From NCBI RefSeq assembly GCF_030733265.1, contig NZ_JASHJI010000005.1:1-64000 (forward strand): a stretch of DNA of 64,000 bases, given 5' to 3'. Positions within the stretch are counted from its first letter, which is position 1. Each line of letters opens with the position of its first letter. The position numbers and the translations under genes are program-made. Below are positions 1 to 64,000 of the stretch, in pieces. Origin of the DNA: Roseibium sp. MMSF_3412 (lineage in GTDB: Bacteria; Pseudomonadota; Alphaproteobacteria; Rhizobiales; Stappiaceae). The notes beneath the pieces are model-generated. The model saw only the letters and a program-made list of their open reading frames with translations, was not told where the DNA came from and did not search any database.

Positions 1-452
1 GCCATGGCCGGGCCATGGAGAGACGTGGAACGTTTGAAACCTGCTTGGTCGCCGATCCGTCAGGCGTCAGTCAGGAATGATGGATACCCATTGGTTTCGT
101 CATCCCGGCCAAGCGCAGCGCGAGCCGGGATCGGGGAACCCAGTTTCATCGCAGCACAGCGTGGCTCTCCGGCCCCGGGTCTCACTCTGTTCGCCCGGGG
201 TGACGAACGAGAGGACAGTGCGCGCTCTCCTGAAGTCAACGCGAGGGCGTGACCCTGCAATCCGTTCCGATGGCTCTCCGCTCGGGACACCTCCCCAAAT
301 GGCACCGTGGACCGGATACCGGAGCATTTCAGGATGACGATCGCTAGATCAGAGGCCTTGCCCCCAGGTGTTTTCGCGCCTGCCGCAATTCTGCTGCGAT
401 GTCATCATCTCTTTGGAACCTCATTCGAATCATGCCTTTTCCGGAGCCCCAG
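1..452. other. Intergenic region at the window start
   Basis: No convincing gene is seen. The short open frames here overlap each other on both strands and have no recognisable domains or ribosome binding sites. The stretch contains a palindromic repeat element at 96-206 and the leader of the CAP-domain lipoprotein gene. The gene upstream lies outside the window. Confidence 0.6.
96..206. repeat. Bipartite palindromic intergenic repeat (RPE/MITE-like)
   Basis: The ends are inverted repeats: TTCGTCATCCCGG at 96-108 against CCGGGGTGACGAA at 194-206 (12 of 13 positions pair). Each half folds into its own hairpin: CCCGGC pairs with GCCGGG in the left half, and CCCCGGG with CCCGGGG in the right half. 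Short palindromic elements with such 'cgtcatcccgg' ends are widespread between genes in alphaproteobacteria. No transposase is encoded, so it would have to be moved in trans if it is mobile at all. Confidence 0.65.
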
Positions 453-989
453 GTGATCGAGACAAAATCGGGTGCAAGGCCCGCCACACTTGCCGTTGCC
501 GCCCTTATGGTTCTCGCGCTTGCCAGCTGTCAGAGCGAACGGTTTCAGACGCCGCCCTTCTACAAGGATCTGGCCCGGGCCGACGGCGAGGTGGATGCGG
601 CAACGGCCGCCCAGATGATCTCCCAGTACCGGATCAACAACGGCCTTTCTGCGGTCACGCCCGATGGACAGCTGACCGGCATTGCAAAGTCGCAGGCCGA
701 GGCAATGGCAAAGGCGGGCAGCGTGCAGGCCTCGCTTGCGCCGGACCAGCAACTGGCGAGCCGCATGTCATCCATCGGCGAGCCGAAGACGGCGGCGGCT
801 GAAAATGTCAGCGGTGGATACCGCACATTCGCGGAAGCCTTTTCCGGCTGGCGGGAGTCCCCCAAGCACAACCAGGTTCTGCTGACGCCGGACGCAACGC
901 GCCTCGGCATCGCAACCGCCTATTCGCCGACTGCGAAGCACAAGGTATTCTGGTCGCTCGTGCTGGCCGCCCCGAGACCGGGCAGCTGA
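453..989 (+). CDS. CAP-domain (SCP-like) lipoprotein
   Basis: A short secreted protein with a CAP/SCP fold, the superfamily of cysteine-rich secretory and PR-1 proteins. Bacterial members are extracytoplasmic and mostly of unknown activity. A hydrophobic stretch ends in the lipobox LASC, so the mature protein should be lipid-anchored at Cys. CAP-like features follow: a YRINNGL helix near the N-terminus, a central AENVSGG segment, then FSGWRESPKHNQVLL and a terminal FWSLVLA strand. The GTG at 453 was chosen because GGAG lies 6 nt upstream and it leaves a short n-region. ATG at 432 and an in-frame start at 399 are alternatives with weaker ribosome binding sites. The next gene converges on it. 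Confidence 0.85.
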   Translation: MIETKSGARPATLAVAALMVLALASCQSERFQTPPFYKDLARADGEVDAATAAQMISQYRINNGLSAVTPDGQLTGIAKSQAEAMAKAGSVQASLAPDQQLASRMSSIGEPKTAAAENVSGGYRTFAEAFSGWRESPKHNQVLLTPDATRLGIATAYSPTAKHKVFWSLVLAAPRPGS

Positions 990-999
990 CACGCCGTCT

Positions 1000-1416
1000 T
1001 CAGTAGCGTCTGGGATATCTCGGATAGATCGGCTGGACGGGGCGCACAACGGGAGGCGGACGCCGGTAGATCGGGTAGTTGCTGCCGTAGCGCGGCACAC
1101 CGATATAGACACCCGCGCTCGGGATCGGACGGCCGTAATAGGATCCCTGCACGCCGTAACTCAGGTATTTTCCGGAGACCCATCCCTTCACATTGGCAAA
1201 GGCGGCATCGCACCAGGAGAAATTGGCCGTGCAGCCGAACACGGTCACACCGCCGCCCTGCGGAACGGTTGCCAGAACCGGATAGTTGGTGCCCGGGCCG
1301 GCACGCATGTTCAGGTTCGCGGTCGTGTAGGCAATTGCGGGACCACCGGACTGGGCCAGCGCCGGCAGTGTCATCATGGCCACGGCGCACAGCGCCAGCG
1401 GCAAACGGATCAGCAT
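1000..1416 (-). CDS. Secreted SH3-domain protein
   Basis: A 138-residue protein with a signal peptide ending in LPALAQ, then a bacterial SH3 (SH3b) domain of about 65 residues. The domain carries the signature LNMRAGPGTNYPVL and ends in GWVSGKYLSYG. SH3b domains usually bind cell-wall peptides or form small scaffolds in the periplasm. The tail is rich in Pro, Tyr and Arg (PPPVVRPVQPIYPRYPRRY). The ATG at 1416 has TGGAG about 9 nt upstream; the longer in-frame start at 1473 would put 19 charged residues before the signal peptide and is less likely. Confidence 0.85.
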   Translation of the reverse strand: MLIRLPLALCAVAMMTLPALAQSGGPAIAYTTANLNMRAGPGTNYPVLATVPQGGGVTVFGCTANFSWCDAAFANVKGWVSGKYLSYGVQGSYYGRPIPSAGVYIGVPRYGSNYPIYRRPPPVVRPVQPIYPRYPRRY

Positions 1417-1624
1417 CTTGTTGTTCTCCAGTTTCCGTCTCTCCAAGGCACATCGCCCGGAGCCAATGCCCACACACGTTGAAGATGTGGGCAGACATCA
1501 TGGCAAAAGTATAGCGCCGGATCCGAATTGGGCAGGCCTGCACGGCTTGCGCGACTTTGTGCTTGCCCAGCCGCCGCCGTTTCGGCTTCACTGCAAGGAC
1601 AAGATCAAGGGGGGACACGCCAGA

Positions 1625-2116
1625 ATGAAACGGGTTCAAAAACTTGCGGCAGCTTCGGCTGTCGCGGCGGCGCTGCTGCTGGCAGCGCAACCGGCCGCAA
1701 ATGCCTTTGATGCACACGCCGGCTATTATTACCCCGAACCGCAGACCAACGAAGTCTATATATCCGAGCTGCCGGTTGCCAACGATGCGCGGAAACGATC
1801 GCGCGCTGCCTTTGTCATCGGCCTTGCCGCGCAGCATTCAAAGCAGAACCACGCGGCCGGATATCATCTTTTCGCCAAGGGCGGCGACCTTGAAAAGCTG
1901 ATCATCGTTGCGACCGGCGATGGCCGGTACGACACGCTTTACCGCCTGCGCGCGCTCCTGGCCGCGCTGACGTCCCTCGCCCGGTCGACGGAACTCTTCG
2001 CGCGGTCCAATCATCCGCACGAGCTTAATTTTCTCGATTTCTGCAAGTTGATCGGCTTCAAGCAGGTCACCGTCACCAATGGCAAGGACATCGCCCACCA
2101 GATCAAGATCCGGTAA
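1625..2116 (+). CDS. Secreted protein of unknown function
   Basis: 163 residues starting with a clear Sec signal peptide (LLLAAQPAANA). The mature part has a segment SRAAFVIGLAAQHSKQNHA, then a mixed alpha/beta region with LEKLIIVATGDGRYDTLYR and a C-terminal NFLDFCKLIGFKQVTVTNG. No catalytic motif was recognised. Similar proteins seem to be common in Hyphomicrobiales, but I cannot name a function. The start at 1625 follows a GGGGGG purine tract and sits just before the signal peptide; the open frame extends further upstream without a better start. It converges with the GH25 gene downstream. Confidence 0.75.
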   Translation: MKRVQKLAAASAVAAALLLAAQPAANAFDAHAGYYYPEPQTNEVYISELPVANDARKRSRAAFVIGLAAQHSKQNHAAGYHLFAKGGDLEKLIIVATGDGRYDTLYRLRALLAALTSLARSTELFARSNHPHELNFLDFCKLIGFKQVTVTNGKDIAHQIKIR

Positions 2117-2157
2117 GCGCCTGGCGCAGCTCGAAGGTTCTGCAGGTCCTGGTGGGC

Positions 2158-2892
2158 TCAGCGGTTCAGCCTGCCGTTGAGCCAGGCGCGATATTGGGAC
2201 TTGGTTCCATAAAACACGTTCCGGTCGACGTCACCTTTGATGCCCGGGATGCGGCCTTCGGCGGTATATTGCCAGAACACCCAGTCATCGCGCTGGTCAT
2301 AAATGTTCTTCGGATGGGTGGCGACGGAGCGCAGCCAGAACTGTTCACCTTTCAGCGCACCGACGAGCCTGTCCCGGTGAAAGTCCACGGAGGAATAGAT
2401 CACCGGGCGCTTGCCGTAGTGCCGCTCCATTTCATCCAGGAAAACCTTCATGTCGCGCAGGATCTTGGAACGCTCGGGACGCTTGGTACAGGTCTTGGAA
2501 TGGGCATTCCATTCCATGTCCAGCACCAGCGGGATCGCTTCAGGGTCCTTCGGCACGACTTCCTTGACCCACGAAATCTGTTCTTCGACCGGGCGGCAGA
2601 AATAGTAGAAATGATAGGCCCCCCTGGGCACTCCCGCCTTGCGGGCCCCGATCCAGTTCTGGGCAAAGCGCGGGTCCGCGTGGTCGCCGCCTTCGGTCGC
2701 CTTGATCCAGGCGAATTGCACGCCGGACCGCTTGACCTCGTCCCAGTCGATATCGCCCTGCCAGCGGGAAATGTCGATCCCGTGAACGGCGTAGTCTTCG
2801 GGTGTCAGGTCGGGAAAGTCATAGGCCGAACAGGCGGCCAGCAGAAACACAAATCCGAAGAACGAACCAAATAACTTGAATTGCGGCAGCAC
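2158..2892 (-). CDS. GH25 family lysozyme-like lipoprotein
   Basis: A glycoside hydrolase family 25 (Chalaropsis-type muramidase) protein of 244 residues, which would cut the beta-1,4 MurNAc-GlcNAc bond of peptidoglycan. The N-terminus is a lipoprotein signal with lipobox LAAC (Cys21). Family hallmarks are visible: HGIDISRWQG with Asp40, FAWIKATEGGD, the PRGAYHFYYF strand, and the acidic pair in LDMEWN (Asp125, Glu127). The C-terminal part has the expected FWQYT strand. The length fits a single catalytic domain without extra wall-binding repeats. An outer-membrane or periplasmic place suggests a role in wall remodelling rather than attack on other cells; this is inference. Confidence 0.92.
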   Translation of the reverse strand: MLPQFKLFGSFFGFVFLLAACSAYDFPDLTPEDYAVHGIDISRWQGDIDWDEVKRSGVQFAWIKATEGGDHADPRFAQNWIGARKAGVPRGAYHFYYFCRPVEEQISWVKEVVPKDPEAIPLVLDMEWNAHSKTCTKRPERSKILRDMKVFLDEMERHYGKRPVIYSSVDFHRDRLVGALKGEQFWLRSVATHPKNIYDQRDDWVFWQYTAEGRIPGIKGDVDRNVFYGTKSQYRAWLNGRLNR

Positions 2893-3078
2893 GGCATCCT
2901 CGACAGGTTAACAAACACTTTCTGTCACAGACCAAAATGCGCGGAATTTCCTAACGGAGCGTGGATGTTCGTCGCTTTTTGCGCAAAAGTGATCAGTCAT
3001 TGGCAACGGCGGTGGCCTTCACGACAGCTTCCGGCAAAACAGTGATGAAACACGTTCTCAATAATATCCGCGCCGATA

Positions 3079-3100
3079 CTCACAGATCTGGGGCTGTGAG
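3079..3100. promoter_or_regulatory. Inverted repeat, candidate operator
   Basis: CTCACAG (3079-3085) and CTGTGAG (3094-3100) form perfect 7-bp arms around an 8-nt spacer. It lies about 250 bp upstream of the TetR-type gene at 3350. The role as an operator is inferred. Confidence 0.35.
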
Positions 3101-3109
3101 CGAGCAAGT

Positions 3110-3132
3110 CAATGTTATTAAGACTAACATTG
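3110..3132. promoter_or_regulatory. Second inverted repeat, candidate operator
   Basis: CAATGTTA (3110-3117) and TAACATTG (3125-3132) form perfect 8-bp arms around a 7-nt spacer. It sits only 10 bp from the first inverted repeat. Together they look like a two-site control region for the GH25/TetR intergenic space; no binding data are available. Confidence 0.4.
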
Positions 3133-3349
3133 CGCTAGAGCCTGACCATCGCACAGTTTTCAGCAAATTTATCAATGCAATCTCTTGCACTGCAACCAGT
3201 AATACGTACGCCCGCCTCTTGGGAAAGCACGGAAAAACACAGAAAAACTAGAGACATCCAGAAAAACACGACGCATTAATTGCGCCCCATATGGACTCAC
3301 CTGCCTGCGGACACTAAAAAGTGAAAAAAGAAAAAATCCGGGGGCATAT

Positions 3350-3910
3350 ATGAACGAGCGTGAAACAAAGATTGTTGAGACAGCTCTTCAACTTTTTTCG
3401 CACTATGGCGTCAAGAAAACCACGATGAGTGAAATCGCGACGGCGGCCGGTGTCGCGCGGCAGACGCTCTACAACGCCTATGATTGCAAGGAACAACTCA
3501 TCTACGATGCCGTCGAGCACCATGTGCGCAAGTCGGCAACCCTGATTTCACAGGAATGCACGGATGTCGAAGACCTCGGAGCACGGCTGGACATTGCGTT
3601 CATGCACCTGAGCGCGAAACCGTGCGAGATGATGTTGCAGATGCCGCACGGCGAGGAGATCCTTCAGATCCTCGAAGGCATCGACAAGAAAAAGAAAAAG
3701 AACATCATGCGCATTTGCAACGAGGCCATCGGCACCGCCCTCGAACCGTTCAGGGACAAGCTGTCTCTGGGTCAGGTGGATTTCGAGGATCTGTGCGAAT
3801 TCGTCAGGATGAGCTTCGATCAGATCAGAACCAAAACCGAGGAAAAAGACCAGATTTGCCGGTCTTACGCGCCACTCAGACGGCTGCTCGAAAACAGCGT
3901 CGTTGCCTGA
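3350..3910 (+). CDS. TetR/AcrR family transcriptional regulator
   Basis: 186 residues. The N-terminal 50 residues are a typical TetR helix-turn-helix: IVETALQLFSHYGVKKTTM, then IATAAGVARQTLYNAY. The rest is an all-helical ligand-binding domain with no close family signature. It contains an unusually basic patch, DKKKKKN, near residue 115. The start has a GGGGG purine run 9 nt upstream. The regulated gene is not obvious: the neighbours are the divergent GH25 gene, with inverted repeats in between, and the convergent porin. Confidence 0.9.
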   Translation: MNERETKIVETALQLFSHYGVKKTTMSEIATAAGVARQTLYNAYDCKEQLIYDAVEHHVRKSATLISQECTDVEDLGARLDIAFMHLSAKPCEMMLQMPHGEEILQILEGIDKKKKKNIMRICNEAIGTALEPFRDKLSLGQVDFEDLCEFVRMSFDQIRTKTEEKDQICRSYAPLRRLLENSVVA

Positions 3911-3966
3911 TCCAAACTGAGTTCGCCGCGTTGGCTGGCCGGGGCTCCTGCCCGCTTTCCTGAACG

Positions 3967-4006
3967 GAAAAAAGGGGGGGCCCGGCAGTTTGGAGTCTGC
4001 CGGGCC
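3967..4006 (-). terminator. Rho-independent terminator of the porin gene
   Basis: On the minus strand, GCCCGGCAG (3997-4005 as its complement) and CTGCCGGGC (3980-3988 as its complement) form a 9-bp stem with an 8-nt loop. The stem is followed by a run of C and then six T. It lies about 50 nt after the porin stop codon, as expected for a highly expressed porin. Confidence 0.85.
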
Positions 4007-4056
4007 TGTTGACTGAGAGGAGGTCAATCTTTCTCAGCCAGATTCTAATCCGGGGA

Positions 4057-5259
4057 CTAGAACGTACGCTGCATCCGCACACCGAAGAGGAGTTCGTCGA
4101 GATCGTCGACGTTCTCGCCGGTGATGTCGGCGCTGGTGTTGGCATAACCTACGTCAGCACCGAGGACGAAACCGGAAACCGGCTCCCACTGCACGGAACC
4201 GTCGATTGCCCAACGGTCGATATCCGCATCGGTGTTGCCGATGAAGTCTTCCTGGTCAACGTGAGCATAGGAACCGTCAAGTGCGACGCCGATGGTCGGC
4301 GTTGCCTGGATGTACACACCCGCAGACAGGGAGTAACCCGTGCTCTTGTCGCCGTTTCCGCCGTAGTCGGACACGGAACCAAGTGTCGTGCCGGAATTGT
4401 TGACGACGGACACGCCGGTGATGCCGTTACCGATGTAGGACAGAGCGCCGTCAGCGTAGAAGCCCTGGAAGTAGATGTTGGAACCGGAGTTCGCGAACGG
4501 CAGGTTCACAACCGCACCGGCACCGATTGCCCAGCCGAGGCTGTCTTCATCGCCGGAAGCGTTGGTGCTGTTGAAGGCAGCGTCCGGATAGACCTGGTGC
4601 AGGGCACCGGAGAGCTGTGCGGAACCCCAACCCTGGGAAACGCCAAGAGCAGCAACGACGTCAGGCATACGCGTTCCGCCGTAGTCGCCAACTTCACGGT
4701 CGGAGCGGTCTTCCAGAGCCAGCGTTGCGGAGAAGCCGTTGCCGAAGGCAGCGGTGTAAGCAAGCTGGTTCGTGGTCACGTCGGACCAGTCACGCGTGAC
4801 GACACCGATGAAAGCCTGACCGGTGTAGATGTTGAAGTTGGAGCCGAGGTAACCGGCGGTCAGGCCGCCCCACTGGATGTAACCGGCATCCAGCTTGAAG
4901 CCGTTCTCGCCGTTTTCCACCTGCATGCGCAGTGCAACATAGGCACGCAGGGTGCCGAATTCGGTAGCGTTGCGAGCATCGAGGTAAGCGTAACCGCGTG
5001 TCAGCCAGTCATAGCCGTCGGAGTCACGATCGGACCATTCACCGTCTTCCAGAACGTTGTTGACAACGAACTGCGTACGCAGACGGCCACCGACGCGCAG
5101 GCAGGTTTCAGTGCCCGGGATGTAGTAGAAGCGTGAACCGTAAGCGTCACAGACGCGAACGTAGTCGACCGGCTCCGGAGCAACCGGAAGATCGGCCGCC
5201 TGAGCGGTGGTAGCGGTAGCAGCAGCTGCCACGCCGAGCATCAAGCCCTTAAGTTTCAT
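4057..5259 (-). CDS. Outer-membrane porin, Hyphomicrobiales Porin_2 family (RopA/Omp2-like)
   Basis: A 400-residue trimeric-type general porin for passive diffusion of small hydrophilic solutes across the outer membrane. The signal peptide ends in TTAQA, and the mature start ADLPVAPEPVDYVRVCDAYG is the hallmark of this family, followed by FYYIPGTETCLRVGG with the two conserved cysteines. The last residue is Phe (RMQRTF), the usual signal for outer-membrane assembly. The ATG at 5259 was chosen because GGAG lies 7-8 nt upstream and a signal peptide follows; the 22 extra residues upstream are not protein-like. A 600-bp AT-rich upstream region and a strong terminator fit high expression. Confidence 0.95.
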   Translation of the reverse strand: MKLKGLMLGVAAAATATTAQAADLPVAPEPVDYVRVCDAYGSRFYYIPGTETCLRVGGRLRTQFVVNNVLEDGEWSDRDSDGYDWLTRGYAYLDARNATEFGTLRAYVALRMQVENGENGFKLDAGYIQWGGLTAGYLGSNFNIYTGQAFIGVVTRDWSDVTTNQLAYTAAFGNGFSATLALEDRSDREVGDYGGTRMPDVVAALGVSQGWGSAQLSGALHQVYPDAAFNSTNASGDEDSLGWAIGAGAVVNLPFANSGSNIYFQGFYADGALSYIGNGITGVSVVNNSGTTLGSVSDYGGNGDKSTGYSLSAGVYIQATPTIGVALDGSYAHVDQEDFIGNTDADIDRWAIDGSVQWEPVSGFVLGADVGYANTSADITGENVDDLDELLFGVRMQRTF

Positions 5260-5858
5260 AGTAATCTCCAAGTTTTTTCGATCACAAGCAAATACCTCGA
5301 AGTGAAAACCCCAAATTTTTTCCACTTTTCGGTTTACTGACCACGCTCACAGAACATTGGTTCAGTAACTCGCCTGCTCGACTGCACTGAAATCATTTTT
5401 TCTGATTCACCTCAAGACCATTTTCGAATTCGACCGCAGATTGAAAAACAGAGTCACTTTTTTGCAACATATTGATTTTAAAGAATAATTAACAACAAAG
5501 ACGGCTCCGCAACCGTTTCCCTCGGCGCAGAGTTTTACTTCATCTATACTGTTTGGCGCTTAAGCTTTATTGACGTGTTTTTGGAGGCGGGTCTTTCGAC
5601 AACCTCTGGGAGACCATCATCTCGCACCTGCAAAATGGACTCAAATAACAATTTTGTCAAATTGTCTTTTTGTCCATTTGTCTAGAAATCTATACGAAAA
5701 CACGTCGAAATCGCAGAATTCTGCGGATCGTATGGTTCGAAGTGGGGACGCACCGGCCGCATCGCAATGTGAGGGCACGGACTTGTGATGCGGCCTGTTG
5801 CGCTCGCCGCTCGAATCCTTATGACTGTGCGAAAATCAACTGAAGCGGAAACCTGACG
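5260..5858. other. AT-rich promoter region between porin and xthA
   Basis: About 600 bp with no supportable gene, much richer in A+T than the coding DNA on both sides, with several A and T tracts. It holds the divergent promoters of the porin and of exonuclease III. I could not fix a -35/-10 pair or an operator with confidence. Confidence 0.6.
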
Positions 5859-6668
5859 ATGAAAGATCGGCTCAAGCTCGTAACCTGGAACATCAATTCC
5901 GTGCGATTGCGCATGCCGATTGTCGAGAAGCTGATCGACGAAGTCGCTCCCGACGTCATCTGCCTTCAGGAGACCAAGTGTCCGGATGCCAATTTTCCTG
6001 AAAACGCCATACGCAAGGCAGGCTACGAACACATCGCCATCAACGGTCAGAAGGGTTATCACGGCGTCGCAACGCTGTCGCGGCGCCCCCTAAGCAACGT
6101 CGAGAAACGGGATTTCTGCGACGTCGGCGACAGCCGGCACGTTGCCGCCGACATTCCGTTCAACGGCTCAAGCCTGCGCCTGCACAATTTCTACGTTCCG
6201 GCAGGTGGCGATGAACCGGACCGCAAGGTCAACCCGAAATTCGCTCACAAACTCGATTTCATGAACGAGATGAAAGGCTGGCTGAAAGGACCGGAAACAG
6301 ACCGTCCGGCCGTGCTTGTCGGTGATCTGAACGTTGCGCCCTATGAGCACGATGTCTGGTCGCACAAGCAGCTGCTAAGGGTTGTATCGCACACGCCTGT
6401 CGAGACGGAACTCTTCGAGAAGGTGCGTGAAGAGGGCGGCTGGCTCGACGCAATGCGCCAGTTCACGCCTCTGGAAGAAAAGCTCTACACTTGGTGGAGC
6501 TACCGGGCAAAGGACTGGTCCAAGGCGGACAAGGGACGCAGGCTCGACCATGTCTGGGTCTCAAGCCCGCTTGCAGCGCATGTCAAGTCGACGTCGGTGA
6601 TCCGCGAAGCGCGCGGCTGGGAAAAGCCGTCTGATCATGCGCCCGTGGTCGCCGTTTTCGAAGCATAG
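5859..6668 (+). CDS. xthA: Exodeoxyribonuclease III (AP endonuclease)
   Basis: A 269-residue Mg-dependent endonuclease/exonuclease/phosphatase-fold enzyme for base-excision repair: it nicks DNA at abasic sites and trims 3' ends. All family motifs are in place: VTWNINSVR at the N-terminus, VICLQETK with the metal-binding Glu, the GYHGVA loop, VGDLNVAP with the Asp-Asn pair, the LDHVWVS strand and the terminal SDHAPVV with the catalytic Asp-His. The length is normal for ExoIII. It is a single gene that converges with the aminotransferase. Confidence 0.96.
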   Translation: MKDRLKLVTWNINSVRLRMPIVEKLIDEVAPDVICLQETKCPDANFPENAIRKAGYEHIAINGQKGYHGVATLSRRPLSNVEKRDFCDVGDSRHVAADIPFNGSSLRLHNFYVPAGGDEPDRKVNPKFAHKLDFMNEMKGWLKGPETDRPAVLVGDLNVAPYEHDVWSHKQLLRVVSHTPVETELFEKVREEGGWLDAMRQFTPLEEKLYTWWSYRAKDWSKADKGRRLDHVWVSSPLAAHVKSTSVIREARGWEKPSDHAPVVAVFEA

Positions 6669-6681
6669 GTCTGCATTTCTG

Positions 6682-7629
6682 TCACGCGCCTTCATAGTCG
6701 ATTTCGGTGCGATATGCCGGACTGCCGGCCCATTCGAAATAGCGTTCCTTTATGGCTGTCGTCAGTTCGCCCGGAGACCCGTTTGAAAACAGGCGGTCAT
6801 CGATCTGCGTGATCGGCGCAACACCGCCACCGGAAGTCGAGATCAGAACCTCGTCACTCTGGAGCAATTCTTCAAGCGGCAGCGTTCTCGTCTCGGTCAC
6901 CAGACCCAGCTCCGCGCCGATTTCCAGCACGGTTTGCCGGCTGATGCCCTCCAGAACACCGGCGGCCGGCGTCACCAGATGCTTGTTCTTGATCGAGAAC
7001 ACGTTGAAACCTGGGCCTTCCGTGACATTCCCCTGCTGATCGAGCAAAAGCACGGTCTCCGCACCGGCGTCCTTCGCCTCGAACAGGCCCTGCGTGAAAT
7101 CGCCCCAGTGATAGTTCTTCACTCTTGGATCGACACTGGATGCGGGAATGCGCGTCACGGTCCGTGCCACATGAACCGACGCGCCTGATTGCGCGATATC
7201 CGGCCGGATGACGTGAATATAGGGCACGCACCAGGCAAAGAAGTGGTTCCTGCAATCCCTTGGATCGCGCGATCCGGGGACGGCATTGACACCGCGTGAG
7301 GTAACCATCGCGACATAGGCCCGCCGCAGACCTGTGGCAGACACCAGATCGTGCAGCACGGTTTTCACCGCCGCTTCGCTCATGCCGGGATCGAGGCGAA
7401 GGCTTTCCATCGACCGGAAAAACCGCTCGACGTAAAGCCCGAGCCTGAAGAACGCGCCGTCCCAGACAGGCACGACATCATAGGTGATGTCGGAATGGAT
7501 AAGGCCCCAGTCATTGAGCGGGATCGCAGCCTCTCCAATCGGCATGACCCTGCCGCGCATCCAGGCTGCGCCCGTCTTGAGGTTCGCCCCTGCGTTACGC
7601 GGCCGCATATCCGTCGGAACCGTGGTCAT
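6682..7629 (-). CDS. Class IV PLP-dependent aminotransferase (BCAT/D-AAT-like)
   Basis: 315 residues of the fold-type IV aminotransferase family, which includes branched-chain and D-amino-acid aminotransferases and ADC lyase. The PLP lysine is in DPRVKNYHWGD (Lys171), and the conserved Glu in GNVTEGPGFNVF is Glu204. A class IV ending, STSGGGVAPIT, is present. The region around RVKNYHW resembles the (R)-selective or D-amino-acid branch more than classical IlvE, but substrate cannot be settled by eye. It lies 32 nt downstream of the quinone oxidoreductase on the same strand and may be cotranscribed with it. Confidence 0.88.
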   Translation of the reverse strand: MTTVPTDMRPRNAGANLKTGAAWMRGRVMPIGEAAIPLNDWGLIHSDITYDVVPVWDGAFFRLGLYVERFFRSMESLRLDPGMSEAAVKTVLHDLVSATGLRRAYVAMVTSRGVNAVPGSRDPRDCRNHFFAWCVPYIHVIRPDIAQSGASVHVARTVTRIPASSVDPRVKNYHWGDFTQGLFEAKDAGAETVLLLDQQGNVTEGPGFNVFSIKNKHLVTPAAGVLEGISRQTVLEIGAELGLVTETRTLPLEELLQSDEVLISTSGGGVAPITQIDDRLFSNGSPGELTTAIKERYFEWAGSPAYRTEIDYEGA

Positions 7630-7661
7630 GGCAACGTCGCATCCTTCTTTTCGGGTATGAC

Positions 7662-8636
7662 CTAAGGCTTCAGGATCACCTTGCCCCGCACCTTGCGCGC
7701 GGCGATCTCATCCAGAGCAACCGCGATTTCCTCCAACGGATAAACGCCGTGGACATGGGGCTTCAAACGCCCTTCCTGGACCCAGTTCAAGAGGCGCGTC
7801 ATGTTCGCCCGATGGCCTTCAGGGGCACGTTCCACCGCGGCCCCCCAGAAAACGCCGAGCACGTCGACCCCTTTCAGCATGACGATATTGAGCGGTATCT
7901 TCGGAATGTCTCCGGCGGCGAAACCGATTACCAGGAAGCGGCCTTCCCAGGCCGTCGCCCGGAGCGCCTGTTCGGAATGCGCTCCGCCGACCGGGTCATA
8001 GACCACATCGGCGCCAGCACCGCCGGTGAGTTCCTTGAGCCGCTCCTTGAGCGGTTCCTTCGAATAGTCGAGGGTCAGCTCCGCACCCAGCGAACGGGCG
8101 AAGGCAAGCTTGTCTTCCGACGAGGCGCAGGCGATGACCCTTGCGCCCATGACGGATGCAATTTCCACCGCAGCCTGACCGACCCCGCCGGAGGCACCGA
8201 GCACGGCAACCGTCTCACCCGGCTGGAGATCCGCACGATCCTTGTAGGCGTGAAGCGTCGTCCCGTAAGTCACCGCCAGGCCGGCGGCAGTGTCGAAGGA
8301 AACGCCATCGGGAATCTGGATCACCTCCTGTGAGCGCACCAGCACCTTCTCACGCGCTGCACCCCATTTCATGTAGCCCATGACCCGGTCCCCCACCGTG
8401 ACATCGGTAACGCCAGGGCCAACCGTTTCGACAAATCCCGCAAACTCCGCACTTGGCGAGAAGGGAAAGTCCGGCTTGAACTGGTATTTGCCTCTGATGA
8501 TCAGCGTGTCGAAAAAATTGAGGGCGCACGCCTCCACCTTGACAACAATCTCCCCCGGACCGGGGACCGGTTCGTCGATTTGCTCGATCACAAGGCTGGA
8601 GGGCGGACCGAATGATTTGCACAGACAGGCTTTCAA
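7662..8636 (-). CDS. NADPH:quinone oxidoreductase family protein (zinc-free MDR)
   Basis: A medium-chain dehydrogenase/reductase of the QorA/zeta-crystallin type. The GroES-like N-terminal domain shows EACALNFFDTLIIRGKYQ, where zinc-dependent alcohol dehydrogenases would have metal-binding Cys/His, so it is the zinc-free type. The nucleotide-binding domain has VLGASGGVGQAA (Rossmann loop) near residue 150 and ADVVYDPVGG. The C-terminus RGKVILKP is typical. I start it at TTG 8636, which has AGAGG 5 nt upstream. The extra 27 residues of the longer frame are Arg/Ser-rich and unlike the family. Confidence 0.9.
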   Translation of the reverse strand: MKACLCKSFGPPSSLVIEQIDEPVPGPGEIVVKVEACALNFFDTLIIRGKYQFKPDFPFSPSAEFAGFVETVGPGVTDVTVGDRVMGYMKWGAAREKVLVRSQEVIQIPDGVSFDTAAGLAVTYGTTLHAYKDRADLQPGETVAVLGASGGVGQAAVEIASVMGARVIACASSEDKLAFARSLGAELTLDYSKEPLKERLKELTGGAGADVVYDPVGGAHSEQALRATAWEGRFLVIGFAAGDIPKIPLNIVMLKGVDVLGVFWGAAVERAPEGHRANMTRLLNWVQEGRLKPHVHGVYPLEEIAVALDEIAARKVRGKVILKP

Positions 8637-8781
8637 GAGAACCTCTGAAGATAGGGAACGCAAACGGGTGCCGCTTCGCCGGCACGTCGCCACGTTAGCA
8701 AGTCCTGTCCGCGGCACCTATAGGCATTCCGGATAAGCAACCGGTTCAAAACCGGCCCGCTTTCCGCTAAGAGGCTCGCAC

Positions 8782-9348
8782 GTGGACAAACGGGACGAAT
8801 CGATGCGCGGATACTTTGCAATTGGAGCGGAAGGACTATCAAAACGCATGAATCTGGGCACCCTGATGAGATCGGCCCACGCCTTCGGCGCGAACTTCTT
8901 TTTCACCGTCGATGCGGATCAGAAAATCCGGTCTGCCCCCCCGTCCGATACGTCCAAGAGCCCGGGGCACCTGCCGGTCTTCACCTGGGACAGTGTCGAC
9001 ACGATGGACCTGCCGCGCGGCTGCCAGCTTGTCGGCATCGAACTGACCGACGAAGCCATTGACCTGCCCAGTTTCGGCCATCCGCTCCAGGCAGCCTATG
9101 TTCTGGGCCCGGAGCGGGGGTCTCTCTCCCCTGAGATGCTGGAGCGGTGCGACCACGTGGTTCGCATCCCGACCAAGTTCTGCGTGAACGTCGCCATGGC
9201 CGGCGCGATCGTCATGTATGACCGCCACCGCGCACTCGGACGCTACGCGGAACGTCCGGTCTCTTCCGGAGCCCCGACAAGCAAGCGCCCCAAGCATGTG
9301 AGCGGTGGCCCCGTCATGCGCAAGGGACGCAAGGTACCGGGCACCTGA
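8782..9348 (+). CDS. SpoU/TrmH family RNA 2'-O-methyltransferase
   Basis: A 188-residue SPOUT (trefoil-knot) methyltransferase using SAM. The three SpoU motifs are visible: motif 1 MNLGTLMRSAHAFGA with the catalytic Arg, motif 2 YVLGPERGSLS, and motif 3 IPTKFCVNVAMAGAIVMYD. It lacks an N-terminal substrate-binding domain, so it is a minimal SpoU, like TrmL-type enzymes. The exact RNA target (tRNA or rRNA) cannot be told from sequence. The GTG start at 8782 has AAGAGG 7 nt upstream. The last 30 residues are a basic tail (KRPKH, RKGRK) that could help RNA binding. Confidence 0.92.
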   Translation: MDKRDESMRGYFAIGAEGLSKRMNLGTLMRSAHAFGANFFFTVDADQKIRSAPPSDTSKSPGHLPVFTWDSVDTMDLPRGCQLVGIELTDEAIDLPSFGHPLQAAYVLGPERGSLSPEMLERCDHVVRIPTKFCVNVAMAGAIVMYDRHRALGRYAERPVSSGAPTSKRPKHVSGGPVMRKGRKVPGT

Positions 9349-9391
9349 CCCAGGCCGCAACGGCATCTGCCCTCGCCGCTGGGTTCACAGG

Positions 9392-10822
9392 TTATTTGCC
9401 GGCTGTCTTCAGCTTTGCAATCAACGAACGGCTCGCAATCCAGGCAAGCACCGCCATCATCGAAAAGGTCAGGAACAGCCAGGCGGACGAATTCGCCGTC
9501 GCGTCGATATCGTTGCGGGTGTTGAATCCCGTCTGATTGGCGACCAGTCCCGCAACGGCCGTCCCGAACGACACGGCGAACATCTGGATCGTCGACAGAG
9601 CGGACGCCGCGTTCTCCTTTTCCGACGGATCGGTGAATTGAAGCGCAAAGGTGTTCAGGTGGGGCCAGCTCAGACCGATGCCTGCGCCCACCACGATGAG
9701 CGCGAGCGAAAGCAGCCCGGCCAATCCTGCCCCGGTGGCGGCATAGGCTGGCGTCGCGACGGCCAGTACAAGTGTCCCTGCGAGCAGAACCGCCGGACCC
9801 GCGAATACCACACGATGCATGGTTTTCCCGGTAAATCGCGCGGAATAGACTTCGGCACAGGACCAGCCGATGGATATCAGGGCAGCGATATAGCCGGCCA
9901 GGAGCGGTGACAGCCCGTGCAGGCGCTGCAGGTAGAACGGCATGAAGAACTCGGCATTCACGCAGAAGATGAGCAGCGACATCACGGCGAACGACAGGAA
10001 CAACGGCGTTCCGCTTTTCATTGCTCCGCTTGGAAACAGCCGGATATCGGAGCTGTTTTCGCGGCGCATCAGGATGAGCACCAGGACAATGGACACCAGA
10101 ACACCAACGCCGGCACCGGCGACCGTGTCAGCGAGCGATCCGGTCGAAACCGCCAGGACGGCTCCGGCTAGCAACGCCAGCTGGCCAAAGGCAATAGGTC
10201 CGGCCTGCGGCAGCGTATCGCCAACGGTTGGCAACAAGCGCCAGGCAATCAACGAATAGACGGCCGTCACCGGGATCAGCGCGGCAAAGCCGCCGCGCCA
10301 GATGTCATACTCGGCAAACATGCCGCCGACTGCGGGCCCGAACAGCATGGCGATGCCCCAGGTTCCGGACAGAAGCGCCACGGCACGCGACCACAGACGC
10401 TCCGGATAGGCAAAGACAACCATTGCGTAGCAGAGAGTGAACATCATGCCGCCGCCCGCGCCCTGTACCGAGCGTCCGATCAGCATCACGGGCATGTCCG
10501 GAGCCAAGGCCGTGACCAGGCTGCCCAGGGCGAACACGGCGCCGGAAAGGGCAAAGGAACGTTTCACGTCCATCCGGTTCAGGATCTTGCCGGTTACTGC
10601 CGCGCTCAGGATCGCGGCCAGCGTGAACAAGGTGGCATTCCAGGCGTAAAGGCCCTGCCCTCCGATCTCGGCAACGATCGTCGGCAGCATGGTCGCCGAT
10701 ATGTTGATATTGATCGCATGCAGAATGATTCCGCCCGCCAGAACGGCCGAAACAGGGGCATGCACACCCCAGAGAACATCGCTCCACCGGGCTTCCCCGG
10801 ATTGCTCGAATGTGGCTGTCAT
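9392..10822 (-). CDS. MFS transporter (DHA-type drug/metabolite exporter)
   Basis: About 476 residues of almost continuous transmembrane helices, typical of a 14-helix DHA2-like major facilitator. The loop between helices 2 and 3 shows GKILNRMDVKRSF, a variant of the MFS motif A, and helix 4 carries IGRSVQGAGGGMMF, the DHA signature. Substrate is unknown; such proteins usually expel drugs or metabolites by proton antiport. ATG 10822 was taken as start. A TTG at 10861 with AGGGG 5 nt upstream is a serious alternative that adds 13 residues. No regulator is next to it. Confidence 0.9.
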   Translation of the reverse strand: MTATFEQSGEARWSDVLWGVHAPVSAVLAGGIILHAININISATMLPTIVAEIGGQGLYAWNATLFTLAAILSAAVTGKILNRMDVKRSFALSGAVFALGSLVTALAPDMPVMLIGRSVQGAGGGMMFTLCYAMVVFAYPERLWSRAVALLSGTWGIAMLFGPAVGGMFAEYDIWRGGFAALIPVTAVYSLIAWRLLPTVGDTLPQAGPIAFGQLALLAGAVLAVSTGSLADTVAGAGVGVLVSIVLVLILMRRENSSDIRLFPSGAMKSGTPLFLSFAVMSLLIFCVNAEFFMPFYLQRLHGLSPLLAGYIAALISIGWSCAEVYSARFTGKTMHRVVFAGPAVLLAGTLVLAVATPAYAATGAGLAGLLSLALIVVGAGIGLSWPHLNTFALQFTDPSEKENAASALSTIQMFAVSFGTAVAGLVANQTGFNTRNDIDATANSSAWLFLTFSMMAVLAWIASRSLIAKLKTAGK

Positions 10823-10998
10823 GAGTGGTTTATCTCTTTTTGAGAACAGGATTTCGCTCAATGCCGCCCCTAGCTAGTGGCTCAACCTAAGTTGAGGTCA
10901 AGAGCTGTTTTTGAGCATTCTGCGGCCACACACAGGCGCAAAGTCTTGCATTTGGCGGCAACGGGCGGTTTTCTTGGATGGATTGCCGGGGGACATCG

Positions 10999-12318
10999 AT
11001 GATTATTCGTTTCAAACATCTCTTGCGGACACTGTGTCTTTTGCTTTTTTTCCTGCCGTTCGGCGCAGCGCAGGCGTCGTCGGACAAGGTTGCGCTTATC
11101 ATTGGAAACGGCGCCTACCGGACAATGTCGACGCTGCGCAATCCTCCGAACGATGCCCATCTCATGAGCAGCAAGCTGTCGGGACTGGGCTTTGATGTCG
11201 TTCGTCTCATTGACGGGGACAAGGCCGCTTTTGCCGCGGCCCTCACCGAGTTCGGACGCAAGGCCCAGGGCGCAGACGTCGCGCTTGTCTATTATGCCGG
11301 GCACGGTGTTCAGGTGAACGGACGCAATTGGCTGCTTCCCGTCGACGCCGACATCATTGCTTCCACGGATCTTCCCGGCCAGGCGATCAAGGCAAACGAC
11401 CTTCTCGAGATCATGGAGATTTCCGGTGCACGGCTGAAGCTGGTCTTCTTCGATGCCTGCCGGAACAATCCCCTCCCGCGCTCCCTGTCCAGGGGAACCT
11501 CAAACGGGCTCGCGCGCCTGGAAGCCAACGCTGCCGGCATGATGATCGCCTTCGCGACCGCACCTGGCGATGTCGCGCTCGATGGCAGCGGAAACAACAG
11601 TCCGTTCACCGAGGCACTCGCCCGTTTGATCGACACGCCGGACCTTGAGGTGCGCCACCTGATGGGCAAGGTGCGCGAAAGCGTCTACGTGTCAACGGGT
11701 GAGCGCCAGCTTCCCTGGTTGAACGAGGCATTGATCGGTGAGTTTTACTTTGGCGGAAAGTCGGGATCCGGCGCGGCTCCGCCAACACAGCCGAAGGTCG
11801 CCGCACTCGCGCCCAGCACTCCCGAAACCACCCACAGACCGGTGCCCAGATTTGCCGGCAAGCACTGCGTTTCCGCGTCCGTTTCCGGCGGTTCTCTCGA
11901 CGTTTGCGCTAGCTCGATCCTGGATCCGCAATATGGCAACCGCTACGGTCCCAACAATCTTTTTGACGGCAACCTGGCAACTGCGTGGGTCGAGGGCGTT
12001 TCGGGCACCGGATCGGGGGAACGGATCGTGCTTGCCTTCGACCGGCCGCGGCAACTCGCCGGGTTTGAAATCGTCAACGGTTACACAAAAAACCGCGACA
12101 TCTTCGGCAAGAATGCAAGGGTCCGAACCGCCAGGGTGACGCTTTCAAGCGGAGACAGCCAGATCATATCGCTGCCGGACACCATGCGGGCAAGCAGCTT
12201 CAGCTTTGCGCAACCGGTCGAGGCGACCTGGCTTGAGTTGCAGATCGAAAGCGTTTTTCCCGGTTCCAGGTATACCGACACCGCCGTTTCGGAATTTGTT
12301 CCCGTATTCGCTGACTGA
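10999..12318 (+). CDS. Secreted caspase-like (C14) protein with C-terminal glycan-binding-like domain
   Basis: 439 residues: Sec signal peptide (1-27), caspase/metacaspase domain (about 29-255), a Pro/Thr-rich linker (255-288), and a C-terminal all-beta domain (290-439). The catalytic dyad is present: His102 in YYAGHG and Cys154 in FFDACRNNP. The C-terminal part, with CASSILDPQYG, NNLFDGNLATAWVEG and IVNGYTKN, matches what I recall of the 'NADase-type glycan-binding' discoidin-like module. The signal peptide places the enzyme in the periplasm or outside, unlike eukaryotic metacaspases. ATG 10999 has GGGGGA 7 nt upstream. Substrates of such bacterial caspase homologues are mostly unknown. A second one lies at 55180-56565. 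Confidence 0.9.
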   Translation: MIIRFKHLLRTLCLLLFFLPFGAAQASSDKVALIIGNGAYRTMSTLRNPPNDAHLMSSKLSGLGFDVVRLIDGDKAAFAAALTEFGRKAQGADVALVYYAGHGVQVNGRNWLLPVDADIIASTDLPGQAIKANDLLEIMEISGARLKLVFFDACRNNPLPRSLSRGTSNGLARLEANAAGMMIAFATAPGDVALDGSGNNSPFTEALARLIDTPDLEVRHLMGKVRESVYVSTGERQLPWLNEALIGEFYFGGKSGSGAAPPTQPKVAALAPSTPETTHRPVPRFAGKHCVSASVSGGSLDVCASSILDPQYGNRYGPNNLFDGNLATAWVEGVSGTGSGERIVLAFDRPRQLAGFEIVNGYTKNRDIFGKNARVRTARVTLSSGDSQIISLPDTMRASSFSFAQPVEATWLELQIESVFPGSRYTDTAVSEFVPVFAD

Positions 12319-12331
12319 TGCGCGGACGGGA

Positions 12332-13057
12332 TTATCTCCTGTCGATGGCAAAATTGAACGAACGGCCGGGAAACGGCTCTTTCGTCAAGGTAAAGTGCCA
12401 CCACTCACCCGGGTAGTTGCGAAATCCACCTTTGCGCATGAGCGCGACGAGGTCCCGGCGGTAAGCCTGCGCCGTCTTTGAAACCGCGTCGGAATCGGTT
12501 CGGCTTGCCGGGTCAAAACAGTCAAACGGCGTTCCGAAATCGATCGTCCCCCTGTCGCTTCGTGCGCAGACACGGTTGGCTTCGCTTGGCGGCCGTGCAG
12601 AAGCAAGGGAATCGAGACCCACATCGACTGTCGAGCCGCGCGCATGACTGCTCCTGGCACCGATATAGCCCTGACGAATCAGTTGTGATCTCGAGACATT
12701 CGGAAAGTAGGCCGGATCGGTCCCCTTGCCCGCTGCGACCCAGGCAACCATCGCGTCCACGGCACTTTGCGGCCGGTAGCAGTCGAACACCACAAGAGAA
12801 TATCCCTTGCTGACAGCCGTGTTCTGCACCTTGCCGAGCGCTTTTGCAGCAGCTTCGGTCAGAACACATTCACCGGCATTGTATCCCGGCAACCGTTTGC
12901 GCATGAAATTTTTCCGGCCCGCATACCGGATTTCCTGGCGGATATCGGGAACGTAGTCCTTGAGATAGACAAACCCGTCGGGAAGAGAACCGGCCCGGCT
13001 CGGAACACCGAAAAGCAGCGAGACAGCGAGAGCTGCGCACGCCTGCCTAATCCACAT
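12332..13057 (-). CDS. D-alanyl-D-alanine dipeptidase (VanX/DdpX family, M15D)
   Basis: A 241-residue secreted zinc dipeptidase that would cleave D-Ala-D-Ala. The zinc ligands are in the expected motifs: SSHARGSTVDVGL gives His138 and Asp145, and GEWWHF gives the general-base Glu218 and ligand His221. Arg95 in FDCYRPQ matches the conserved active-site Arg of VanX. The signal peptide (1-22) puts it in the periplasm, as for DdpX, where it may recycle wall dipeptides rather than give vancomycin resistance. Its start overlaps the end of the ECF sigma gene by 11 nt, so translation is probably coupled. No vanH/vanA genes are near. Confidence 0.92.
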   Translation of the reverse strand: MWIRQACAALAVSLLFGVPSRAGSLPDGFVYLKDYVPDIRQEIRYAGRKNFMRKRLPGYNAGECVLTEAAAKALGKVQNTAVSKGYSLVVFDCYRPQSAVDAMVAWVAAGKGTDPAYFPNVSRSQLIRQGYIGARSSHARGSTVDVGLDSLASARPPSEANRVCARSDRGTIDFGTPFDCFDPASRTDSDAVSKTAQAYRRDLVALMRKGGFRNYPGEWWHFTLTKEPFPGRSFNFAIDRR

Positions 13058-13613
13058 CGACCGCCTCGTCGGCTTCGATCAGCTGACGCAGCCTGCCGAA
13101 GGCAAGACGTATACGCGACTTCACCGTTCCAAGCGGCAGTCCGGTCGTCTCGGAAATCTCGCTGTGGGACTGGCCGAGGAAAAACGCCAGCCTGACAACT
13201 TCCATCTGCTCTTCGGGGAGCTTGGTGATTGCGGCCCTCACGCGCTCTTCGCGCAGCCGGGCGTCCATCTCTTCCGAAACGTCGGGGAGCGGTGCCGGCT
13301 GAAGCGCGGGTTCTTCCGGATCCAGGTCAGCGGTCTTTTGCCGCCGCAGACGGTCGATGCGCCGATTGCGCGCCACGCGAAACAGCCAGGTGCTTGCGGA
13401 CGATTTCCTTGGATCGAATAGATCGGCCTTGCGCCAGAGCGTCACCATGACGTCCTGCGCAATTTCTTCCGCCACCGCCGCGTCCGCGCCTTGCTTCATC
13501 AGATAGCCCTTCAGTCGCGGAGCGAAATGATCAAACAATTCAACAAAAGCGTTCTTGTCGCGGTCAGCCGCGACCTTCACGATCAGTTCGGAAAAATACT
13601 GCGCTTGCACCAA
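13047..13613 (-). CDS. ECF-type RNA polymerase sigma factor
   Basis: 188 residues with both ECF domains. Region 2 has LMKQGADAAVAEEIAQDVM and the RVARNRRIDRLRR helix that melts and reads the -10 element. Region 4 has the PEEQMEVVRLAFFLG helix and the helix-turn-helix LPLGTVKSRIR. The two are joined by an acidic Pro-rich linker. No anti-sigma factor follows; instead a VanX-type dipeptidase overlaps the 3' end by 11 nt. The regulatory partner must therefore be elsewhere or be replaced by another mechanism. The linked dipeptidase suggests an envelope-stress role; this is inference. Confidence 0.93.
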   Translation of the reverse strand: MVQAQYFSELIVKVAADRDKNAFVELFDHFAPRLKGYLMKQGADAAVAEEIAQDVMVTLWRKADLFDPRKSSASTWLFRVARNRRIDRLRRQKTADLDPEEPALQPAPLPDVSEEMDARLREERVRAAITKLPEEQMEVVRLAFFLGQSHSEISETTGLPLGTVKSRIRLAFGRLRQLIEADEAVDVD

Positions 13614-13810
13614 AAGCTGTCATGCTCCCTGTCCGACCCTATTCTTTAGCAGGTTCGAAACTTTTCGAAAGAGGGTTCAGGCGTTTCTGCCACACTGTTG
13701 CCGCGTTTAACCGCAAGAGCCAATAGGGGAAACAGGAATAATCGAATTCAAACGGCAGGAACGTCAAAAACCCGCAATTGCCTGGCCAAGGCTTCAACCC
13801 TTTCGTAACC

Positions 13811-13833
13811 AGCTTTAAGTTATCATTAAAGCT
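13811..13833. promoter_or_regulatory. Inverted repeat upstream of the IalB-like gene
   Basis: AGCTTTAA (13811-13818) and TTAAAGCT (13826-13833) form perfect 8-bp arms around a 7-nt spacer, 60 bp upstream of the gene start. It could be an operator or a promoter-region cruciform. Function is inferred only from position and symmetry. Confidence 0.4.
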
Positions 13834-13892
13834 AGGTTTATAAGACAGACGGCAATTGCATCAAATTTGACGAAAACTCATAGCCAGATGGT

Positions 13893-14408
13893 GTGGAGAT
13901 GATGAAAGCAAAATCGCTGGTACTGGCCCTCGCAGGCCTGGCCGTTTCAAGTGCAGCAGCTTTCGCGCAGACCCCGACGCTTTTGAAGCAACACAAGGAC
14001 TGGGCGGCTTATACGACGCCAAGCGGTGGCGGCAAGGTCTGCTACGCGCTCACGAAGCCGACAACCATGCTGCCGGGTGACCGGAATCACGGTGAGGTCT
14101 TTTTCTTCGTGACGTCGCGCCCTGCGGAAGGCGTCTCTTCCGAACCGAGCCTCGTGGTCGGATATCCGTTCAAGGACAAATCCTCCGTCAACGTCGACGT
14201 TGACGGAAAGGCCTTTACGCTTTTCACCAACAACGACGGAGCCTGGGTCGAAAACGCAGCGACCGAAACCCAGCTCGTTGCCGCGATGAAGGCGGGCCGC
14301 GAAATGACGGTGAACGGTGAATCGAGCCGCGGAACCCGGACGACCTACAAGTTTTCGCTGTCCGGCGTCACCGCAGCCATTGATACGGCTGCACAGGCCT
14401 GCCGCTAA
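13893..14408 (+). CDS. Invasion-associated locus B (IalB) family protein
   Basis: A secreted protein of about 170 residues with a Sec signal ending in AAAFAQ. The mature part shows the IalB pattern: KDWAAYTTPSGGGKVCYALTK with the first conserved Cys, FFFVTSRP, then VVGYPFKDKSSVNVDVDGK, FTLFTNNDGAWVE, AMKAGREM and a TYKFSLSG strand ending in a second Cys (AQACR). The name comes from Bartonella, where IalB is linked to red-cell invasion. In free-living relatives the function is unknown and probably envelope-related. The start is uncertain among GTG 13893, ATG 13899 and ATG 13902. Confidence 0.85.
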   Translation: MEMMKAKSLVLALAGLAVSSAAAFAQTPTLLKQHKDWAAYTTPSGGGKVCYALTKPTTMLPGDRNHGEVFFFVTSRPAEGVSSEPSLVVGYPFKDKSSVNVDVDGKAFTLFTNNDGAWVENAATETQLVAAMKAGREMTVNGESSRGTRTTYKFSLSGVTAAIDTAAQACR

Positions 14409-14437
14409 AAAAGCGACTTTCCGTTTCGGAACTGCCT

Positions 14438-14457
14438 CGGCCGGAGCCATCCGGCCG
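14438..14457. terminator. GC-rich hairpin after the IalB-like gene
   Basis: CGGCCGGA (14438-14445) and TCCGGCCG (14450-14457) form an 8-bp perfect stem with a 4-nt loop 30 nt after the stop codon. There is no T-run right after it, so it may stabilise the mRNA 3' end or be a weak terminator. Confidence 0.4.
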
Positions 14458-14622
14458 GGTGCCGTCATTGCACGCGCCCGGGATTGCCTGGCACCTTGAT
14501 TTTTCAGCTCATATGTGGTTTTGGAAGCTTTCAAAACAGGGCCTGCCGATGCAGGCGGTCCGGCTGCCGCGGCTGCGTGAAGCATCGCATTGAAGAGCGC
14601 CGGACACGAAACGGACCACAAC

Positions 14623-15846
14623 ATGGCACTCACGCTCGACATCGCGCGGGATAATCCGAACGCGCCAACGGTGACTGCAACGGCAGCACAAACCATATCC
14701 GGAGAAGAAAAACCGACGCTTGTGGGTCTTTCACGCGAGGAACTCGGCGAAGCGCTCGGCACGATCGGCGTGCCGCAGAAACAGTGGCGCATGCGCGCCT
14801 CCCAGCTCTGGCACTGGCTTTATGTGCGCGGCGTCTCCGACTTTTCCGAGATGACGAACATAGCCAAGGACCTGCGCCGGCAACTGGACGAGGCCTTCAC
14901 CATCGCCCGCCCGGAGATCGTTTCCGAGCAGATCTCGGTCGATGGCACCCGCAAATGGCTTTTTCGGTTCCCGCCACGCGGTGCCGGCCGTCCGGTCGAG
15001 GTTGAAACTGTTTACATTCCCGAAGAGGGGCGCGGCACGCTTTGCGTTTCGTCGCAGGTCGGCTGCACACTGACATGCACCTTCTGCCACACCGGAACGC
15101 AGAAGCTGGTCCGCAACCTCACCTCAGAGGAAATTCTGTCACAGGTGCTCATGGCGCGTGACCGTCTTGGCGACTTTCCCGATGCCGACACGCCGCAAGG
15201 TGCCATCGTCCCGAGCGAGGGCCGCCTTGTGTCCAATATCGTCATGATGGGCATGGGCGAACCGCTCTACAATTTCGACAACGTCAAGAAGGCGCTTCTG
15301 ATCGCCTCCGACGGCGATGGCCTGTCGCTCTCCAAGCGCCGCATCACCTTGTCGACATCAGGTGTCGTGCCGGAAATTTTCCGCACCGGAGACGAAATAG
15401 GCTGCATGCTGGCGATCTCGCTCCATGCCGTCCGCGACGATCTTCGCGACGTTCTGGTTCCGATCAACAAGAAGTGGAACATCGAGGCACTGCTTGACGC
15501 CTGCCGCAATTATCCGGGGCTTTCAAACGCCAAGCGGATCACGTTTGAATATGTGATGCTGAAGGGCGTCAACGACAGCAACCAGGACGCCCTGGACCTT
15601 GTGCGCTTGCTCAAGGGCATTCCGGCCAAGATCAATCTCATCCCGTTCAATCCCTGGCCGGGCTCCGAATATGAATGCTCGGACTGGGAGCGGATCGAGG
15701 AATTCGCGGACATCGTCAATCGGGCCGGATATGCTTCGCCCATTCGCACACCGCGTGGCCGCGACATCTTTGCCGCGTGCGGGCAGCTCAAGTCGGCGTC
15801 CGAGCGCATGCGCAAGAAAGACCGTGAAGCGCTCGCTGCGTCCTGA
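14623..15846 (+). CDS. rlmN: Dual-specificity 23S rRNA/tRNA adenine-C2 methyltransferase RlmN
   Basis: A radical-SAM enzyme of 407 residues that methylates C2 of A2503 in 23S rRNA and A37 in some tRNAs. The iron-sulfur cysteines are in CTLTCTFC (Cys148, Cys152, Cys155). The N-terminal helical domain has the [14 protein letters not shown] segment, and the C-terminal [12 protein letters not shown] carries the Cys that forms the methyl transfer intermediate. [12 protein letters not shown] is also typical. The first 30 residues before the fold are weakly structured. ATG 14623 is preferred over the TTG at 14590. Confidence 0.96.
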
Positions 15847-16142
15847 TCAGTCCGCAACATCTGTCTGATGTTCCCGAAATGGAGTTGCCGGAGGGCTTCT
15901 TCAATCTCTCCGCGGCGTGCCATGGTAGTTTTACCGATCACTGCCCACCCCGGAAAAGACGGTCAACTGGCGTCAGCCATGCCACGACGCTCCCGAAAGC
16001 GCACGGAGCCGATAACGACGACACACAAGGCAGTGAAGTAACTCGTTTCTTAAAAGTCTTTACCGGAAGCTTGTATTACCATTGGCAGCGACCACTTCAC
16101 CTGCACAGGCCCTGAAGCCGATTTTTGCGAAGGAAGTGCATT
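15847..16142. other. Intergenic region between rlmN and the P460 gene
   Basis: 296 bp without a supportable gene on either strand. No hairpin with a T-run was found after rlmN. It carries the leader and ribosome binding site (GGAAG) of the cytochrome P460 gene. Confidence 0.5.
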
Positions 16143-16751
16143 ATGAGCAAAACCGTTTTGATTTTTGTGGCCCTGCTAATTCTGTCTGCGGTTCTCGTGG
16201 ACGCGCTGGCGCAATCGGAGCCGTCCGACAGTCACATCGCGATCGAGGACCCGGCCGAACTGACCAAGGAAGAGGCTCGCCGCATCTACGATGACCTGAA
16301 GACCCGTATGGCCGGGCTCTACGCGGCATCGGAACTGGATGAAATCGGGAACTACCAGTCCTGGGAGATCTTCAACGACGCCCCCTTTGTCTCCGCGACC
16401 CATGGCCAGCGCTATGTCAACAATTATGCCAACGCCATTGCGGTCAACTACGCGGTGTTGAAAGAAGGTGAAAAGCTGCCGGTCGGCTCGGTTCTGGCGA
16501 AGGACAGCATCACCGTTACCGGTGACGGCCGAGTTTTCCCGGGAGCCATGTTCGGAATGGAAAAATTGCCCGCCGGCACAAACCCGGAGACCGCCGACTG
16601 GCGCTACTTCATGGTGATACCGGACGGATCGATCTTCGGCGACACGACCGGAGACAATCCCCACCTCATGGCCTATTGCCACGATTGCCACCTGGGTGTG
16701 GCCGAGCGGGACTTCACGTTCTTCGTGCCTGAGGAATACCGGATCCAATAG
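16143..16751 (+). CDS. Cytochrome P460 family c-type haem protein
   Basis: 202 residues with an N-terminal signal peptide or membrane anchor (residues 1-24). The body carries P460-domain features: QRYVNNYANAIA, GEKLPVGSVLAKDSI, VFPGAMFGMEKL and ADWRYFMVIPDGSIFG. The haem-c motif CHDCH at 179-183 near the C-terminus is the CxxCH site, followed by FTFFVPEEYR. Family members include hydroxylamine- or NO-oxidising enzymes of nitrifiers, but many homologues in heterotrophs have no known role. It stands alone, with no cytochrome partner gene, and ends in a bidirectional terminator shared with the convergent operon. Confidence 0.88.
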   Translation: MSKTVLIFVALLILSAVLVDALAQSEPSDSHIAIEDPAELTKEEARRIYDDLKTRMAGLYAASELDEIGNYQSWEIFNDAPFVSATHGQRYVNNYANAIAVNYAVLKEGEKLPVGSVLAKDSITVTGDGRVFPGAMFGMEKLPAGTNPETADWRYFMVIPDGSIFGDTTGDNPHLMAYCHDCHLGVAERDFTFFVPEEYRIQ

Positions 16752-16773
16752 CAGATATGGATGTGTCGCCACG

Positions 16774-16806
16774 AAAAAGGCCGCCCTGAGGCGGCCTTTT
16801 GTTTTG
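16774..16806. terminator. Bidirectional rho-independent terminator
   Basis: AAAAAGGCCGCC (16774-16785), loop CTGA, then GGCGGCCTTTTGTTTT: an 8-bp GC-rich stem with an A-run before and a T-run after it. It serves both the cytochrome P460 gene (plus strand) and the molybdenum hydroxylase genes (minus strand). Confidence 0.92.
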
Positions 16807-16826
16807 CACGGCTGTGTCGGAGAGGA

Positions 16827-19016
16827 TCAGACCAGCCCCGCCTTCGTCAGCGGCAGTTTGGTGACCCAGTCGTCCTTTGCCGCGGCAATGGCGTTGGCAA
16901 CGGCGGGCCCGATCGGGGGCGTGCCCGGTTCACCGATGCCGGTCGGCGCTTCATTGGACGCAACGATATGCACCTCGATCTCCGGCATGTCGGAGATACG
17001 GATCGGCTCATAGGTGTCGAAATTTGTCTCTTCGACAACGCCATCAGCGAGCGTGACCTGGTTGCGCAGGATCGCGCCCAGTCCGTAGCCGATACCGCCC
17101 TCGACCTGCGCCCGGATGTTGTCCGGATTGATCGGTGTGCCGCAATCGACCGCCGCGACCACTTTCTCGACCTTCACCGTGCCGTCGTCGCGGAAGGAAA
17201 CTTCCGCCACTTCAGCCACGTACGAGCCGAACGACTTGTGCACGGCGACACCGCGGTGCCGTCCTTCCGGAGCCGGTGTGTCCCAGCCGGCTTTCTCGGC
17301 GGCAAGTTTCAGGACATTCGCCTTGCGCGGATCGTCCTTGAGCAGTTCCAGGCGATACGCGACCGGGTCCTTGCCCGCTTCCTTGGCAATGCGGTCAACC
17401 ATGGTCTCCATCACGTAGGCCGTGTGGGTGTGGCCGACGGACCGCCACCACAGGACCGGAACCTGGGTTTCCTGATAGGACTGATCCATGTTCATGAGCG
17501 GGAACGCGTAGGTCGTGTCGTGCGCACCCTCGGTCATGTTGTGATCGACGCCGTCCTTCATCAGCATTGACTCGAAAGGCGTGCCCTTGATGATCGACTT
17601 GGCCGCGATGTGGTACTTGAACGCGGTGACGTTGTTGTCCGCATCCAGTCCGACCTTGATCTTGTGCGCCGACATCGGACGATAGTAGCCACCGGCCATA
17701 TCGTCCTCGCGGGTCCACACGATCTTGACCGGCGCAGGGTCCATCCCGGCGGCCTGCATGGCTTTCGCCAGGAAAGCGACTTCCGCGACCGGGTGACTGT
17801 CCGCCTGCGCACGACGGCCAAAGGACCCACCTGCCCACAAGGTGTTGATCTTCACCTTCTCGAACGGGACTTCGAGAATTGTGGCGGCCACGTTGTGATC
17901 GATAGTCTGGATCTGCGACCCGAGCCAGAGTTCCGCGGTCTCGCCATCGTAAAGAAGAGCCGCATCGAGCGGTTCCATGGCGCCATGGGCCAGGAACGGA
18001 AACTCGAAGTCGGCTTCGATTACCCGCGCGGACCCTTCAAGCGCTGCATCTGCATCACCGTCCTCCCGGACCTTGAGGCCCGGCTTCGCGGTCATGTCCT
18101 TCAGCTCCGCCATCATGGCATCGCTTGACCGGGTCTCCGCAGCGCTGTCGTCCCATTCGATTTCCAGAAGATCGCGCGCCTTGATCGCCGGCCAGGTGGA
18201 TTCAGCGATAACGGCGACACCGTTCGGGATCTGCAGCACGTTGACGACGCCCGGCACAGCCTTGGCTTCGGTCGCGTCGAACGACTTCAGCGTGCCGCCG
18301 AACCTGGGCGAACGGGCGACGACGGCAACAAGCAGGTCGTCCCGCTGAAAGTCCATCGTGTAGGTGTTCGGAGCACCGACCGTCTTGTTCTTCACATCGA
18401 CGCGCGGGAACGACTTTCCGATATAAACCCACTGGTCCGGAGTCTTCAGCACAGGTTCCGCCGGGACGTCCTGCTGCGCGGCAAGACCCGCAAGTTCACC
18501 AAGCGTGGCGGATTTGCCGGACGCGTGGCTGACAACACCATCGGAAACGCTGATTTCACCGGCCGGAACGCCCCAGTCCTGGGCTGCAGCGGCAACGATC
18601 ATCGCCTTCGCTGCGGCACCGGCCTGCCGGTACTGCATGAAAGAGTTGGCCATGGCGGTGGACCCGCCCGTTCCCTGCACACCGAACAGGGTGTTGGCAT
18701 AGACCTGCGGATTGGACGGCGCGTGCTCGGCGATAACCTGTTCCCAGGATGCGTCGAGTTCGTCGGCGACCAGCGTCGTCAGACCGGTTGCCGTGCCCTG
18801 CCCCTTGTCCAGGTGCTTGGACAAGACAACAACCGTGTTGTCGGGACGGATATGCACGAAGGGCTGGATGAATTCTCCCTCGCCGGCAGCTGCCTGGGCA
18901 GTGCGCGGAAGGTTCATCGCCAGGACGAGACCGCCGACGGTTCCGGCGGACATTTTCAGGAATGTGCGCCGTGACGGCGCAGCCGCTTCCAGCGGCTTCT
19001 GCAACAGATGCAACAT
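16827..19016 (-). CDS. Molybdopterin-binding subunit of a xanthine-oxidase-family hydroxylase (IorB-like)
   Basis: 729 residues, the large catalytic subunit of a periplasmic molybdenum hydroxylase related to isoquinoline 1-oxidoreductase. The N-terminal SRRTFLKMSAG is a twin-arginine signal, so the folded cofactor-loaded complex is exported. Molybdopterin-family features include WAGGSFGRRAQ, LWWRSVGHTHTAYVMETMVD and near the C-terminus GIGEPGTPPIGPAVANAI with the catalytic Glu. Substrate is not known; aldehydes or N-heterocycles are likely. It lies 3 nt after the 2Fe-2S subunit gene. No haem-c subunit is adjacent; the P460 protein converges but has its own promoter. Confidence 0.93.
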   Translation of the reverse strand: MLHLLQKPLEAAAPSRRTFLKMSAGTVGGLVLAMNLPRTAQAAAGEGEFIQPFVHIRPDNTVVVLSKHLDKGQGTATGLTTLVADELDASWEQVIAEHAPSNPQVYANTLFGVQGTGGSTAMANSFMQYRQAGAAAKAMIVAAAAQDWGVPAGEISVSDGVVSHASGKSATLGELAGLAAQQDVPAEPVLKTPDQWVYIGKSFPRVDVKNKTVGAPNTYTMDFQRDDLLVAVVARSPRFGGTLKSFDATEAKAVPGVVNVLQIPNGVAVIAESTWPAIKARDLLEIEWDDSAAETRSSDAMMAELKDMTAKPGLKVREDGDADAALEGSARVIEADFEFPFLAHGAMEPLDAALLYDGETAELWLGSQIQTIDHNVAATILEVPFEKVKINTLWAGGSFGRRAQADSHPVAEVAFLAKAMQAAGMDPAPVKIVWTREDDMAGGYYRPMSAHKIKVGLDADNNVTAFKYHIAAKSIIKGTPFESMLMKDGVDHNMTEGAHDTTYAFPLMNMDQSYQETQVPVLWWRSVGHTHTAYVMETMVDRIAKEAGKDPVAYRLELLKDDPRKANVLKLAAEKAGWDTPAPEGRHRGVAVHKSFGSYVAEVAEVSFRDDGTVKVEKVVAAVDCGTPINPDNIRAQVEGGIGYGLGAILRNQVTLADGVVEETNFDTYEPIRISDMPEIEVHIVASNEAPTGIGEPGTPPIGPAVANAIAAAKDDWVTKLPLTKAGLV

Positions 19017-19019
19017 GGA

Positions 19020-19481
19020 TCAGGCCTCCATCTTGTCGGCTGCAAGGTGGATCGCCTTGCGGATACGGGCGTAGGTGGCGCAGCGGCAGACATTGCCGTC
19101 CATGGCGGCATCGATGTCTTCGTCGGTCGGCTTGGGCGTTTCGCTCAAGAGCGCGGTGGCCGCCATGATCTGGCCCGACTGGCAGTAGCCGCACTGCGGC
19201 ACGTCGAGTTCGTTCCAGGCCGCCTGGACTGCGTCCGCAGCTTTGCCGTTGACGCCTTCGATCGTGGTGATTTCAGCGCCGTCCATATCGCCGACGAAAG
19301 TCTGGCAGGACCGGATCGGAACACCGTCCCAATGCACGGTGCAGGCGCCGCAGGACGCAATGCCGCAGCCGAATTTCGTGCCGGTCATTCCCAGTTCGTC
19401 GCGCAGAGCCCACAGCAGCGGGCTTTCGGGATCGGCATTGATCGTGCGCGTTTCCCCGTTGATTTTCAATGTTATTGACAT
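19020..19481 (-). CDS. (2Fe-2S) subunit of a molybdenum hydroxylase (IorA-like)
   Basis: 153 residues carrying two [2Fe-2S] clusters that pass electrons from the Mo site. The plant-ferredoxin-type cluster is bound by [12 protein letters not shown] and a later Cys in IRSCQT. The second is bound by [12 protein letters not shown] and [11 protein letters not shown]. It has no signal peptide, as is usual for this subunit, and would be exported together with its Tat-tagged partner. It is the first gene of the two-gene operon. Its promoter region contains two palindromes that are likely operators for the divergent TetR gene. Confidence 0.95.
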
Positions 19482-19527
19482 GAGGTCATCTCCCTTGGCT
19501 GGCCTTTTCTGGCTAAGGGGTGTAAAC

Positions 19528-19543
19528 TACACTGTGCAGTGTA
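19528..19543. promoter_or_regulatory. Palindromic operator candidate 1 (TetR)
   Basis: TACACTG (19528-19534), centre TG, CAGTGTA (19537-19543): a perfect 7-bp inverted repeat, the size and symmetry typical of TetR-family operators. It lies 46 bp upstream of the iron-sulfur subunit start, in the divergent promoter region. Confidence 0.7.
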
Positions 19544-19560
19544 ATACCGACTTCGGCGTC

Positions 19561-19580
19561 TGTAAACGCCCTAGTTTACA
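19561..19580. promoter_or_regulatory. Palindromic operator candidate 2 (TetR)
   Basis: TGTAAAC (19561-19567) and GTTTACA (19574-19580) form perfect 7-bp arms around a 6-nt spacer. The half-site TGTAAAC also occurs at 19521-19527, beside operator 1. The arrangement suggests that the TetR protein encoded at 19658 controls both its own gene and the hydroxylase operon. Confidence 0.65.
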
Positions 19581-19657
19581 TAGAGCGCTTTTTTTGGGAA
19601 AAAAGGACGGGGCGAGGAAAAGAAAAAGAATGCAACCGGGGCTGAACTGAGCACGAG

Positions 19658-20272
19658 ATGTCCGTATCCGACCAGAAGAAAAAGCAGATTGTGGAAGCCG
19701 CCATCGCGGAGTTTCAGGAAAAGGGCTATGCCGGGGCAAGCATGGACCGCATTTCCGAACGTGCGCAGGTTTCCAAGCGGACAGTCTATAATCATTTCGA
19801 AAGCAAGGATGTCCTGTTCCGGGCAATCAACCAATGCCTTGCCGATCAGATAAATTCCGCCCTCGAACTGCCCTATGATCCGGATCTGCCGATTCGCGAC
19901 GCACTGGTCCGGCTGGGCTGGGCGGAAGGCGAATTGATGATCAATCCGTGTTTCATGAGCCTTGCGCGCATGATCATGAGCGAAACCATTCGTGATCCGG
20001 AACTCGCCGCCGACATGAACGCGCGCATGACCAAACTTGTCGTGTTCGCCGAATTCATCGAGCGCGCGACAGAGGAAGGCAAGTTGAAGGCGAAAGATCC
20101 CGCGGTTGCCGCAGAACAATTCCTGGGTCTCATCAAGTCACGCGCCTTTTTCCCGAACATCTACGCCGCCCGCGTTCCGGGCCGGGAGGAAATCGGCAGG
20201 ATCATTGAAGAGAGCGTTGATTTGTTCCTGGCAAAATACGGCGTTGCCAAGCGCTACCCGCGCAAGGGCTGA
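19658..20272 (+). CDS. TetR/AcrR family regulator, likely controller of the divergent hydroxylase operon
   Basis: 204 residues. The N-terminal helix-turn-helix is clear: IVEAAIAEFQEKGYAGASM, ISERAQVSKRTVYNHFESKD. The C-terminal domain (VFAEFIERATEEGKLKAKDP, AAEQFLGLIKSRAFFPN) resembles the TetR_C AcrR-like group. It is divergent from the molybdenum hydroxylase genes with 176 bp between starts, a classic repressor layout, and two palindromes sit in that space. A ligand related to the hydroxylase substrate is likely the inducer; this is inference. Confidence 0.93.
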   Translation: MSVSDQKKKQIVEAAIAEFQEKGYAGASMDRISERAQVSKRTVYNHFESKDVLFRAINQCLADQINSALELPYDPDLPIRDALVRLGWAEGELMINPCFMSLARMIMSETIRDPELAADMNARMTKLVVFAEFIERATEEGKLKAKDPAVAAEQFLGLIKSRAFFPNIYAARVPGREEIGRIIEESVDLFLAKYGVAKRYPRKG

Positions 20273-20660
20273 AACAGCTGTGGTTCCCGGCCGTACATTT
20301 TCTCCGCGATAGATCCTCCACGCCCCTTTCAATGGGATAAGGAAGGGCATGGGCGCCGTCTTAGGGCAACGGCAGGACCAATACGTATTTCCGTTTGCGA
20401 GCCACGTCTCGCAGCTCGGGTTGTGGTGGCACCCGTTCCTGCGGTCCCGGCTATTGCCCTTCGCGGGGGAGGCCTATCGATATGCGCCGCGCCACACAGG
20501 CATGCGACACCGGTCGAAATGGGGATTATGACGGTGGTTTCATCATCTCTGAACACTTGAACTGTTCCTCCGGCCGACCCTCGTTGGCTCCCGGACTGGA
20601 GTGCATCTAGCCAGAATGACGGGAGGTCACGAAGTGACCGGCCAGGAACACTATCAAAAG

Positions 20661-20677
20661 TTGCGCTATTTGCATAA
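20661..20677 (+). repeat. 17-bp direct repeat, copy 1
   Basis: TTGCGCTATTTGCATAA. The second copy at 20859 differs at one base. The two lie 198 bp apart in an AT-rich stretch upstream of the secreted-protein genes, so they may be binding sites for a regulator. Confidence 0.5.
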
Positions 20678-20858
20678 AACGCATCAAAAGATGCGGCATT
20701 CGAACCGATAGCTTACGTGCTCACTGTGCTAAAACACAAACGAAACACCCTTTAAAATATTGAATTTATTCATCTTTTCTTGCAGACTCACTTTTCACCC
20801 TCTGTTGCGGAGGCAAGAAAGATCTCGTGAGATCAGTGAAAAATTATACGCTCAAGAA

Positions 20859-20875
20859 TTGCGCTAATTGCATAA
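20859..20875 (+). repeat. 17-bp direct repeat, copy 2
   Basis: TTGCGCTAATTGCATAA, 16 of 17 identical to the copy at 20661. It contains the near-palindromic core GCTAATTGC. Confidence 0.5.
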
Positions 20876-21139
20876 CTTTCAATTGATGGTTGAGCTACCT
20901 ATAAGACTGCGCCAGGCAGAATCGGGGGACGCCGGCACAGAAGGCAAACCACGAGCGACCGATACCGGTCTTGCTCTTTCGGAAAGCCGGCCTGTGCCCG
21001 CAAACCTGCACCTGAACGGCGCATGTTGGTGCGATGCCCGCCCAGCAAACACCCGGTCAAGCAGCGTCGCCAGGCAACCATCCCAACACGCGCCGTCCGG
21101 ACAACGCATCCATCTTGCCAGACAGAAGGCAGACAGCCA

Positions 21140-21544
21140 ATGAACAGACTTAAATTACTCGGACTTGCCGTCCTGTTCGCAATCGCCAGCGTGACCGGCG
21201 CGAGCGCGACCAATACCATCAGCTTTCCGGTTCCCTCCGGTGTTCCCCAGGTCAAGGGCGGTTTCAAGAACGAGGCGGGTGTTGTCGTTACCAAGGTCAA
21301 GGTAAACCAGCAGTCCCAAAACGGCTGCGAGCAGATCGACAAATCCAATGACGCCAACCTCTCGGAGGGCAACGGCTTCTACGTCGAGTACAACCCGATG
21401 TGCGACTACGAATTCCACATCGAGGTGTCGGGCTGCCCGAACAAGGAACAGCATGTCTCCTCTTCCGACATCCAGAGCGGCCAGACCGAAGTCGTCCTGA
21501 AAGGCACGTGCGTCAACCTCAAGACCAGCCGCGAGGTGCCGTGA
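21140..21544 (+). CDS. Small secreted cysteine-containing protein, unknown
   Basis: 134 residues with a signal peptide ending in GASA. The mature part is a short beta-rich domain with four cysteines (NGCEQ, PMCDYEF, SGCPNKEQ, KGTCVNLK), which probably form two disulfides in the periplasm. No family was recognised. The next gene encodes a secreted protein of the same size and similar layout (short beta-rich domain, lipidless), so the two may be distant relatives or work together. The start was set at ATG 21140, directly before the signal peptide; the upstream extension is Arg-rich and not protein-like. Confidence 0.75.
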   Translation: MNRLKLLGLAVLFAIASVTGASATNTISFPVPSGVPQVKGGFKNEAGVVVTKVKVNQQSQNGCEQIDKSNDANLSEGNGFYVEYNPMCDYEFHIEVSGCPNKEQHVSSSDIQSGQTEVVLKGTCVNLKTSREVP

Positions 21545-21598
21545 GCCAAACCCGCTCAACAACAGGAGAACCGGCCGTTTCGTGAACGGAAAAACCGC

Positions 21599-21620
21599 GG
21601 GAGCGTTCCGATCCGCTCCC
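21599..21620. other. Intergenic hairpin
   Basis: GGGAGCG (21599-21605) and CGCTCCC (21614-21620) form a 7-bp stem with an 8-nt loop, 55 nt after the preceding stop codon and just before a much larger hairpin at 21628. Confidence 0.5.
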
Positions 21621-21627
21621 TTCCGGG

Positions 21628-21665
21628 CCAACACCCGGGAAACAGAACTGTTTCCCGGGTGTTGG
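21628..21665. terminator. Very strong perfect hairpin between two secreted-protein genes
   Basis: An 18-bp perfect inverted repeat: arm 1 runs 21628-21645 (starts CCAACACCCGGG), arm 2 runs 21648-21665 (ends CCCGGGTGTTGG), with only two bases between them. There is no T-run after it, so it may act as an mRNA stabiliser or processing site rather than a simple terminator. It lies 46 bp before the next start codon. Confidence 0.7.
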
Positions 21666-21711
21666 CTGCATCGCATCCCGCATACGGAATCGTACGAGGA
21701 GACAAACCCGC

Positions 21712-22116
21712 ATGAGAAAGACGGTTCTGCTGATTGGAGCCATGCTGGCCGCACTTTCCACGACGGCATTTGCCGGCGGCAAGCGGCACATCACGCTTCA
21801 TATCAACAACCAGACGGCCTACGACTTCACCAACGGCAACGCAAAGCACAAGCAGGTGCATGTCGACACCGTTCAGACAACGGTCAAGAAAGGCCGGACG
21901 GGCCTCGTCAAGTTTCATTTCGACGAGGACTCGTTTTCCGACGTCATGATGAACGTGACCTATCTGGTTGCCACCGGCAATGGCGAGGAGGTCGAACTCA
22001 AGTACCACATCGATACAAGCGGTTCGGCTTGCAAGATCGTCACCCCGCCGGACCTTGAGGGCAACTACAACGACTGCCACGACATCGACGTTCACTATGA
22101 CTTTGCAAACAAGTAA
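21712..22116 (+). CDS. Small secreted beta-rich protein, unknown
   Basis: 134 residues with a signal peptide ending in TTAFA. The mature protein is polar and rich in beta-forming segments (HITLHINNQTAYDF, GLVKFHFDEDSFSD, EEVELKYHIDTSG) and has two cysteines (SACKIV, NDCHDI) that may form one disulfide. I do not recognise the family. Its size matches the gene before it, and it is followed after 24 nt by a lipoprotein gene, so an envelope role for this three-gene group is plausible but unproven. A ribosome binding site GAGGAG lies 12-17 nt upstream of the ATG. Confidence 0.75.
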   Translation: MRKTVLLIGAMLAALSTTAFAGGKRHITLHINNQTAYDFTNGNAKHKQVHVDTVQTTVKKGRTGLVKFHFDEDSFSDVMMNVTYLVATGNGEEVELKYHIDTSGSACKIVTPPDLEGNYNDCHDIDVHYDFANK

Positions 22117-22140
22117 CGCCCTGGCCTGGACCCCACCGCA

Positions 22141-23430
22141 ATGCGAAGACAACAGTTTCTGAACCTCGTGTTCCTGCTCCCGTTCAACCGCTCTCAACGC
22201 GGGCGGGCCGGGCTTCGTTCGCGCTCGCAGCCGGCCATTTTTCTTGTCCTTTCGGTATTGCTCGGCGCATGTGCCGGTAACCTCGTCACCGACAGCGGGG
22301 TCTACTACAATCGTGGACTGGAAAGCTCCTACAACGACCTTCTGCTCGCCAATGTCATCCGCTCCGCCAAAGGACTTCCGACCTATTTCTCCGCCGTTGG
22401 CGACTATTCCGCCAACGCGGACATGTCCATCAGCAATGACTTTTCCCTTAGCGGGGAACTGGGCGAACTCTTTCTCAGCGACCTTGATCTGAGCACCAGC
22501 ACGAGCCGTGACTTCGGCCGGAACGCGAACGTCTCCTCCCTTGAATCGGAAACATTCGTGCAGGCAATGCTCACCCCGCTGAGCCCGAAGCTTTTCTTCC
22601 TTCTGGCCGAAGGGCGCTCGCGCCAGCGGCTCGATCTTCTGTCCGTGCTTGCGGTGAAGTGGATCCTGATTCCCGAGGCAACTGTCGTGCGCATCCGTAC
22701 GGCGGCACTTGAGGCCTGCAGCCGGGAGGCCCATACCTATTCCAGGGAGCTGCGCGCGGTCTGCTCGAATTATCCGCAAACGGTCGCCGAAGCCGCCTGT
22801 GCCGGACCACTGCGGCCCAATAGCCAGGAAAAGGTTCTGCTGCGCAGCGACCCTTCCAATCATTGTTCCCATGTGCGTTTCCGGCACCTGATGGAAGCCA
22901 TCACCATTTTGCAGCCCGCCCTGTTGCGCAACAGTGCACCGGGCGCCATCACACTGATCGCACAGGAACAATTGCACCAGGAAAACACGGCTTCGGGCAA
23001 ACAGGTTGCAGCCGTCGCAACCACGAAGGACGGATCGAAAAATTCAGCGGCAAGGCCGACCCGGCAGGATGCGTCCTCGACGGCCCTGATTTTCGGCAAG
23101 GACAGCGACTATGCGCTTCGCTCTCCGAACGAGATCCTGCAGTATCTCGGTGGCGCTGTCCGCGCCATGCACCGGCACGGGTCCGGGCCAAGGCTGATCG
23201 GGCCGGACGGGCGCAAAATACCGGTCTTCGAGGTGGTAGCGGGCCCCTTTGGCCTTGGCAGCGCAATCGATGTGAGGGTCGATGGTGAACGTTTCGGCAT
23301 TCGAACACACAGGCTGACGGAGGACCCGGGCAGTTTCACCGTGCAATCCCTTGCCATCCTCAAAGATATCATCAGTATCAACACATCCCAAAATGTCCTG
23401 CCGAAAAACCCGACGGTCTTCCTGCGCTAG
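22141..23430 (+). CDS. Lipoprotein of unknown function
   Basis: 429 residues with a long basic N-terminus (residues 1-30), a hydrophobic stretch and the lipobox LGAC (Cys44), so it is probably an anchored lipoprotein. The region right after it, YNRGLESSYNDLLLANVIRS followed by AKGLPTYFSAVGDY, is a pattern I associate with a widespread but uncharacterised proteobacterial lipoprotein family. A second recognisable part is YALRSPNEILQYLGGAVRAM near residue 330. A low-complexity Ala/Thr/Lys segment (about 280-315) looks like a linker. It lies 24 nt after the secreted-protein gene. The true start may be further in, nearer the lipobox. Confidence 0.75.
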   Translation: MRRQQFLNLVFLLPFNRSQRGRAGLRSRSQPAIFLVLSVLLGACAGNLVTDSGVYYNRGLESSYNDLLLANVIRSAKGLPTYFSAVGDYSANADMSISNDFSLSGELGELFLSDLDLSTSTSRDFGRNANVSSLESETFVQAMLTPLSPKLFFLLAEGRSRQRLDLLSVLAVKWILIPEATVVRIRTAALEACSREAHTYSRELRAVCSNYPQTVAEAACAGPLRPNSQEKVLLRSDPSNHCSHVRFRHLMEAITILQPALLRNSAPGAITLIAQEQLHQENTASGKQVAAVATTKDGSKNSAARPTRQDASSTALIFGKDSDYALRSPNEILQYLGGAVRAMHRHGSGPRLIGPDGRKIPVFEVVAGPFGLGSAIDVRVDGERFGIRTHRLTEDPGSFTVQSLAILKDIISINTSQNVLPKNPTVFLR

Positions 23431-23944
23431 TGCGGTGAAATTGAAGTTCGCATCATTGCTCCCGCAGCTTCCGCGTCCATTCTGCCTGCCCGGAGACGAA
23501 GCTGCTTGATTGCCATGGCCACCCATCGCGTCCGGTTTGACCTGAAACGGACTGCGATGGGCGATTTCCCTTCAATCGACTTGCCATCCCGGCAGCGGCA
23601 AAGCGAAAGGCCGAGGTGAAAAATCCGGAATGAACCGTGTCACGGCCCGGAGCCGAACGGAGCTTTCCGGGCCGGTTCGGCAAATGCCCGCACCGCCTTT
23701 GACGAACCTTGCGGAAATAACTGCGCAGAATGCCTAAGACTATTCTTACCTATTGATTTCAAAAGGCTTTGTAGCGAAAAGACGCACATTTGCCATGCGC
23801 TGGCCGTATAACCACACGTAGCGGTCTCCCCTAACATCCAACCGGTATCGCCGGCTGCCTGCAAGACGCGCCCTTCCGGACGGCGTTGGGTCGTCGCTGA
23901 TCGCCGCCCAACCGCATTTCAGCTGAACACAGGGGGTCGCCCGG
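23431..23944. other. Intergenic region with two long hairpins
   Basis: 514 bp without a supportable gene. It holds a long bulged hairpin at 23522-23561 and a second at 23643-23674 (CGGCCCGGA pairing with TCCGGGCCG). The rest shows nothing recognisable apart from the sulfotransferase leader. Confidence 0.55.
23522..23561 (+). terminator. Long bulged hairpin, likely terminator
   Basis: CCCATCGC (23522-23529) pairs with GCGATGGG (23554-23561), and the inner GTCC-GTTT type segment pairs with AAACGGAC, giving about 16 base pairs with two single-base bulges and a 6-nt loop. CGATTTCCC follows. It lies 90 nt after the lipoprotein gene. Confidence 0.6.
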
Positions 23945-24970
23945 ATGGCAACGAAAGAAATGTTCTGGTTAACCGGTCACACACAGGCCGGCACGACGCT
24001 GTTGCAGAAACTTTTCGATGCTCACCCCGACTGCGCCACTTACCCGGTTGAACCTTACTTCTACAGACTCTTTCCAAAAGAGCAGTTCGCCTGCCCGGAC
24101 GACCTGAAACGTAAGTTCCTTTTCCACCTGAGCAACAGAATGCATCTGTCGGAGAGATTCGCCATCGGCGGCAACCGCGAGGCCTGGCTTGAAAAGGAAA
24201 ACCTGTTTCTGGCTTACGAAACGGCCTCCAGAAGCCGCTGCCGCAAGGGTTCAACGAAACGGGGCGGTCTGGATGAGGTGTTTCACAAGAGCTATTATTT
24301 CAATCTTCACAACGAGATCCACGCCATTCCCGGCATCGCCCCTCGGAAATATGTGGAGGCGGCTTTCGCAGCCTTCCGGGCTGCAAGCGCCGAGGCTATG
24401 CCTCAATTCAGGCTTGGACCCCACGACACATTCAAACACCCTTGCGGACGCCTGCGCCCGGACACATTCGACTGGTTCTTTGACAATTGGCCGGAAGGCA
24501 AGGCCGTGTTCCTGACCCGTAACCCGTTCGCACGTATCTGGAGCCACATGGAACATGCGAGAAAAAAGAAGGGTGCATGCCTGCGTCATTCGGAAGATGC
24601 CAATGCCTTCAACAGCGTCGCCAAGACATACGCAACGGACTACGTCGCAGCCGCGTCGCTGGAACAGTCCAGGAGCGTTCTGAAGGTCAACTACGAGGAT
24701 CTCGTCACAAAGCCGGAAGCCACGTTGAGGCACATCTGCGGGTTTCTGGGGATCGACTTCAGCGCGTCACTGCTTAAGCCGACAAGACTGGGGTGTGACG
24801 ACGATGTTTCAACCAATCGAACCGGTGCAAAGGGGATCAATACCAACAGCCTGCACAGGTGGAAATCCAATCTTTCCAGGAAAGAGCAGGCGATCATACA
24901 CGCGTGCGTGCTGCGCGCCCGCGCCCGCAAGATCTACCGGCCCGCAAAATACCGGATCAACGTCAGCTAA
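23945..24970 (+). CDS. Sulfotransferase family protein
   Basis: 341 residues of the PAPS-dependent sulfotransferase fold. The 5'-phosphosulfate loop is at the N-terminus: WLTGHTQAGTTLLQKLFDAH (residues 8-28). The 3'-phosphate motif is FLTRNPFARIWSHM (about 194-207), and a further conserved segment, NYEDLVTKPEATLRHICGFLG, precedes the C-terminal helix. Such enzymes sulfate carbohydrates, lipids or small molecules. No glycan genes are adjacent, so the acceptor is unknown. It has no signal peptide and should be cytoplasmic. The AraC gene converges 36 nt downstream. Confidence 0.9.
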   Translation: MATKEMFWLTGHTQAGTTLLQKLFDAHPDCATYPVEPYFYRLFPKEQFACPDDLKRKFLFHLSNRMHLSERFAIGGNREAWLEKENLFLAYETASRSRCRKGSTKRGGLDEVFHKSYYFNLHNEIHAIPGIAPRKYVEAAFAAFRAASAEAMPQFRLGPHDTFKHPCGRLRPDTFDWFFDNWPEGKAVFLTRNPFARIWSHMEHARKKKGACLRHSEDANAFNSVAKTYATDYVAAASLEQSRSVLKVNYEDLVTKPEATLRHICGFLGIDFSASLLKPTRLGCDDDVSTNRTGAKGINTNSLHRWKSNLSRKEQAIIHACVLRARARKIYRPAKYRINVS

Positions 24971-25006
24971 ACCCGGACCGAATTGCCGCTGTTTCAGGTC
25001 CCTGCG

Positions 25007-26023
25007 TCAAGCACGGCAACTGCCGCGCGCATCCTCCAAGAGCCGCGATCGCGTTTCGGACGGCAGTTCGCAGAACTGCCTGTTGTAGTAACTGGTGAAT
25101 CTGCTCCAATCCCAAAAGCCTTCTTCCGCAGCGATATCTCCGATGCTTTCCTGTTCGAAAGTCTTGTCCAGCAGTTTCTGCCGGGCATTTTGCAGTCGTG
25201 CCAGCCGTGAGTAGGCCAGCGGCCCCATGTTCACCTGGTTGGAAAACGCCAGCTCGAAAAGCCTCTGGGACCCGAAATCCCTGATGGAAGATTTGAACCG
25301 CTTTCCCACATCCTCCCGCACACCAAGCAGCAGCCGGCGCGCCAGCAGGAAACGTTCGCGTGCCTTGGAAGGCTTGTGTGTGACATAGCTGTTCTGGCGC
25401 AACCATTCCAGATTGAACCCGATGACAAGGTCCAGAATGAAGGCCTGATCCACCGCTTCGCGTATGGCTTTCGCCCGGCCCGAAACCATGCTTTCCAGCA
25501 CCGCAAGGGCGCCGCTTCGGAACCTCTCGGCGAGCAGGAATGAACTCACCAGCACGGGCCGTTCGCGGACGCTGGAAAACCAGTCGGCGACTTCAGGCAG
25601 AATGGCCGGATGCGAAAGCAGGGCGTTCATTTCCACTTTTGCGACAACAGACAGACAGTCCGGAGGCAGAACCGTGTGATGTTCCGCCTTCGGCGGTCCC
25701 ACAAGGACCCAGTCGGTTGTCGTGGTGACGCCGCCGAAGGCAACGTCTTCAGTCAGTCCGCTAATAGCGGCGACAAATGTAAAGTCGCCGTCGGGAAGCA
25801 GCAACTCCACTTCCAGCGCCCGGTTGTAGTTCTCGACAAAAATCGACGCGGCACCCGTCTGCATCGCGAGCAGACGTCCCTTGAACCGGCCAGGGGTCAG
25901 CTGAATTGACTTGTGATTGTCGAGCAGGAGATCGAGCTGCGAATGACAGTCGTTCAGCTCAAGATAAGTGACACATTCATGTTGCCCGTCTCGTGCGGAA
26001 GACGGGAACCAGACGCTGTTCAA
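25007..26023 (-). CDS. AraC-family transcriptional regulator, paralogue 1
   Basis: 338 residues: an N-terminal sensor domain (about 1-220) of unknown ligand and a C-terminal AraC DNA-binding domain with two helix-turn-helices. The second one carries LQNARQKLLDK, IGDIAAEEGFWDWSRFTSYY. It is clearly homologous over its full length to the proteins at 26269 and 32688 (shared NQVNMGP.SYSR.ARL and EGFWDWSRFT). I set the start at TTG 26023: GGAG is 7 nt upstream, and the N-terminus (LNSVWFPSS) then aligns with paralogue 2. No inducer or target is evident. Confidence 0.88.
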   Translation of the reverse strand: MNSVWFPSSARDGQHECVTYLELNDCHSQLDLLLDNHKSIQLTPGRFKGRLLAMQTGAASIFVENYNRALEVELLLPDGDFTFVAAISGLTEDVAFGGVTTTTDWVLVGPPKAEHHTVLPPDCLSVVAKVEMNALLSHPAILPEVADWFSSVRERPVLVSSFLLAERFRSGALAVLESMVSGRAKAIREAVDQAFILDLVIGFNLEWLRQNSYVTHKPSKARERFLLARRLLLGVREDVGKRFKSSIRDFGSQRLFELAFSNQVNMGPLAYSRLARLQNARQKLLDKTFEQESIGDIAAEEGFWDWSRFTSYYNRQFCELPSETRSRLLEDARGSCRA

Positions 26024-26268
26024 CTGACCACTCCACGGGTTTGCGGGCCGGGAGCAGCTGCGTGCGAACGGCGGACTTTCGTTTCCGTGTCGGCTTGCTG
26101 CGGTGGGCAAGTCCCCTGTTTGACCTTAACGGTTTTCCGGTTGCTTTCCATTGGCTCGATCCAGCGCAAGCGAATTTGTGATGACATGGTTTTTGTTTCT
26201 TATCGATTGGCACACAGGCAAGGTCCCCTTTCAGGACCTGGGAGCTTTCTCTGTCGCTCGGACATGAG

Positions 26269-27270
26269 TCATGCGCCCCTGCCGTGACATTTCATGCGCG
26301 TTTCGGACGGAAGTTCGTTGAACTGTCTGCGGTAGTAAGACGTGAACCTGCTCCAGTCCCAGAAGCCTTCTTCGGCAGCAATATCGCCGATGCTTTCTTC
26401 ATCGAGGGTCTTGTCAAGCAGCTTCCGCCGCGCATTGTGCAGCCGCGCTATCCGCGAGTAGGACAGCGGCCCCATGTTCACCTGGTTGGAAAACGCCAGT
26501 TCGACAAGGCGCTGCGATCCGATCTTGCGCGAGGCCACCCTGAAGTGTTCGTTCACGTCTTCATGCGCCTCCAGCAGAAGTTTTCTGGCAAGCAGAAAAC
26601 GTTCACGCGCGCGCGAGGTCTTGTGCGTCGCGATCGTGCTCTGCCGCAACCACTCCATGTTGAATCCGTTCACCAATCCGCACACGAATGCCTTGTCCGC
26701 TGCAGCCCTGAAGGCCTGGGCTTGTATCGACAACAGGCTTTCGATCACCACCTGAACATCCGCACGAAAACGTTCCGCGAGCCAGGGTGACGTCACAAAC
26801 ACGGGACGCTTGGGTAGTTCGAGGAACCAGTCGGCAACCTCAGGCAGCAGGGCCGGATGGTTCAATAGCGAACCCTTTTTGAGCCGGGCGAGCAAAAGAA
26901 CGCTTTCAGAGGGCACAAGAGCAACATGTTCGGCACCCGGCGCCGCAACCTGCAACCAGTCCGTCGACTTCGTAACCCCCCCAAACGGGACATCCGGTTC
27001 GCCGCGGACAACAGCGGTTACGAAGGAGAAGGCATCCGGAGAGATCGAAACTTCTTTTTCAAGCGGCTGGTTGCTGTATTCGACATAAATCGAAACATCG
27101 CCAACATCCGCAACGAACAACCGTCCATTGAAGGACCCCGCACCCAGTTGCAGGCAACCGCTCCGGTTGCCGAAACGGGTCGACTGTGCATTGCAGTCGA
27201 AAAACTCTTCATCGAGAATGAAGTCGTTTTCGTTCGTCAATCCGGTCGCCGGAAACCAGTTTCCAAACAT
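26269..27270 (-). CDS. AraC-family transcriptional regulator, paralogue 2
   Basis: 333 residues with the same architecture as paralogue 1: N-terminal sensor domain with VSIYVEYSNQPLEKEV and a central PALLPEVADWFLEL segment, then an AraC DNA-binding domain with FSNQVNMGPLSYSRIARL and EEGFWDWSRFTSYY. Identity with paralogue 1 is highest in the DNA-binding part, so the two may read similar sites but sense different signals. ATG 27270 is preferred; a GTG four codons earlier is possible. It lies 245 bp upstream of paralogue 1 in the same direction, which suggests a tandem duplication. Confidence 0.88.
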   Translation of the reverse strand: MFGNWFPATGLTNENDFILDEEFFDCNAQSTRFGNRSGCLQLGAGSFNGRLFVADVGDVSIYVEYSNQPLEKEVSISPDAFSFVTAVVRGEPDVPFGGVTKSTDWLQVAAPGAEHVALVPSESVLLLARLKKGSLLNHPALLPEVADWFLELPKRPVFVTSPWLAERFRADVQVVIESLLSIQAQAFRAAADKAFVCGLVNGFNMEWLRQSTIATHKTSRARERFLLARKLLLEAHEDVNEHFRVASRKIGSQRLVELAFSNQVNMGPLSYSRIARLHNARRKLLDKTLDEESIGDIAAEEGFWDWSRFTSYYRRQFNELPSETRMKCHGRGA

Positions 27271-27826
27271 TGTTGTTCCCACGTTGATCGGTCGCTGGCG
27301 ACAAACGTGCGGAACGCTTTTTGCTGTCGATCTGGCCGGACCAAAACCGATCTGGCTGCATTCTCACACGACTTGCCGCGAAGGAAACGGTATCACCGCC
27401 CTCAAAAGCTCTATTTTTTTATAATTTGTTAACATCAGAATAAGGCGATATCCGCCTTGCGGTTATGCAGTTTGCGAAAAAATGACGCCCCGCCAGTTAA
27501 AAATATTTAAGAAAGAAATCTGAAGTTTAGTTTCTTCAATATGCAGCCTGAGAAACATGTCACGCGTCCGCTGCCCGGGTCATTCCGTAGAGCCGTCACA
27601 ACACAATTTAACACATCAAACCGCATCTGCCGGTCCGGTGGTTTCGTTTGCCGCGCACCGCCGTCGCCGAGACGTGAGCCGGTCGCTCTTCTACCCCCTC
27701 CAATTGCCAATCCGGAAACGGCGAGAAACCGTTGCTGCGCTAAAAGCATAACACTCCCGCAGGATTTCATGGTCCGATGGACGCTGAACGGATCCTCAGA
27801 TTCGCTTACTAGTTACGGAGATTGTT
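27271..27826. other. Intergenic region between AraC 2 and the LexA-like gene
   Basis: 556 bp with no supportable gene. It includes an AT-rich core (about 27405-27540, with long T and A tracts) that is likely the promoter zone for the divergent genes. The GC-rich part from 27545 to 27780 has short open frames only. Confidence 0.55.
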
Positions 27827-28072
27827 GTGACGGGTATTACTCCTAAGCAAAAGGAATGTCTTGAGTGCATCTCTCACTACATCAGCCAGAATGGCCATAG
27901 CCCATCACTGGCCGAAATCGGAGAGACTCTCTCGCAAAGTGCTGTAGCGATTCATCACAAGGTCAATTCCCTCGCAGAGCGGGGTTACTTGACGAAAAGC
28001 CGTGGCAAAAGAACGCTTGCGCTGACGAAGAAATCAAAACAATTGCTCGCACATCTTGCGCTGAACGACTGA
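27827..28072 (+). CDS. Stand-alone LexA-type winged-helix DNA-binding protein
   Basis: 81 residues, almost all of them the N-terminal DNA-binding domain of LexA: LTPKQ-like ITPKQKECLECISHYI, then SPSLAEIGETL, SQSAVAIHHKVNSLAERGYL. The Ser/Lys autoprotease domain that follows in LexA is absent, and the stop codon comes right after the wing, so cleavage control by RecA is impossible. It may act as a simple repressor or compete for operators. The GTG start has GGAG 6 nt upstream. It lies between the AraC pair and a small secreted protein gene, on the opposite strand from the AraC genes. Confidence 0.85.
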   Translation: MTGITPKQKECLECISHYISQNGHSPSLAEIGETLSQSAVAIHHKVNSLAERGYLTKSRGKRTLALTKKSKQLLAHLALND

Positions 28073-28171
28073 CGTGTGCCGGCGTGTCTCGCAACAGCGC
28101 GGCATCGCAGGCATCGCAACCTTGCCTCGGCCACGCTGACGTTCCCAACAAGGTTGAAGGGCCTTGCAACC

Positions 28172-28471
28172 ATGCCGCGGAATATCTTCTTTACATTGGC
28201 GTTAGTACTCGCCGTCCCCGCCGCTGCCGATCAGGACCCGAACAGACCGACTGACAAGATCGCAGCCGACCTGAATATCGAGGAAGCCGTTTTCATCGAA
28301 TGCTTCAAGCCGGTGAATCCGGAACCGGACAAATACCCTTCAGGCCAAGAACAACGCGCCAACAAGGCAATCCTTCTCCCGTGTCTTCAAAAAGCCAATC
28401 CGGCGATCAGCAATGAGCGTCTCGACAGGGTCATGGACAAGTACAGACCCGAAGGCGCGTTTCGGAAATAA
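28172..28471 (+). CDS. Small secreted protein of unknown function
   Basis: 99 residues. A signal peptide (LALVLAVPAAA) is followed by a short helical domain with two cysteines, in VFIECFKPVNP and LLPCLQKANP. The later residues NERLDRVMDKYRPEG are helical. I recall similar proteins in Roseobacter-type genomes but no function. The start at ATG 28172 directly precedes the signal peptide and has GAAGGG upstream at a somewhat long distance (11 nt). It lies 99 bp after the LexA-like gene on the same strand. Confidence 0.7.
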   Translation: MPRNIFFTLALVLAVPAAADQDPNRPTDKIAADLNIEEAVFIECFKPVNPEPDKYPSGQEQRANKAILLPCLQKANPAISNERLDRVMDKYRPEGAFRK

Positions 28472-28585
28472 TCCGGCCGCTCTGTGCCGCACCGATCCGA
28501 GCCGGAAAAATGCCGGTTGACTCCGCCATGCGAGGCGCGCGCCAGTCCAAGAGCCTGCCAAACGTGTTTCATTAGGGTACGGCCC

Positions 28586-28827
28586 CATAAATGAGACTGA
28601 AATGGCGTGTGAAATGGCGAAATCCCGTCAGGAAGCGTGTGTGGAGCGGGCTTCCTGCCCGGTCAAGCACGCTGACGCCACGGGATGACGCCATTTCCAT
28701 GTCCGTCGGATTTGACCGTCTTGCGCCTCCTCCGCGTCGCGCAAGGCCTGCAAATGAATCCCATTTCCTGCGTTTGCCCTCCTTGACGGGAAGCAAGCCG
28801 CCTCAAACCATTTCGCCCTCATTTATG
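28586..28827. mobile_element. MITE-like element with imperfect terminal inverted repeats
   Basis: The left end CATAAATGAG (28586-28595) is repeated inverted at the right end as CTCATTTATG (28818-28827). Past a 3-base mismatch the next 7 bases, GAAATGG against CCATTTC, also pair, giving about 17 of 20 matches. The 242-bp interior has no gene. No clear target-site duplication was seen, so transposition is not proven. The right end is 10 bp from the stop codon of the autotransporter gene, where it may also work as a terminator. The flanking 366-bp gap holds nothing else. Confidence 0.5.
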
Positions 28828-28837
28828 AGACCATCAC

Positions 28838-30688
28838 CTAGAGACGGATCGCGAAGCGTGCCATGCCCTGGAACGCGTCGATGACGCTTGAAAGCGTCCC
28901 CTGGCCGTCCAGAGTGAAGCTGGCCCGCGGCCCGAGGTCGAGATGCAGCGCTGCCCCCAGAAAGACGGCCGATAGGCCCGTTGTTCCGAGGCCGACGGAT
29001 TTGGGAATGCCGACAAGCGTGACCGGCACATCGTCGGCGCCGATGGAACCGCGCAAAAGGTAGCCCGCCCGGCCGGACAGCGTGGCCGGACCGAAATCCC
29101 TGGAGACCCCCAACTCGATATCTGCTTCCAGCACGCCAAGCGAATGAGCGCTCACCGTCGCGTTGGCCTTCGAACCGCCTTCCCTGTAGCCGCCGATATG
29201 CGTCAGGCCATAGCGTCCCCGCAAGGTTGGCGTAACAACAAGTCCCGTGCCGCCGATGGTCATATCGGCAGCAAGCGTTGCCTCAGACGTGAGGAACCAG
29301 CTGTCGTAGGATACCGAAGCACTGCTCTCACCACGCGTCAGGCCACCGCTCAGGGCTGTATTGTCGTTGATGAAACGGTGGCTGTCGTTCCGCTGCCAGC
29401 CGCCCGAAACGCCCAACCCGACAGTCACTGGCCCAAAGCGCCGATCGCCATGGAGTCCGGTAAAAACGCCGTGGCTGTCGATGTCCTGCGCATCCGCCCA
29501 TACGCTATCTGCCGTGATCGAGCCGCTGAGATAGCCCGCCATGACGCCAAGGCGCGTGTCGGCCGATTGTTCCCACGCATAGCCTATGGCAGCCCCTGCC
29601 TGGTCAATGCGTTGTTGCAGGGTTGTATCGTCACCGCCGTAGCTGGCGGCACTGCCAAATCCGGTGATCCAGAAGCGACCGGCTTGAAGCCCGTAGCGAT
29701 GCTCCGGCAACGGTTCTTCACCCAGCAGGGCTGTGAAGCCCGCCACAGCGCGCGCCCGTCCGTTCGTAAACGCCAGTGCAGCGGCCGGTCTTTTGCCAGG
29801 CCCTCGTGCTTGCGCGAGACCGGCCCGTCCAAGCTGCGCCAGTGTATTTGCCGTATCGGCAAACTGGTTGAAGCCCGCCGTCAAACCGGTCGGATCGAAG
29901 GTGGCAAATTGTCCCGTCGTGCTGTTGTAGAACCATGGAACGGAACCGGACAGATTGGCCTTGCCTCCGGCGATGTTGGCAGTGGGGACCTGCCAGAGCA
30001 CCGAGTGTGAGGCTCCCGTCACGATGTTGAGTGTTGTCGGAGCATCGAAAGTGATCGTCCCGCCCAGATATCCCGCGGAGCCAAGAGTGACGATGTTGTT
30101 TGTGGCATTGTTGCCAGTCTGGATCGCGTCGGCGCGTTCCGCAATTATTCGGCCAGTGTTGGTGGTCACGAAGTTGGCGGCATCGCTGGAAATCGCGGTG
30201 GCACCACTGCCCTGCGTCCAGATGGTTCCCCTGTTTGAGACAGTCGTATTGTTCCCGAAGTTCAAAACTCCGATCGCGTTCTCTTCAAGTGTCTTTATTG
30301 TGCCGGCGTTTACGATTGTCGCGTCGCCTCCGATATTTATAATTCCTATGGAGTCGAACCCATTTGTCCGGATCAGGCCGTTATTCAGGATGTTGAACTT
30401 ATTGCCGACGTTATAGACACCAAATGAAACGGCGCCGTCTGTCGCAATAGTCCCCAAATTGTTCACGGCGTTGCCGTAGTTGCCGCTTACGATCGCATCA
30501 TCAAGGATTGCCGTGGTGGTAACGCTGCCGACTTCCTCAATCAACAAATTCGTGTCGCCAAGCAGAAAACGGGTCGTCGTCACAGGCGAACTTATCACTT
30601 CATCGGCGCGAGTGAGCGAAGCTGGAGCAATGAACAGCATTCCAACGGCAACGGATGTCAGCCAGGGCTGACTTATATTTCTCGGCAT
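28838..30688 (-). CDS. Autotransporter (type Va) with beta-helical passenger
   Basis: 616 residues: signal peptide (about 1-28, ending LTRADE), a short passenger (to about 320) and a C-terminal autotransporter beta-barrel (about 330-616) ending in the outer-membrane signature FAIRL. The passenger contains five repeats of about 22 residues of the type N-x-G-x-I-x-T, for example NNLGTIATDG, NNGLIRTNGF, NAGTIKTLEE, NRGTIWTQGS and NTGRIIAERA, which should stack as a beta-helix. No protease triad is visible, so adhesion or biofilm formation is the likely role. ATG 30688 is preferred; it is preceded by a conserved leader shared with the locus at 32462. The HD-GYP gene lies upstream. Confidence 0.88.
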   Translation of the reverse strand: MPRNISQPWLTSVAVGMLFIAPASLTRADEVISSPVTTTRFLLGDTNLLIEEVGSVTTTAILDDAIVSGNYGNAVNNLGTIATDGAVSFGVYNVGNKFNILNNGLIRTNGFDSIGIINIGGDATIVNAGTIKTLEENAIGVLNFGNNTTVSNRGTIWTQGSGATAISSDAANFVTTNTGRIIAERADAIQTGNNATNNIVTLGSAGYLGGTITFDAPTTLNIVTGASHSVLWQVPTANIAGGKANLSGSVPWFYNSTTGQFATFDPTGLTAGFNQFADTANTLAQLGRAGLAQARGPGKRPAAALAFTNGRARAVAGFTALLGEEPLPEHRYGLQAGRFWITGFGSAASYGGDDTTLQQRIDQAGAAIGYAWEQSADTRLGVMAGYLSGSITADSVWADAQDIDSHGVFTGLHGDRRFGPVTVGLGVSGGWQRNDSHRFINDNTALSGGLTRGESSASVSYDSWFLTSEATLAADMTIGGTGLVVTPTLRGRYGLTHIGGYREGGSKANATVSAHSLGVLEADIELGVSRDFGPATLSGRAGYLLRGSIGADDVPVTLVGIPKSVGLGTTGLSAVFLGAALHLDLGPRASFTLDGQGTLSSVIDAFQGMARFAIRL

Positions 30689-30722
30689 TCCGGACGTCTC
30701 TTGAGTCGGACGTCCCCCACAC
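30689..30722 (-). promoter_or_regulatory. Conserved 5' leader element of the autotransporter gene
   Basis: Read on the minus strand, GTGTGGGGGACGTC (30709-30722) lies 20 nt before the ATG. GGACGTC then pairs with GACGTCC (30692-30698) to form a 7-bp hairpin with a 10-nt loop that ends 3 nt before the start codon. There is no ordinary ribosome binding site at normal distance. The same element with the same spacing stands before the ORF at 32462. A role in translation control is inferred. The remaining 288 bp up to 31010 holds no gene. Confidence 0.6.
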
Positions 30723-31010
30723 GTTTGATGCTTTGATTTTTGTTCGTTATGGTTAACAAAACATATACTTAGCGGTGTGCATGGGTGGCCCACCGCTCAT
30801 TGAAATAAGCAGATTTGACAATAAAAACGCGGACCCAAGTCGGTGACCGCACAAATTGCCGTTAGGTCGAAATGACACTTTTCAGGATGAAGACACGCTG
30901 CATCGGCAATACGGACGTGGCGCATATCCGCGTTCCGGAACACCGCCGCCGCTCCAGGTGCTTGGAAAGAAAGGTATTTTCTCTTTGGTCAGAACTTGCG
31001 GAGGAAACAA

Positions 31011-32189
31011 TCAGCACGGCTTGCCTGGATCCCGAAGAGCACCCGGGGCGCAGCTATGGCGATGGGTGGACGGCTGTTTGTCGTTCCCGGCGCCTACATG
31101 GCAATTTTTTTTGCGCCTGATCCGGCCATAACCGGTATCAAGCACCGACTTTTTGAAAACCTTGAACAGATTCGAATCCAGCTTCCCCGGCATCCTTGCC
31201 ATCTCCTGGATCGCCTGGCGTGGTGACATGGCGCTCTTGGTGCCCCTGATTTCCGTAAGTGTTGAATAGAGATCTGCAAGCGTAATCAGACGCACCAGAA
31301 ACGGGATTTGGTTCCCTTTCAATCCGTCGGGATAACCTGTCCCATCCATCATCTCGTGATGCCAGACCGCGACGTCGACCACGCTTTTCGGAACATGCGT
31401 GTTCGTTTTCAGGATCTCGCGCGTAAATTCCGGATGTCTCCTGATAAATGCGTCTTCTTTTTCCGTTGGCCGGCCGGGTTTGTCGAGAATGGACAATGGG
31501 ATCTTCACTTTCCCGAGGTCATGGACAAGGGCGCTGAGTGCCACAAGCATCTGCTGTTCCTTGGAGAGCCCGAGATCAATCGCGAAAGAAACCGCCTGTC
31601 CCGTCACCAGAAGAGTATGCCGGTAGCTGTGGCTGTGATGGCTTTGAGCCGCTTCGAGCCACGACCTGACACCCTCCTTGGCGATGGTTTCCGTGATGTT
31701 TTTCGCTGCATCGGTGAGTTTGGAAACCGGCAGGTCACGGCCCAGAATTGCGGACAGGGAAACAGTTGCGAGCGTCCTGCAGGCGCTGCCGACAGCCGAT
31801 CGAATGTCGTCGGGAAACTCTCGTGACAGATTAGGCTCATAATAGTCGCCGGCCACCGACCGCAAAGTGGCAAGAAGCGCCGACAGGCTTTCGCGACGGT
31901 CCACAAGCTTCTGACATCCGAATTCGTGTGCCTGGAACACTTGCTTGCGGTTACGCTGGTCCAGAACGCATATGGAAAGTCCGCAACCCAAGGCGAGCGC
32001 GGATTTCAGCGACCGAAGGTCGTCTTCTGTGAGGCCAAGGAAATCCACGACCAGCGTGGTTTCCGCTGAGGGCGGTGCCGTTTCCAGGCCCTTCACATCA
32101 AGAAAGTCTATCGGAAAGAGGGACGCAATTATGCTGTAGCGCCTGGCTGCCTTGACCCGATCGGCGGAAACGATTGCGATCCTGCGCAT
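31011..32189 (-). CDS. HD-GYP domain protein, probable cyclic-di-GMP phosphodiesterase
   Basis: 392 residues. The N-terminal part (1-115) looks like a degenerate receiver-type domain (MRRIAIVSAD, TTLVVDFLGL) without clear phosphoacceptor context. The HD-GYP domain (about 175-345) has metal ligands HTLLVTG, His223-Asp224 in LVHDLGKVKIP, HHEMMDGTGYPDGL (277-290) with the GYP motif at 285-287, and ADLYSTLTE. This fold hydrolyses cyclic-di-GMP to GMP. The last 35 residues are basic and unlike the family. It is preceded directly (TAG then ATG) by a 90-residue ORF with a conserved leader, and followed by the autotransporter, so local c-di-GMP control of adhesion is plausible. Confidence 0.9.
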   Translation of the reverse strand: MRRIAIVSADRVKAARRYSIIASLFPIDFLDVKGLETAPPSAETTLVVDFLGLTEDDLRSLKSALALGCGLSICVLDQRNRKQVFQAHEFGCQKLVDRRESLSALLATLRSVAGDYYEPNLSREFPDDIRSAVGSACRTLATVSLSAILGRDLPVSKLTDAAKNITETIAKEGVRSWLEAAQSHHSHSYRHTLLVTGQAVSFAIDLGLSKEQQMLVALSALVHDLGKVKIPLSILDKPGRPTEKEDAFIRRHPEFTREILKTNTHVPKSVVDVAVWHHEMMDGTGYPDGLKGNQIPFLVRLITLADLYSTLTEIRGTKSAMSPRQAIQEMARMPGKLDSNLFKVFKKSVLDTGYGRIRRKKNCHVGAGNDKQPSTHRHSCAPGALRDPGKPC

Positions 32190-32462
32190 CTATGCCACCA
32201 CCTCAAAGTGCGCCTGCCGTGCTGGCAGGAGAGACGGCTGCTCGCTATTTCCGCAAGCAGCGCACTCCAAATTTGATTTCTTTCGAAGAAGGCTAGTGCC
32301 CGCGTCGCAGAGAAAGCCGGCAAACGCACGGCAGTTTGCCGCGATCAATGCTGAAGGAGGTGCGAACTTGAAAAAGGTACACGGAGCATCGCCCAATCGA
32401 GCCGGAAGTAATCTGGATAACTTCAGGCTGTAGCGGCGATCCAAAAAGGTCTCTTCCGGCAT
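32190..32462 (-). CDS. Possible small basic protein leading into the HD-GYP gene
   Basis: A 90-residue open frame starting MPEETFLDRRYSLKLSRLLP. It has three cysteines and no recognisable domain or signal peptide. Support for it comes from context only: its stop codon abuts the HD-GYP start (TAGATG), and its ATG has the same conserved leader (20 nt spacing, hairpin) as the autotransporter gene. It could be a leader peptide whose translation controls the HD-GYP gene. It could also be non-coding, in which case the conserved element is simply a 5' UTR. Confidence 0.4.
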   Translation of the reverse strand: MPEETFLDRRYSLKLSRLLPARLGDAPCTFFKFAPPSALIAANCRAFAGFLCDAGTSLLRKKSNLECAACGNSEQPSLLPARQAHFEVVA

Positions 32463-32496
32463 ATCGGACGCCTCTCTACTCAGACGTCCCCCACAC
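32463..32496 (-). promoter_or_regulatory. Conserved 5' leader element, second copy
   Basis: On the minus strand GTGTGGGGGACGTC (32483-32496) lies 20 nt before an ATG, exactly as at 30709-30722. The hairpin is kept as GGACGT (32484-32489) pairing with GCGTCC (32466-32471) through one G-U pair, so pairing is preserved although the arm changed. The DNA just upstream (32500-32650) is very AT-rich and likely holds the promoter. Confidence 0.6.
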
Positions 32497-32687
32497 GTAG
32501 ATTGATCTTAAGACAGCATAGTTAAAAATTGAATAACAAAAGAACTATCAAAACAAAACAATCCAATAAAAAAATTGAAATGCTCAGATTTTTCTTTATT
32601 TTTATTTGCGTAGCAAGATGAGATAACTTGATAGAATGCAAAAATAGACGTGTTTACACTCGGCCATGACAAGACGCATGGCAAGTG

Positions 32688-33710
32688 TCAGCTTGTTCGC
32701 ATCGCTTTTCGCCGCGTCGCAGACGGCAATTCGCCAAAATGCTTGCTGTAGTAGGCCGTGAACCTGCTCCAGTCCCAGAAACCTTCCTGCGCGGCGATGT
32801 TTCCGATCGACTCACTGAAGAAGCGTTTTTCTCGCAGCTTCCGTCGCGCATTGTGCAGCCTGACAATGCGCGCATAGGACCGCGGCCCCATTTTGACGTG
32901 CTCGGAAAAGGCCTGTTCAACCGAACGCTTCGAACCAAGCTTCGACAAAGCGTCATTGCTGTCGCCTCCCTGGTAGAGATCGCGCTCAGCCAGCAGGTGC
33001 CTTGCTTTGAGAAAGCGATCCAGGGCGGGGGATCGGTGGATAACGTTATAGTCTCCACGCTCGAGCCATTCGAGGGAAAACCCAGCCGCGATGCTTGAAA
33101 TCAGCGCCTGATGAATAATGTGAGCGGTTTTGGTTTCGTTGGCCGGAAGAATTCCCTTCGCGCTTTGAAGTGTCATCAGCGCGTCGTCCTGTATCCGGCT
33201 TGCCAACCGCCGCGACCTGACAAACTCGCCGTCCCGCTTCAGAGATCTGAACCAGCTTCCAACATCGGGAACCAGATTTTCGCTGTTGAGCAGCGCCTCG
33301 CACTCCACCGTCATCATAAGCAAAGGGCATTGGGTTGGTGTCGGCGCAACGGCTTGGCCGCCGGGTGGCAACACATAGACCCACGTACCCGCACCCTGAA
33401 CGCCGAAAACCGCATCTTTGCAGCTTTCACAAAGACATGTGCAGAAAAGAAACTTGTCCTGATCCACCTTCATGCATTGCTCGATGGCCTGCTCGCTCTG
33501 CGTGACATGTATTGAAATCCGGTCCACCAGGGCAAAAACGACACTTCCCTCAAAGGCCCCGGGACTGAGTTGAATGCTCTCAAGTTTGATTCCCTTGAAC
33601 AGACTTGCGTGATGTTCGAGATCGTTGCTGTCGCACTTGTACAAGACTGAAGAATCGACATTCAATTCTTCGAAATTCGAAAGTTTATTGAATCCAACCA
33701 ATTCATTCAT
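32688..33710 (-). CDS. AraC-family transcriptional regulator, paralogue 3
   Basis: 340 residues, full-length homologue of the proteins at 25007 and 26269 but more distant. The N-terminal sensor domain has five cysteines (LFCTCLCESCKD and YKCDSN) that the other two lack, hinting at a redox or metal signal. The DNA-binding domain keeps EHVKMGPRSYARIVRLHNAR and QEGFWDWSRFTAYY. ATG 33710 was chosen because it gives the same N-terminal length as the paralogues; the 105 residues upstream in the frame are Arg-rich and not protein-like. It lies upstream of the HD-GYP locus on the same strand. Confidence 0.86.
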   Translation of the reverse strand: MNELVGFNKLSNFEELNVDSSVLYKCDSNDLEHHASLFKGIKLESIQLSPGAFEGSVVFALVDRISIHVTQSEQAIEQCMKVDQDKFLFCTCLCESCKDAVFGVQGAGTWVYVLPPGGQAVAPTPTQCPLLMMTVECEALLNSENLVPDVGSWFRSLKRDGEFVRSRRLASRIQDDALMTLQSAKGILPANETKTAHIIHQALISSIAAGFSLEWLERGDYNVIHRSPALDRFLKARHLLAERDLYQGGDSNDALSKLGSKRSVEQAFSEHVKMGPRSYARIVRLHNARRKLREKRFFSESIGNIAAQEGFWDWSRFTAYYSKHFGELPSATRRKAMRTS

Positions 33711-35148
33711 CGAACTACTCTCGGAACGACGTTCTTCACTCCATGAGAATCTCTTCAGATTTCCGGCCGCCACGACGTCACGCTTGACCGGACGTCTTCC
33801 GATGCCGCTCCTTCTTCGGGTCCTTTTCGGCAGAGCCGAAAGCCTCCGTGCGGGCCGGCGGCGGGCCACAGCCCAGCGCTCGGCGGAATTCGCGTGCCAG
33901 CACCCCTGGTGCGCCAGGTGCCCTTGTGTGGCGCATCCGATCGATCGCCCGCGAGCCGGAACTGCGATGGCGACCGCCCATCCGGGCAACGCAGGACCTA
34001 GACAGGTGTGGGGGACCTTTCTCATGAGTGCCTGCGCATTGACCGGATGGGCGGCGACATCCGACTTGACGAATCCCGCACGCCCCCCTTACGAGAAGGT
34101 TGCAACGGTAATGCAACGCCATGCCGAACCCCGAAGCGGCACGCGAACGAGCACACTCGCTCCGCCCGACCCTCGCCGATGCGTGAGGGCGGAACCCGCT
34201 TCTGAACTGAACTTGATTGCCGTAACGCGAGAACTTGCCCGGAAACTCAGCGCTGGTGATGGAACCGGATTTTACGCGGAAACCGTGACGATGACTGACC
34301 CGTCGGATCGAACGTTCGATCCACGCAATCATGCACGACACAGAGTTCCTTTCCGCTGCAAACACAACCACCCCCGATTCGACAATCGATACCCTATCGA
34401 TACGAAATGAGGGCGCGGGTACGTTATGCAGAACTCGCACGTACTTCAGACATAACTTTTTTTGATTTTGATTTATATATCAAATAGAAGATTTAAATTA
34501 TAAGCATATAGCGCAATTCAAATTCTCATCGAGCAAAACAAAAGTTCAAAATCGGCAAATCATTGCATGTTTAGCAATGAAGTAACAAAACTTTAACGCC
34601 TTAAACTTATTTTAAACGCGCCGCGATCGCGTTTTAAGTAGAATTTCTTATATATCAAAGTCTTCATTCAATCCTGGAGAATCCGCGCCTCGTCGACCGA
34701 TTGCGGTTCAGCTCTGCACCAATCTCAATCTGAAGCAGAATTCGCAACGGTGCCGCATGCTCCAGTCCCGGGCGCAGCGCCACCCGTCATTACGGTTTGT
34801 TTCATATCTTCTTAAGCGGTCAGCAACAACTTGGCTTTCGCACTGGTGCGCGATGAATATCTCCCGGATCTGCCGCCCGCAGGCGACGACGCGGCACCGA
34901 GCACCCGTCATCCGTCAATAAGGAATCCTTGAAAACCGGGCACGGATTGCGCCTCCCTGCAGCGCAGCAACCGAAAGGCGAAGCAGGCAAAGCAGCCCTC
35001 GCAGGTGCCCCGCCGCAGGGTCAAAAAGGCGCTCGCAATCGCAAACACGGCCCTATCAGGGAAAAAGTGTGGCCGGGACAGTTGCCAAATGTCAAAAAAG
35101 GAACAAATAATGGTACCAATTGAAATTGGTTCCACAAGAAGACGCTGC
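33711..35148. other. Long gene-poor region of mosaic composition
   Basis: 1.4 kb with no supportable gene. From 33740 to 34430 it is GC-rich; overlapping open frames of 128 to 261 residues run on both strands, but none has a recognisable domain. From 34440 to 34680 it is very AT-rich and has two copies of TTATATATCAAA (34473-34484 and 34648-34659). The rest to 35148 leads to the GntR gene. The part 33740-34430 could be the remains of a decayed gene. An ATG at 34024 with a GGGGGAC sequence 8 nt upstream opens a 128-residue frame of doubtful reality. Confidence 0.5.
35111..35134. promoter_or_regulatory. Operator-like palindrome at the GntR gene start
   Basis: TGGTACCAAT (35111-35120), spacer TGAA, ATTGGTTCCA (35125-35134): 9 of 10 positions are symmetric. 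The TGGT..ACCA type is common for FadR-subfamily GntR operators. Its place in the leader suggests autoregulation and control of the transporter operon that follows. Confidence 0.65.
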
Positions 35149-35859
35149 ATGACCGAAGATCGACCCACCCGGAGAAATTCCAGTTTGGCGCTGGAACGTC
35201 TGCGCATTCTCGTTGACCAACTTGCGATGGAGGGCATACGCCAGCTGCCGACCGAACGGGACCTTTCTGACCAAATTGGTGTCGGTCGCCGCGCCGTTCG
35301 CAGGGCGCTGGAAGTGCTTGAAACGGAAGGTTTCATCTGGAGGCGTCAGGGCGCCGGCACATTCGTCGGCGCAAAGCCGAGCGATGGCGAGCAGCAGCTC
35401 AGCAAACTTCCGGAAATGAGCAACATGCTGGAGGTCATGGAAGTGCGCCTGCGGCTGGAACCTGCCCTTGCTCAATTGGCCGCCATCCGGGCGACGCCGC
35501 AGGATATCGTTCAAATGCGTCACATCGCGGACAAGGTCGGCGAAGCAGATGACATGGACGGCCGCGAATTGTGGGACGGCGCCCTGCACAGGGCGATCGC
35601 CAAGGCAGCCGGCAATGCGCTCTTTCTTGCGCTTTTCGACGTCGTGGACCGCACGCGTCAGAACGAAAGCTGGCGCCACGTGCGCGAAGCGCTGCGCACC
35701 AGTGAGACCGTCTTGCAGTACAAGGCGCAGCATTCCGACATCGTGGATGCAATCGAACGCCACGATCCCGTGTCCGCGGAACGTCTGATGCGCCAGCATC
35801 TGCTCACCCTGCAGGAACGTCTGCTTTTCCAGACGTCGGAAAGTGCCGGCAGTGTCTGA
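35149..35859 (+). CDS. GntR-family regulator (FadR/FCD subfamily)
   Basis: 236 residues. The N-terminal winged helix is clear: LALERLRILVDQL, RQLPTERDLSDQIG, VGRRAVRRALEVLETEGFI, RRQGAGTFVG. The C-terminal FCD domain has EVRLRLEPALAQLAA, the DGALHRAIAKAAGN segment with metal-type His, and HSDIVDAIERHDPVSAERLMRQH. It is the first gene of the peptide-transport operon and overlaps the next gene by 17 nt. ATG 35149 is preferred because the operator palindrome then lies in the leader; ATG 35110, with AAGGA upstream, is the alternative. It probably represses the operon until a peptide or amino-acid product binds. Confidence 0.9.
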   Translation: MTEDRPTRRNSSLALERLRILVDQLAMEGIRQLPTERDLSDQIGVGRRAVRRALEVLETEGFIWRRQGAGTFVGAKPSDGEQQLSKLPEMSNMLEVMEVRLRLEPALAQLAAIRATPQDIVQMRHIADKVGEADDMDGRELWDGALHRAIAKAAGNALFLALFDVVDRTRQNESWRHVREALRTSETVLQYKAQHSDIVDAIERHDPVSAERLMRQHLLTLQERLLFQTSESAGSV

Positions 35860-36877
35860 GGGTACGGATTCCAGGTCGGGCGGGTCGAAAAACCCGTCCC
35901 TGCTCACGGTCGACAATCTGGCGATCCGTTTCGGCAACGCGCCTGCAAACACCGTCGACGGGATCTCATTTGCCGTCGACCGAGGCGAAACGCTCTGCAT
36001 CGTCGGCGAGAGCGGCTGCGGTAAATCCATATCGGCCCTGGCGCTGATGGGCCTGCTTCCAATGCCGCCGGCGAAGATCGCCGGCGGACGCGTATCCTTT
36101 GATCAGAGAGACTTGCTGACGCTTCCCGCAAAGGCCCGGGCGGATCTGCGCGGCGATCGCATGGCGATGATTTTTCAAGAGCCCATGACATCCTTGAACC
36201 CCGCCTTCCGGATCGGTGATCAGATTGCTGAAGGTGTGCTGCGCCACAGGGCGATAAGTCAGGCGGATGCCCGCCGCAGGGCCCTGCAGATGCTGGACAG
36301 GGTGAAGATCCCCGCCGCTGCCGAACGGCTGGACGACTACCCGCACCAGCTTTCCGGCGGCATGCGCCAGCGGGTGATGATCGCCATGGCACTTGCCAAT
36401 GACCCGGATCTCCTGATTGCCGATGAACCGACGACAGCGCTCGACGTGACCATTCAGGCACAGATCCTCGAGCTCATGAAAACGCTCCAGGAAGAGACGG
36501 GAACGGCACTGATCATGATCACGCATGATCTTGGTGTTGTTGCCGAAATCGCCGACCAGGTTGCGGTGATGTATGCCGGCAGGATCGTCGAGCAGGGGCC
36601 GGTTGAAGCCATATTCGACGACCCTCAACATCCCTACACCATAGGCCTGATGAGTTCCCTGCCCTCGCTTGGTGAGCGCCAGAGCCGACTGACGACCATC
36701 TCCGGAATGGTGCCGACGATTGAAACGATGCCGTCCGGCTGCCGCTTCGCGCCGCGCTGCCCGTTTGTACGTGAGACCTGCATCACCCGTGCACCCGAAT
36801 TGACCTCCATGTCGCCGGGGCACCTTGCAGCCTGCCATTTCGCGCCACTCGAGACCCACATGGTGGAAGCGGTATGA
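35843..36877 (+). CDS. Peptide ABC transporter ATP-binding protein (DppD-like)
   Basis: 344 residues of the oligopeptide/dipeptide importer ATPase family. Walker A is GESGCGKS, the Q-loop [12 protein letters not shown], the signature LSGGMRQR, and Walker [13 protein letters not shown], then the switch His in [10 protein letters not shown]. The C-terminal extension has the Cys-rich motif [15 protein letters not shown], which binds an iron-sulfur cluster in DppD-type proteins. It pairs with the second ATPase to drive the two permeases downstream. Its GTG start lies inside the GntR gene, and its end overlaps the next start by 4 nt (ATGA). Confidence 0.94.
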
Positions 36878-38013
36878 AGCATTTCGCGCAAGACACCATT
36901 CTGGAAACCCGCTCGCTCGGACGCAATTTCACGCGCGGCGGCGGACTATTCCAGCAAAGGACTGTTGTGCGGGCCGTCGACGGTGTCGACCTGACGGTCA
37001 GGCGCGGCGAAACACTGGCCATTGTGGGAGAAAGCGGCTGCGGAAAGTCCACGCTTGCAAGAACTCTCGTGCGGCTGCTGGAACCCACCAGCGGTCAGGT
37101 TCTTTATGAAGGTTCCGACATCGCGCATCTTGCAGCGCGCAGTATGCGAAAGTTGCGCAAGGACCTGCAATTTGTCTTCCAGGATCCGTTTTCATCCCTG
37201 AACCCGAGGATGACGGTCGGTGCCATCGTTGAAGAACCGCTGACCATTCACACACGCGACGGCAAGCCGGCGCGGCAACAGAAAGTCGCCGGCCTTCTGC
37301 AGCGTGTCGGCCTTCGCCCGAGCATGGCGGACAGGTACCCGCACGAGTTTTCAGGCGGTCAGAGGCAGCGCATCGGCATCGCGCGCGCCCTTGCAAGCGA
37401 GCCCAAGGTGATTGTTGCGGACGAACCGGTTTCAGCGCTCGACGTTTCCGTACAGGCGCAGGTGATCAATCTGCTGGAGGATCTGAAAACCGAATTCAGT
37501 CTCACGCTTGTCCTGATTGCCCACGATCTTGCCGTCATCCGTCACATGAGCGACCGGGTCGCGGTCATGTATCTCGGAGAAATCGTCGAGATCGGAGACA
37601 CGGAAACCGTCTACGGCGCGCCGCGGCACCCCTACACCCAGGCATTGATGCGCGCGATTCCCGTGCCGGCTCCCGGCCTGCGTTCGATGCAGGCTGATCT
37701 TCCCGGGGATATCCCCTCACCGCTCAACCCTCCCTCAGGCTGCCGGTTCCACACCCGCTGCCGGCATGCCGATGCCAACTGCGGGACCAAGCGTCCTGCC
37801 CTTGAACCCACGGAAGGACTGCGCGAGGTCGCCTGCCATCACTGGCAGAAGATCGCCGCAAGCCTGAGCCCGCAAAAACAAGAGCCGCCCAGAAGTGCGG
37901 CCGCTGCGAAACGCTTTTCCCTTTACCGGGAGTGGAGCCGAAAGAACAAGTCGAAAGGCCCATCCTCCGCCCCCGGTGTCACCACCACCCAGAGGAAAGA
38001 CAATAATGCGTAA
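36874..38013 (+). CDS. Peptide ABC transporter ATP-binding protein (DppF-like)
   Basis: 379 residues, second ATPase of the importer. Motifs: Walker [10 protein letters not shown]-loop [12 protein letters not shown], signature FSGGQRQR, Walker [12 protein letters not shown], switch region IAHDLAV. The Cys-rich [15 protein letters not shown] is also present. The last 50 residues (after about 325) form a Lys/Arg/Ser/Pro-rich tail that is longer than in DppF and appears to be an extension added by read-through into the leader of the next gene. It overlaps the solute-binding-protein gene by 8 nt. Confidence 0.93.
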
Positions 38014-39511
38014 CTCTCTCCTAGCTGCACTTCTTCTCAGTGTTTCTTCGGTCATCGCGCCTGCCACGGCGGCAGACCTGCGTATCGGCCTTCAGGAAGA
38101 TCCGGACGTTCTGGATCCCGATCAGTCGCGGACATTCGTCGGCCGGATCGTCTATGCATCCCTGTGCGACAAACTCGTCGACATCACGCCGGATCTGGAG
38201 ATCATTCCGCAGCTCGCCACGGGCTGGTCATGGTCGGATGACGGTCTGACACTCACGATGGACCTGCGCGACGATGCGACCTTTCATGACGGCACACCGT
38301 TTGATGCGGAGGCGGTGAAAGCCAATATCGACCGCTCTCAGAACCTTCCGGAAAGCAGGCGCAAGAGTGAAGTCAAGAACATTCAATCCGTCGAAGTCAC
38401 CGGACCGCATCAGGTTCAGTTCAAGCTGAAAGGCCCCGACGCGACACTGCTGGCGCAATTCGCCGACCGCTCCGGCATGATGCTGTCGCCAACCGCTGCG
38501 GCTGCCGCCGGTGTCGATCTCGGCGCGAAACCGATCTGCTCCGGACCGTTCAAATTTGTCGAAAGGGTTGCGCAGGACAGGATCGTCCTGGAAAAGTTCA
38601 GCGATTACTGGAACGCGGACAGCATCAACTTCGACAAGGTTACCTTCCTTCCCATTCCGGACACGACCGTGCGCCTGGCGAACCTGCGCTCCGGCGATCT
38701 CGACATGCTGGAGCGTCTCGCGGCCACCGATGCAGCCTCGGTGAAAGGAGACGGTTCTCTCCAGTACGAGGAGGCGGTGAGCCTTGGCTATCAGGGCATC
38801 ACGATCAATGTCGGCAACGGCGATCGTGCCAACAATCCGATCGGCCAGGATGCCAAGATCCGCGAAGCCTTCAGCCTGTCGCTGGACCGCGATGCGATCA
38901 ACCAGGTCGTCTTTGAAGGTGCCTTTGCGCCCGGCAACCAGCCCTACCCGCCGACCAGTCCCTGGTATGACAAGGACCACCCGGTTCCGGCAAGGGACGT
39001 TGACAAGGCCAAGGCACTCTTGAAGGAGGCCGGGTTCGACAGCCTGGACGTGGAGGTCCAGGTCGCCAACAACCCGGTGCAGACGCAGCTGATGCAGGTT
39101 GTTCAGTCAATGGCCGCTGAAGCCGGCTTCAACGTCAAACTGAAGTCGATGGAATTTGCCAGCCTTCTTTCCGATCAGTCCGCCGGCAACTATCAGGCCA
39201 GCCAGATCGGATGGTCGGGACGCGTAGATCCGGATGGCAACATCCATCAGTTCGTGACTTGCGAAGGCGGTATCAACGACAGCAAGTACTGCAACCCGGA
39301 AATCGATGCCCTGCTCGATGCGGCACGCACATCAACGGATCTGGAAATCCGAAAAGAGAAATACGACGCGGCGCGCGACATCCTGAACGCGGATATGCCT
39401 CTGATCTATCTTTATCACGTTACCTGGATCTGGGCGCTTTCGGACAAGCTCGAAGGCTTCACGCCCTATCCGGACGGCATGATCCGTCTGGAGAACGTGA
39501 AGTTCAAGTAA
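38006..39511 (+). CDS. ABC transporter substrate-binding protein, family 5 (DppA-like)
   Basis: 501 residues: Sec signal peptide (ending APATAA), then an SBP_bac_5 type periplasmic binding protein. Typical segments are LRIGLQEDPDVLDP, LATGWSWSDDGLTLTM, LRDDATFHDGTPFDAEAV, ICSGPFKFVE and a C-terminal YDAARDILNADMPLIYLY. Members bind di- or oligopeptides, opines or glutathione. The linked gamma-glutamyltransferase suggests gamma-glutamyl peptides as ligands. A 7-bp hairpin follows it before the permease genes and may make this mRNA part more stable, as the binding protein is needed in excess. Confidence 0.93.
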   Translation: MRNSLLAALLLSVSSVIAPATAADLRIGLQEDPDVLDPDQSRTFVGRIVYASLCDKLVDITPDLEIIPQLATGWSWSDDGLTLTMDLRDDATFHDGTPFDAEAVKANIDRSQNLPESRRKSEVKNIQSVEVTGPHQVQFKLKGPDATLLAQFADRSGMMLSPTAAAAAGVDLGAKPICSGPFKFVERVAQDRIVLEKFSDYWNADSINFDKVTFLPIPDTTVRLANLRSGDLDMLERLAATDAASVKGDGSLQYEEAVSLGYQGITINVGNGDRANNPIGQDAKIREAFSLSLDRDAINQVVFEGAFAPGNQPYPPTSPWYDKDHPVPARDVDKAKALLKEAGFDSLDVEVQVANNPVQTQLMQVVQSMAAEAGFNVKLKSMEFASLLSDQSAGNYQASQIGWSGRVDPDGNIHQFVTCEGGINDSKYCNPEIDALLDAARTSTDLEIRKEKYDAARDILNADMPLIYLYHVTWIWALSDKLEGFTPYPDGMIRLENVKFK

Positions 39512-39529
39512 GTCCAGCGCGCTAAGGAG

Positions 39530-39547
39530 CCCGGCATCCCTGCCGGG
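39530..39547 (+). terminator. Intercistronic hairpin after the peptide-binding-protein gene
   Basis: CCCGGCA (39530-39536), loop TCCC, TGCCGGG (39541-39547), then TTCC. It is too weak in T to be a full terminator and likely acts as an mRNA stabiliser or partial terminator that lowers permease expression. Confidence 0.6.
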
Positions 39548-39571
39548 TTCCGGCCACCGGCGGAACCCCAA

Positions 39572-40519
39572 ATGCTGTCTTTCATTGCAAGACGTCTCGC
39601 GATTGCCATTCCGACCATTTTTCTGGTCTCGGTGTTCGTTTTTTTTCTGCAGAAACTGTTGCCCGGAGATCCGGCGCTGGTTCTGGCAGGCGAAGAGCGC
39701 GACCCGGAAACACTGGCATTCATTCGCGAAAAGTATCACCTCAACGAACCCATCCTGACGCAGTACTTTTATTGGGTCAGCGGCATGTTGAAGGGAGATT
39801 TCGGTATATCGCTGCGGACCAACCAGCCCGTTCTGGAACTCATCGGCGAAAAGCTGCCCGTCACAATTCAGCTCGCCGTCATGGCAATGATCATCGCGAT
39901 GATCATCGGCATACCGGCTGGAATACTGTCCGCAGTCAGGAAAGGCACTGCCGTCGACTACACGGCGAACATCATTGCGCTGTCCGGCCTGTCGATACCG
40001 AATTTCTGGCTGGGCATCATGCTGATCATGCTGGTTTCGGTCCATCTCGGCTGGCTGCCGGCATCAGGTTATGAATCCCCGTTCGTCGATCCTTTGCGGT
40101 CACTCGAAACCATGATCATGCCCGCCTTCGTGCTCGGAACCGCGCTTGCAGCAACACTGATGCGCCACACCCGTTCGGCCATGCTCGGTGTCCTGCGCAC
40201 GGATTATGTCCGGACCGCGCGGGCCAAGGGATTGCAGGAGAAGGTGGTTGTGCTGAAACATGCATTCCGCAACGCCCTGTTGCCGATTGTCACCTTGAGC
40301 GCTCTCCTCTTCGGGGAGCTTCTTGCCGGGGCCGTTTTGACCGAGCAGATTTTCACCATTCCCGGTTTCGGCAAGCTGATTGTCGATGCGGTTTTCACGC
40401 GCGATTATGCGGTTGTGCAGGGTGTGGTCATGTGTACGGCAGTCGGCTTCATTCTCATGAACCTCGTCGCCGATGTTCTTTACTTCCTCCTCAATCCACG
40501 CATGAGGACCGCGCTGTGA
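39572..40519 (+). CDS. Peptide ABC transporter permease (DppB-like)
   Basis: 315 residues with six predicted membrane segments. The long first periplasmic loop after helix 1 and the start MLSFIARRLAIAIPTIFLVS are usual for DppB. The EAA-type coupling helix is seen in DYVRTARAKGLQEKVVVLKHAFRNAL, as ARAKGL and the following HAFRNALLPI. It forms the membrane channel with the DppC-like subunit, whose gene starts inside its stop codon (GTGA overlap). Confidence 0.94.
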   Translation: MLSFIARRLAIAIPTIFLVSVFVFFLQKLLPGDPALVLAGEERDPETLAFIREKYHLNEPILTQYFYWVSGMLKGDFGISLRTNQPVLELIGEKLPVTIQLAVMAMIIAMIIGIPAGILSAVRKGTAVDYTANIIALSGLSIPNFWLGIMLIMLVSVHLGWLPASGYESPFVDPLRSLETMIMPAFVLGTALAATLMRHTRSAMLGVLRTDYVRTARAKGLQEKVVVLKHAFRNALLPIVTLSALLFGELLAGAVLTEQIFTIPGFGKLIVDAVFTRDYAVVQGVVMCTAVGFILMNLVADVLYFLLNPRMRTAL

Positions 40520-41397
40520 CCGCCGCTGCCGACCTTCCCGCTGCCGTTTCCGACGAGCAGCCGCGATCCGGAAACCGGGCCTGGAAAAAACTAAAGGCAA
40601 ACAAAAGTGCCTTTGTCGGGTTCTTGCTGGTGCTGTTTTTCGTCTCCATTGCGGCCCTGGCACCGCTTTTGCCCATCGCCGACCCGACCGCGACCGACTG
40701 GGGCGCTATTCGTAAGGGCCCGTCCGCTGCTCACTGGCTGGGTACGGATGAACTCGGCCGGGACATCCTCTCCAGAATGATCTGGGGCGCGCAGGCATCG
40801 CTTCTGGCAGGTGTCGTTTCGGTGCTGATCGCCGTGTCCGTCGGCGTCCCGTTCGGCCTGGTGGCCGGATATTTCGGCGGCTGGATCGATCAGATCATTT
40901 CACGGGCAACAGACGCCCTCCTGGCCACACCGTTCCTCATTCTGGCAATCGCTCTCGCCGCCTTTCTCGGGCCGAGCCTCACCAACGCGATGATCGCGAT
41001 CGGCCTGTCAGCCATGCCGATCTTCATACGGCTGACCCGCGGCGAGGTGCTGGCCGTCAAGACGGAAGACTATGTCGAAGGCGCTCATGCCATCGGTCTG
41101 TCCACCCCGGTATTGCTGGCGCGCTACATCCTGCCGAACGTGTTTGCTCCGATATTGGTTCAGGCAACCCTGACCATCGCGACAGCCATTATCGCCGAAG
41201 CGAGCCTTTCGTTCCTCGGCCTCGGCCAGCAGCCACCGGCACCCAGTTGGGGATCGATGCTGAACGTCGCCAAGAATTTCATGACCCAGGCTCCCTGGAT
41301 GGCGATGTGGCCAGGCATCGCGATCTTTCTTGTTGTTCTTGGCTTCAATCTTCTCGGTGACGGGCTGCGCGACGCACTCGACCCCCGGGAAACATAA
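40516..41397 (+). CDS. Peptide ABC transporter permease (DppC-like)
   Basis: 293 residues. An N-terminal cytosolic stretch (about 30 residues) precedes helix 1 (AFVGFLLVLFFVSIAAL). The HWLGTDELGRDILSRMIWG segment is the signature of the DppC/OppC family. The EAA loop is in EDYVEGAHAIGLSTPVLLAR. GTG 40516 was chosen because it overlaps the previous stop codon by 4 nt, as is common in this operon type; the upstream extension reads inside the previous gene. Confidence 0.93.
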   Translation: MTAAADLPAAVSDEQPRSGNRAWKKLKANKSAFVGFLLVLFFVSIAALAPLLPIADPTATDWGAIRKGPSAAHWLGTDELGRDILSRMIWGAQASLLAGVVSVLIAVSVGVPFGLVAGYFGGWIDQIISRATDALLATPFLILAIALAAFLGPSLTNAMIAIGLSAMPIFIRLTRGEVLAVKTEDYVEGAHAIGLSTPVLLARYILPNVFAPILVQATLTIATAIIAEASLSFLGLGQQPPAPSWGSMLNVAKNFMTQAPWMAMWPGIAIFLVVLGFNLLGDGLRDALDPRET

Positions 41398-41432
41398 AAA
41401 CACTCAGGAAACGCTCAAACCCGGATTCCCAT

Positions 41433-43220
41433 ATGACAGTCTTTACCACCAGACCCGAGATCAAAGGCACCTTCGGTGTCGTCACGTCGACACACTGGAT
41501 TGCCACGGCCGTGGGAATGCGCATGCTGGAACTCGGCGGCAACGCCTTTGACGCCGCCGTTGCAACGGGTCTGGCGCTTCAGGTGGTCGAGCCGCACCTC
41601 AACGGACCGGGCGGCGACCTGCCCGTTCTCTTCCACGATGCCAGCCAGAACGAAACCAAGGTGCTCTGCGCACAAGGTCCGGCCCCCGCAGGCGCTACAA
41701 TCGATCACTACAAGTCTGAAAACCTGGATCTCATCCCCGGGAACGGCCTGCTTTCCACCGTCATTCCAGGCGCTTTTGACGGCTGGATGCTGCTCCTGCG
41801 CGACCATGGCGTCCTGCCGTTGAGGACCGTGCTGGAACCGGCGATGCACTACGCCAGCAACGGACACCCGCTCCTGCCAAGAGTGAGCATGACGATTGCG
41901 GGGCTCAAGGAGTTCTTCGAGACCGAATGGCCGTCATCCCATCACACATGGGTTCCCGGGGGCCATGTGCCGGCCGCGGATTCCAATTTCAAGAACCCGG
42001 TTCTCGCCGAAACATGGGCAAGGCTTCTTAAGGAGGCTGAAGCCGTCACCGGGCGTGAAAACCAGATCGATGCGGCCCGTGATTGTTTTTATCGCGGCTT
42101 TATCGCGGATGCCGTCGGCCGATACCTGGAAACAGCGGAGGTCATGGATGCGTCCGGAGCGCGCCACAAGGCCGTTCTGACCGCGAACGATCTTTCCGGA
42201 TATGCCGCGACCTATGAAGACCCGTTAAGCGCGTCCTATGACGGCTGGACCGTTCTGAAGACCGGCCCCTGGGGTCAAGGTCCTGTGCTCTTGCAGTCTC
42301 TGTCGCTCTTACGCGGTTTCGATTTGGCTTCGATCGACCCGGCCGGGCCGGAATTCGTGCATCTGGTAACCGAAGCGATGAAGCTCGCCTATGCGGACAG
42401 GGAAGCCTACTACGGGGATCCCGATTTCTGCGATGTCCCTCTGAATGTGCTGTTGTCGGAAACCTACAATGCCGAGCGGCGTTCGCTGATCACCGGCCAC
42501 GCATCGTCAGACCTGCGTCCCGGCATTGTGCCTGGCTTTGAAAGTCAGGTCGAACGCACGATGGAGGTCATCAGGCGCGCCGGCATTTCCGAGACGGGTG
42601 TCTATGAACCCACAATGGCGCACCTGTCGGAAAAACGCGGCGATACCGTCCACATTGACGTCATCGACCGCTGGGGCAACATCGTGTCCGCGACCCCGTC
42701 CGGCGGCTGGCTGCAGTCCTCTCCGGTCATTCCGGGTCTTGGGTTCGCGCTGAATTCGCGCGCACAAATGTACTGGCTCGAAGACGGGCTGCCGGGATCG
42801 CTCGCACCGGGAAAACGTCCGCGCACGACACTCACGCCCAGCATTGCCTTTCATGAGGACGGCACTGCCCTCTCCTTCGGAACGCCCGGCGGCGATCAGC
42901 AGGATCAATGGCAGCTGGTGCTTTTCCTGAGACTGGCGCATCACCAGCGAAATCTTCAGGCCGCGCTCGACATGCCGCTCTTTCACACCACCCACTTTCC
43001 GGCCTCTTTCCACCCCCGGCAAAGACAGCCGGGCCACATCATGGCCGAGGAGAGCTTTGGCACCGACACGCTTGCAAGCCTGAGAAACCAGGGCCACTCG
43101 GTTGAAGTGGCGGACGAATGGACGATCGGCAGGCTGACCGTCGCTGCACGCGACGCCGGCGGTCTGTTGCGCGCAGGTGCGACGCCGCGCCTGATGCAGG
43201 CCTACGCAGCCGGCAGATGA
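41433..43220 (+). CDS. ggt: Gamma-glutamyltransferase family protein, cytoplasmic
   Basis: 595 residues of the N-terminal-nucleophile gamma-glutamyltranspeptidase family, which splits or transfers the gamma-glutamyl group of glutathione and related peptides. The usual fold elements are present: GGNAFDAAVATGLAL, EPHLNGPGGDLPVLF and an autoprocessing site in KRGDTVHIDV with Thr405 as the likely nucleophile (TVH in place of the more common TTH). The Gly-Gly oxyanion part is in TPSGGWLQSS. There is no signal peptide, while most GGTs are periplasmic, so this one should act on imported peptides. It follows the permease genes after 35 nt. Confidence 0.9.
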   Translation: MTVFTTRPEIKGTFGVVTSTHWIATAVGMRMLELGGNAFDAAVATGLALQVVEPHLNGPGGDLPVLFHDASQNETKVLCAQGPAPAGATIDHYKSENLDLIPGNGLLSTVIPGAFDGWMLLLRDHGVLPLRTVLEPAMHYASNGHPLLPRVSMTIAGLKEFFETEWPSSHHTWVPGGHVPAADSNFKNPVLAETWARLLKEAEAVTGRENQIDAARDCFYRGFIADAVGRYLETAEVMDASGARHKAVLTANDLSGYAATYEDPLSASYDGWTVLKTGPWGQGPVLLQSLSLLRGFDLASIDPAGPEFVHLVTEAMKLAYADREAYYGDPDFCDVPLNVLLSETYNAERRSLITGHASSDLRPGIVPGFESQVERTMEVIRRAGISETGVYEPTMAHLSEKRGDTVHIDVIDRWGNIVSATPSGGWLQSSPVIPGLGFALNSRAQMYWLEDGLPGSLAPGKRPRTTLTPSIAFHEDGTALSFGTPGGDQQDQWQLVLFLRLAHHQRNLQAALDMPLFHTTHFPASFHPRQRQPGHIMAEESFGTDTLASLRNQGHSVEVADEWTIGRLTVAARDAGGLLRAGATPRLMQAYAAGR

Positions 43221-43236
43221 GAGGAAGGGGCTTGAA

Positions 43237-43989
43237 ATGACGTTTTCGATTGTCGCCCGGGACAAGAGCACCGGATACTACGGCATTGCCGTGGCAAGCC
43301 GTTTTTTTGCGGCTGGAGCCGTTGTACCGCACATGGCGGGACGGGTCGGCGCGATCGCAACACAGGCTCTTGTCAGTCCGGTCTACGGCACGGAAGGGCT
43401 GACCCTTCTCCGTGCGGGCGTGTCGGCGGAACGTGTGCTTGATTCCGTCGTGACACCCGATCACGGCAGCCATTCACGACAGATCCATCTGATTGATGCA
43501 AAAGGACGCGCTGCGGCGTTTACCGGTGACAAATGCATCGACTGGTGCGGTCATCTGATCGAAGACAACGTCACCGTGGCGGGAAACATGCTCGCCGGTC
43601 CGCAGGTGCTCGACGCGGCCATGGAAACCTGGCTGAGCACTGCGGATATGCCTTTTGAAGACAGGCTCCTGACCGCGATGGAAGCTGCCGAGGCCGCCGG
43701 AGGCGACAAGCGCGGCCGCCAGTCAGCGGCACTCAAGATCGTGCATGAGGAAGACTATCCCTGGCTCGATATACGAGCCGATGATCACGGTGCACCGCTC
43801 GAGGAGTTGCGCCGCCTGCACGCCGTCGCCCAGGAACGCTACCTGCATTTCGCCGAGCTGATGCCGACCCGCGAGAACATTCACGGGCTTCTGGATCGGT
43901 CGGAAATCGATCAGAAGATCGCCAACCTTGAAGCGGAACGAAAAAATGCCGGACGCGCCAGCGCTTCATTTGCAACGCCCCCGGCCTGA
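43237..43989 (+). CDS. DUF1028 family protein (Ntn-hydrolase-like)
   Basis: 250 residues of the DUF1028 family. The start TFSIVARDKSTGYYGIAVAS followed by RFFAAGAVVPH is typical; Thr2 at the mature N-terminus suggests an Ntn-hydrolase type fold, which is known for the family by structure but without firm biochemistry. TGDKCIDWCGH and AGNMLAGPQVLDAM-like segments are further hallmarks. It is often found beside peptide transporters and GGT, as here, so a peptidase or amidase role in the same pathway is a fair guess. It ends the operon; start is 16 nt after the ggt stop. Confidence 0.88.
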   Translation: MTFSIVARDKSTGYYGIAVASRFFAAGAVVPHMAGRVGAIATQALVSPVYGTEGLTLLRAGVSAERVLDSVVTPDHGSHSRQIHLIDAKGRAAAFTGDKCIDWCGHLIEDNVTVAGNMLAGPQVLDAAMETWLSTADMPFEDRLLTAMEAAEAAGGDKRGRQSAALKIVHEEDYPWLDIRADDHGAPLEELRRLHAVAQERYLHFAELMPTRENIHGLLDRSEIDQKIANLEAERKNAGRASASFATPPA

Positions 43990-44073
43990 GGCCGCTTGTC
44001 TTTCATGCTATGCGCCCGGACCCTGTGATGCATTCAGAAACGGCCAGGTGTACGCTTACAGGGACCCCGGCTT

Positions 44074-44547
44074 TCACCCGGTTTCAAGCCGGAACTTGAG
44101 GAACGTTGCGCCATCGTACTCGATCTCGCCGACGCACACGGCGCCGAGCCTTTTGAGCGCACCCAGGTTCTTGCGGGACGGCGGCAGGAGGAAGGTCACG
44201 AACGGGATTCGCGCGTCGGCTTTGGCGAAATCCAGGGCTTTTCTTGAAATCCGGATCCCAAGGCCAAAGGCATCCGGCCGCAGGACCAGCCCGTAGTCCC
44301 ACTCCTCGCCTTCCTTCTGAAAACCACCCCATCCGACATACCGGCCATCGGAAAGGAATGCCCAATGCCCGAGCCCGTCACGGGCCCAGCACGCTTCCTT
44401 CTGGTCAACAAACTTTGCAACCGCCGCTGCATCCCACTTGAATGTCAGAAGCGGCATGTGCTCCGCCACCCTGGGGTCGGACATGTGCGTCATTATCTCG
44501 GCGGGCTTGATTTCCGGCAAACGGGCAAAGGCGATATCGGCTTTCAA
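44074..44547 (-). CDS. GNAT family N-acetyltransferase
   Basis: 157 residues of the GNAT fold (RimJ/RimL-like). Features are MTHMSDPRVAEHMPLL at the N-terminus, then DGLGHWAFLSDGRYVGWGGF (strands 2-4), YGLVLRPDAFGLGIRI with the acetyl-CoA loop in modified form (GLGI in place of G-x-G-x-G/A), and SRKNLGALKRLGA before the last strands. Substrate is unknown. I start it at TTG 44547, which has AAGGA 7 nt upstream. ATG 44568 has no ribosome binding site, and earlier starts add residues unlike the family. Confidence 0.8.
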   Translation of the reverse strand: MKADIAFARLPEIKPAEIMTHMSDPRVAEHMPLLTFKWDAAAVAKFVDQKEACWARDGLGHWAFLSDGRYVGWGGFQKEGEEWDYGLVLRPDAFGLGIRISRKALDFAKADARIPFVTFLLPPSRKNLGALKRLGAVCVGEIEYDGATFLKFRLETG

Positions 44548-44806
44548 GGCAGTTTCCTTCGGACACATGGAGGCACTTAAGTCTCTGGCACGTTCTAAGT
44601 ACGAACCGGGCGATCTTTGGATGAGCGTCGCAATGTGATCGAACGTCGCAATGCGGGTATCGGCAACTAGATCAGCGCAGCAGTAGCGCCAATGGAAGCG
44701 ATCATGCAAAGGGCAAGGCTCACGGAGCCGAAGAGCACTATGCCGGTCCCTTCGGATCAGCAGTTCCGATTCAAAACCAAAACCTTGGCATCAAGTCTTC
44801 GCGCAA

Positions 44807-45442
44807 TCACTCACGTACTTTGAGCGCGGCATGGCGCGCTCCGTTCAGGTGCGCGCGCAAGGCTTCTTCGACGCCTGGTTTGTTGCCGGCGGCGAGAAGG
44901 CGCACGATCAGCTCGTGTTCGAGATTGGATGCCCGGAGACGGTCGATCTGGAACAGCTGTGACTTGCGGTAGGGCGCAAGCTTCAAGCGCAATTCGGAAG
45001 ATATTTCAGCGAGATCGACATTGCCGCTCGCCTCGTAGATGAGCGAATGAAAATCGAGGTTCATCGCCTCATATTCCCGGAACGCCTTGTTGCTGGCGAA
45101 CTCGGTCATGCGGCCATGCATGGCTTGCAGGCGGGCAAGGTCGCCTTCAGAAATCCTTTGGGCCGCCAGGCCGCCGCAGGTTGCTTCCATTTCCGCCATG
45201 GCCTCGAACATCGATCCGAGCCGCTCGGCATCAAAACTGCGGACAATGACACCCTTGTAGGGCGAACGCTCCGCCAGGGACCGGGACACAATGGTCTGCA
45301 GGGCCTCGCGCACCGGTGTCCGGGACACTCCAAAACGCTCCGCGATCGCGGCTTCGCTCAATCGCGTACCGGGCTGCAGGCTGCCCCTGACAATCTCGTC
45401 CTCCAGCGTTTCGGAGATCATGGCGCTGTGCACACCTTTCAA
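44807..45442 (-). CDS. GntR/FCD-family regulator, likely of the TRAP transporter operon
   Basis: 211 residues. The winged helix has ISETLEDEIVRGSLQPGTRL, SEAAIAERFGVSRTPVREAL. The FCD domain has FEAMAEMEATCGGLAA, NLDFHSLIYEASGN with the metal-type His and an EHELIVRLLAAGN helix. The TTG start at 45442 has GGGGTGA about 10 nt upstream; the frame has no ATG nearby. It lies downstream of the dctPQM genes on the same strand, with a palindrome in its own leader and palindromes of FCD type upstream of dctP, so it probably controls the uptake operon. Confidence 0.9.
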   Translation of the reverse strand: MKGVHSAMISETLEDEIVRGSLQPGTRLSEAAIAERFGVSRTPVREALQTIVSRSLAERSPYKGVIVRSFDAERLGSMFEAMAEMEATCGGLAAQRISEGDLARLQAMHGRMTEFASNKAFREYEAMNLDFHSLIYEASGNVDLAEISSELRLKLAPYRKSQLFQIDRLRASNLEHELIVRLLAAGNKPGVEEALRAHLNGARHAALKVRE

Positions 45443-45512
45443 CGTGTGGTCACCCCGTTTTCTGTTCCAGTTGCAACGTGCCTTAGAGGATATTCACGCC
45501 GGTCTGTCTTCC

Positions 45513-45524
45513 GGCATGCATACC
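45513..45524. promoter_or_regulatory. Near-palindrome upstream of the GntR/FCD gene
   Basis: GGCATGCATACC (45513-45524) is symmetric at 10 of 12 positions and lies 70 bp upstream of the regulator gene. It may be an autoregulatory operator. Confidence 0.4.
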
Positions 45525-45633
45525 ACATCGAATCATGTGCGGCGGCCATAAGTTCCGGTCCCTCGGGAAACTGCGGCGGATTTCCCGGGAAAAACCGCGC
45601 CCGAAACGCCTGCCCGTGCAGCCTTGCACGGCA

Positions 45634-46959
45634 TCACCAGCCGATTGCCTGCGGCAGCCAGGTGGCAATGGCGGGAAAACTGAACAGGAGCACCAGTGCC
45701 ACCGCCTGGAGCGCGATGAACGGCAGAACCCCGCGATAGATCATCGCCGTCGTGACACCGGGCGGCGCGGCGCCTTTCAGGAAGAACAGCGCCCAGCCGA
45801 AAGGCGGCGTCAGGAACGATGTCTGAAGGTTCAGCGCGATCAGCGCGGCCAGCCACACCATGTCCGTCCCCTGTTCCACGAAGAACGGCAGCAGGAGCGG
45901 TAAGGCGATATAGCTGATTTCAATCCACTCAAGAAAAAAGCCAAGCACAAATAGCAGCAGCATCAGGAACAGCAGCGCGCCGATCTCACCTCCCGGCAGG
46001 ATGTAGAGCATGTCCTTGACGAGATCCTCGCCGTCCAGACCCCGGAACGCGATCGCAAAGACCTGGGCGGCGACGAGAATGAAAAAGATCATCGCCGAGA
46101 TCCGGAGCGTGCCCTGCGCCGCGTCCCAGATCATGGAAAGGGTAAGGCGCCGATAAAGCGCGGCGATCAGGATCGCAAACACTGCCCCGACGCTGGCCGC
46201 CTCCGTCGGCGCGGCAATTCCGCCGATGATGGAGCCCAGAACACCGCCGACAAGAACCAGCGGCGGTGCGAGCGACTGCACCGCCTTGACCGCGAGCGGC
46301 CAACCCGTCAGGTCGGACCGCTCGTCGTCCGGCAAGGCCGGCATCAGGTCCGGCCGCATTTTGCCGTAAATCAGGATGAAGGCCACATAGAGAGCCGCCA
46401 GCATCAGCCCGGGCATCATGGCAGCGGCAAACAGCGTTCCCACGCTTTCGCCCATGATGTCGGCCAGCAGGATCAGCACCAGCGAAGGCGGAATGATCTG
46501 GCCAAGAGTGCCTGACGCGCAAATTGCGCCTGAGGCAAGACCGCCATCATAGCCGCGGCGCAGCAGCACCGGGAGCGTCAGCATCGTGAGCGTCGCAACG
46601 GTCGCGCCGACGATACCGGTCGAAGCGCCCATGAGCACCCCGACGATGATCAGCGCGATTGCCATGCCGCCATTGAGCCGACCTGAAAGACGGCCGACCA
46701 CCTCCAGCATGTCTTCAGCCACGCGAGATTTTTCAAGCATGACGCCCATGAAGACGAACAGCGGGATCGCAATGAACTCGTACTTCGTCACGACCCCGTA
46801 GATACGCGACGGGGTCAGATTGAACAGAAAGTCCCCAAAGCCCATCCAGCCGAATACGAAACCCGCCACGGCAATCCCGATACCAACCGGGATGCCGGCC
46901 AGAAGCAGCAGCATGAATGCGAGGATGAGCCCGATCGCAAGCAGTTCCATCAAAGGCAT
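45634..46959 (-). CDS. dctM: TRAP transporter large permease (DctM)
   Basis: 441 residues with about 12-13 membrane helices. This is the ion-coupled translocation subunit of a tripartite ATP-independent periplasmic transporter. Typical sequences are PLMELLAIGLILAFMLLLLAG at the start, GASTGIVGATVATLTML, ASGTLGQIIPPSLVLILLAD and the C-terminal QTSFLTPPFGWALFFLKG. ATG 46959 shares one base with the stop codon of the small permease gene (TGATG), with GAGGAG upstream, so translation is coupled. Confidence 0.95.
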   Translation of the reverse strand: MPLMELLAIGLILAFMLLLLAGIPVGIGIAVAGFVFGWMGFGDFLFNLTPSRIYGVVTKYEFIAIPLFVFMGVMLEKSRVAEDMLEVVGRLSGRLNGGMAIALIIVGVLMGASTGIVGATVATLTMLTLPVLLRRGYDGGLASGAICASGTLGQIIPPSLVLILLADIMGESVGTLFAAAMMPGLMLAALYVAFILIYGKMRPDLMPALPDDERSDLTGWPLAVKAVQSLAPPLVLVGGVLGSIIGGIAAPTEAASVGAVFAILIAALYRRLTLSMIWDAAQGTLRISAMIFFILVAAQVFAIAFRGLDGEDLVKDMLYILPGGEIGALLFLMLLLFVLGFFLEWIEISYIALPLLLPFFVEQGTDMVWLAALIALNLQTSFLTPPFGWALFFLKGAAPPGVTTAMIYRGVLPFIALQAVALVLLFSFPAIATWLPQAIGW

Positions 46960-47465
46960 CACGCGCCACTCCTCAGGCCGGCTGCGTGACGCGCCGCATT
47001 TGCAAGGCATTGCAGCGCCAGCAGAGCGAAAGCGAAGGGAATGAAGCCCTTGAGCAACCATCTGCCCGGCAGGCCTCCAGGGTCAGGCGAACCTTCAAGA
47101 AGGGAAAAAGAACTATCAACGAAGCCCATGGAATACTTGATGAAAAGCAGGGAAACCGCAGCGCCGAGAAGCATCGACACCAGGTCGATCCAACGCTGCG
47201 CACGCTTGCCGAGTTTGTCGTAGACCATATCGACGCGGACATGGCCGTTCTCGCGCATCAGCACGATGATGCCGAGCAGCGCAATCGGCACCAGGAGATG
47301 CCATTCCAGCTCCTGCATCCACACGGTGGCATTGCCGAAGACATACCGCCCTGCAACGTTGAAAAAGACCATGCCCACCATCAGGAGAAGCAAAGCCGAT
47401 GCAATGCGCGAAATGATGCGCGTCATGCCGTCGATGAGATCGGCAAACTTGAGGACAAACGTCAT
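46959..47465 (-). CDS. dctQ: TRAP transporter small permease (DctQ)
   Basis: 168 residues with four membrane helices. Conserved DctQ features are NVAGRYVFGNATVWMQELEW and GHVRVDMVYDKLGKRAQRWID, both typical of the loop between helices 2 and 3. It forms the membrane complex with DctM. It follows dctP after a 74-bp gap that contains a 10-bp stem hairpin and overlaps dctM by one base. Confidence 0.94.
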   Translation of the reverse strand: MTFVLKFADLIDGMTRIISRIASALLLLMVGMVFFNVAGRYVFGNATVWMQELEWHLLVPIALLGIIVLMRENGHVRVDMVYDKLGKRAQRWIDLVSMLLGAAVSLLFIKYSMGFVDSSFSLLEGSPDPGGLPGRWLLKGFIPFAFALLALQCLANAARHAAGLRSGA

Positions 47466-47491
47466 TGGGATACTTGTCTTGAGAGGGAGAT

Positions 47492-47518
47492 GACCCGGCC
47501 GATCGTTACGGCCGGGTC
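47492..47518 (-). terminator. Intercistronic hairpin between dctP and dctQ
   Basis: GACCCGGCCG (47492-47501), loop of 7 nt, CGGCCGGGTC (47509-47518): a perfect 10-bp GC-rich stem without a T-run. It probably protects the dctP part of the mRNA, which needs higher expression than the permeases. Confidence 0.7.
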
Positions 47519-47539
47519 CAGTTGCTCAGGCGAAGGTGT

Positions 47540-48622
47540 TCAGGACGCGGTCCGCAATTCGGAGTGCCAGACCTTCTCCGAACCGTCCGCCCAGACATCG
47601 TGTTCCGCCTTGAAGGCGAAGTAGTTGTCCATGACCTTTTTGAAGAGCGGGTCGGCGGCACCCATTTCCTCGTAAACGGCGTCCATCTCGACACGGAGCG
47701 ATTCAACGACTTCCGTGGGCAGCGTGCGCAGTTCCGTTCCCGAAGCGGCAAACTCCTTCAGCGCGGCAGCATTGTTGGCTTCGCCCCAGCTGTGCGAGAT
47801 CACGTTACAGGCCGCAGCGGCATTCGTGACAATCGCCTGCAGCTCCGGATCAAGCGTGTCCCACGCCGCCTTGTTGATCGTGAGCTCGGTCACTGTGGTC
47901 GGTTCGTGCCAGCCGGTCGTGTAGTAGTATTTCGCCGCCTTGTTCAGGCCGAGGATCTTGTCCTGAGCCGGGCCGACCCACTCGGCGGCATCGATCACGC
48001 CGCGTTCCAGGGCCGGGAATATCTCACCGCCCGGCAGAACCTTCACGTCGACGCCAATGCGCGAATAGGCCTTGCCGGCAAGCCCCGGTATACGCAGCCG
48101 CAGGCCTTTCATGTCGTCGATCGAGTTGATTTCCTTGTTGAACCAGCCGGTCATCTGCACGCCGGTCGCTCCAATCGGCATCGCCACCAGACCGAGCGGT
48201 TCGTACACCTCGTTCCACAGCTTGATGCCGTCGCCGATATAGAACCAGGCGTTCTGGCCCTGGGTGGACATGCCGAAGGGCACGGCGCCAAAGAACTGCG
48301 CGGCAGGCACCTTGCCCGCGCCGAAGTAGCTCACCCAGCCGTTCATCTGCACGATGCCCTGACGTACGGCATCGAACCCTTCAAATGCCGGGACCAGTTC
48401 GCCGCCATTATAGACCTGGATATCGAGCCGCCCGCCGGACATGGCACGGACGCGCTCGGCAAAGTCGGACAGTGAACCCGGGCCTGTTGAATAGAACGGC
48501 TGGCCTGCGGGAAAGGCTGTCGTCATCTTCCACTCGATGGTGCTGGCCCGCGCGACGGCGGGGGCGGCAAGAGTGGCGGCACCCGCCACGCCGGCGGTTG
48601 TGAGAAACGAACGTCTGTCCAT
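47540..48622 (-). CDS. dctP: TRAP transporter solute-binding protein (DctP family, Tat-exported)
   Basis: 360 residues. MDRRSFLTTAG followed by AAAPAVARA-type cleavage is a twin-arginine signal. The mature part is a DctP/TAXI-like binding protein of the group with WKMTTAFPAGQPFYSTG at the start, LRIPGLAGKAYSRIGVDVK, then VLPGGEIFPALERGVIDAAEW with the conserved Arg that binds the ligand carboxylate (here in LRLRIPG). Related proteins (TakP type) bind alpha-keto acids. ATG 48622 has AGGAG upstream. It is the first gene of dctPQM, divergent from the deacetylase-fold gene. Confidence 0.94.
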   Translation of the reverse strand: MDRRSFLTTAGVAGAATLAAPAVARASTIEWKMTTAFPAGQPFYSTGPGSLSDFAERVRAMSGGRLDIQVYNGGELVPAFEGFDAVRQGIVQMNGWVSYFGAGKVPAAQFFGAVPFGMSTQGQNAWFYIGDGIKLWNEVYEPLGLVAMPIGATGVQMTGWFNKEINSIDDMKGLRLRIPGLAGKAYSRIGVDVKVLPGGEIFPALERGVIDAAEWVGPAQDKILGLNKAAKYYYTTGWHEPTTVTELTINKAAWDTLDPELQAIVTNAAAACNVISHSWGEANNAAALKEFAASGTELRTLPTEVVESLRVEMDAVYEEMGAADPLFKKVMDNYFAFKAEHDVWADGSEKVWHSELRTAS

Positions 48623-48638
48623 GACCTGTCTCCTGATC

Positions 48639-48710
48639 GTATACAATATTGCGGAAGATAGACTGAATTTTCGAGTTTTGACTCTGGCAATGACATAAAT
48701 TGTATGCAAT
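48639..48710. promoter_or_regulatory. Two FCD-type operator palindromes in the dctP/deacetylase intergenic region
   Basis: A perfect inverted repeat ATTGTATGCAAT lies at 48699-48710, and a related GTATACAAT sequence at 48639-48647. The ATTGTATnCAAT type is common for GntR/FCD regulators. The sites are 17 and 77 bp upstream of dctP and could also affect the divergent gene at 48835. Confidence 0.65.
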
Positions 48711-48834
48711 TCATTTCAATAGATTTTTGCCTATTTTTTAATGCCAAGCGATTTTTGCTGAATATTTGAGCAAAATACCAGCGAGATGATTGGACGATGG
48801 GCAACCGGGACAGCACTGAAAAGGATCAAATGGA

Positions 48835-49716
48835 ATGAAGATCAATCGTCACGGCCGCTACGCGTTCAGTGCGATCCATGATCGGGCGGACTATGACTGG
48901 CCTGACGGCAAACGCCTTGCGGTCTATCTCGGTATGAACCTGGAGGTTTTCTCGTTTGGCGAGGGTCTGGGTGCTGAACTCGCCCCCGGCGGACCACAGC
49001 CCGACATTCTCAATTTTGCCTGGCGGGATTACGGCAACAGGGTGGGTGCTCCGCGCATGCTCGCACTGTTCGACAGGCTGGGTCTGCCGTGTACGGCCCT
49101 GGTCAACTCGCATATCTACACCGAGGCACCGGGACTTGCAGAGGCCTTCGCCGCACGGGGCGACGAGATCGCAGGTCACGGCCGGACCAATGCCGAGCGA
49201 CAGGGCTTATTGTCCGAAAGCGAAGAAAGAACACTCATAGAACAATCGACCGCGGTCCTGAGCGCGCGACACGGTCGGAAGCCGAAAGGCTGGCTTGGCC
49301 CCTGGATCTCTCAAAGCCATGTCACGCCGGACCTGCTTCAGGAAACCGGCTACGAGTATCTGCTGGACTGGTGCCACGACGACCAGCCGATCTGGATGAC
49401 GACACGTTCCGGCAGGATCCTCTCAATTCCCTATCCCCAGGAACTGAATGACATTCCCCAGATCGTCGGCCGCAAGCGCGAGGGAAACGAGTTCGCCGAC
49501 ATGATCATCGACGCATTCGATGTGATGCTGGAAGAGGCAAAGACGCGGCCGCTCGTCATGGGAATTGCGCTCCACGGCTATCTGATGGGGCACCCGCACC
49601 GAATCAAGCATCTGGAACGCGCACTGACCTACATGAAAGCCAACGCCGGTGATATCGTCTGGTGGACCACGGCTGGTGCCATCAGCGATCACATTCGCGG
49701 ATCCGTGGACCTTTAA
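48835..49716 (+). CDS. Polysaccharide-deacetylase-fold hydrolase (PuuE/allantoinase-like group)
   Basis: 293 residues of the NodB-homology / carbohydrate esterase 4 fold. The start has DWPDGKRLAVYLGMNLE; the usual motifs are modified: LGLPCTALVNSHI, GDEIAGHGRTNAERQ (His of motif 2), GWLGPWISQS (motif 3) and LDWCHDDQP, then MGIALHGYLMGHPHR (motif 5 His). These changes and the absence of a signal peptide point to the PuuE-like branch, which acts on small C-N bonds and not on wall polymers. It shares the regulatory region with the TRAP operon, so both may serve one substrate. The conserved order of motifs is certain; the substrate is not. Confidence 0.88.
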   Translation: MKINRHGRYAFSAIHDRADYDWPDGKRLAVYLGMNLEVFSFGEGLGAELAPGGPQPDILNFAWRDYGNRVGAPRMLALFDRLGLPCTALVNSHIYTEAPGLAEAFAARGDEIAGHGRTNAERQGLLSESEERTLIEQSTAVLSARHGRKPKGWLGPWISQSHVTPDLLQETGYEYLLDWCHDDQPIWMTTRSGRILSIPYPQELNDIPQIVGRKREGNEFADMIIDAFDVMLEEAKTRPLVMGIALHGYLMGHPHRIKHLERALTYMKANAGDIVWWTTAGAISDHIRGSVDL

Positions 49717-49772
49717 GCCGCACGCATGCAAACATGCCCGCGCTCAAGATACGGCACATCCCGTTGGTCGGA

Positions 49773-51728
49773 CTACGGCAGGGGCACCGACAGAACTTCA
49801 CTGAAAAGCAGCGTGCAGGCGACGATAACACCGGTCACGCTAGCAAGCAGGATTGCCCAGCTCTTCGCCGAGTACCGGTCGTGTTGTGCAATGACGGTCA
49901 AGGCGAGACCAAGCAGAACCGCAGTTATCGCGAAGCCGAGCGCAGGGAAAGCGAACACCGCCGCCAGCATGACGACCGGCAATGCGATCATGCGCAGCCA
50001 CGAGCCTTCAACGGAAACCTCGCTCACATGCCGGGTCAGGGCAAGCCGGAGAAGGGCCATCAGGACAAGTACTGCCATTGCCATCGCGATCGTTTCGGGG
50101 AACACGGCAGCTTCAGGATTAAGGCCCGCCGATTGCTGCAGGGCCAAAAGAGCGATCCCGCCGGCAATCAGAAGTGCGATCAGATCGCGCGCGACGGCAG
50201 GCTTGGAAGCGCGTTCGCGTTCGGGCGCTGCTTGCACCGGGCCTCGCGAGAAGACCTGCTTCAGACGCGGCAGGAACGGGTAGAAGAAAGTCAGCAGCGT
50301 CAGCGCGATGATTGCCATGGACAGCGGCCGTCCGAAAAACTGTCCCCAGAGATTGCCGATCGCCTCGCCGATCGTCCAGCTCTGCACGAAGCCCTGTTCC
50401 GCGATCCTGCCAAGGATCAGCCCGAGCACGATGGGCGAAACAGAAAAGCCGCGCTTGCCGGCGACCCAGCCGATCACGCCAAGGACAATCATGATCGCGA
50501 TGTCCGAGAGGCTGTTGCGGATCGCGAAAGTGCCGATCACGGTCATGAAGGCAACGACCGGAACCAGCGCGGCTTTCGGTGCACGCACAATCGCGCCATA
50601 GGCGAAGCGTCCGATCATCAGGCCAACGGGCAACATCAGGACCGTGGCGAGCAGAAGACCGAAAATGAAAGTGTAGACAATGCTGGCACCGTCGGCGAAG
50701 AGGCTCGGACCGGTGCGCACCCCCTGCACCAGCAATGCGCCGAGGATGACAGCGTCAGGCGGGGTGCCCGGAATTCCGAGGACAAGCGTGGGAATGAAGC
50801 CGCCGCCGACCGTGGCGTTGTTCGCGGACTCTGTTGCAACAATCCCGCCAGGGTTGCCCTCGCCGTAGGGTGGCTTGCCCTTGTTCGTGCGCCGCGCCTC
50901 CGAATAGGCCACGAGACCAGCAATTGACCCCCCTGCGCCCGGCAATGCCCCGACCATGGTGCCGACCACGGAACTGCGCATGACGTTGATCTTGTTCTTG
51001 AGCAAAAGGCCGAACGCCTCTGGCAGCCGGAAACCGCGGGTCTGTTCCGGAGCTTTCAAGTGCCGGTCCGGGGTCGCAACGAGATCGATAAGCACGGGGA
51101 TACAATAGAGCCCGATCAGGGCGGACACCGTCTCGACCCCGCCCAAGAGCACGTTCGACCCGAAGGTGAAGCGAACCTCCGCGCTGGTTTCGGAAATCCC
51201 GATCATCGCGAGAAGCAGCCCGAAACAGGCCCCGATCACCCCTTTGAGAAAATCGCCGGTGGAAAGCGCAGCGATCAGAGAGAGGCCAAAAACCGCGAGC
51301 CAGAAATATTCCACCGGCCCGAAGGCCAGCGCCGCCTCCGCAAGCGGTGGCGCCAGCAGCAGAAGTGCCAACGCGCCGACAAGTCCCCCGATCACGGACG
51401 AGATGCAGGCCACCGATACCGCAAGATCGCCATCGCCGCGTTTCGCCATCGGGTAGCCGTCGAAAGTGGTCGCGATTGCCGACGGAGTGCCGGGCGTATT
51501 CAGCAAAATGGCGGCATAGGCACCGCCGTAGATTGCTCCTGTATAGATCGCCCCCATCAGAATGAGGGCGCTGTCAGGAGACATCGTGAATGTCAGTGGC
51601 ACAAGAACGGCCACCGCCATGGTCGCGGTCAATCCCGGGATCGAACCGATGATCGTGCCTGCTGCCACACCCAAAAGGGCAAGCAGCAGGTTCAGCGGCG
51701 ACAAAGCACCGACAACAAACTCGAGCAT
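49773..51728 (-). CDS. tctA: Tripartite tricarboxylate transporter TctA-TctB fusion
   Basis: 651 residues. Residues 1 to about 495 are TctA: the GTIIGSIPGLTATMAVAVLVPLTF-type start (seen as GSIPGLTATMAV), AIYGGAYAAILLNTPG, VGTMVGALPGAGGSIAGLV and VGGGFIPTLVLGIPGTPPDA. A charged linker (SRGPVQAAPERERASKP) then leads to about 135 residues with four more membrane helices, the layout of the small TctB subunit. TctA alone is about 500 residues and TctB about 150, and no separate tctB is present, so this is a fusion. It imports carboxylates by proton or sodium symport with TctC; the tartrate locus suggests tartrate. Confidence 0.93.
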   Translation of the reverse strand: MLEFVVGALSPLNLLLALLGVAAGTIIGSIPGLTATMAVAVLVPLTFTMSPDSALILMGAIYTGAIYGGAYAAILLNTPGTPSAIATTFDGYPMAKRGDGDLAVSVACISSVIGGLVGALALLLLAPPLAEAALAFGPVEYFWLAVFGLSLIAALSTGDFLKGVIGACFGLLLAMIGISETSAEVRFTFGSNVLLGGVETVSALIGLYCIPVLIDLVATPDRHLKAPEQTRGFRLPEAFGLLLKNKINVMRSSVVGTMVGALPGAGGSIAGLVAYSEARRTNKGKPPYGEGNPGGIVATESANNATVGGGFIPTLVLGIPGTPPDAVILGALLVQGVRTGPSLFADGASIVYTFIFGLLLATVLMLPVGLMIGRFAYGAIVRAPKAALVPVVAFMTVIGTFAIRNSLSDIAIMIVLGVIGWVAGKRGFSVSPIVLGLILGRIAEQGFVQSWTIGEAIGNLWGQFFGRPLSMAIIALTLLTFFYPFLPRLKQVFSRGPVQAAPERERASKPAVARDLIALLIAGGIALLALQQSAGLNPEAAVFPETIAMAMAVLVLMALLRLALTRHVSEVSVEGSWLRMIALPVVMLAAVFAFPALGFAITAVLLGLALTVIAQHDRYSAKSWAILLASVTGVIVACTLLFSEVLSVPLP

Positions 51729-51770
51729 CAGTTCCTCCTGGGAGAGACGGCGACGTGCGTCAGGAATGTG

Positions 51771-51801
51771 AGGATAGAGGCGCCGACAGCGCCTCTATCC
51801 T
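51771..51801 (-). terminator. Intercistronic hairpin between tctC and tctA
   Basis: AGGATAGAGGCGC (51771-51783), loop of 5 nt, GCGCCTCTATCCT (51789-51801): a perfect 13-bp stem directly after the tctC stop codon. No T-run follows on the minus strand, so stabilisation of the tctC message or partial termination is likely. Confidence 0.75.
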
Positions 51802-51806
51802 GAGTG

Positions 51807-52757
51807 TCACTCGATGATACCTGCCGAACGCGCGGCGCTCAGATACCCTTCAGCCTTTTCGGCAATGAACGCGTCCATGTCGGCGCCATAGCCCACATCC
51901 ACGAGCGCGAACCCGCCATCAAGCATTTTCTGCTGGAACTCGGCATCCGCATTGATCGCCTTGATCGCGTCGGAAACCTGCGTCCTCACCTCTTCGGATG
52001 CGGAGTTCGGTACCGCGATGCCGCGATAGGCACCCGACACCATGTCGAAGCCCAGTTCGCGGAACGTAGGCACGTCGGGGAACGCCGGGTGGCGCTCTTC
52101 CATGGCAACGGCCAGCAGACGCACCTTGTCGCCCTGCGCAGCACCAACCGTCGTATAGCCCCAGGCTGCCTTGACCTGTTCACCCAGAAGCGCGGTTACG
52201 GAAGCACCGGTGCCCTTGAACGAGACGTAGGTGCTCTCAATGTCGGCCATGTCGTCAAACTGCACCTGAGCCAGATGGTTTGCCGTGCCTTTGCCCGATC
52301 CGGAGAAGATGACCTGCTTCGGGTTGGCCTTGGCATCGTCGATCAGATCCTGCAACGTCATGTAGGGGCTGTCGGCCTTCACCACGATGGCATCGGGCGT
52401 GTAGTGGAACATGTAGACAGCGGCCAGATCGTCCGTTTTGAACCCGACATCGCCTTGCTCCGGCTTGATGATGATATGAGGCAGGTTGATCCCCATGATC
52501 ACCGAGCCGTCGCCCGCCATGTTGTTGAGCTGGGACCAGCCCACGGCACCGCCGCCGCCCGGCTGGTAGTTCACCACCATCTGTTCGCCGAAGAGCTTCT
52601 CGAAGAACGGTTGCTGAAAGCGCGCTGTGATATCGGACTCGCCACCGGGTCCGAATGGAATGATGTAGTCAACGCTGCCCTTCGGAAAATCTTCCGCAGA
52701 CGCGGTGCCGGCAAATGCGGCCAGTGTCAGTGCCAGTAAGGCGGACTTCAATTTCAT
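51807..52757 (-). CDS. tctC: Tripartite tricarboxylate transporter substrate-binding protein (TctC/Bug family)
   Basis: 316 residues: Sec signal peptide ending in GTASA, then a Bug-type periplasmic binding protein. Family features are VDYIIPFGPGGESDITARF (the usual VPFxPGG loop), VVNYQPGGGGAVGW, FSGSGKGTANHLAQ and LLAVAMEERHPAFPDVPTF, followed by a typical RGIAVP segment. Bug proteins bind di- and tricarboxylates through two water molecules. It lies between the 2-hydroxyacid dehydrogenase gene and the fused membrane subunit gene on the same strand. Confidence 0.94.
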   Translation of the reverse strand: MKLKSALLALTLAAFAGTASAEDFPKGSVDYIIPFGPGGESDITARFQQPFFEKLFGEQMVVNYQPGGGGAVGWSQLNNMAGDGSVIMGINLPHIIIKPEQGDVGFKTDDLAAVYMFHYTPDAIVVKADSPYMTLQDLIDDAKANPKQVIFSGSGKGTANHLAQVQFDDMADIESTYVSFKGTGASVTALLGEQVKAAWGYTTVGAAQGDKVRLLAVAMEERHPAFPDVPTFRELGFDMVSGAYRGIAVPNSASEEVRTQVSDAIKAINADAEFQQKMLDGGFALVDVGYGADMDAFIAEKAEGYLSAARSAGIIE

Positions 52758-52865
52758 GCTTTTCTCCTCCCTTTGAATTGCATGTAGTCTTGATCGTCAT
52801 TTTTTTTGATCTTAGGCATTCTGGACTGCGTTCGTCACGCGTTTTGCGCAGAAATCCTCCTGCGT

Positions 52866-53807
52866 TCAGATGCTCGCGTCCGTTAAAACCTCCAGCACAT
52901 TTTCAACGGTGACCTGACTCACACGAATATTCGCCGGTTGTGTCACGCCTGCGATATGTGGCGTCAGAATGAGATTTAGGCAGCCGTCAAAGACGGCAGC
53001 AGCGGTTCTGTCGAGCGGTTCGTTCCCGAAAACGTCGAGCGCGGCACCCGCCAGCTTTCCCTCCCTGAGCGCGGCGGCAAGTGCGGCCTCATCGACAATT
53101 CCGCCCCGCGCCGTGTTGATGAGGAGCGCTCCAGGTTTCATCTTTGCGAGCGCATTCGGGCCGATCAGACCCTTCGTGGTTTGCGTCAGCGGTACATGGA
53201 GCGAAACGACGTCCGCGATCGCGAGAAGTTCCTCCAGATCGCAGGATTGCGCGGTTGACCACGCCGGATCGCCTTCCGGCAGATAGGGGTCGAAAGCGGC
53301 GATTTTCATGCCCAGCGCACTGGCCGCCCGCGCGACAGCCTGGGCAATCGACCCGAAACCCAATAACCCAAGCGTCAGTCCGTGGATTTCGCCACCGGCA
53401 CCGAGCACGGCGCGCGGCCAGTCGCCCGCAAGAACGCCTTTGGTGGAGGCAAAAGCACCCCGCCGGAGAACCAGCATTGCACCGATGACATATTCGACAA
53501 CCGACTGGGTGTTGGCGCCGGTGGCGGGTTTGACCTCAACGCCTTTCTCAGCGCAGGCCTCAAGGTCGATATTCTCCAGTCCGACGCCGAGACGGCCAAC
53601 GACGCGGAGCTTTGGCGCCGCGTCTAGAAGGGACAGGTCGACACGTGTCCGGTTGCGCACGATCAGCGCATCGGCTTGAGCAACCTCCCGGCGAAGGCGT
53701 TCAGGATCATCGACGAGACTCGGGTCATAGCAGACCTCGATTGCCGGCCCGAATGCCGCAAGCGCCGCCTCGTTCATGAACTCCGATACAACGACTTTCT
53801 TCGCCAA
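52866..53807 (-). CDS. D-isomer-specific 2-hydroxyacid dehydrogenase (SerA-like)
   Basis: 313 residues. The NAD-binding domain has LGLLGFGSIAQAVARAA; the catalytic set is Arg in NTARGGIVDE, Glu in FGNEPLD and His in LTPHIAG. The length matches the short form without the ACT regulatory domain of full SerA. In this place it may oxidise a 2-hydroxyacid that feeds or drains the tartrate path, rather than make serine. TTG 53807 was chosen: GGAGG lies about 7 nt upstream; the longer frame adds 55 residues unlike the family. It heads the tctC-tctA operon, divergent from tarD. Confidence 0.88.
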   Translation of the reverse strand: MAKKVVVSEFMNEAALAAFGPAIEVCYDPSLVDDPERLRREVAQADALIVRNRTRVDLSLLDAAPKLRVVGRLGVGLENIDLEACAEKGVEVKPATGANTQSVVEYVIGAMLVLRRGAFASTKGVLAGDWPRAVLGAGGEIHGLTLGLLGFGSIAQAVARAASALGMKIAAFDPYLPEGDPAWSTAQSCDLEELLAIADVVSLHVPLTQTTKGLIGPNALAKMKPGALLINTARGGIVDEAALAAALREGKLAGAALDVFGNEPLDRTAAAVFDGCLNLILTPHIAGVTQPANIRVSQVTVENVLEVLTDASI

Positions 53808-53926
53808 CCCCACCCCTCCCGCTATCCATCGCTTGTTCTCGTGACATATATACAGCTGCAAGCCTTGAGTGACCAAGACGGGATCGGCTTGCACCTGGCG
53901 GAAAGCGAATAGCGAGGAGATATCAA

Positions 53927-55090
53927 TTGCGTATTGTCGACGTCCGGGAAGTGACCAAGCCGATCTCTTCACCTATTCGAAATGCCTATATCGACTTCAC
54001 GAAGATGACGGCGAGCCTCGTCGCGGTCGTGACGGATGTGGAGCGCAATGGCCGGCGCGTCGTCGGATACGGGTTCAATTCAAACGGCCGCTATGGACAG
54101 GGCGGCCTCATACGCGAACGCTTCCGCGATCGCATCCTGGAAGCGGATCCCGTGTCATTGATCAATGACGCCGGCAGCAACCTTGATCCCCATGCCATCT
54201 GGGCAGCGATGATGCGGAATGAGAAACCGGGCGGACACGGAGAGCGCTCCGTCGCCGTTGGCACGATCGACATGGCTGTGTGGGATGCGGTTGCCAAGAT
54301 CGAGGACAAACCCCTGTTCCGCCTGCTTGCGGACAGGAAGGGTGTTGAAGCCGATCCCAGGGTCTTCGTCTATGCCGCAGGCGGCTACTATTATCCAGGT
54401 AAGGACGACGCCGCGCTGCGCGCCGAAATGCGGAGCTATGTGGATCGCGGCTACACCGTGGTGAAAATGAAGATCGGTGGTGCCGCCATCGAGGAAGACC
54501 GTCGCCGGATTGAATCGGTCCTGGAAGAGATCGCCGGTGACGCGCAACTCGCCGTTGATGCCAATGGCCGTTTTGACCTAGAAACCGCGATTGCCTACGC
54601 AAAGATGCTGAGCAGCTATCCGCTGTTCTGGTTCGAGGAGATCGGCGATCCGCTCGACTATCAGCTTCAGGCGGCCATGGCCGGCTTTTACCCCGCGCCG
54701 ATGGCGACCGGGGAGAACCTGTTCTCTCACCAGGACGCCCGCAATCTTCTTCGATATGGCGGACTGCGCCCTGATCGTGACTGGCTGCAATTCGACTGTG
54801 CCTTGTCCTACGGCCTCGTCGAATACCTGCGCACGCTCGATGTGCTTGAAGAACACGGCTGGTCACCGTCGCGCTGTATTCCCCATGGCGGTCATCAGAT
54901 GTCGCTGAACATCGCCGCCGGTCTGGGTCTTGGCGGCAACGAGAGCTATCCCGACCTGTTTCAGCCCTATGGTGGCTTTCCCGATGGCGTGCGTGTGGTT
55001 GACGGACACATCACAATGCCGGACCTGCCGGGTATCGGCTTTGAAGGCAAGTCGGACCTGATCGCGGTGATGCGGGACCTTGCGGTATGA
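53927..55090 (+). CDS. tarD: D(-)-tartrate dehydratase (enolase superfamily)
   Basis: 387 residues. The enzyme dehydrates D-tartrate to oxaloacetate. It closely resembles the characterised Bradyrhizobium TarD as I recall it, including MRIVDVREVTKPISSPIRNA and FNSNGRYGQGGLIRERF. Active-site residues all fall in place: KMK (Lys180, Lys182), metal ligands Asp211 in VDANGRF, Glu237 in FWFEEIG and Glu263 in ATGENLF, and His320 in CIPHGGHQ. TTG 53927 has GAGGAG about 8 nt upstream. It is divergent, 119 bp away, from a dehydrogenase and TTT transporter operon, giving uptake and conversion of tartrate in one locus. Confidence 0.93.
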   Translation: MRIVDVREVTKPISSPIRNAYIDFTKMTASLVAVVTDVERNGRRVVGYGFNSNGRYGQGGLIRERFRDRILEADPVSLINDAGSNLDPHAIWAAMMRNEKPGGHGERSVAVGTIDMAVWDAVAKIEDKPLFRLLADRKGVEADPRVFVYAAGGYYYPGKDDAALRAEMRSYVDRGYTVVKMKIGGAAIEEDRRRIESVLEEIAGDAQLAVDANGRFDLETAIAYAKMLSSYPLFWFEEIGDPLDYQLQAAMAGFYPAPMATGENLFSHQDARNLLRYGGLRPDRDWLQFDCALSYGLVEYLRTLDVLEEHGWSPSRCIPHGGHQMSLNIAAGLGLGGNESYPDLFQPYGGFPDGVRVVDGHITMPDLPGIGFEGKSDLIAVMRDLAV

Positions 55091-55112
55091 CAACGTCGGC
55101 AGCCTGGCTTGC

Positions 55113-55136
55113 AATCAGTCAGTTCGCTGACGGATT
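55113..55136. terminator. Hairpin between tarD and the caspase-like gene
   Basis: AATCAGTCAG (55113-55122), loop TTCG, CTGACGGATT (55127-55136): a 10-bp stem with one A-G mismatch. It lies 22 nt after tarD and before the convergent gene end. No T-run follows, so termination is only tentative. Confidence 0.45.
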
Positions 55137-55179
55137 GTAGAGCTGCTTCCGGGACATCGGATGCCGGCTCCGGCCAAGG

Positions 55180-56565
55180 CTACAGCCATCTGCATTTGCG
55201 GGGTATGTTCTGCGCATTCGAGCCACCGACGCATCGCATCTTGCGGCCGCAGGGATGCGTTCCCGACTTGACCTGCTTGTATCTGATCGAACCGCCGGCC
55301 CAGATGGAATAGCTCGCACGGCTTGCGTCCGCAGGACAGCTTTGTGCGGTGGTCAGGGGTTTTGAACCTGCTCCGCTTTCCTTGGGCTTCGGTGCCGGTT
55401 TCCCTGTGGTTTGCGCACTTGCGCCAGCGGCAATCGAAGACTGCAGATCTTTGATGTATTTGCCCTTCGGATAAAGCGAAACATATGCCTCGGCCAGGAC
55501 TTCCGACGAGGACAGACGTGCTTGCCGCGCGGCATTCTGCTCCCGGGCAACGGCGAGCAGATCCGCATATATCGTCTTCGTTGGGTCGTCTTGCGCCGCC
55601 GTCTGGCAAGCCAGCACCGCATCGTCCATCGCCTTGAACAGCAGTTCCGTCAGTTTGGCTTCCGGGTCAACCAGAAGCTCGCACTTGCGTGCACTTTCGG
55701 ATATGGCCGGGCGGCTGGCAACGCCGGAGCCCGCTTCGACGGAGGAGGTGTTGATGTTGATATCCAGATCGATCGCACCCTCGTGGAAAACAAACGACCC
55801 GGTCAGAGAGGAATTGGTCCAAGGCACCTGTGACTGGTTGGTCTTGGACATCACGTCCCCGCGGACGCGGCGCATCATGATCGCGACATCCAGGTCGGGT
55901 GTCGCAAGGTGCTTGAGCAATGAAGCGGTGAAAGGACTGTTGTCTTCTTCTTCGCCGTCAAGTGCCACGTTTCCCGGTTGCGTCGAAAACGAGATGAGCG
56001 TGCCAATGCCGGTTTCCACGCGGGCGAGACCATTGCTCACCAGACTGGAGCGTGTGCCCATGGAACGCGCAAGGTTCCGGGTCACGGGATTGTTGCGGCA
56101 CGCGTCCAGGAGAACGATATTCGTCTTCACCTCGCGTTCCATGCGGGACAATATCGAGTTCAACCTGATTGTTTCAAAGTCCAGATCGTCTTCATCCTTG
56201 ATCTCTGCATCGGCCGGCAGCAGGAAATTCTCGTTGCCGACCTGGATGCCATGTCCGGCAAAATAGAACACGGCAGCGTCCGCCCCTTTTGCCGCACGCG
56301 AAAAGGTGCGGATCAGGTCCTCGAATTCGGACCGGCTAAGATCAATTCCGCGGTGGACTTCAAAACCCAGTTGCTCGAAGGCACGCGCAACCCCGATTGC
56401 ATCATTGGGAGGGTTCTTCAGTTCGCCGACCACTTCATAGGAGCCGATACCCACGACGAGTGCGACCCGTTTTGCATGGGCCGTGGTTCCGAAAACAGCC
56501 GACACGACAGCCAGTGCAAAAACACATCTCAAAAACTGTCGGACACAGAAATTGCAAAAGGACAT
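55180..56565 (-). CDS. Secreted caspase-like (C14) protein, second copy
   Basis: 461 residues: signal peptide (1-31, ending TTAHA), caspase domain (about 33-265), a middle helical part (about 290-375) with several Cys and ARQARLSSSEVLAEAYVSLY, a Lys/Pro/Ser linker, and a Cys-containing C-terminal module (SCPADASRASYS, PCGRKMRCVGG, PRKCRWL). The dyad is intact: His105 in FYFAGHG and Cys156 in LLDACRNNP. It shares the caspase part with 10999-12318 but has a different C-terminus, so the two proteins probably meet different partners. GAGG lies about 9 nt upstream of the ATG. Confidence 0.9.
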   Translation of the reverse strand: MSFCNFCVRQFLRCVFALAVVSAVFGTTAHAKRVALVVGIGSYEVVGELKNPPNDAIGVARAFEQLGFEVHRGIDLSRSEFEDLIRTFSRAAKGADAAVFYFAGHGIQVGNENFLLPADAEIKDEDDLDFETIRLNSILSRMEREVKTNIVLLDACRNNPVTRNLARSMGTRSSLVSNGLARVETGIGTLISFSTQPGNVALDGEEEDNSPFTASLLKHLATPDLDVAIMMRRVRGDVMSKTNQSQVPWTNSSLTGSFVFHEGAIDLDININTSSVEAGSGVASRPAISESARKCELLVDPEAKLTELLFKAMDDAVLACQTAAQDDPTKTIYADLLAVAREQNAARQARLSSSEVLAEAYVSLYPKGKYIKDLQSSIAAGASAQTTGKPAPKPKESGAGSKPLTTAQSCPADASRASYSIWAGGSIRYKQVKSGTHPCGRKMRCVGGSNAQNIPRKCRWL

Positions 56566-56779
56566 CCGGGAAACCTCAAATCGCTTGGTGTCGGAAACGA
56601 CTTAACGGTACCTAATGACCTAAGGTAAGACAATAACGGAATGGCGGTGTTGCGACGGTCAATCTGAGGCTGGCGGGGCTGACGAAGCTTATTTAGACCA
56701 TTCTTGACGGACAAACTAAGTGTACATTAATGAAATAGTGCTATGCGTGCGTTGAGTGACGACATGTTAGGATTTGGTC

Positions 56780-57040
56780 ATGGGAATTATTGAGTTATCC
56801 ATTATTTATGGATTGACGACAAGTCTACTGCGAGGAAGCTTGTCGATGATAATTTCCAGTTTTCTTTTCCTGGCTGACTTTGCACTTGGGATATACTTGT
56901 TTGACGTCAGCTGGGTTTTGACTGCCAAAGCTGTATTCGCGGCCTGGATGGCACTCAATTTCGGGCTTGCCGTCAGATTCCTCAGACCTGTTCTGAAGCG
57001 TTACTTCACGAAAAAGGAAAACCTCGAAGACGCGGAGTGA
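56780..57040 (+). CDS. Small membrane protein of unknown function
   Basis: 86 residues with two or three predicted membrane helices (IIELSIIYGLTTSLL, MIISSFLFLADFALGIYLF, and WVLTAKAVFAAWMALNFGLA) and a basic and acidic C-terminal tail (KRYFTKKENLEDAE). No family is recognised. ATG 56780 has AGGA 7 nt upstream; an alternative start lies two codons earlier. It stands alone between the caspase-like gene and the end of the exopolysaccharide operon. The following 135 bp shows no clear terminator. Confidence 0.65.
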   Translation: MGIIELSIIYGLTTSLLRGSLSMIISSFLFLADFALGIYLFDVSWVLTAKAVFAAWMALNFGLAVRFLRPVLKRYFTKKENLEDAE

Positions 57041-57175
57041 ACGGCAGCGGGGCGCCTCTTCGGAGTGTGTCCCCACCCCGACCCAATCCTTCAGCGAGCA
57101 TAACCCGTCTGGAACAGTGTCTTTTTGGCTCCACCTATCCCGATTTGCGGAAGGGGAGAAAAAGGCCGCTTGCGC

Positions 57176-58306
57176 TCATTTCCGGTCGATCAGGTCACCA
57201 TAAAGTCCGACAAGTTTGTCGGCCTCTTTTTGCCAAGTTGTGTGCTTGTGTGCAAACTCGAGGGCCCGTTTCGACGTCTTTTTATAAAGGTCGGCATCGT
57301 TCGTAAGCTTTTCAACGACAGCGTGCGCAGCATCAGGGTCGGTCGGGTCAACACAAAATCCAATGCCGTTCCCCTCCACCAGTTCCTTCCACACGGGGAA
57401 GTCGCTGCAGATGGTCGGTATTCCCGCTGCTGCGTATTCGTAAATTTTCGTCAGTTCCTTTCGCGTGTAGTGTTCGGTTGGCGGAAAGATAGCCAGACCC
57501 GCCGTCCATTCTTCCGAATAGGCTTCCACGATGTCCGCGAACGCTGCATACCCACCGCCTGACGGCAGAACCACACGCTCCTCCGTTTCCAGTGACGGAA
57601 GCAGATTGGGATCGCAGCGGCCGATAATGGTAAGGGATCCGCTTTCAAGTCTGTTGACCACGCCGACGTGGTTGAGGGCCCCCCTCACTTTGGTGACATT
57701 GCCCGTATAGAGAAGTCTCGGTTTTTGCGGAGGCATGCGCTCCTGAGACTGAAACTTCTCAAAAAGGGTCAAGTCGGGATAGTTCAGTACCGGGACAGCT
57801 TTCGGATAGTGCTCGCTGTAGTATTTTTCGGCGATGATAATCGAAAACAGGGCTCTTTGAACCGGCACGGACGCGCGATAACAGAACGACAAGATCTTCT
57901 TCAGCGGTGCTGGAATGTTTTTCGAAACGATCTTGATGGACGTAATGTAGTCCTCGTGAACATCGAAAATGACTTTGCGTCCGAACAGCCGCAACAGTCC
58001 GCCCGCCGGGATCAGTTCCGGGTCGTGAAAGTGGACAATCGGCGCGCGGCTTTTCAAGGCTTCGACGAAACACGTCGCCACACCAAGTGTCATTCTTCCA
58101 ATCCTGGAGGAGCGGCGCTTGATACCGATAAGCTTGACGCCGAGATACGTGTTTTCCGGCGGTTCCGTAACGATCAGTCCGACCTTGTAACCCGCCTTGG
58201 CGGCCGATGCGCATTCTTTGGTCAGGACGCGGGGATCGTTCCATTGATGCACTGTCGACAAGTGGACCACGTCGAGTTCGTCAGGTTGGAGCACAGCAAT
58301 GTTCAT
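57176..58306 (-). CDS. Glycosyltransferase (GT4-like)
   Basis: 376 residues of the GT-B fold. The N-terminal domain has VHLSTVHQWNDPRVLTKECA and IVHFHDPELIPAG, both common in GT4-type enzymes of polysaccharide operons. The C-terminal domain has LLYTGNVTKVRG and a nucleotide-sugar binding region with LTKIYEYAAAGIPTICSDFP (the E-x7-E type motif) and IGFCVDPTDPDAA. It would add one sugar to the lipid-linked repeat unit at the inner membrane. ATG 58306 overlaps the stop codon of the GT2 gene by 4 nt (ATGA). It is the last gene of the operon. Confidence 0.9.
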   Translation of the reverse strand: MNIAVLQPDELDVVHLSTVHQWNDPRVLTKECASAAKAGYKVGLIVTEPPENTYLGVKLIGIKRRSSRIGRMTLGVATCFVEALKSRAPIVHFHDPELIPAGGLLRLFGRKVIFDVHEDYITSIKIVSKNIPAPLKKILSFCYRASVPVQRALFSIIIAEKYYSEHYPKAVPVLNYPDLTLFEKFQSQERMPPQKPRLLYTGNVTKVRGALNHVGVVNRLESGSLTIIGRCDPNLLPSLETEERVVLPSGGGYAAFADIVEAYSEEWTAGLAIFPPTEHYTRKELTKIYEYAAAGIPTICSDFPVWKELVEGNGIGFCVDPTDPDAAHAVVEKLTNDADLYKKTSKRALEFAHKHTTWQKEADKLVGLYGDLIDRK

Positions 58307-59472
58307 GGGGAAACCTTCCGATCGGAAACCGGTGGTTTCCAGTTTGAAATTTGCCCTCCACGCAAGGCGAAGATGACACCTCGTGTTACCTGGAGCAGTG
58401 AGGTCAGAATGTTTGTGCCCTGAGAGAAGCCCGGCACTCCCGCACGACCCAAAACAATCGCGGCTGCGGCAGTGAAGACAAGTGCAAGGAGCGAAACGGG
58501 CCCAAGAAGGCCGCTTATGAAAGCAGTCAGCAAGAACAGTGCCGATGAAGTTGTCGCGGTGAGCCCGACCATCCATTTGAGATACTTGTGGGAGTAGTAT
58601 TTGTAGCGGTGCAGCAGATCCAGCTGTTTCAGGCTGGGCGACAACTGGAGATGTGCACTCATTCCGCGAACGGCGATCCTGTATTTGCGCCTGGCTTCGT
58701 CTTTAAGCTGCGTGGTCGCCGGTTCGCTCACAACAGCTTCGTTCTCAAACACGACCCGGTAGCCGCTGATCAGTGTCCACATGGGAACAAAGAAGTCGTC
58801 GATCGTGCTCTCGCTGGGAAACGGCCACAGCCGTTTGCGAATGCCGTAGAGTGCGCCATCTCCGCCGATTGTCGATCCTGTTTCGGTTTCCAGACGGCGC
58901 AGCATTTCTTCAAATTGCCAGTAGTTCGAAACAATCTTCGCAATACCGTTCTTTTTTGCGGGCAAAAGCAGATTTGATTTGCCAAGAACACACCCGACAT
59001 CTGCGGAAGCGAACGGATCAAGCAACTTTTCCAATGCGTCTTCAGCCAGCATTGCGTTGGCGTCCGTCAAAACAAGAATGTCGCCTTGGGCCAGGTCGAC
59101 AAGCGCGTTCATTGCACGCGACTTTCCAATCGCATCACGGCCACCGTCCACGACGGACGCTGCGCCCAGAAGCTCGGTCGCGATGGAGGCCGTTGTATCA
59201 CTGCAGCCATCGGCGTAGATGAGGATCTCGGATCGCACGCCGGACAGTCGATCTAGCGCGGTCTTAACGGACGCAATCTTCTTGGAAATGACCGCAGCTT
59301 CGTTGCGCGCGCTGATGAGCACCGAGACCGAGCGAGGCCGTAGCTGATCGTTTTTCTCCACGGAACGCTTGCGTATCTTTGCCAGCAGGAAAAGAGAAAA
59401 CGGGTAGGTGGAAAAAGGGTGCATTGCGAGAAACGCAAAAAGGATCGCTGCCAGGAAAACAAGAGTGGTCAC
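58303..59472 (-). CDS. Membrane-bound glycosyltransferase family 2
   Basis: 389 residues: one N-terminal membrane helix (TTLVFLAAILFAFLAMH), a GT-A catalytic domain and two to three C-terminal helices. Typical motifs are VSVLISARNEAAVISKKIAS, LIYADGCSDTT, LVLTDANAMLA (the DxD place reads DAN), GGDGALYGIRK and a DDFFVPMW segment for the base. The form with helices at both ends resembles synthase-type GT2 enzymes. GTG 59472 was chosen: it overlaps the previous stop by 4 nt (GTGA), and the 30-residue extension upstream is unlike the family. Confidence 0.9.
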   Translation of the reverse strand: MTTLVFLAAILFAFLAMHPFSTYPFSLFLLAKIRKRSVEKNDQLRPRSVSVLISARNEAAVISKKIASVKTALDRLSGVRSEILIYADGCSDTTASIATELLGAASVVDGGRDAIGKSRAMNALVDLAQGDILVLTDANAMLAEDALEKLLDPFASADVGCVLGKSNLLLPAKKNGIAKIVSNYWQFEEMLRRLETETGSTIGGDGALYGIRKRLWPFPSESTIDDFFVPMWTLISGYRVVFENEAVVSEPATTQLKDEARRKYRIAVRGMSAHLQLSPSLKQLDLLHRYKYYSHKYLKWMVGLTATTSSALFLLTAFISGLLGPVSLLALVFTAAAAIVLGRAGVPGFSQGTNILTSLLQVTRGVIFALRGGQISNWKPPVSDRKVSP

Positions 59473-60752
59473 TTTTTGTCCAGACTTTGATTTGTTTGAT
59501 AAAAGGCTTGGCTTACAGACGAGATCGGCTCCAGGCTTATCGTCACAATGTCGCCGGGCCACAGTTCGTCATCGATCGAGATCGGCAGATTGACGATTTC
59601 GCCATCGCAACTTCGGCTTACCGTTATCTCCAGTTTCTCAAGTTCGTCGACGGAAGACATATTCTGATCAAGGAAAGACTCGATCAGGACACCTGCTTCT
59701 TCCCGTTCGGAAATCGCGTCCTGAAGCTCCCGTCGCCACCTGTCCTGCCGCTCAGCGATTGCTGTCTCCAATCGCGTGCGTTCGTCGTGTTCCCGGATTT
59801 CAAGTGCGGCCAGTTCCGCCTCAAGCACGAGCACGGATGACTTTGCGTCGTAGTAGTCACGGCGAATGTCGTCGATGCGCCTTGCTGTCGTCAGCCCGTC
59901 GGTCAATGTCTTTTCCAACAGTTTCAGGCGATCAGCGACCAGCTTCAAAAGCTCCTGTTCGTTCTTCAGGCGGGTCTCAAGCACCGTCCGGCGGCTGCGG
60001 ATGAGCCGCAAAAGTCGCTCGGAGGCTTCCTCCTCAGAGGCAATGGCCAGTTCTGCCGTCTTTCTGCGCTGGGTTTCCAGGTCCCTGAGATTAGCCAGAA
60101 CTGCCTCAGATGCGGGCTTTTCGGGCAACGGCGGCAAGGGTACAAGGCCTGTCGTTGTGCCCTGCAACCGCTTTGAAAGGCTTTCTATTTTGAGCTCTGC
60201 CCGATAACCGTCGAGCAGCGCTCGCTTGTATGCCCTCTCCTGCAGGGCAATGTCGTAATTGGACGCCAGGCGCTGACCGGGCGTCTCTGCGAGGCCTTTT
60301 GCCACGGCGATCGACATGCGCGGCGTCATGCCGGGGTTGTAGTCAATCTGGCCGCCTTCGATGACGTCGCCGAGAATGTACACCGGGCGATATTCGACAG
60401 ATTTCAGGACAATCTGCGACGGGCTCACAACGTCTGCCACATTCGTTCCGTGCGAGAACAACCGCGCGACTATGTCTCGGCTCGCATTCAAAAGACCATC
60501 AGCATCAAGCCCGTCGACGCTTATCGTCTGTACGCCGGCGATCGACACTATTCCAGTTTCGGAGACCCAGATATCAAGCTCCAGTTCGGGAGATCCCAGA
60601 ACACCGAGGATCATTCTGTCTCCGGGTCTGAAATACTGGGTCCCGATCTTCTTTGCGCCGCAGGTCAGATCTGACGCGGCTGGCTGAGCCTGGGCAAAAG
60701 CGCTCCCGGCAAAAGGCAACGACAACAGAAGGGCAAATAGGAAGTACTTCAT
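59469..60752 (-). CDS. Polysaccharide export protein with long coiled coil (ExoF-like)
   Basis: 427 residues. Sec signal (ending SAFAQ), then a Poly_export domain with FRPGDRMILGVLGSPELELD and an SLBB-like region around RPVYILGDVIEGGQIDYNPGM. A coiled coil of about 170 residues follows (about 190-360, rich in Leu, Glu, Arg, e.g. TRLKNEQELLKLVADRLKLL). The end has a second short SLBB-like part (VSRSCDGEIVN, DDELWPGDIVTISLEP). This order matches Sinorhizobium ExoF, which links EPS synthesis in the inner membrane to export. Starts inside the previous stop codon (ATGA). Confidence 0.9.
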   Translation of the reverse strand: MKYFLFALLLSLPFAGSAFAQAQPAASDLTCGAKKIGTQYFRPGDRMILGVLGSPELELDIWVSETGIVSIAGVQTISVDGLDADGLLNASRDIVARLFSHGTNVADVVSPSQIVLKSVEYRPVYILGDVIEGGQIDYNPGMTPRMSIAVAKGLAETPGQRLASNYDIALQERAYKRALLDGYRAELKIESLSKRLQGTTTGLVPLPPLPEKPASEAVLANLRDLETQRRKTAELAIASEEEASERLLRLIRSRRTVLETRLKNEQELLKLVADRLKLLEKTLTDGLTTARRIDDIRRDYYDAKSSVLVLEAELAALEIREHDERTRLETAIAERQDRWRRELQDAISEREEAGVLIESFLDQNMSSVDELEKLEITVSRSCDGEIVNLPISIDDELWPGDIVTISLEPISSVSQAFYQTNQSLDKK

Positions 60753-61546
60753 TTTTTCCGGTCAATCTGGCTGAAAAACCTGAAGTTTCTGAACTCCAGG
60801 ACTTGTTTGCTCGGAGACGCCCATTCGGCCGTGCTTCCTCCGAAGAAGGTTTCGAATGCAACGCCTTCGATCGATGCGCCCGAGGTAAGACGCCGCCCCG
60901 ACGCCTCGAGAAGGATGGTGTCATCGATTTTCAAGGAGACCGATCCGTTCGCGACTCCCGGATCGTTCAGGCGCACCCATTGCTGCACCCGGTGCCACCG
61001 GCCGGGCTCAAAATACACGATGCCGCTTCCGATAACCTCGCCGCACTTGGTCGTTCTGTCGGCAAAATACGCGTAGAGAAAAGCGGTGCCATTATTGCCC
61101 CACATCAGTCTCGTGCTGAAACCACTTCCGGTGTCGCGGGTGCAGCCCGTGAAATTTTTCCCGCCGAAAAGACCGGGCAACTTGCCGCCTTTGTTGAACT
61201 CAAAACCGGGCTCGAAACGAATGTCATAGGAAAGGCAACCCTCTTGTGCCGGTGCGAACCGGGCATGAAAACCAACGCCGCCCTTTGGTGCCACCCTATT
61301 CCTGGGGTTGATCGATCCCGCGGGGAACGATGTGACCAGGACCGGCGTTGCCGCCGCCACGATCTGCGTATTCTCGTCACCCCACAGAAGTTCGTCGTCT
61401 GGTGTAAGCGGCCATCCGGACGCCACCGATCCGTTGCTCGCCGGCGCACTCCAGAGCAACTCACCGCCACAGGAAAAGGGGCCGGCCAACGAATGCTCAC
61501 TCTGCGAGACAATCAGCAAGAATGCGAACAAGAGGATTCGGCTCAA
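60749..61546 (-). CDS. Polysaccharide lyase, PL14-like
   Basis: 265 residues: a signal peptide (ending SLAG) and a beta-jelly-roll domain. GGVGFHARFAP, LSYDIRFEPGFEFNKGGKLP, GLFGGKNFTGC, FSTRLMWGNNGTAFLYAYF and VAFETFFGGSTAEW fit the polysaccharide lyase family 14 fold (alginate and glucuronan lyases). In an EPS operon such an enzyme may trim the growing polymer or release it from the cell. TTG 61546 was chosen: AGGAG lies 7-8 nt upstream, and the TTGA overlaps the stop of the Wzy-like gene by 4 nt. The long frame upstream is an artefact. Confidence 0.85.
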   Translation of the reverse strand: MSRILLFAFLLIVSQSEHSLAGPFSCGGELLWSAPASNGSVASGWPLTPDDELLWGDENTQIVAAATPVLVTSFPAGSINPRNRVAPKGGVGFHARFAPAQEGCLSYDIRFEPGFEFNKGGKLPGLFGGKNFTGCTRDTGSGFSTRLMWGNNGTAFLYAYFADRTTKCGEVIGSGIVYFEPGRWHRVQQWVRLNDPGVANGSVSLKIDDTILLEASGRRLTSGASIEGVAFETFFGGSTAEWASPSKQVLEFRNFRFFSQIDRKK

Positions 61547-62829
61547 CTGCGTTCTCCTCTCAGGCTGAAAACATAGGCACCGAAAGCGCAGGTCAACAAA
61601 ACACCACCGCTCAATGAACTGTCGAGCGAACCTGCAACCAGGATATACGCCATGATGCCGGCACGAAGGGGCGCATAGGCAGCATCGCTGCGCGTCAGGG
61701 CCTGGACCACGCTTTTCCAGTAGCCGGTCACCACGATTGCGAGCGCACACAAGGCCGCAAAGACGCCGGCATCCCGCCACAGGCCGAGAAACGCTGCGTG
61801 GTAGCTCGGATAGATTCCGTCCTCGTCTGCCAAGAAATGGTCGATATGAAAATCGAGCCGGTAACTTTGACCAAAGAGCGGGTGCGCGACGATGTCCTGT
61901 TTTCCCGCATCCCAGATCAGCGCACGTTGCGCCAGTGTCATCATCCTGTCGTCGCCAAAAGACATTGCAAAAGACAGAAGTGTATCCAGTGGAGTAAGTC
62001 GGAGTATAGCATACGTCAGGCCGACAATTAGCGGAAATATAAACAGCAGAACAACAGTAAGCAAAACAGTTGATTTGGACCAAATTCTTGGTACGTTCAA
62101 AGAAAACAAAATCAGAAACGCTACGAAAAGACTGAGCGTCGGCCCACGAGACTGACTCTGAACAAGACACCAAAATGCCAAGATGGCAAAAATCAGGAAC
62201 ACGCTTGCCGAGACAGGATGTTCAGGCGTTTTTAACAAAGTCTCGTTGATTGCTATCAGGAAACACAGGGAAGCGACGAATCCAAGGCTCACGGCTTGAG
62301 GCGCAACACCCTCCAACCGGCGCACATTCGCTCCCCATTCGTAGCCTGTGTAGGCCACCGACGGATTTAAAAGCGCTGCCCCCAAGGAGAGCAAACACAA
62401 ACCAATCCCGCCCGCCAAGACCGCAATCCAGAATGCTCGTTCAGATAAACGACCAGTGACAAGGACCAGCGCCATAAGATAAACAGGCGTCTCGCGCAGC
62501 AACTCGATAAATGAGCGGGCTTCGTTTTCGGATCTGAGCACCGCCTGCAAGAGCAAAAGGAAAAAAACGCCGATGAGCGGGGCATTGAATATCCCCAGAG
62601 GCGCACCGAAGAGCAGACTCAGAATAATCAGACCAAATGCCGGAAGCCATCTAAATGCCGACTCCAGCAGACTGCCAACGCCTGACGGCAGATAATCCTT
62701 GATGATCAGATCCGTGCCGAAAACAAACGCGCTGATGAGGACCAGAAAGAGCACGACACCATTGTCGACGACAGCCAGTTTCCCCGCGGACATTCGACCG
62801 GTGTGCAGTGCAAGTCCCGGAGTGATCAC
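61543..62829 (-). CDS. O-antigen ligase/Wzy polymerase-like membrane protein
   Basis: 428 residues with about 11-12 membrane helices. A large periplasmic loop lies between later helices (about 270-340), with LAQRALIWDAGKQDIVAHPLFGQ and YHAAFLGLWRDAGVFAAL: the W-x-x-G..HPLFG and H-N-type motifs of the WaaL/Wzy (O-antigen ligase) superfamily; here YPSYHAAFL stands in place of the usual H-N. It would polymerise EPS repeat units in the periplasm. GTG 62829 gives a 4-nt GTGA overlap with the previous gene; GTG 62838 is an alternative. Confidence 0.9.
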   Translation of the reverse strand: MITPGLALHTGRMSAGKLAVVDNGVVLFLVLISAFVFGTDLIIKDYLPSGVGSLLESAFRWLPAFGLIILSLLFGAPLGIFNAPLIGVFFLLLLQAVLRSENEARSFIELLRETPVYLMALVLVTGRLSERAFWIAVLAGGIGLCLLSLGAALLNPSVAYTGYEWGANVRRLEGVAPQAVSLGFVASLCFLIAINETLLKTPEHPVSASVFLIFAILAFWCLVQSQSRGPTLSLFVAFLILFSLNVPRIWSKSTVLLTVVLLFIFPLIVGLTYAILRLTPLDTLLSFAMSFGDDRMMTLAQRALIWDAGKQDIVAHPLFGQSYRLDFHIDHFLADEDGIYPSYHAAFLGLWRDAGVFAALCALAIVVTGYWKSVVQALTRSDAAYAPLRAGIMAYILVAGSLDSSLSGGVLLTCAFGAYVFSLRGERS

Positions 62830-64000
62830 GCCGCCCACGCTCCCTCATAGGTCTGTTTTTCAAAGTCGCAGATGTAGTCCGGAGCCGAAACAACCATCGA
62901 ATACAAAGAACACGGTTTCTTGCCGTCATTCCTGGTCTTCGGAGCAAAGGCATCCGGAAGGCCTCGCAGTGACAATTCCGGCACCGACCGCACTGACTTG
63001 CGTGTCGTTCCTCCCCACTCGGCGAGCATGACAATAGCCTGGCACATATTTTCTGTCGCAAGCGCGGTTGGTATGTCCTCGGGCCGTTCAAAACAGAACA
63101 CAACCAGATCGTGCGTGTTGGAGCAGTTCACGATCAATGCGCGGGCACGTGACATAAAATCTTCAGGATCGTCAGGATCAAACAGGAGCTCCCGGGTTGC
63201 ATCATCGTCGACATCGTCCTGTGTGGACGCATCATTGGCCGGCTGTGAAACGCGCAGGTCAACACGATCAAGCGGCTTGCAGACCGCGGTTACCCCTCGC
63301 CCGCGCTGCAGATCGGCCATGGAGTTGCCCAGCGCCTGCACAAGTCCGCCTCCGACCTTACCCGATGCACAGATGACGAGGCAGGAAGGCCTCTCCTCCG
63401 ATCGCGGCATATCCATCAACCGAAGCACCGACGCCACGAGACGGTTGTAGAGCGCTCCACGCAGTGATGCGGGGCGGTCGGGGTTCGCCGGAAGCGCCGG
63501 AAGTGACCTGAATTTGGTGTCTTCCTCCAGTTCCTTCGAAAACCGGTATGTGCCGTCGAAAATCATCTTCAGCGCAAAAAGAGCCAAGGCTGCCAGGACG
63601 GCACTTGCGATTGACTTGAGCAAGATGGAGGCCGCCCCGACGCTCTCTCCATCCAGAACCGGCTCTGCCGCTGAAACCAATGAAAACTGATCGCCGAACA
63701 GGGCTGCGGTCGCCCGCAATTCGTCGGCCCGTGAAGTGGTGCTTTCGAACAACTCGCCGGCAATACGAATGTCTTCTTCGAGTAGCGCATCCTCGGCAAT
63801 GGCGGCCTCGACACGGGAAATCTCGGAGAGCGTATGGTTGAGATTGATTTTCGCGCGCGCAACATTGCGCTCCATCGCTGTCAACTGCCTGCGTTTTGCC
63901 GCGACAAATGTCTGAATGGCCGCATCAAGCGCCTCTCTTTCGCGGGACACCGTGGCAGACGTACCTGACACGGTGAAACTGGCGCGCTGCTCCTGCGTGA
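62826..64000 (-). CDS. Wzc/ExoP-like polysaccharide co-polymerase, C-terminal part (cut by window end)
   Basis: The open frame runs off the right edge of the window, so only the last 391 codons are seen. Visible: periplasmic coiled-coil part (REREALDAAIQTFVAAKRRQ, and a VSAAEPVLD-type end), the second membrane helix (KSIASAVLAALALFALKMIF), then a cytosolic domain of about 240 residues. In Wzc/ExoP this domain is a tyrosine kinase; here the P-loop reads CASGKVGGGLVQALG in place of GEGKST, the Walker A' and B are not clear, and no tyrosine cluster ends the protein. It may thus be a pseudokinase that still sets chain length. Confidence 0.85.
   Translation of the reverse strand, partial: TQEQRASFTVSGTSATVSREREALDAAIQTFVAAKRRQLTAMERNVARAKINLNHTLSEISRVEAAIAEDALLEEDIRIAGELFESTTSRADELRATAALFGDQFSLVSAAEPVLDGESVGAASILLKSIASAVLAALALFALKMIFDGTYRFSKELEEDTKFRSLPALPANPDRPASLRGALYNRLVASVLRLMDMPRSEERPSCLVICASGKVGGGLVQALGNSMADLQRGRGVTAVCKPLDRVDLRVSQPANDASTQDDVDDDATRELLFDPDDPEDFMSRARALIVNCSNTHDLVVFCFERPEDIPTALATENMCQAIVMLAEWGGTTRKSVRSVPELSLRGLPDAFAPKTRNDGKKPCSLYSMVVSAPDYICDFEKQTYEGAWAA

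Follow-up and report, generated by a model that had tools for sequence, protein, structure and literature searches.

In a synthetic toehold switch, a single-stranded 5′ tail precedes a hairpin that holds the ribosome-binding region, the start codon lies near the stem, and a trans-acting RNA invades the structure from the tail. The closest natural systems described are small RNAs with C-rich loops. In the portions of the published accounts compared here, GsrN, the general-stress small RNA of Caulobacter, base-pairs with the katG leader and raises its translation, a C-rich loop that is better conserved than any other part of the molecule contacting a G-rich stretch at the leader's 5′ end (PMC5869019). 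DsrA and RyhB are named as activators that uncover a ribosome-binding site (PMC5869019). The sX13 RNA of Xanthomonas, with stable stems and apical C-rich loops, is described in the corresponding portion of its account as repressing mRNAs with G-rich motifs near the start, and the genes that it affects include ones for signal transduction and motility (PMC3771888).

How does the locus described here compare? The window, by which we mean the whole 64,000-nucleotide stretch of Roseibium sp. MMSF_3412 DNA analysed, carries a candidate RNA with two features of the functional class of C-rich-loop small RNAs, namely an exposed, conserved C-rich loop and a complementary G-rich motif near several target starts. 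If our reading of the pairing is right, this RNA works like GsrN and sX13, though it has no Rfam match. As with GsrN, an alphaproteobacterial candidate RNA would present an invariant C-rich loop to a G-rich target site; unlike with GsrN, for which the portion of the account compared mentions no leader hairpin common to targets and states that katG lacks a clearly predicted ribosome-binding site (PMC5869019), the leaders here are stereotyped, most copies of the RNA lie beside AraC-type genes, and the loop sits atop a long stem. A GsrN homologue would be expected to have a general-stress (EcfG-type) promoter and, as a rule, a place close to the general-stress locus; both copies of the present RNA in the window's genome lie beside AraC-type genes. 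Neither the position nor the flanks of the 4G motif are conserved among sX13 targets in the portion considered (PMC3771888), whereas here the leaders have a fixed 11-nt site and hairpin at a fixed spacing from the start; such a fixed leader module is without parallel in the portions of the GsrN and sX13 accounts compared. The proposed logic, in which a trans-acting RNA would open an inhibitory leader structure, is that of DsrA and RyhB, but with a minimal module repeated before many genes. With the toehold switch the leaders share, as predicted, the 5′ tail, the hairpin with the ribosome-binding region and the start codon near the stem, but they are natural, their stem is short (7 bp) with the start codon just outside it, and many targets go with one candidate partner.

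Two copies of a leader element in the window

The initial annotation had described, at two places on the minus strand, a motif 20 nt before an ATG, followed by a hairpin that ends 3 nt before the start and in whose second copy one changed arm base pairs as G-U. Both copies are present where it placed them: the 14-mer GTGTGGGGGACGTC lies at 30709-30722 and 32483-32496 (minus strand), its 3′ end 20 nt from the ATG in both (Table 1). The hairpins were recovered as well, as 7-bp stems ending 3 nt before the ATG, GGACGTC/GACGTCC in copy 1 and GGACGTC/GGCGTCC, with one U-G wobble, in copy 2. As to the genes said to follow, an autotransporter and an HD-GYP gene, the first ATG is indeed that of the autotransporter, but the second belongs to a 90-codon ORF (32190-32462), whose stop adjoins the HD-GYP ATG at 32189. 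Within the window, the motif is not in excess when up to three mismatches are allowed (9 matches vs 7.33 expected).

Table 1. Coordinates of the leader copies, the candidate RNA and the neighbouring genes in the window.
Feature	Position	Strand	Remarks
Autotransporter gene	28838..30688	minus	616 aa; PF03797 beta-domain; behind leader copy 1
Leader copy 1	30686..30722	minus	5′ tail GTGTGGG 30716-30722; stem arms 30709-30715 and 30692-30698; start codon 30686-30688 (autotransporter)
HD-GYP type gene (HD_5)	31011..32189	minus	likely c-di-GMP phosphodiesterase; behind the 90-codon ORF
90-codon upstream ORF	32190..32462	minus	opened by leader copy 2; stop adjoins next ATG; no Pfam match
Leader copy 2	32460..32496	minus	5′ tail GTGTGGG 32490-32496; stem arms 32483-32489 and 32466-32472 (one U-G); start codon 32460-32462 (90-codon upstream ORF)
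AraC-type regulator gene (HTH_18)	32688..33710	minus	downstream of the structured RNA
Structured RNA element, candidate small RNA	33971..34057	minus	about 87 nt; 13-bp basal stem, second stem, apical hairpin AGGT-CCCCCAC-ACCT
GTCCCCCACAC in the RNA apical hairpin	34006-34016	minus	complementary to both window leaders

The leader family across related genomes

A family set of 87 genomes, comprising the genome of the window (G000), its congeners G070 and G064 and 84 others, was searched with the leader pattern GTGTGGGGGAC+N{4,24}+GTCC, its reversal as control, and two models, R1 for the structured RNA element and R2 for the leader. The exact 14-mer occurs seven times in the G000 genome, in all seven cases followed by a second hairpin arm and then a start codon; among the matches listed, the other 34 all have two mismatches and none has one. 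The leader pattern was found 8 times in G000, 9 times in G070 and twice in G064, and its reversal in none of them; the remaining 84 genomes hold 5 matches in total, as against 19 of the reversed control. Together with a weak G000 leader at C3:174389 (R2, E 0.002), which keeps GTGTGGGGG only and not the full 11-nt site, this gives the 20 leaders treated below (8 and 1 weak in G000, 9 in G070, 2 in G064).

Each of these 20 leaders has 1-4 nt between the end of the stem and the start codon, the motif beginning 27-36 nt upstream of that codon, and GTGTGGGGGAC is invariant in all but the weak one (19/20). Since agreement among the eight G000 leaders is at background level in the 60 nt upstream (0.30) and, on the coding side, scarcely reaches past the start codon (0.50 over the initial 9 nt and 0.30-0.36 after them), the shared unit is a stretch of 25-32 nt from motif to stem end. 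Compensated arms are seen in the sulfatase-type leader of G064 (GGACATC/GGTGTCC) and in the orthologous carbonic anhydrase leaders of G000 and G070 (GGACATT/GGTGTCC), GTGTGGGGGAC being unchanged in each. The consensus fold is a hairpin with an invariant tail and conserved arms, and a toehold-like layout, with a 5′ tail and a hairpin holding the ribosome-binding region before the start codon, is predicted for all 20. A CsrA/RsmA site presents GGA in a hairpin loop; in the predicted consensus fold of the leaders the GGA is part of the 5′ stem arm instead, and this assignment was rejected.

At E <=0.05, R2 matches in 13 of the 87 genomes, whereas matches at E <1e-8 are restricted to G000, G070 and G064. 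Outside these three the best match, in G055 (E 2.7e-5), keeps GTGTGGGGG and a stem. We did not count the matches at E <=0.05 in G055, G082, G010, G054, G016, G066, G021, G073, G084 and G007: among those inspected, G055, G082 and G010 lack the 11-mer and G054 has it with no GTCC arm in range, and R1 matches in none of the ten. For G000, G064 and G070 themselves, the R2 matches of lowest significance (E 0.2 to 3) were likewise excluded; two of these are the reverse side of RNA copies. A leader-pattern scan of a large genome collection, which may omit records close to the window's own genome, returned 10 stretches and one plausible carrier, Roseibium sp. MMSF_3544; the other nine, non-alphaproteobacterial, were folded and put down to chance.

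The initial annotation had proposed a shared cis-acting leader linking an adhesin with a c-di-GMP gene and had made further copies in related genomes its test. Such copies exist in G070 and G064, and the proposal is supported at many more loci than the two seen originally. The expected spread over Hyphomicrobiales did not materialise: strong leader matches come from 3 of the 87 family genomes, R1 matches from the same three, and the collection scan added one plausible carrier.

Target genes and upstream reading frames

Which genes stand behind the leaders? Autotransporters with PF03797 are represented by the window gene and four G070 copies, and two further G000 copies, cut by contig ends, were recognised by their 82-85% identity to those of G070. 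The contig ends in question (right end of C1, left end of C5; L039, L038) break inside the autotransporter genes at the same protein stretch, perhaps because of repeated paralogous autotransporter parts. Other G000 targets encode HD-GYP, PAS-GGDEF-EAL and HAMP-MCP chemoreceptor proteins, with counterparts in G070; a delta carbonic anhydrase is a target in G000 and G070 and a sulfatase-type membrane protein in G064, and a zinc-type dehydrogenase lies further downstream of the weak G000 leader. In G064 one leader is followed by a chemoreceptor fragment of 283 aa (L037:6232-7083) that has no Pfam match and is 43% identical to the G000 protein over 249 aa. Only the N-terminal sensory part is kept in this fragment, the signalling domain being absent, and the second RNA copy lies about 560 nt downstream of it. 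Behind the leader at C22:215752 of G000 and its G070 counterpart (L032:3400-3753 and L033:2630-3025, both minus) stands only a poorly conserved ORF of 107-130 codons, with no gene recognisable downstream on that strand and no conserved target apparent.

For the HD-GYP, GGDEF-EAL and chemoreceptor genes, the start codon behind the leader opens a short upstream ORF and not the main gene. From the stop of this ORF to the HD-GYP start, the distance is 0 nt in G000 and -4 in G070; for GGDEF-EAL it is -1 in G000, with the same kind of overlap in G070 judging from the junction sequence. The G064 chemoreceptor fragment overlaps its upstream ORF by 14 nt, and in the chemoreceptor genes of G000 and G070 upstream and main ORFs do not overlap. 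Translational coupling of the HD-GYP gene to its upstream ORF is likely. Over 361 residues the HD-GYP protein of G000 matches that of G070 at 84% identity; between the two proteins encoded by the upstream ORFs no likeness was detectable (E 0.12), which suggests that translation of these ORFs matters rather than the peptide.

A second small hairpin, of the type GTCAGC-N4-GCTGAC, lies about 15-40 nt into the coding sequence of several targets, mainly autotransporters (L036:3693-3790, L039:4793-4890, L035:3437-3530; window 30640-30690, minus). By eye, its stem bases are kept where the residues encoded by the loop change.

A structured RNA complementary to the leaders

A search of the leader loci for the complement of the motif led to a structured RNA element, whose window copy lies 1.5 kb upstream of leader copy 2. 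Two copies each are present in G000 (the second at C22:221027-221113), G070 and G064; five of the six lie upstream of an AraC-type gene, and the sixth, in G064, is upstream of the chemoreceptor-like leader and not directly of an AraC gene. AGGTCCCCCACACCTG is invariant in all six, as is the loop CCCCCAC, with a computed unpaired probability of 0.79-1.0. When five copies were folded, z ranged from -2.4 to -5.0, and shuffles folding as well numbered 0/200 in four copies and 1/200 in the fifth. The consensus comprises 29 pairs, 8 of them changed on both sides; its covariation score was reached by 0/500 shuffles and the number of doubly changed pairs by 2/500, figures that are biased towards the structure, since it was derived from the same six sequences as were tested. 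Further pair types are no more frequent than in shuffles (246/500 reach the number), and shifting the pair partners by 1-3 columns abolishes the covariation signal. Among wobble cells in the stems, 16 are G-U and 4 A-C, which points to the CCCCCAC strand as the RNA strand; in energy, the opposite strand folds about equally, and slightly better in three of the six copies.

Between G000 and G070, identity in 40-column bins over the RNA amounts to 90, 90 and 75% for the window copy and 97, 97 and 78% for the second copy; other bins give 35-68% in the gap between RNA and AraC gene, 57-93% just upstream of the RNA and 65-95% within the window AraC coding sequence. At the RNA element no promoter or terminator stands out, and an alignment of the regions upstream of the six copies yielded no clear promoter.

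Rfam (4227 models), searched with all six RNA copies and 11 of the 20 leaders, gave no match at these sites (window 28000-35000 to E 5; L032, L033, L034 and L037 to E 1). Within the 87 family genomes R1 matches only in G000, G064 and G070, the three with strong leaders. Searches of 397 genomes of the order, with matches besides the own genome in one only (G209), and of a class sample of 385, with matches in the own genome only, used stricter filters and samples, and absence there is no proof. The G209 matches proved to be REP-like palindromes with another loop and were not counted; this genome, from another family of the order, has long, near-perfect, REP-like palindromes of the GATCCCGGC type at four places (L133-L136). 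A plasmid search with the window RNA gave no match. The 14-mer GTGTGGGGGACGTC was not found in the literature searched, nor was such an RNA in that on small and non-coding RNA of Labrenzia, Roseibium, Stappia and Roseibium aggregatum.

Members of the AraC-type family (E 1e-25) number 7 in G000, 9 in G070, 4 in G064 and 1 each in G033 and G049, with none in the other 82 of the 87 family genomes, and some of these relatives lack the RNA. Two more AraC-type paralogues lie downstream of the autotransporter (window 25007-27282, minus), and a small protein with a LexA-type DNA-binding domain is encoded at 27827-28072 (plus strand), similar ones occurring near the systems in G070 (L034:2999-3244) and G064 (L037:10121-10378).

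Predicted pairing of the RNA with the leaders

Base for base, GTCCCCCACAC in the RNA is complementary to GTGTGGGGGAC in the leaders. The G000 genome as a whole contains the 11-mer 10 times, in 8 leaders and 2 RNA loops; in G070 there are 11 occurrences (9 leaders, 2 RNA loops) and in G064 there are 5 (2 leaders, 2 RNA loops, 1 other). The reversed 11-mer gives 0, 0 and 2 in the three carriers, and 17 chosen congeners hold 14 copies of the 11-mer in total, on average about 0.8 each. Near the start, the G-rich motif complementary to the RNA is exact over 11 nt in 19 of 20 leaders.

The computed 11-bp duplex amounts to -24.7 to -31.9 kcal/mol in 19 leaders, the weak one reaching -20.9. Folding energies for the initial 45 nt of each leader are -12.1 to -17.0 kcal/mol, with -0.5 to -8.1 left when the site is held open, and opening the pairing site of the RNA, its loop being exposed, costs 2.4-4.7 kcal/mol. 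On paper, pairing with invasion of the hairpin is therefore favourable. In most leaders the paired stretch would span about -34 to -24, and the purine-rich stretch best matching what we take to be the 16S tail lies 6-10 nt before the start, in the hairpin loop and 3′ arm. Computed over the 20 leaders, the exposure of this Shine-Dalgarno-like stretch did not rise on pairing (mean 0.57 free, 0.50 bound); that of the region -18..+3 was 0.48 free and 0.52 bound, and start-codon exposure went up in 9 leaders and down in 11, the largest rises being those of the two window leaders (0.37 to 0.94 and 0.33 to 0.88). Loop and target do not vary together in the three genomes, two of which are close, and there is accordingly no loop-target covariation to confirm the pairing.

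Discussion

What could this RNA do for Roseibium? The element family, the exact complementarity, the covarying RNA fold and the co-occurrence of RNA and leaders can be read from the sequence itself, and at this level pairing is strongly implied; that the RNA is made, and pairs in the cell, we infer. We consider it likely that the leaders are one family of near-identical modules targeted by one structured regulatory RNA, and this small RNA probably controls adhesin, c-di-GMP and chemoreceptor genes together.

In the mechanism that we propose, pairing would begin between the 5′ tail GUGUGGG of a leader and the loop CCCCCAC, 7 nt displayed by the RNA at the top of a long stem, and the duplex would then extend to 11 bp (GUGUGGGGGAC/GUCCCCCACAC), taking part of the 5′ arm of the leader hairpin. 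Because the purine-rich region is in the loop and 3′ arm, with the start codon 1-4 nt behind, pairing would alter translation initiation, directly for the autotransporters and via the short upstream ORFs for the HD-GYP, GGDEF-EAL and chemoreceptor genes. With the ribosome-binding region in the hairpin loop and 3′ arm, the layout suggests activation by opening. Given pairing, we would thus modestly favour activation of translation and call it likely, by analogy and from the layout, the accessibility calculation not being in support; repression by the same pairing appears doubtful.

A repressive reading would keep the RNA-RNA pairing, and with it all the evidence for pairing, and let the duplex sequester the leader, so that ribosomes could not load or the G-rich tail could not serve as a standby site or enhancer. 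The precedent is the C-rich-loop RNA sX13, which in the portion of the account considered represses mRNAs with G-rich motifs near the start, the motif of one target lying 21 nt upstream of the AUG (PMC3771888), and the calculation, with no gain in accessibility on pairing, agrees with it. Against it, the start region is predicted to be covered by the leader hairpin even before any RNA pairs. Moreover, the stretch paired in most leaders, at about -34 to -24, lies upstream of the point at which the usual ribosome footprint begins. Overall, we regard repression as unlikely.

Could the 11 bp of GTGTGGGGGAC instead be the DNA operator of an AraC-type regulator, present at target start regions and, inverted, in the regulator's own upstream region for autoregulation, with the hairpins incidental? 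Five of the six RNA copies do lie upstream of AraC-type genes, and leaders and RNA loops are the same 11 bp when taken as double-stranded DNA. However, an operator leaves unexplained the compensated leader stems, the fixed distance of 1-4 nt from stem to start, the covarying long stem with the motif in its apical loop and the strand bias of the wobbles, and one G064 copy of the RNA precedes the chemoreceptor-like leader and not directly an AraC gene. We therefore hold an operator to be improbable.

Compared with the partner suggested in the initial annotation, an RNA-binding protein or a ligand, an RNA is the likelier one: the invariant 11 nt find their perfect complement in the apical hairpin of a covarying RNA, encoded 1.5 kb upstream of copy 2 and at a second locus. 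A leader serving as a site for such a protein or small ligand, the complementary RNA being a decoy or unrelated, would suit a hairpin with an invariant tail and conserved arms. Yet a decoy would have the same RNA sequence as the leader and not its complement, all non-leader 11-mers in G000 and G070 are the complement within the RNA apical hairpin, and the 11 of 20 leaders searched have no Rfam match, which leaves this alternative very improbable. Spread of a repeated DNA element by duplication or transposition, without a regulatory role, could account for near-identical copies within one lineage, but is hardly credible given that nothing is shared outside the 25-32 nt unit from motif to stem end (upstream identity 0.30), that placement before start codons is strict, that changes preserve the stem and that a partner RNA exists.

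Returning to one RNA that pairs with a family of leaders and activates them, we can tentatively picture a natural toehold-switch regulon. A single RNA, encoded twice and mostly beside AraC-type regulators, would switch on a programme of surface attachment and c-di-GMP signalling by invading the same minimal hairpin before each gene, and the short, freely evolving upstream ORFs would act as translational couplers.

Small RNAs usually meet their targets via varied sites that are hard to predict. Here, with an identical 11-nt site in 19 of 20 leaders, a compensated hairpin, a fixed distance to the start and an invariant loop in the RNA, the target list can be read from the genome. If the pairing is confirmed, the system would be a compact, naturally evolved equivalent of the engineered toehold switch, and in marine Roseibium it would join adhesins to a chemoreceptor and to c-di-GMP enzymes within one post-transcriptional regulon.
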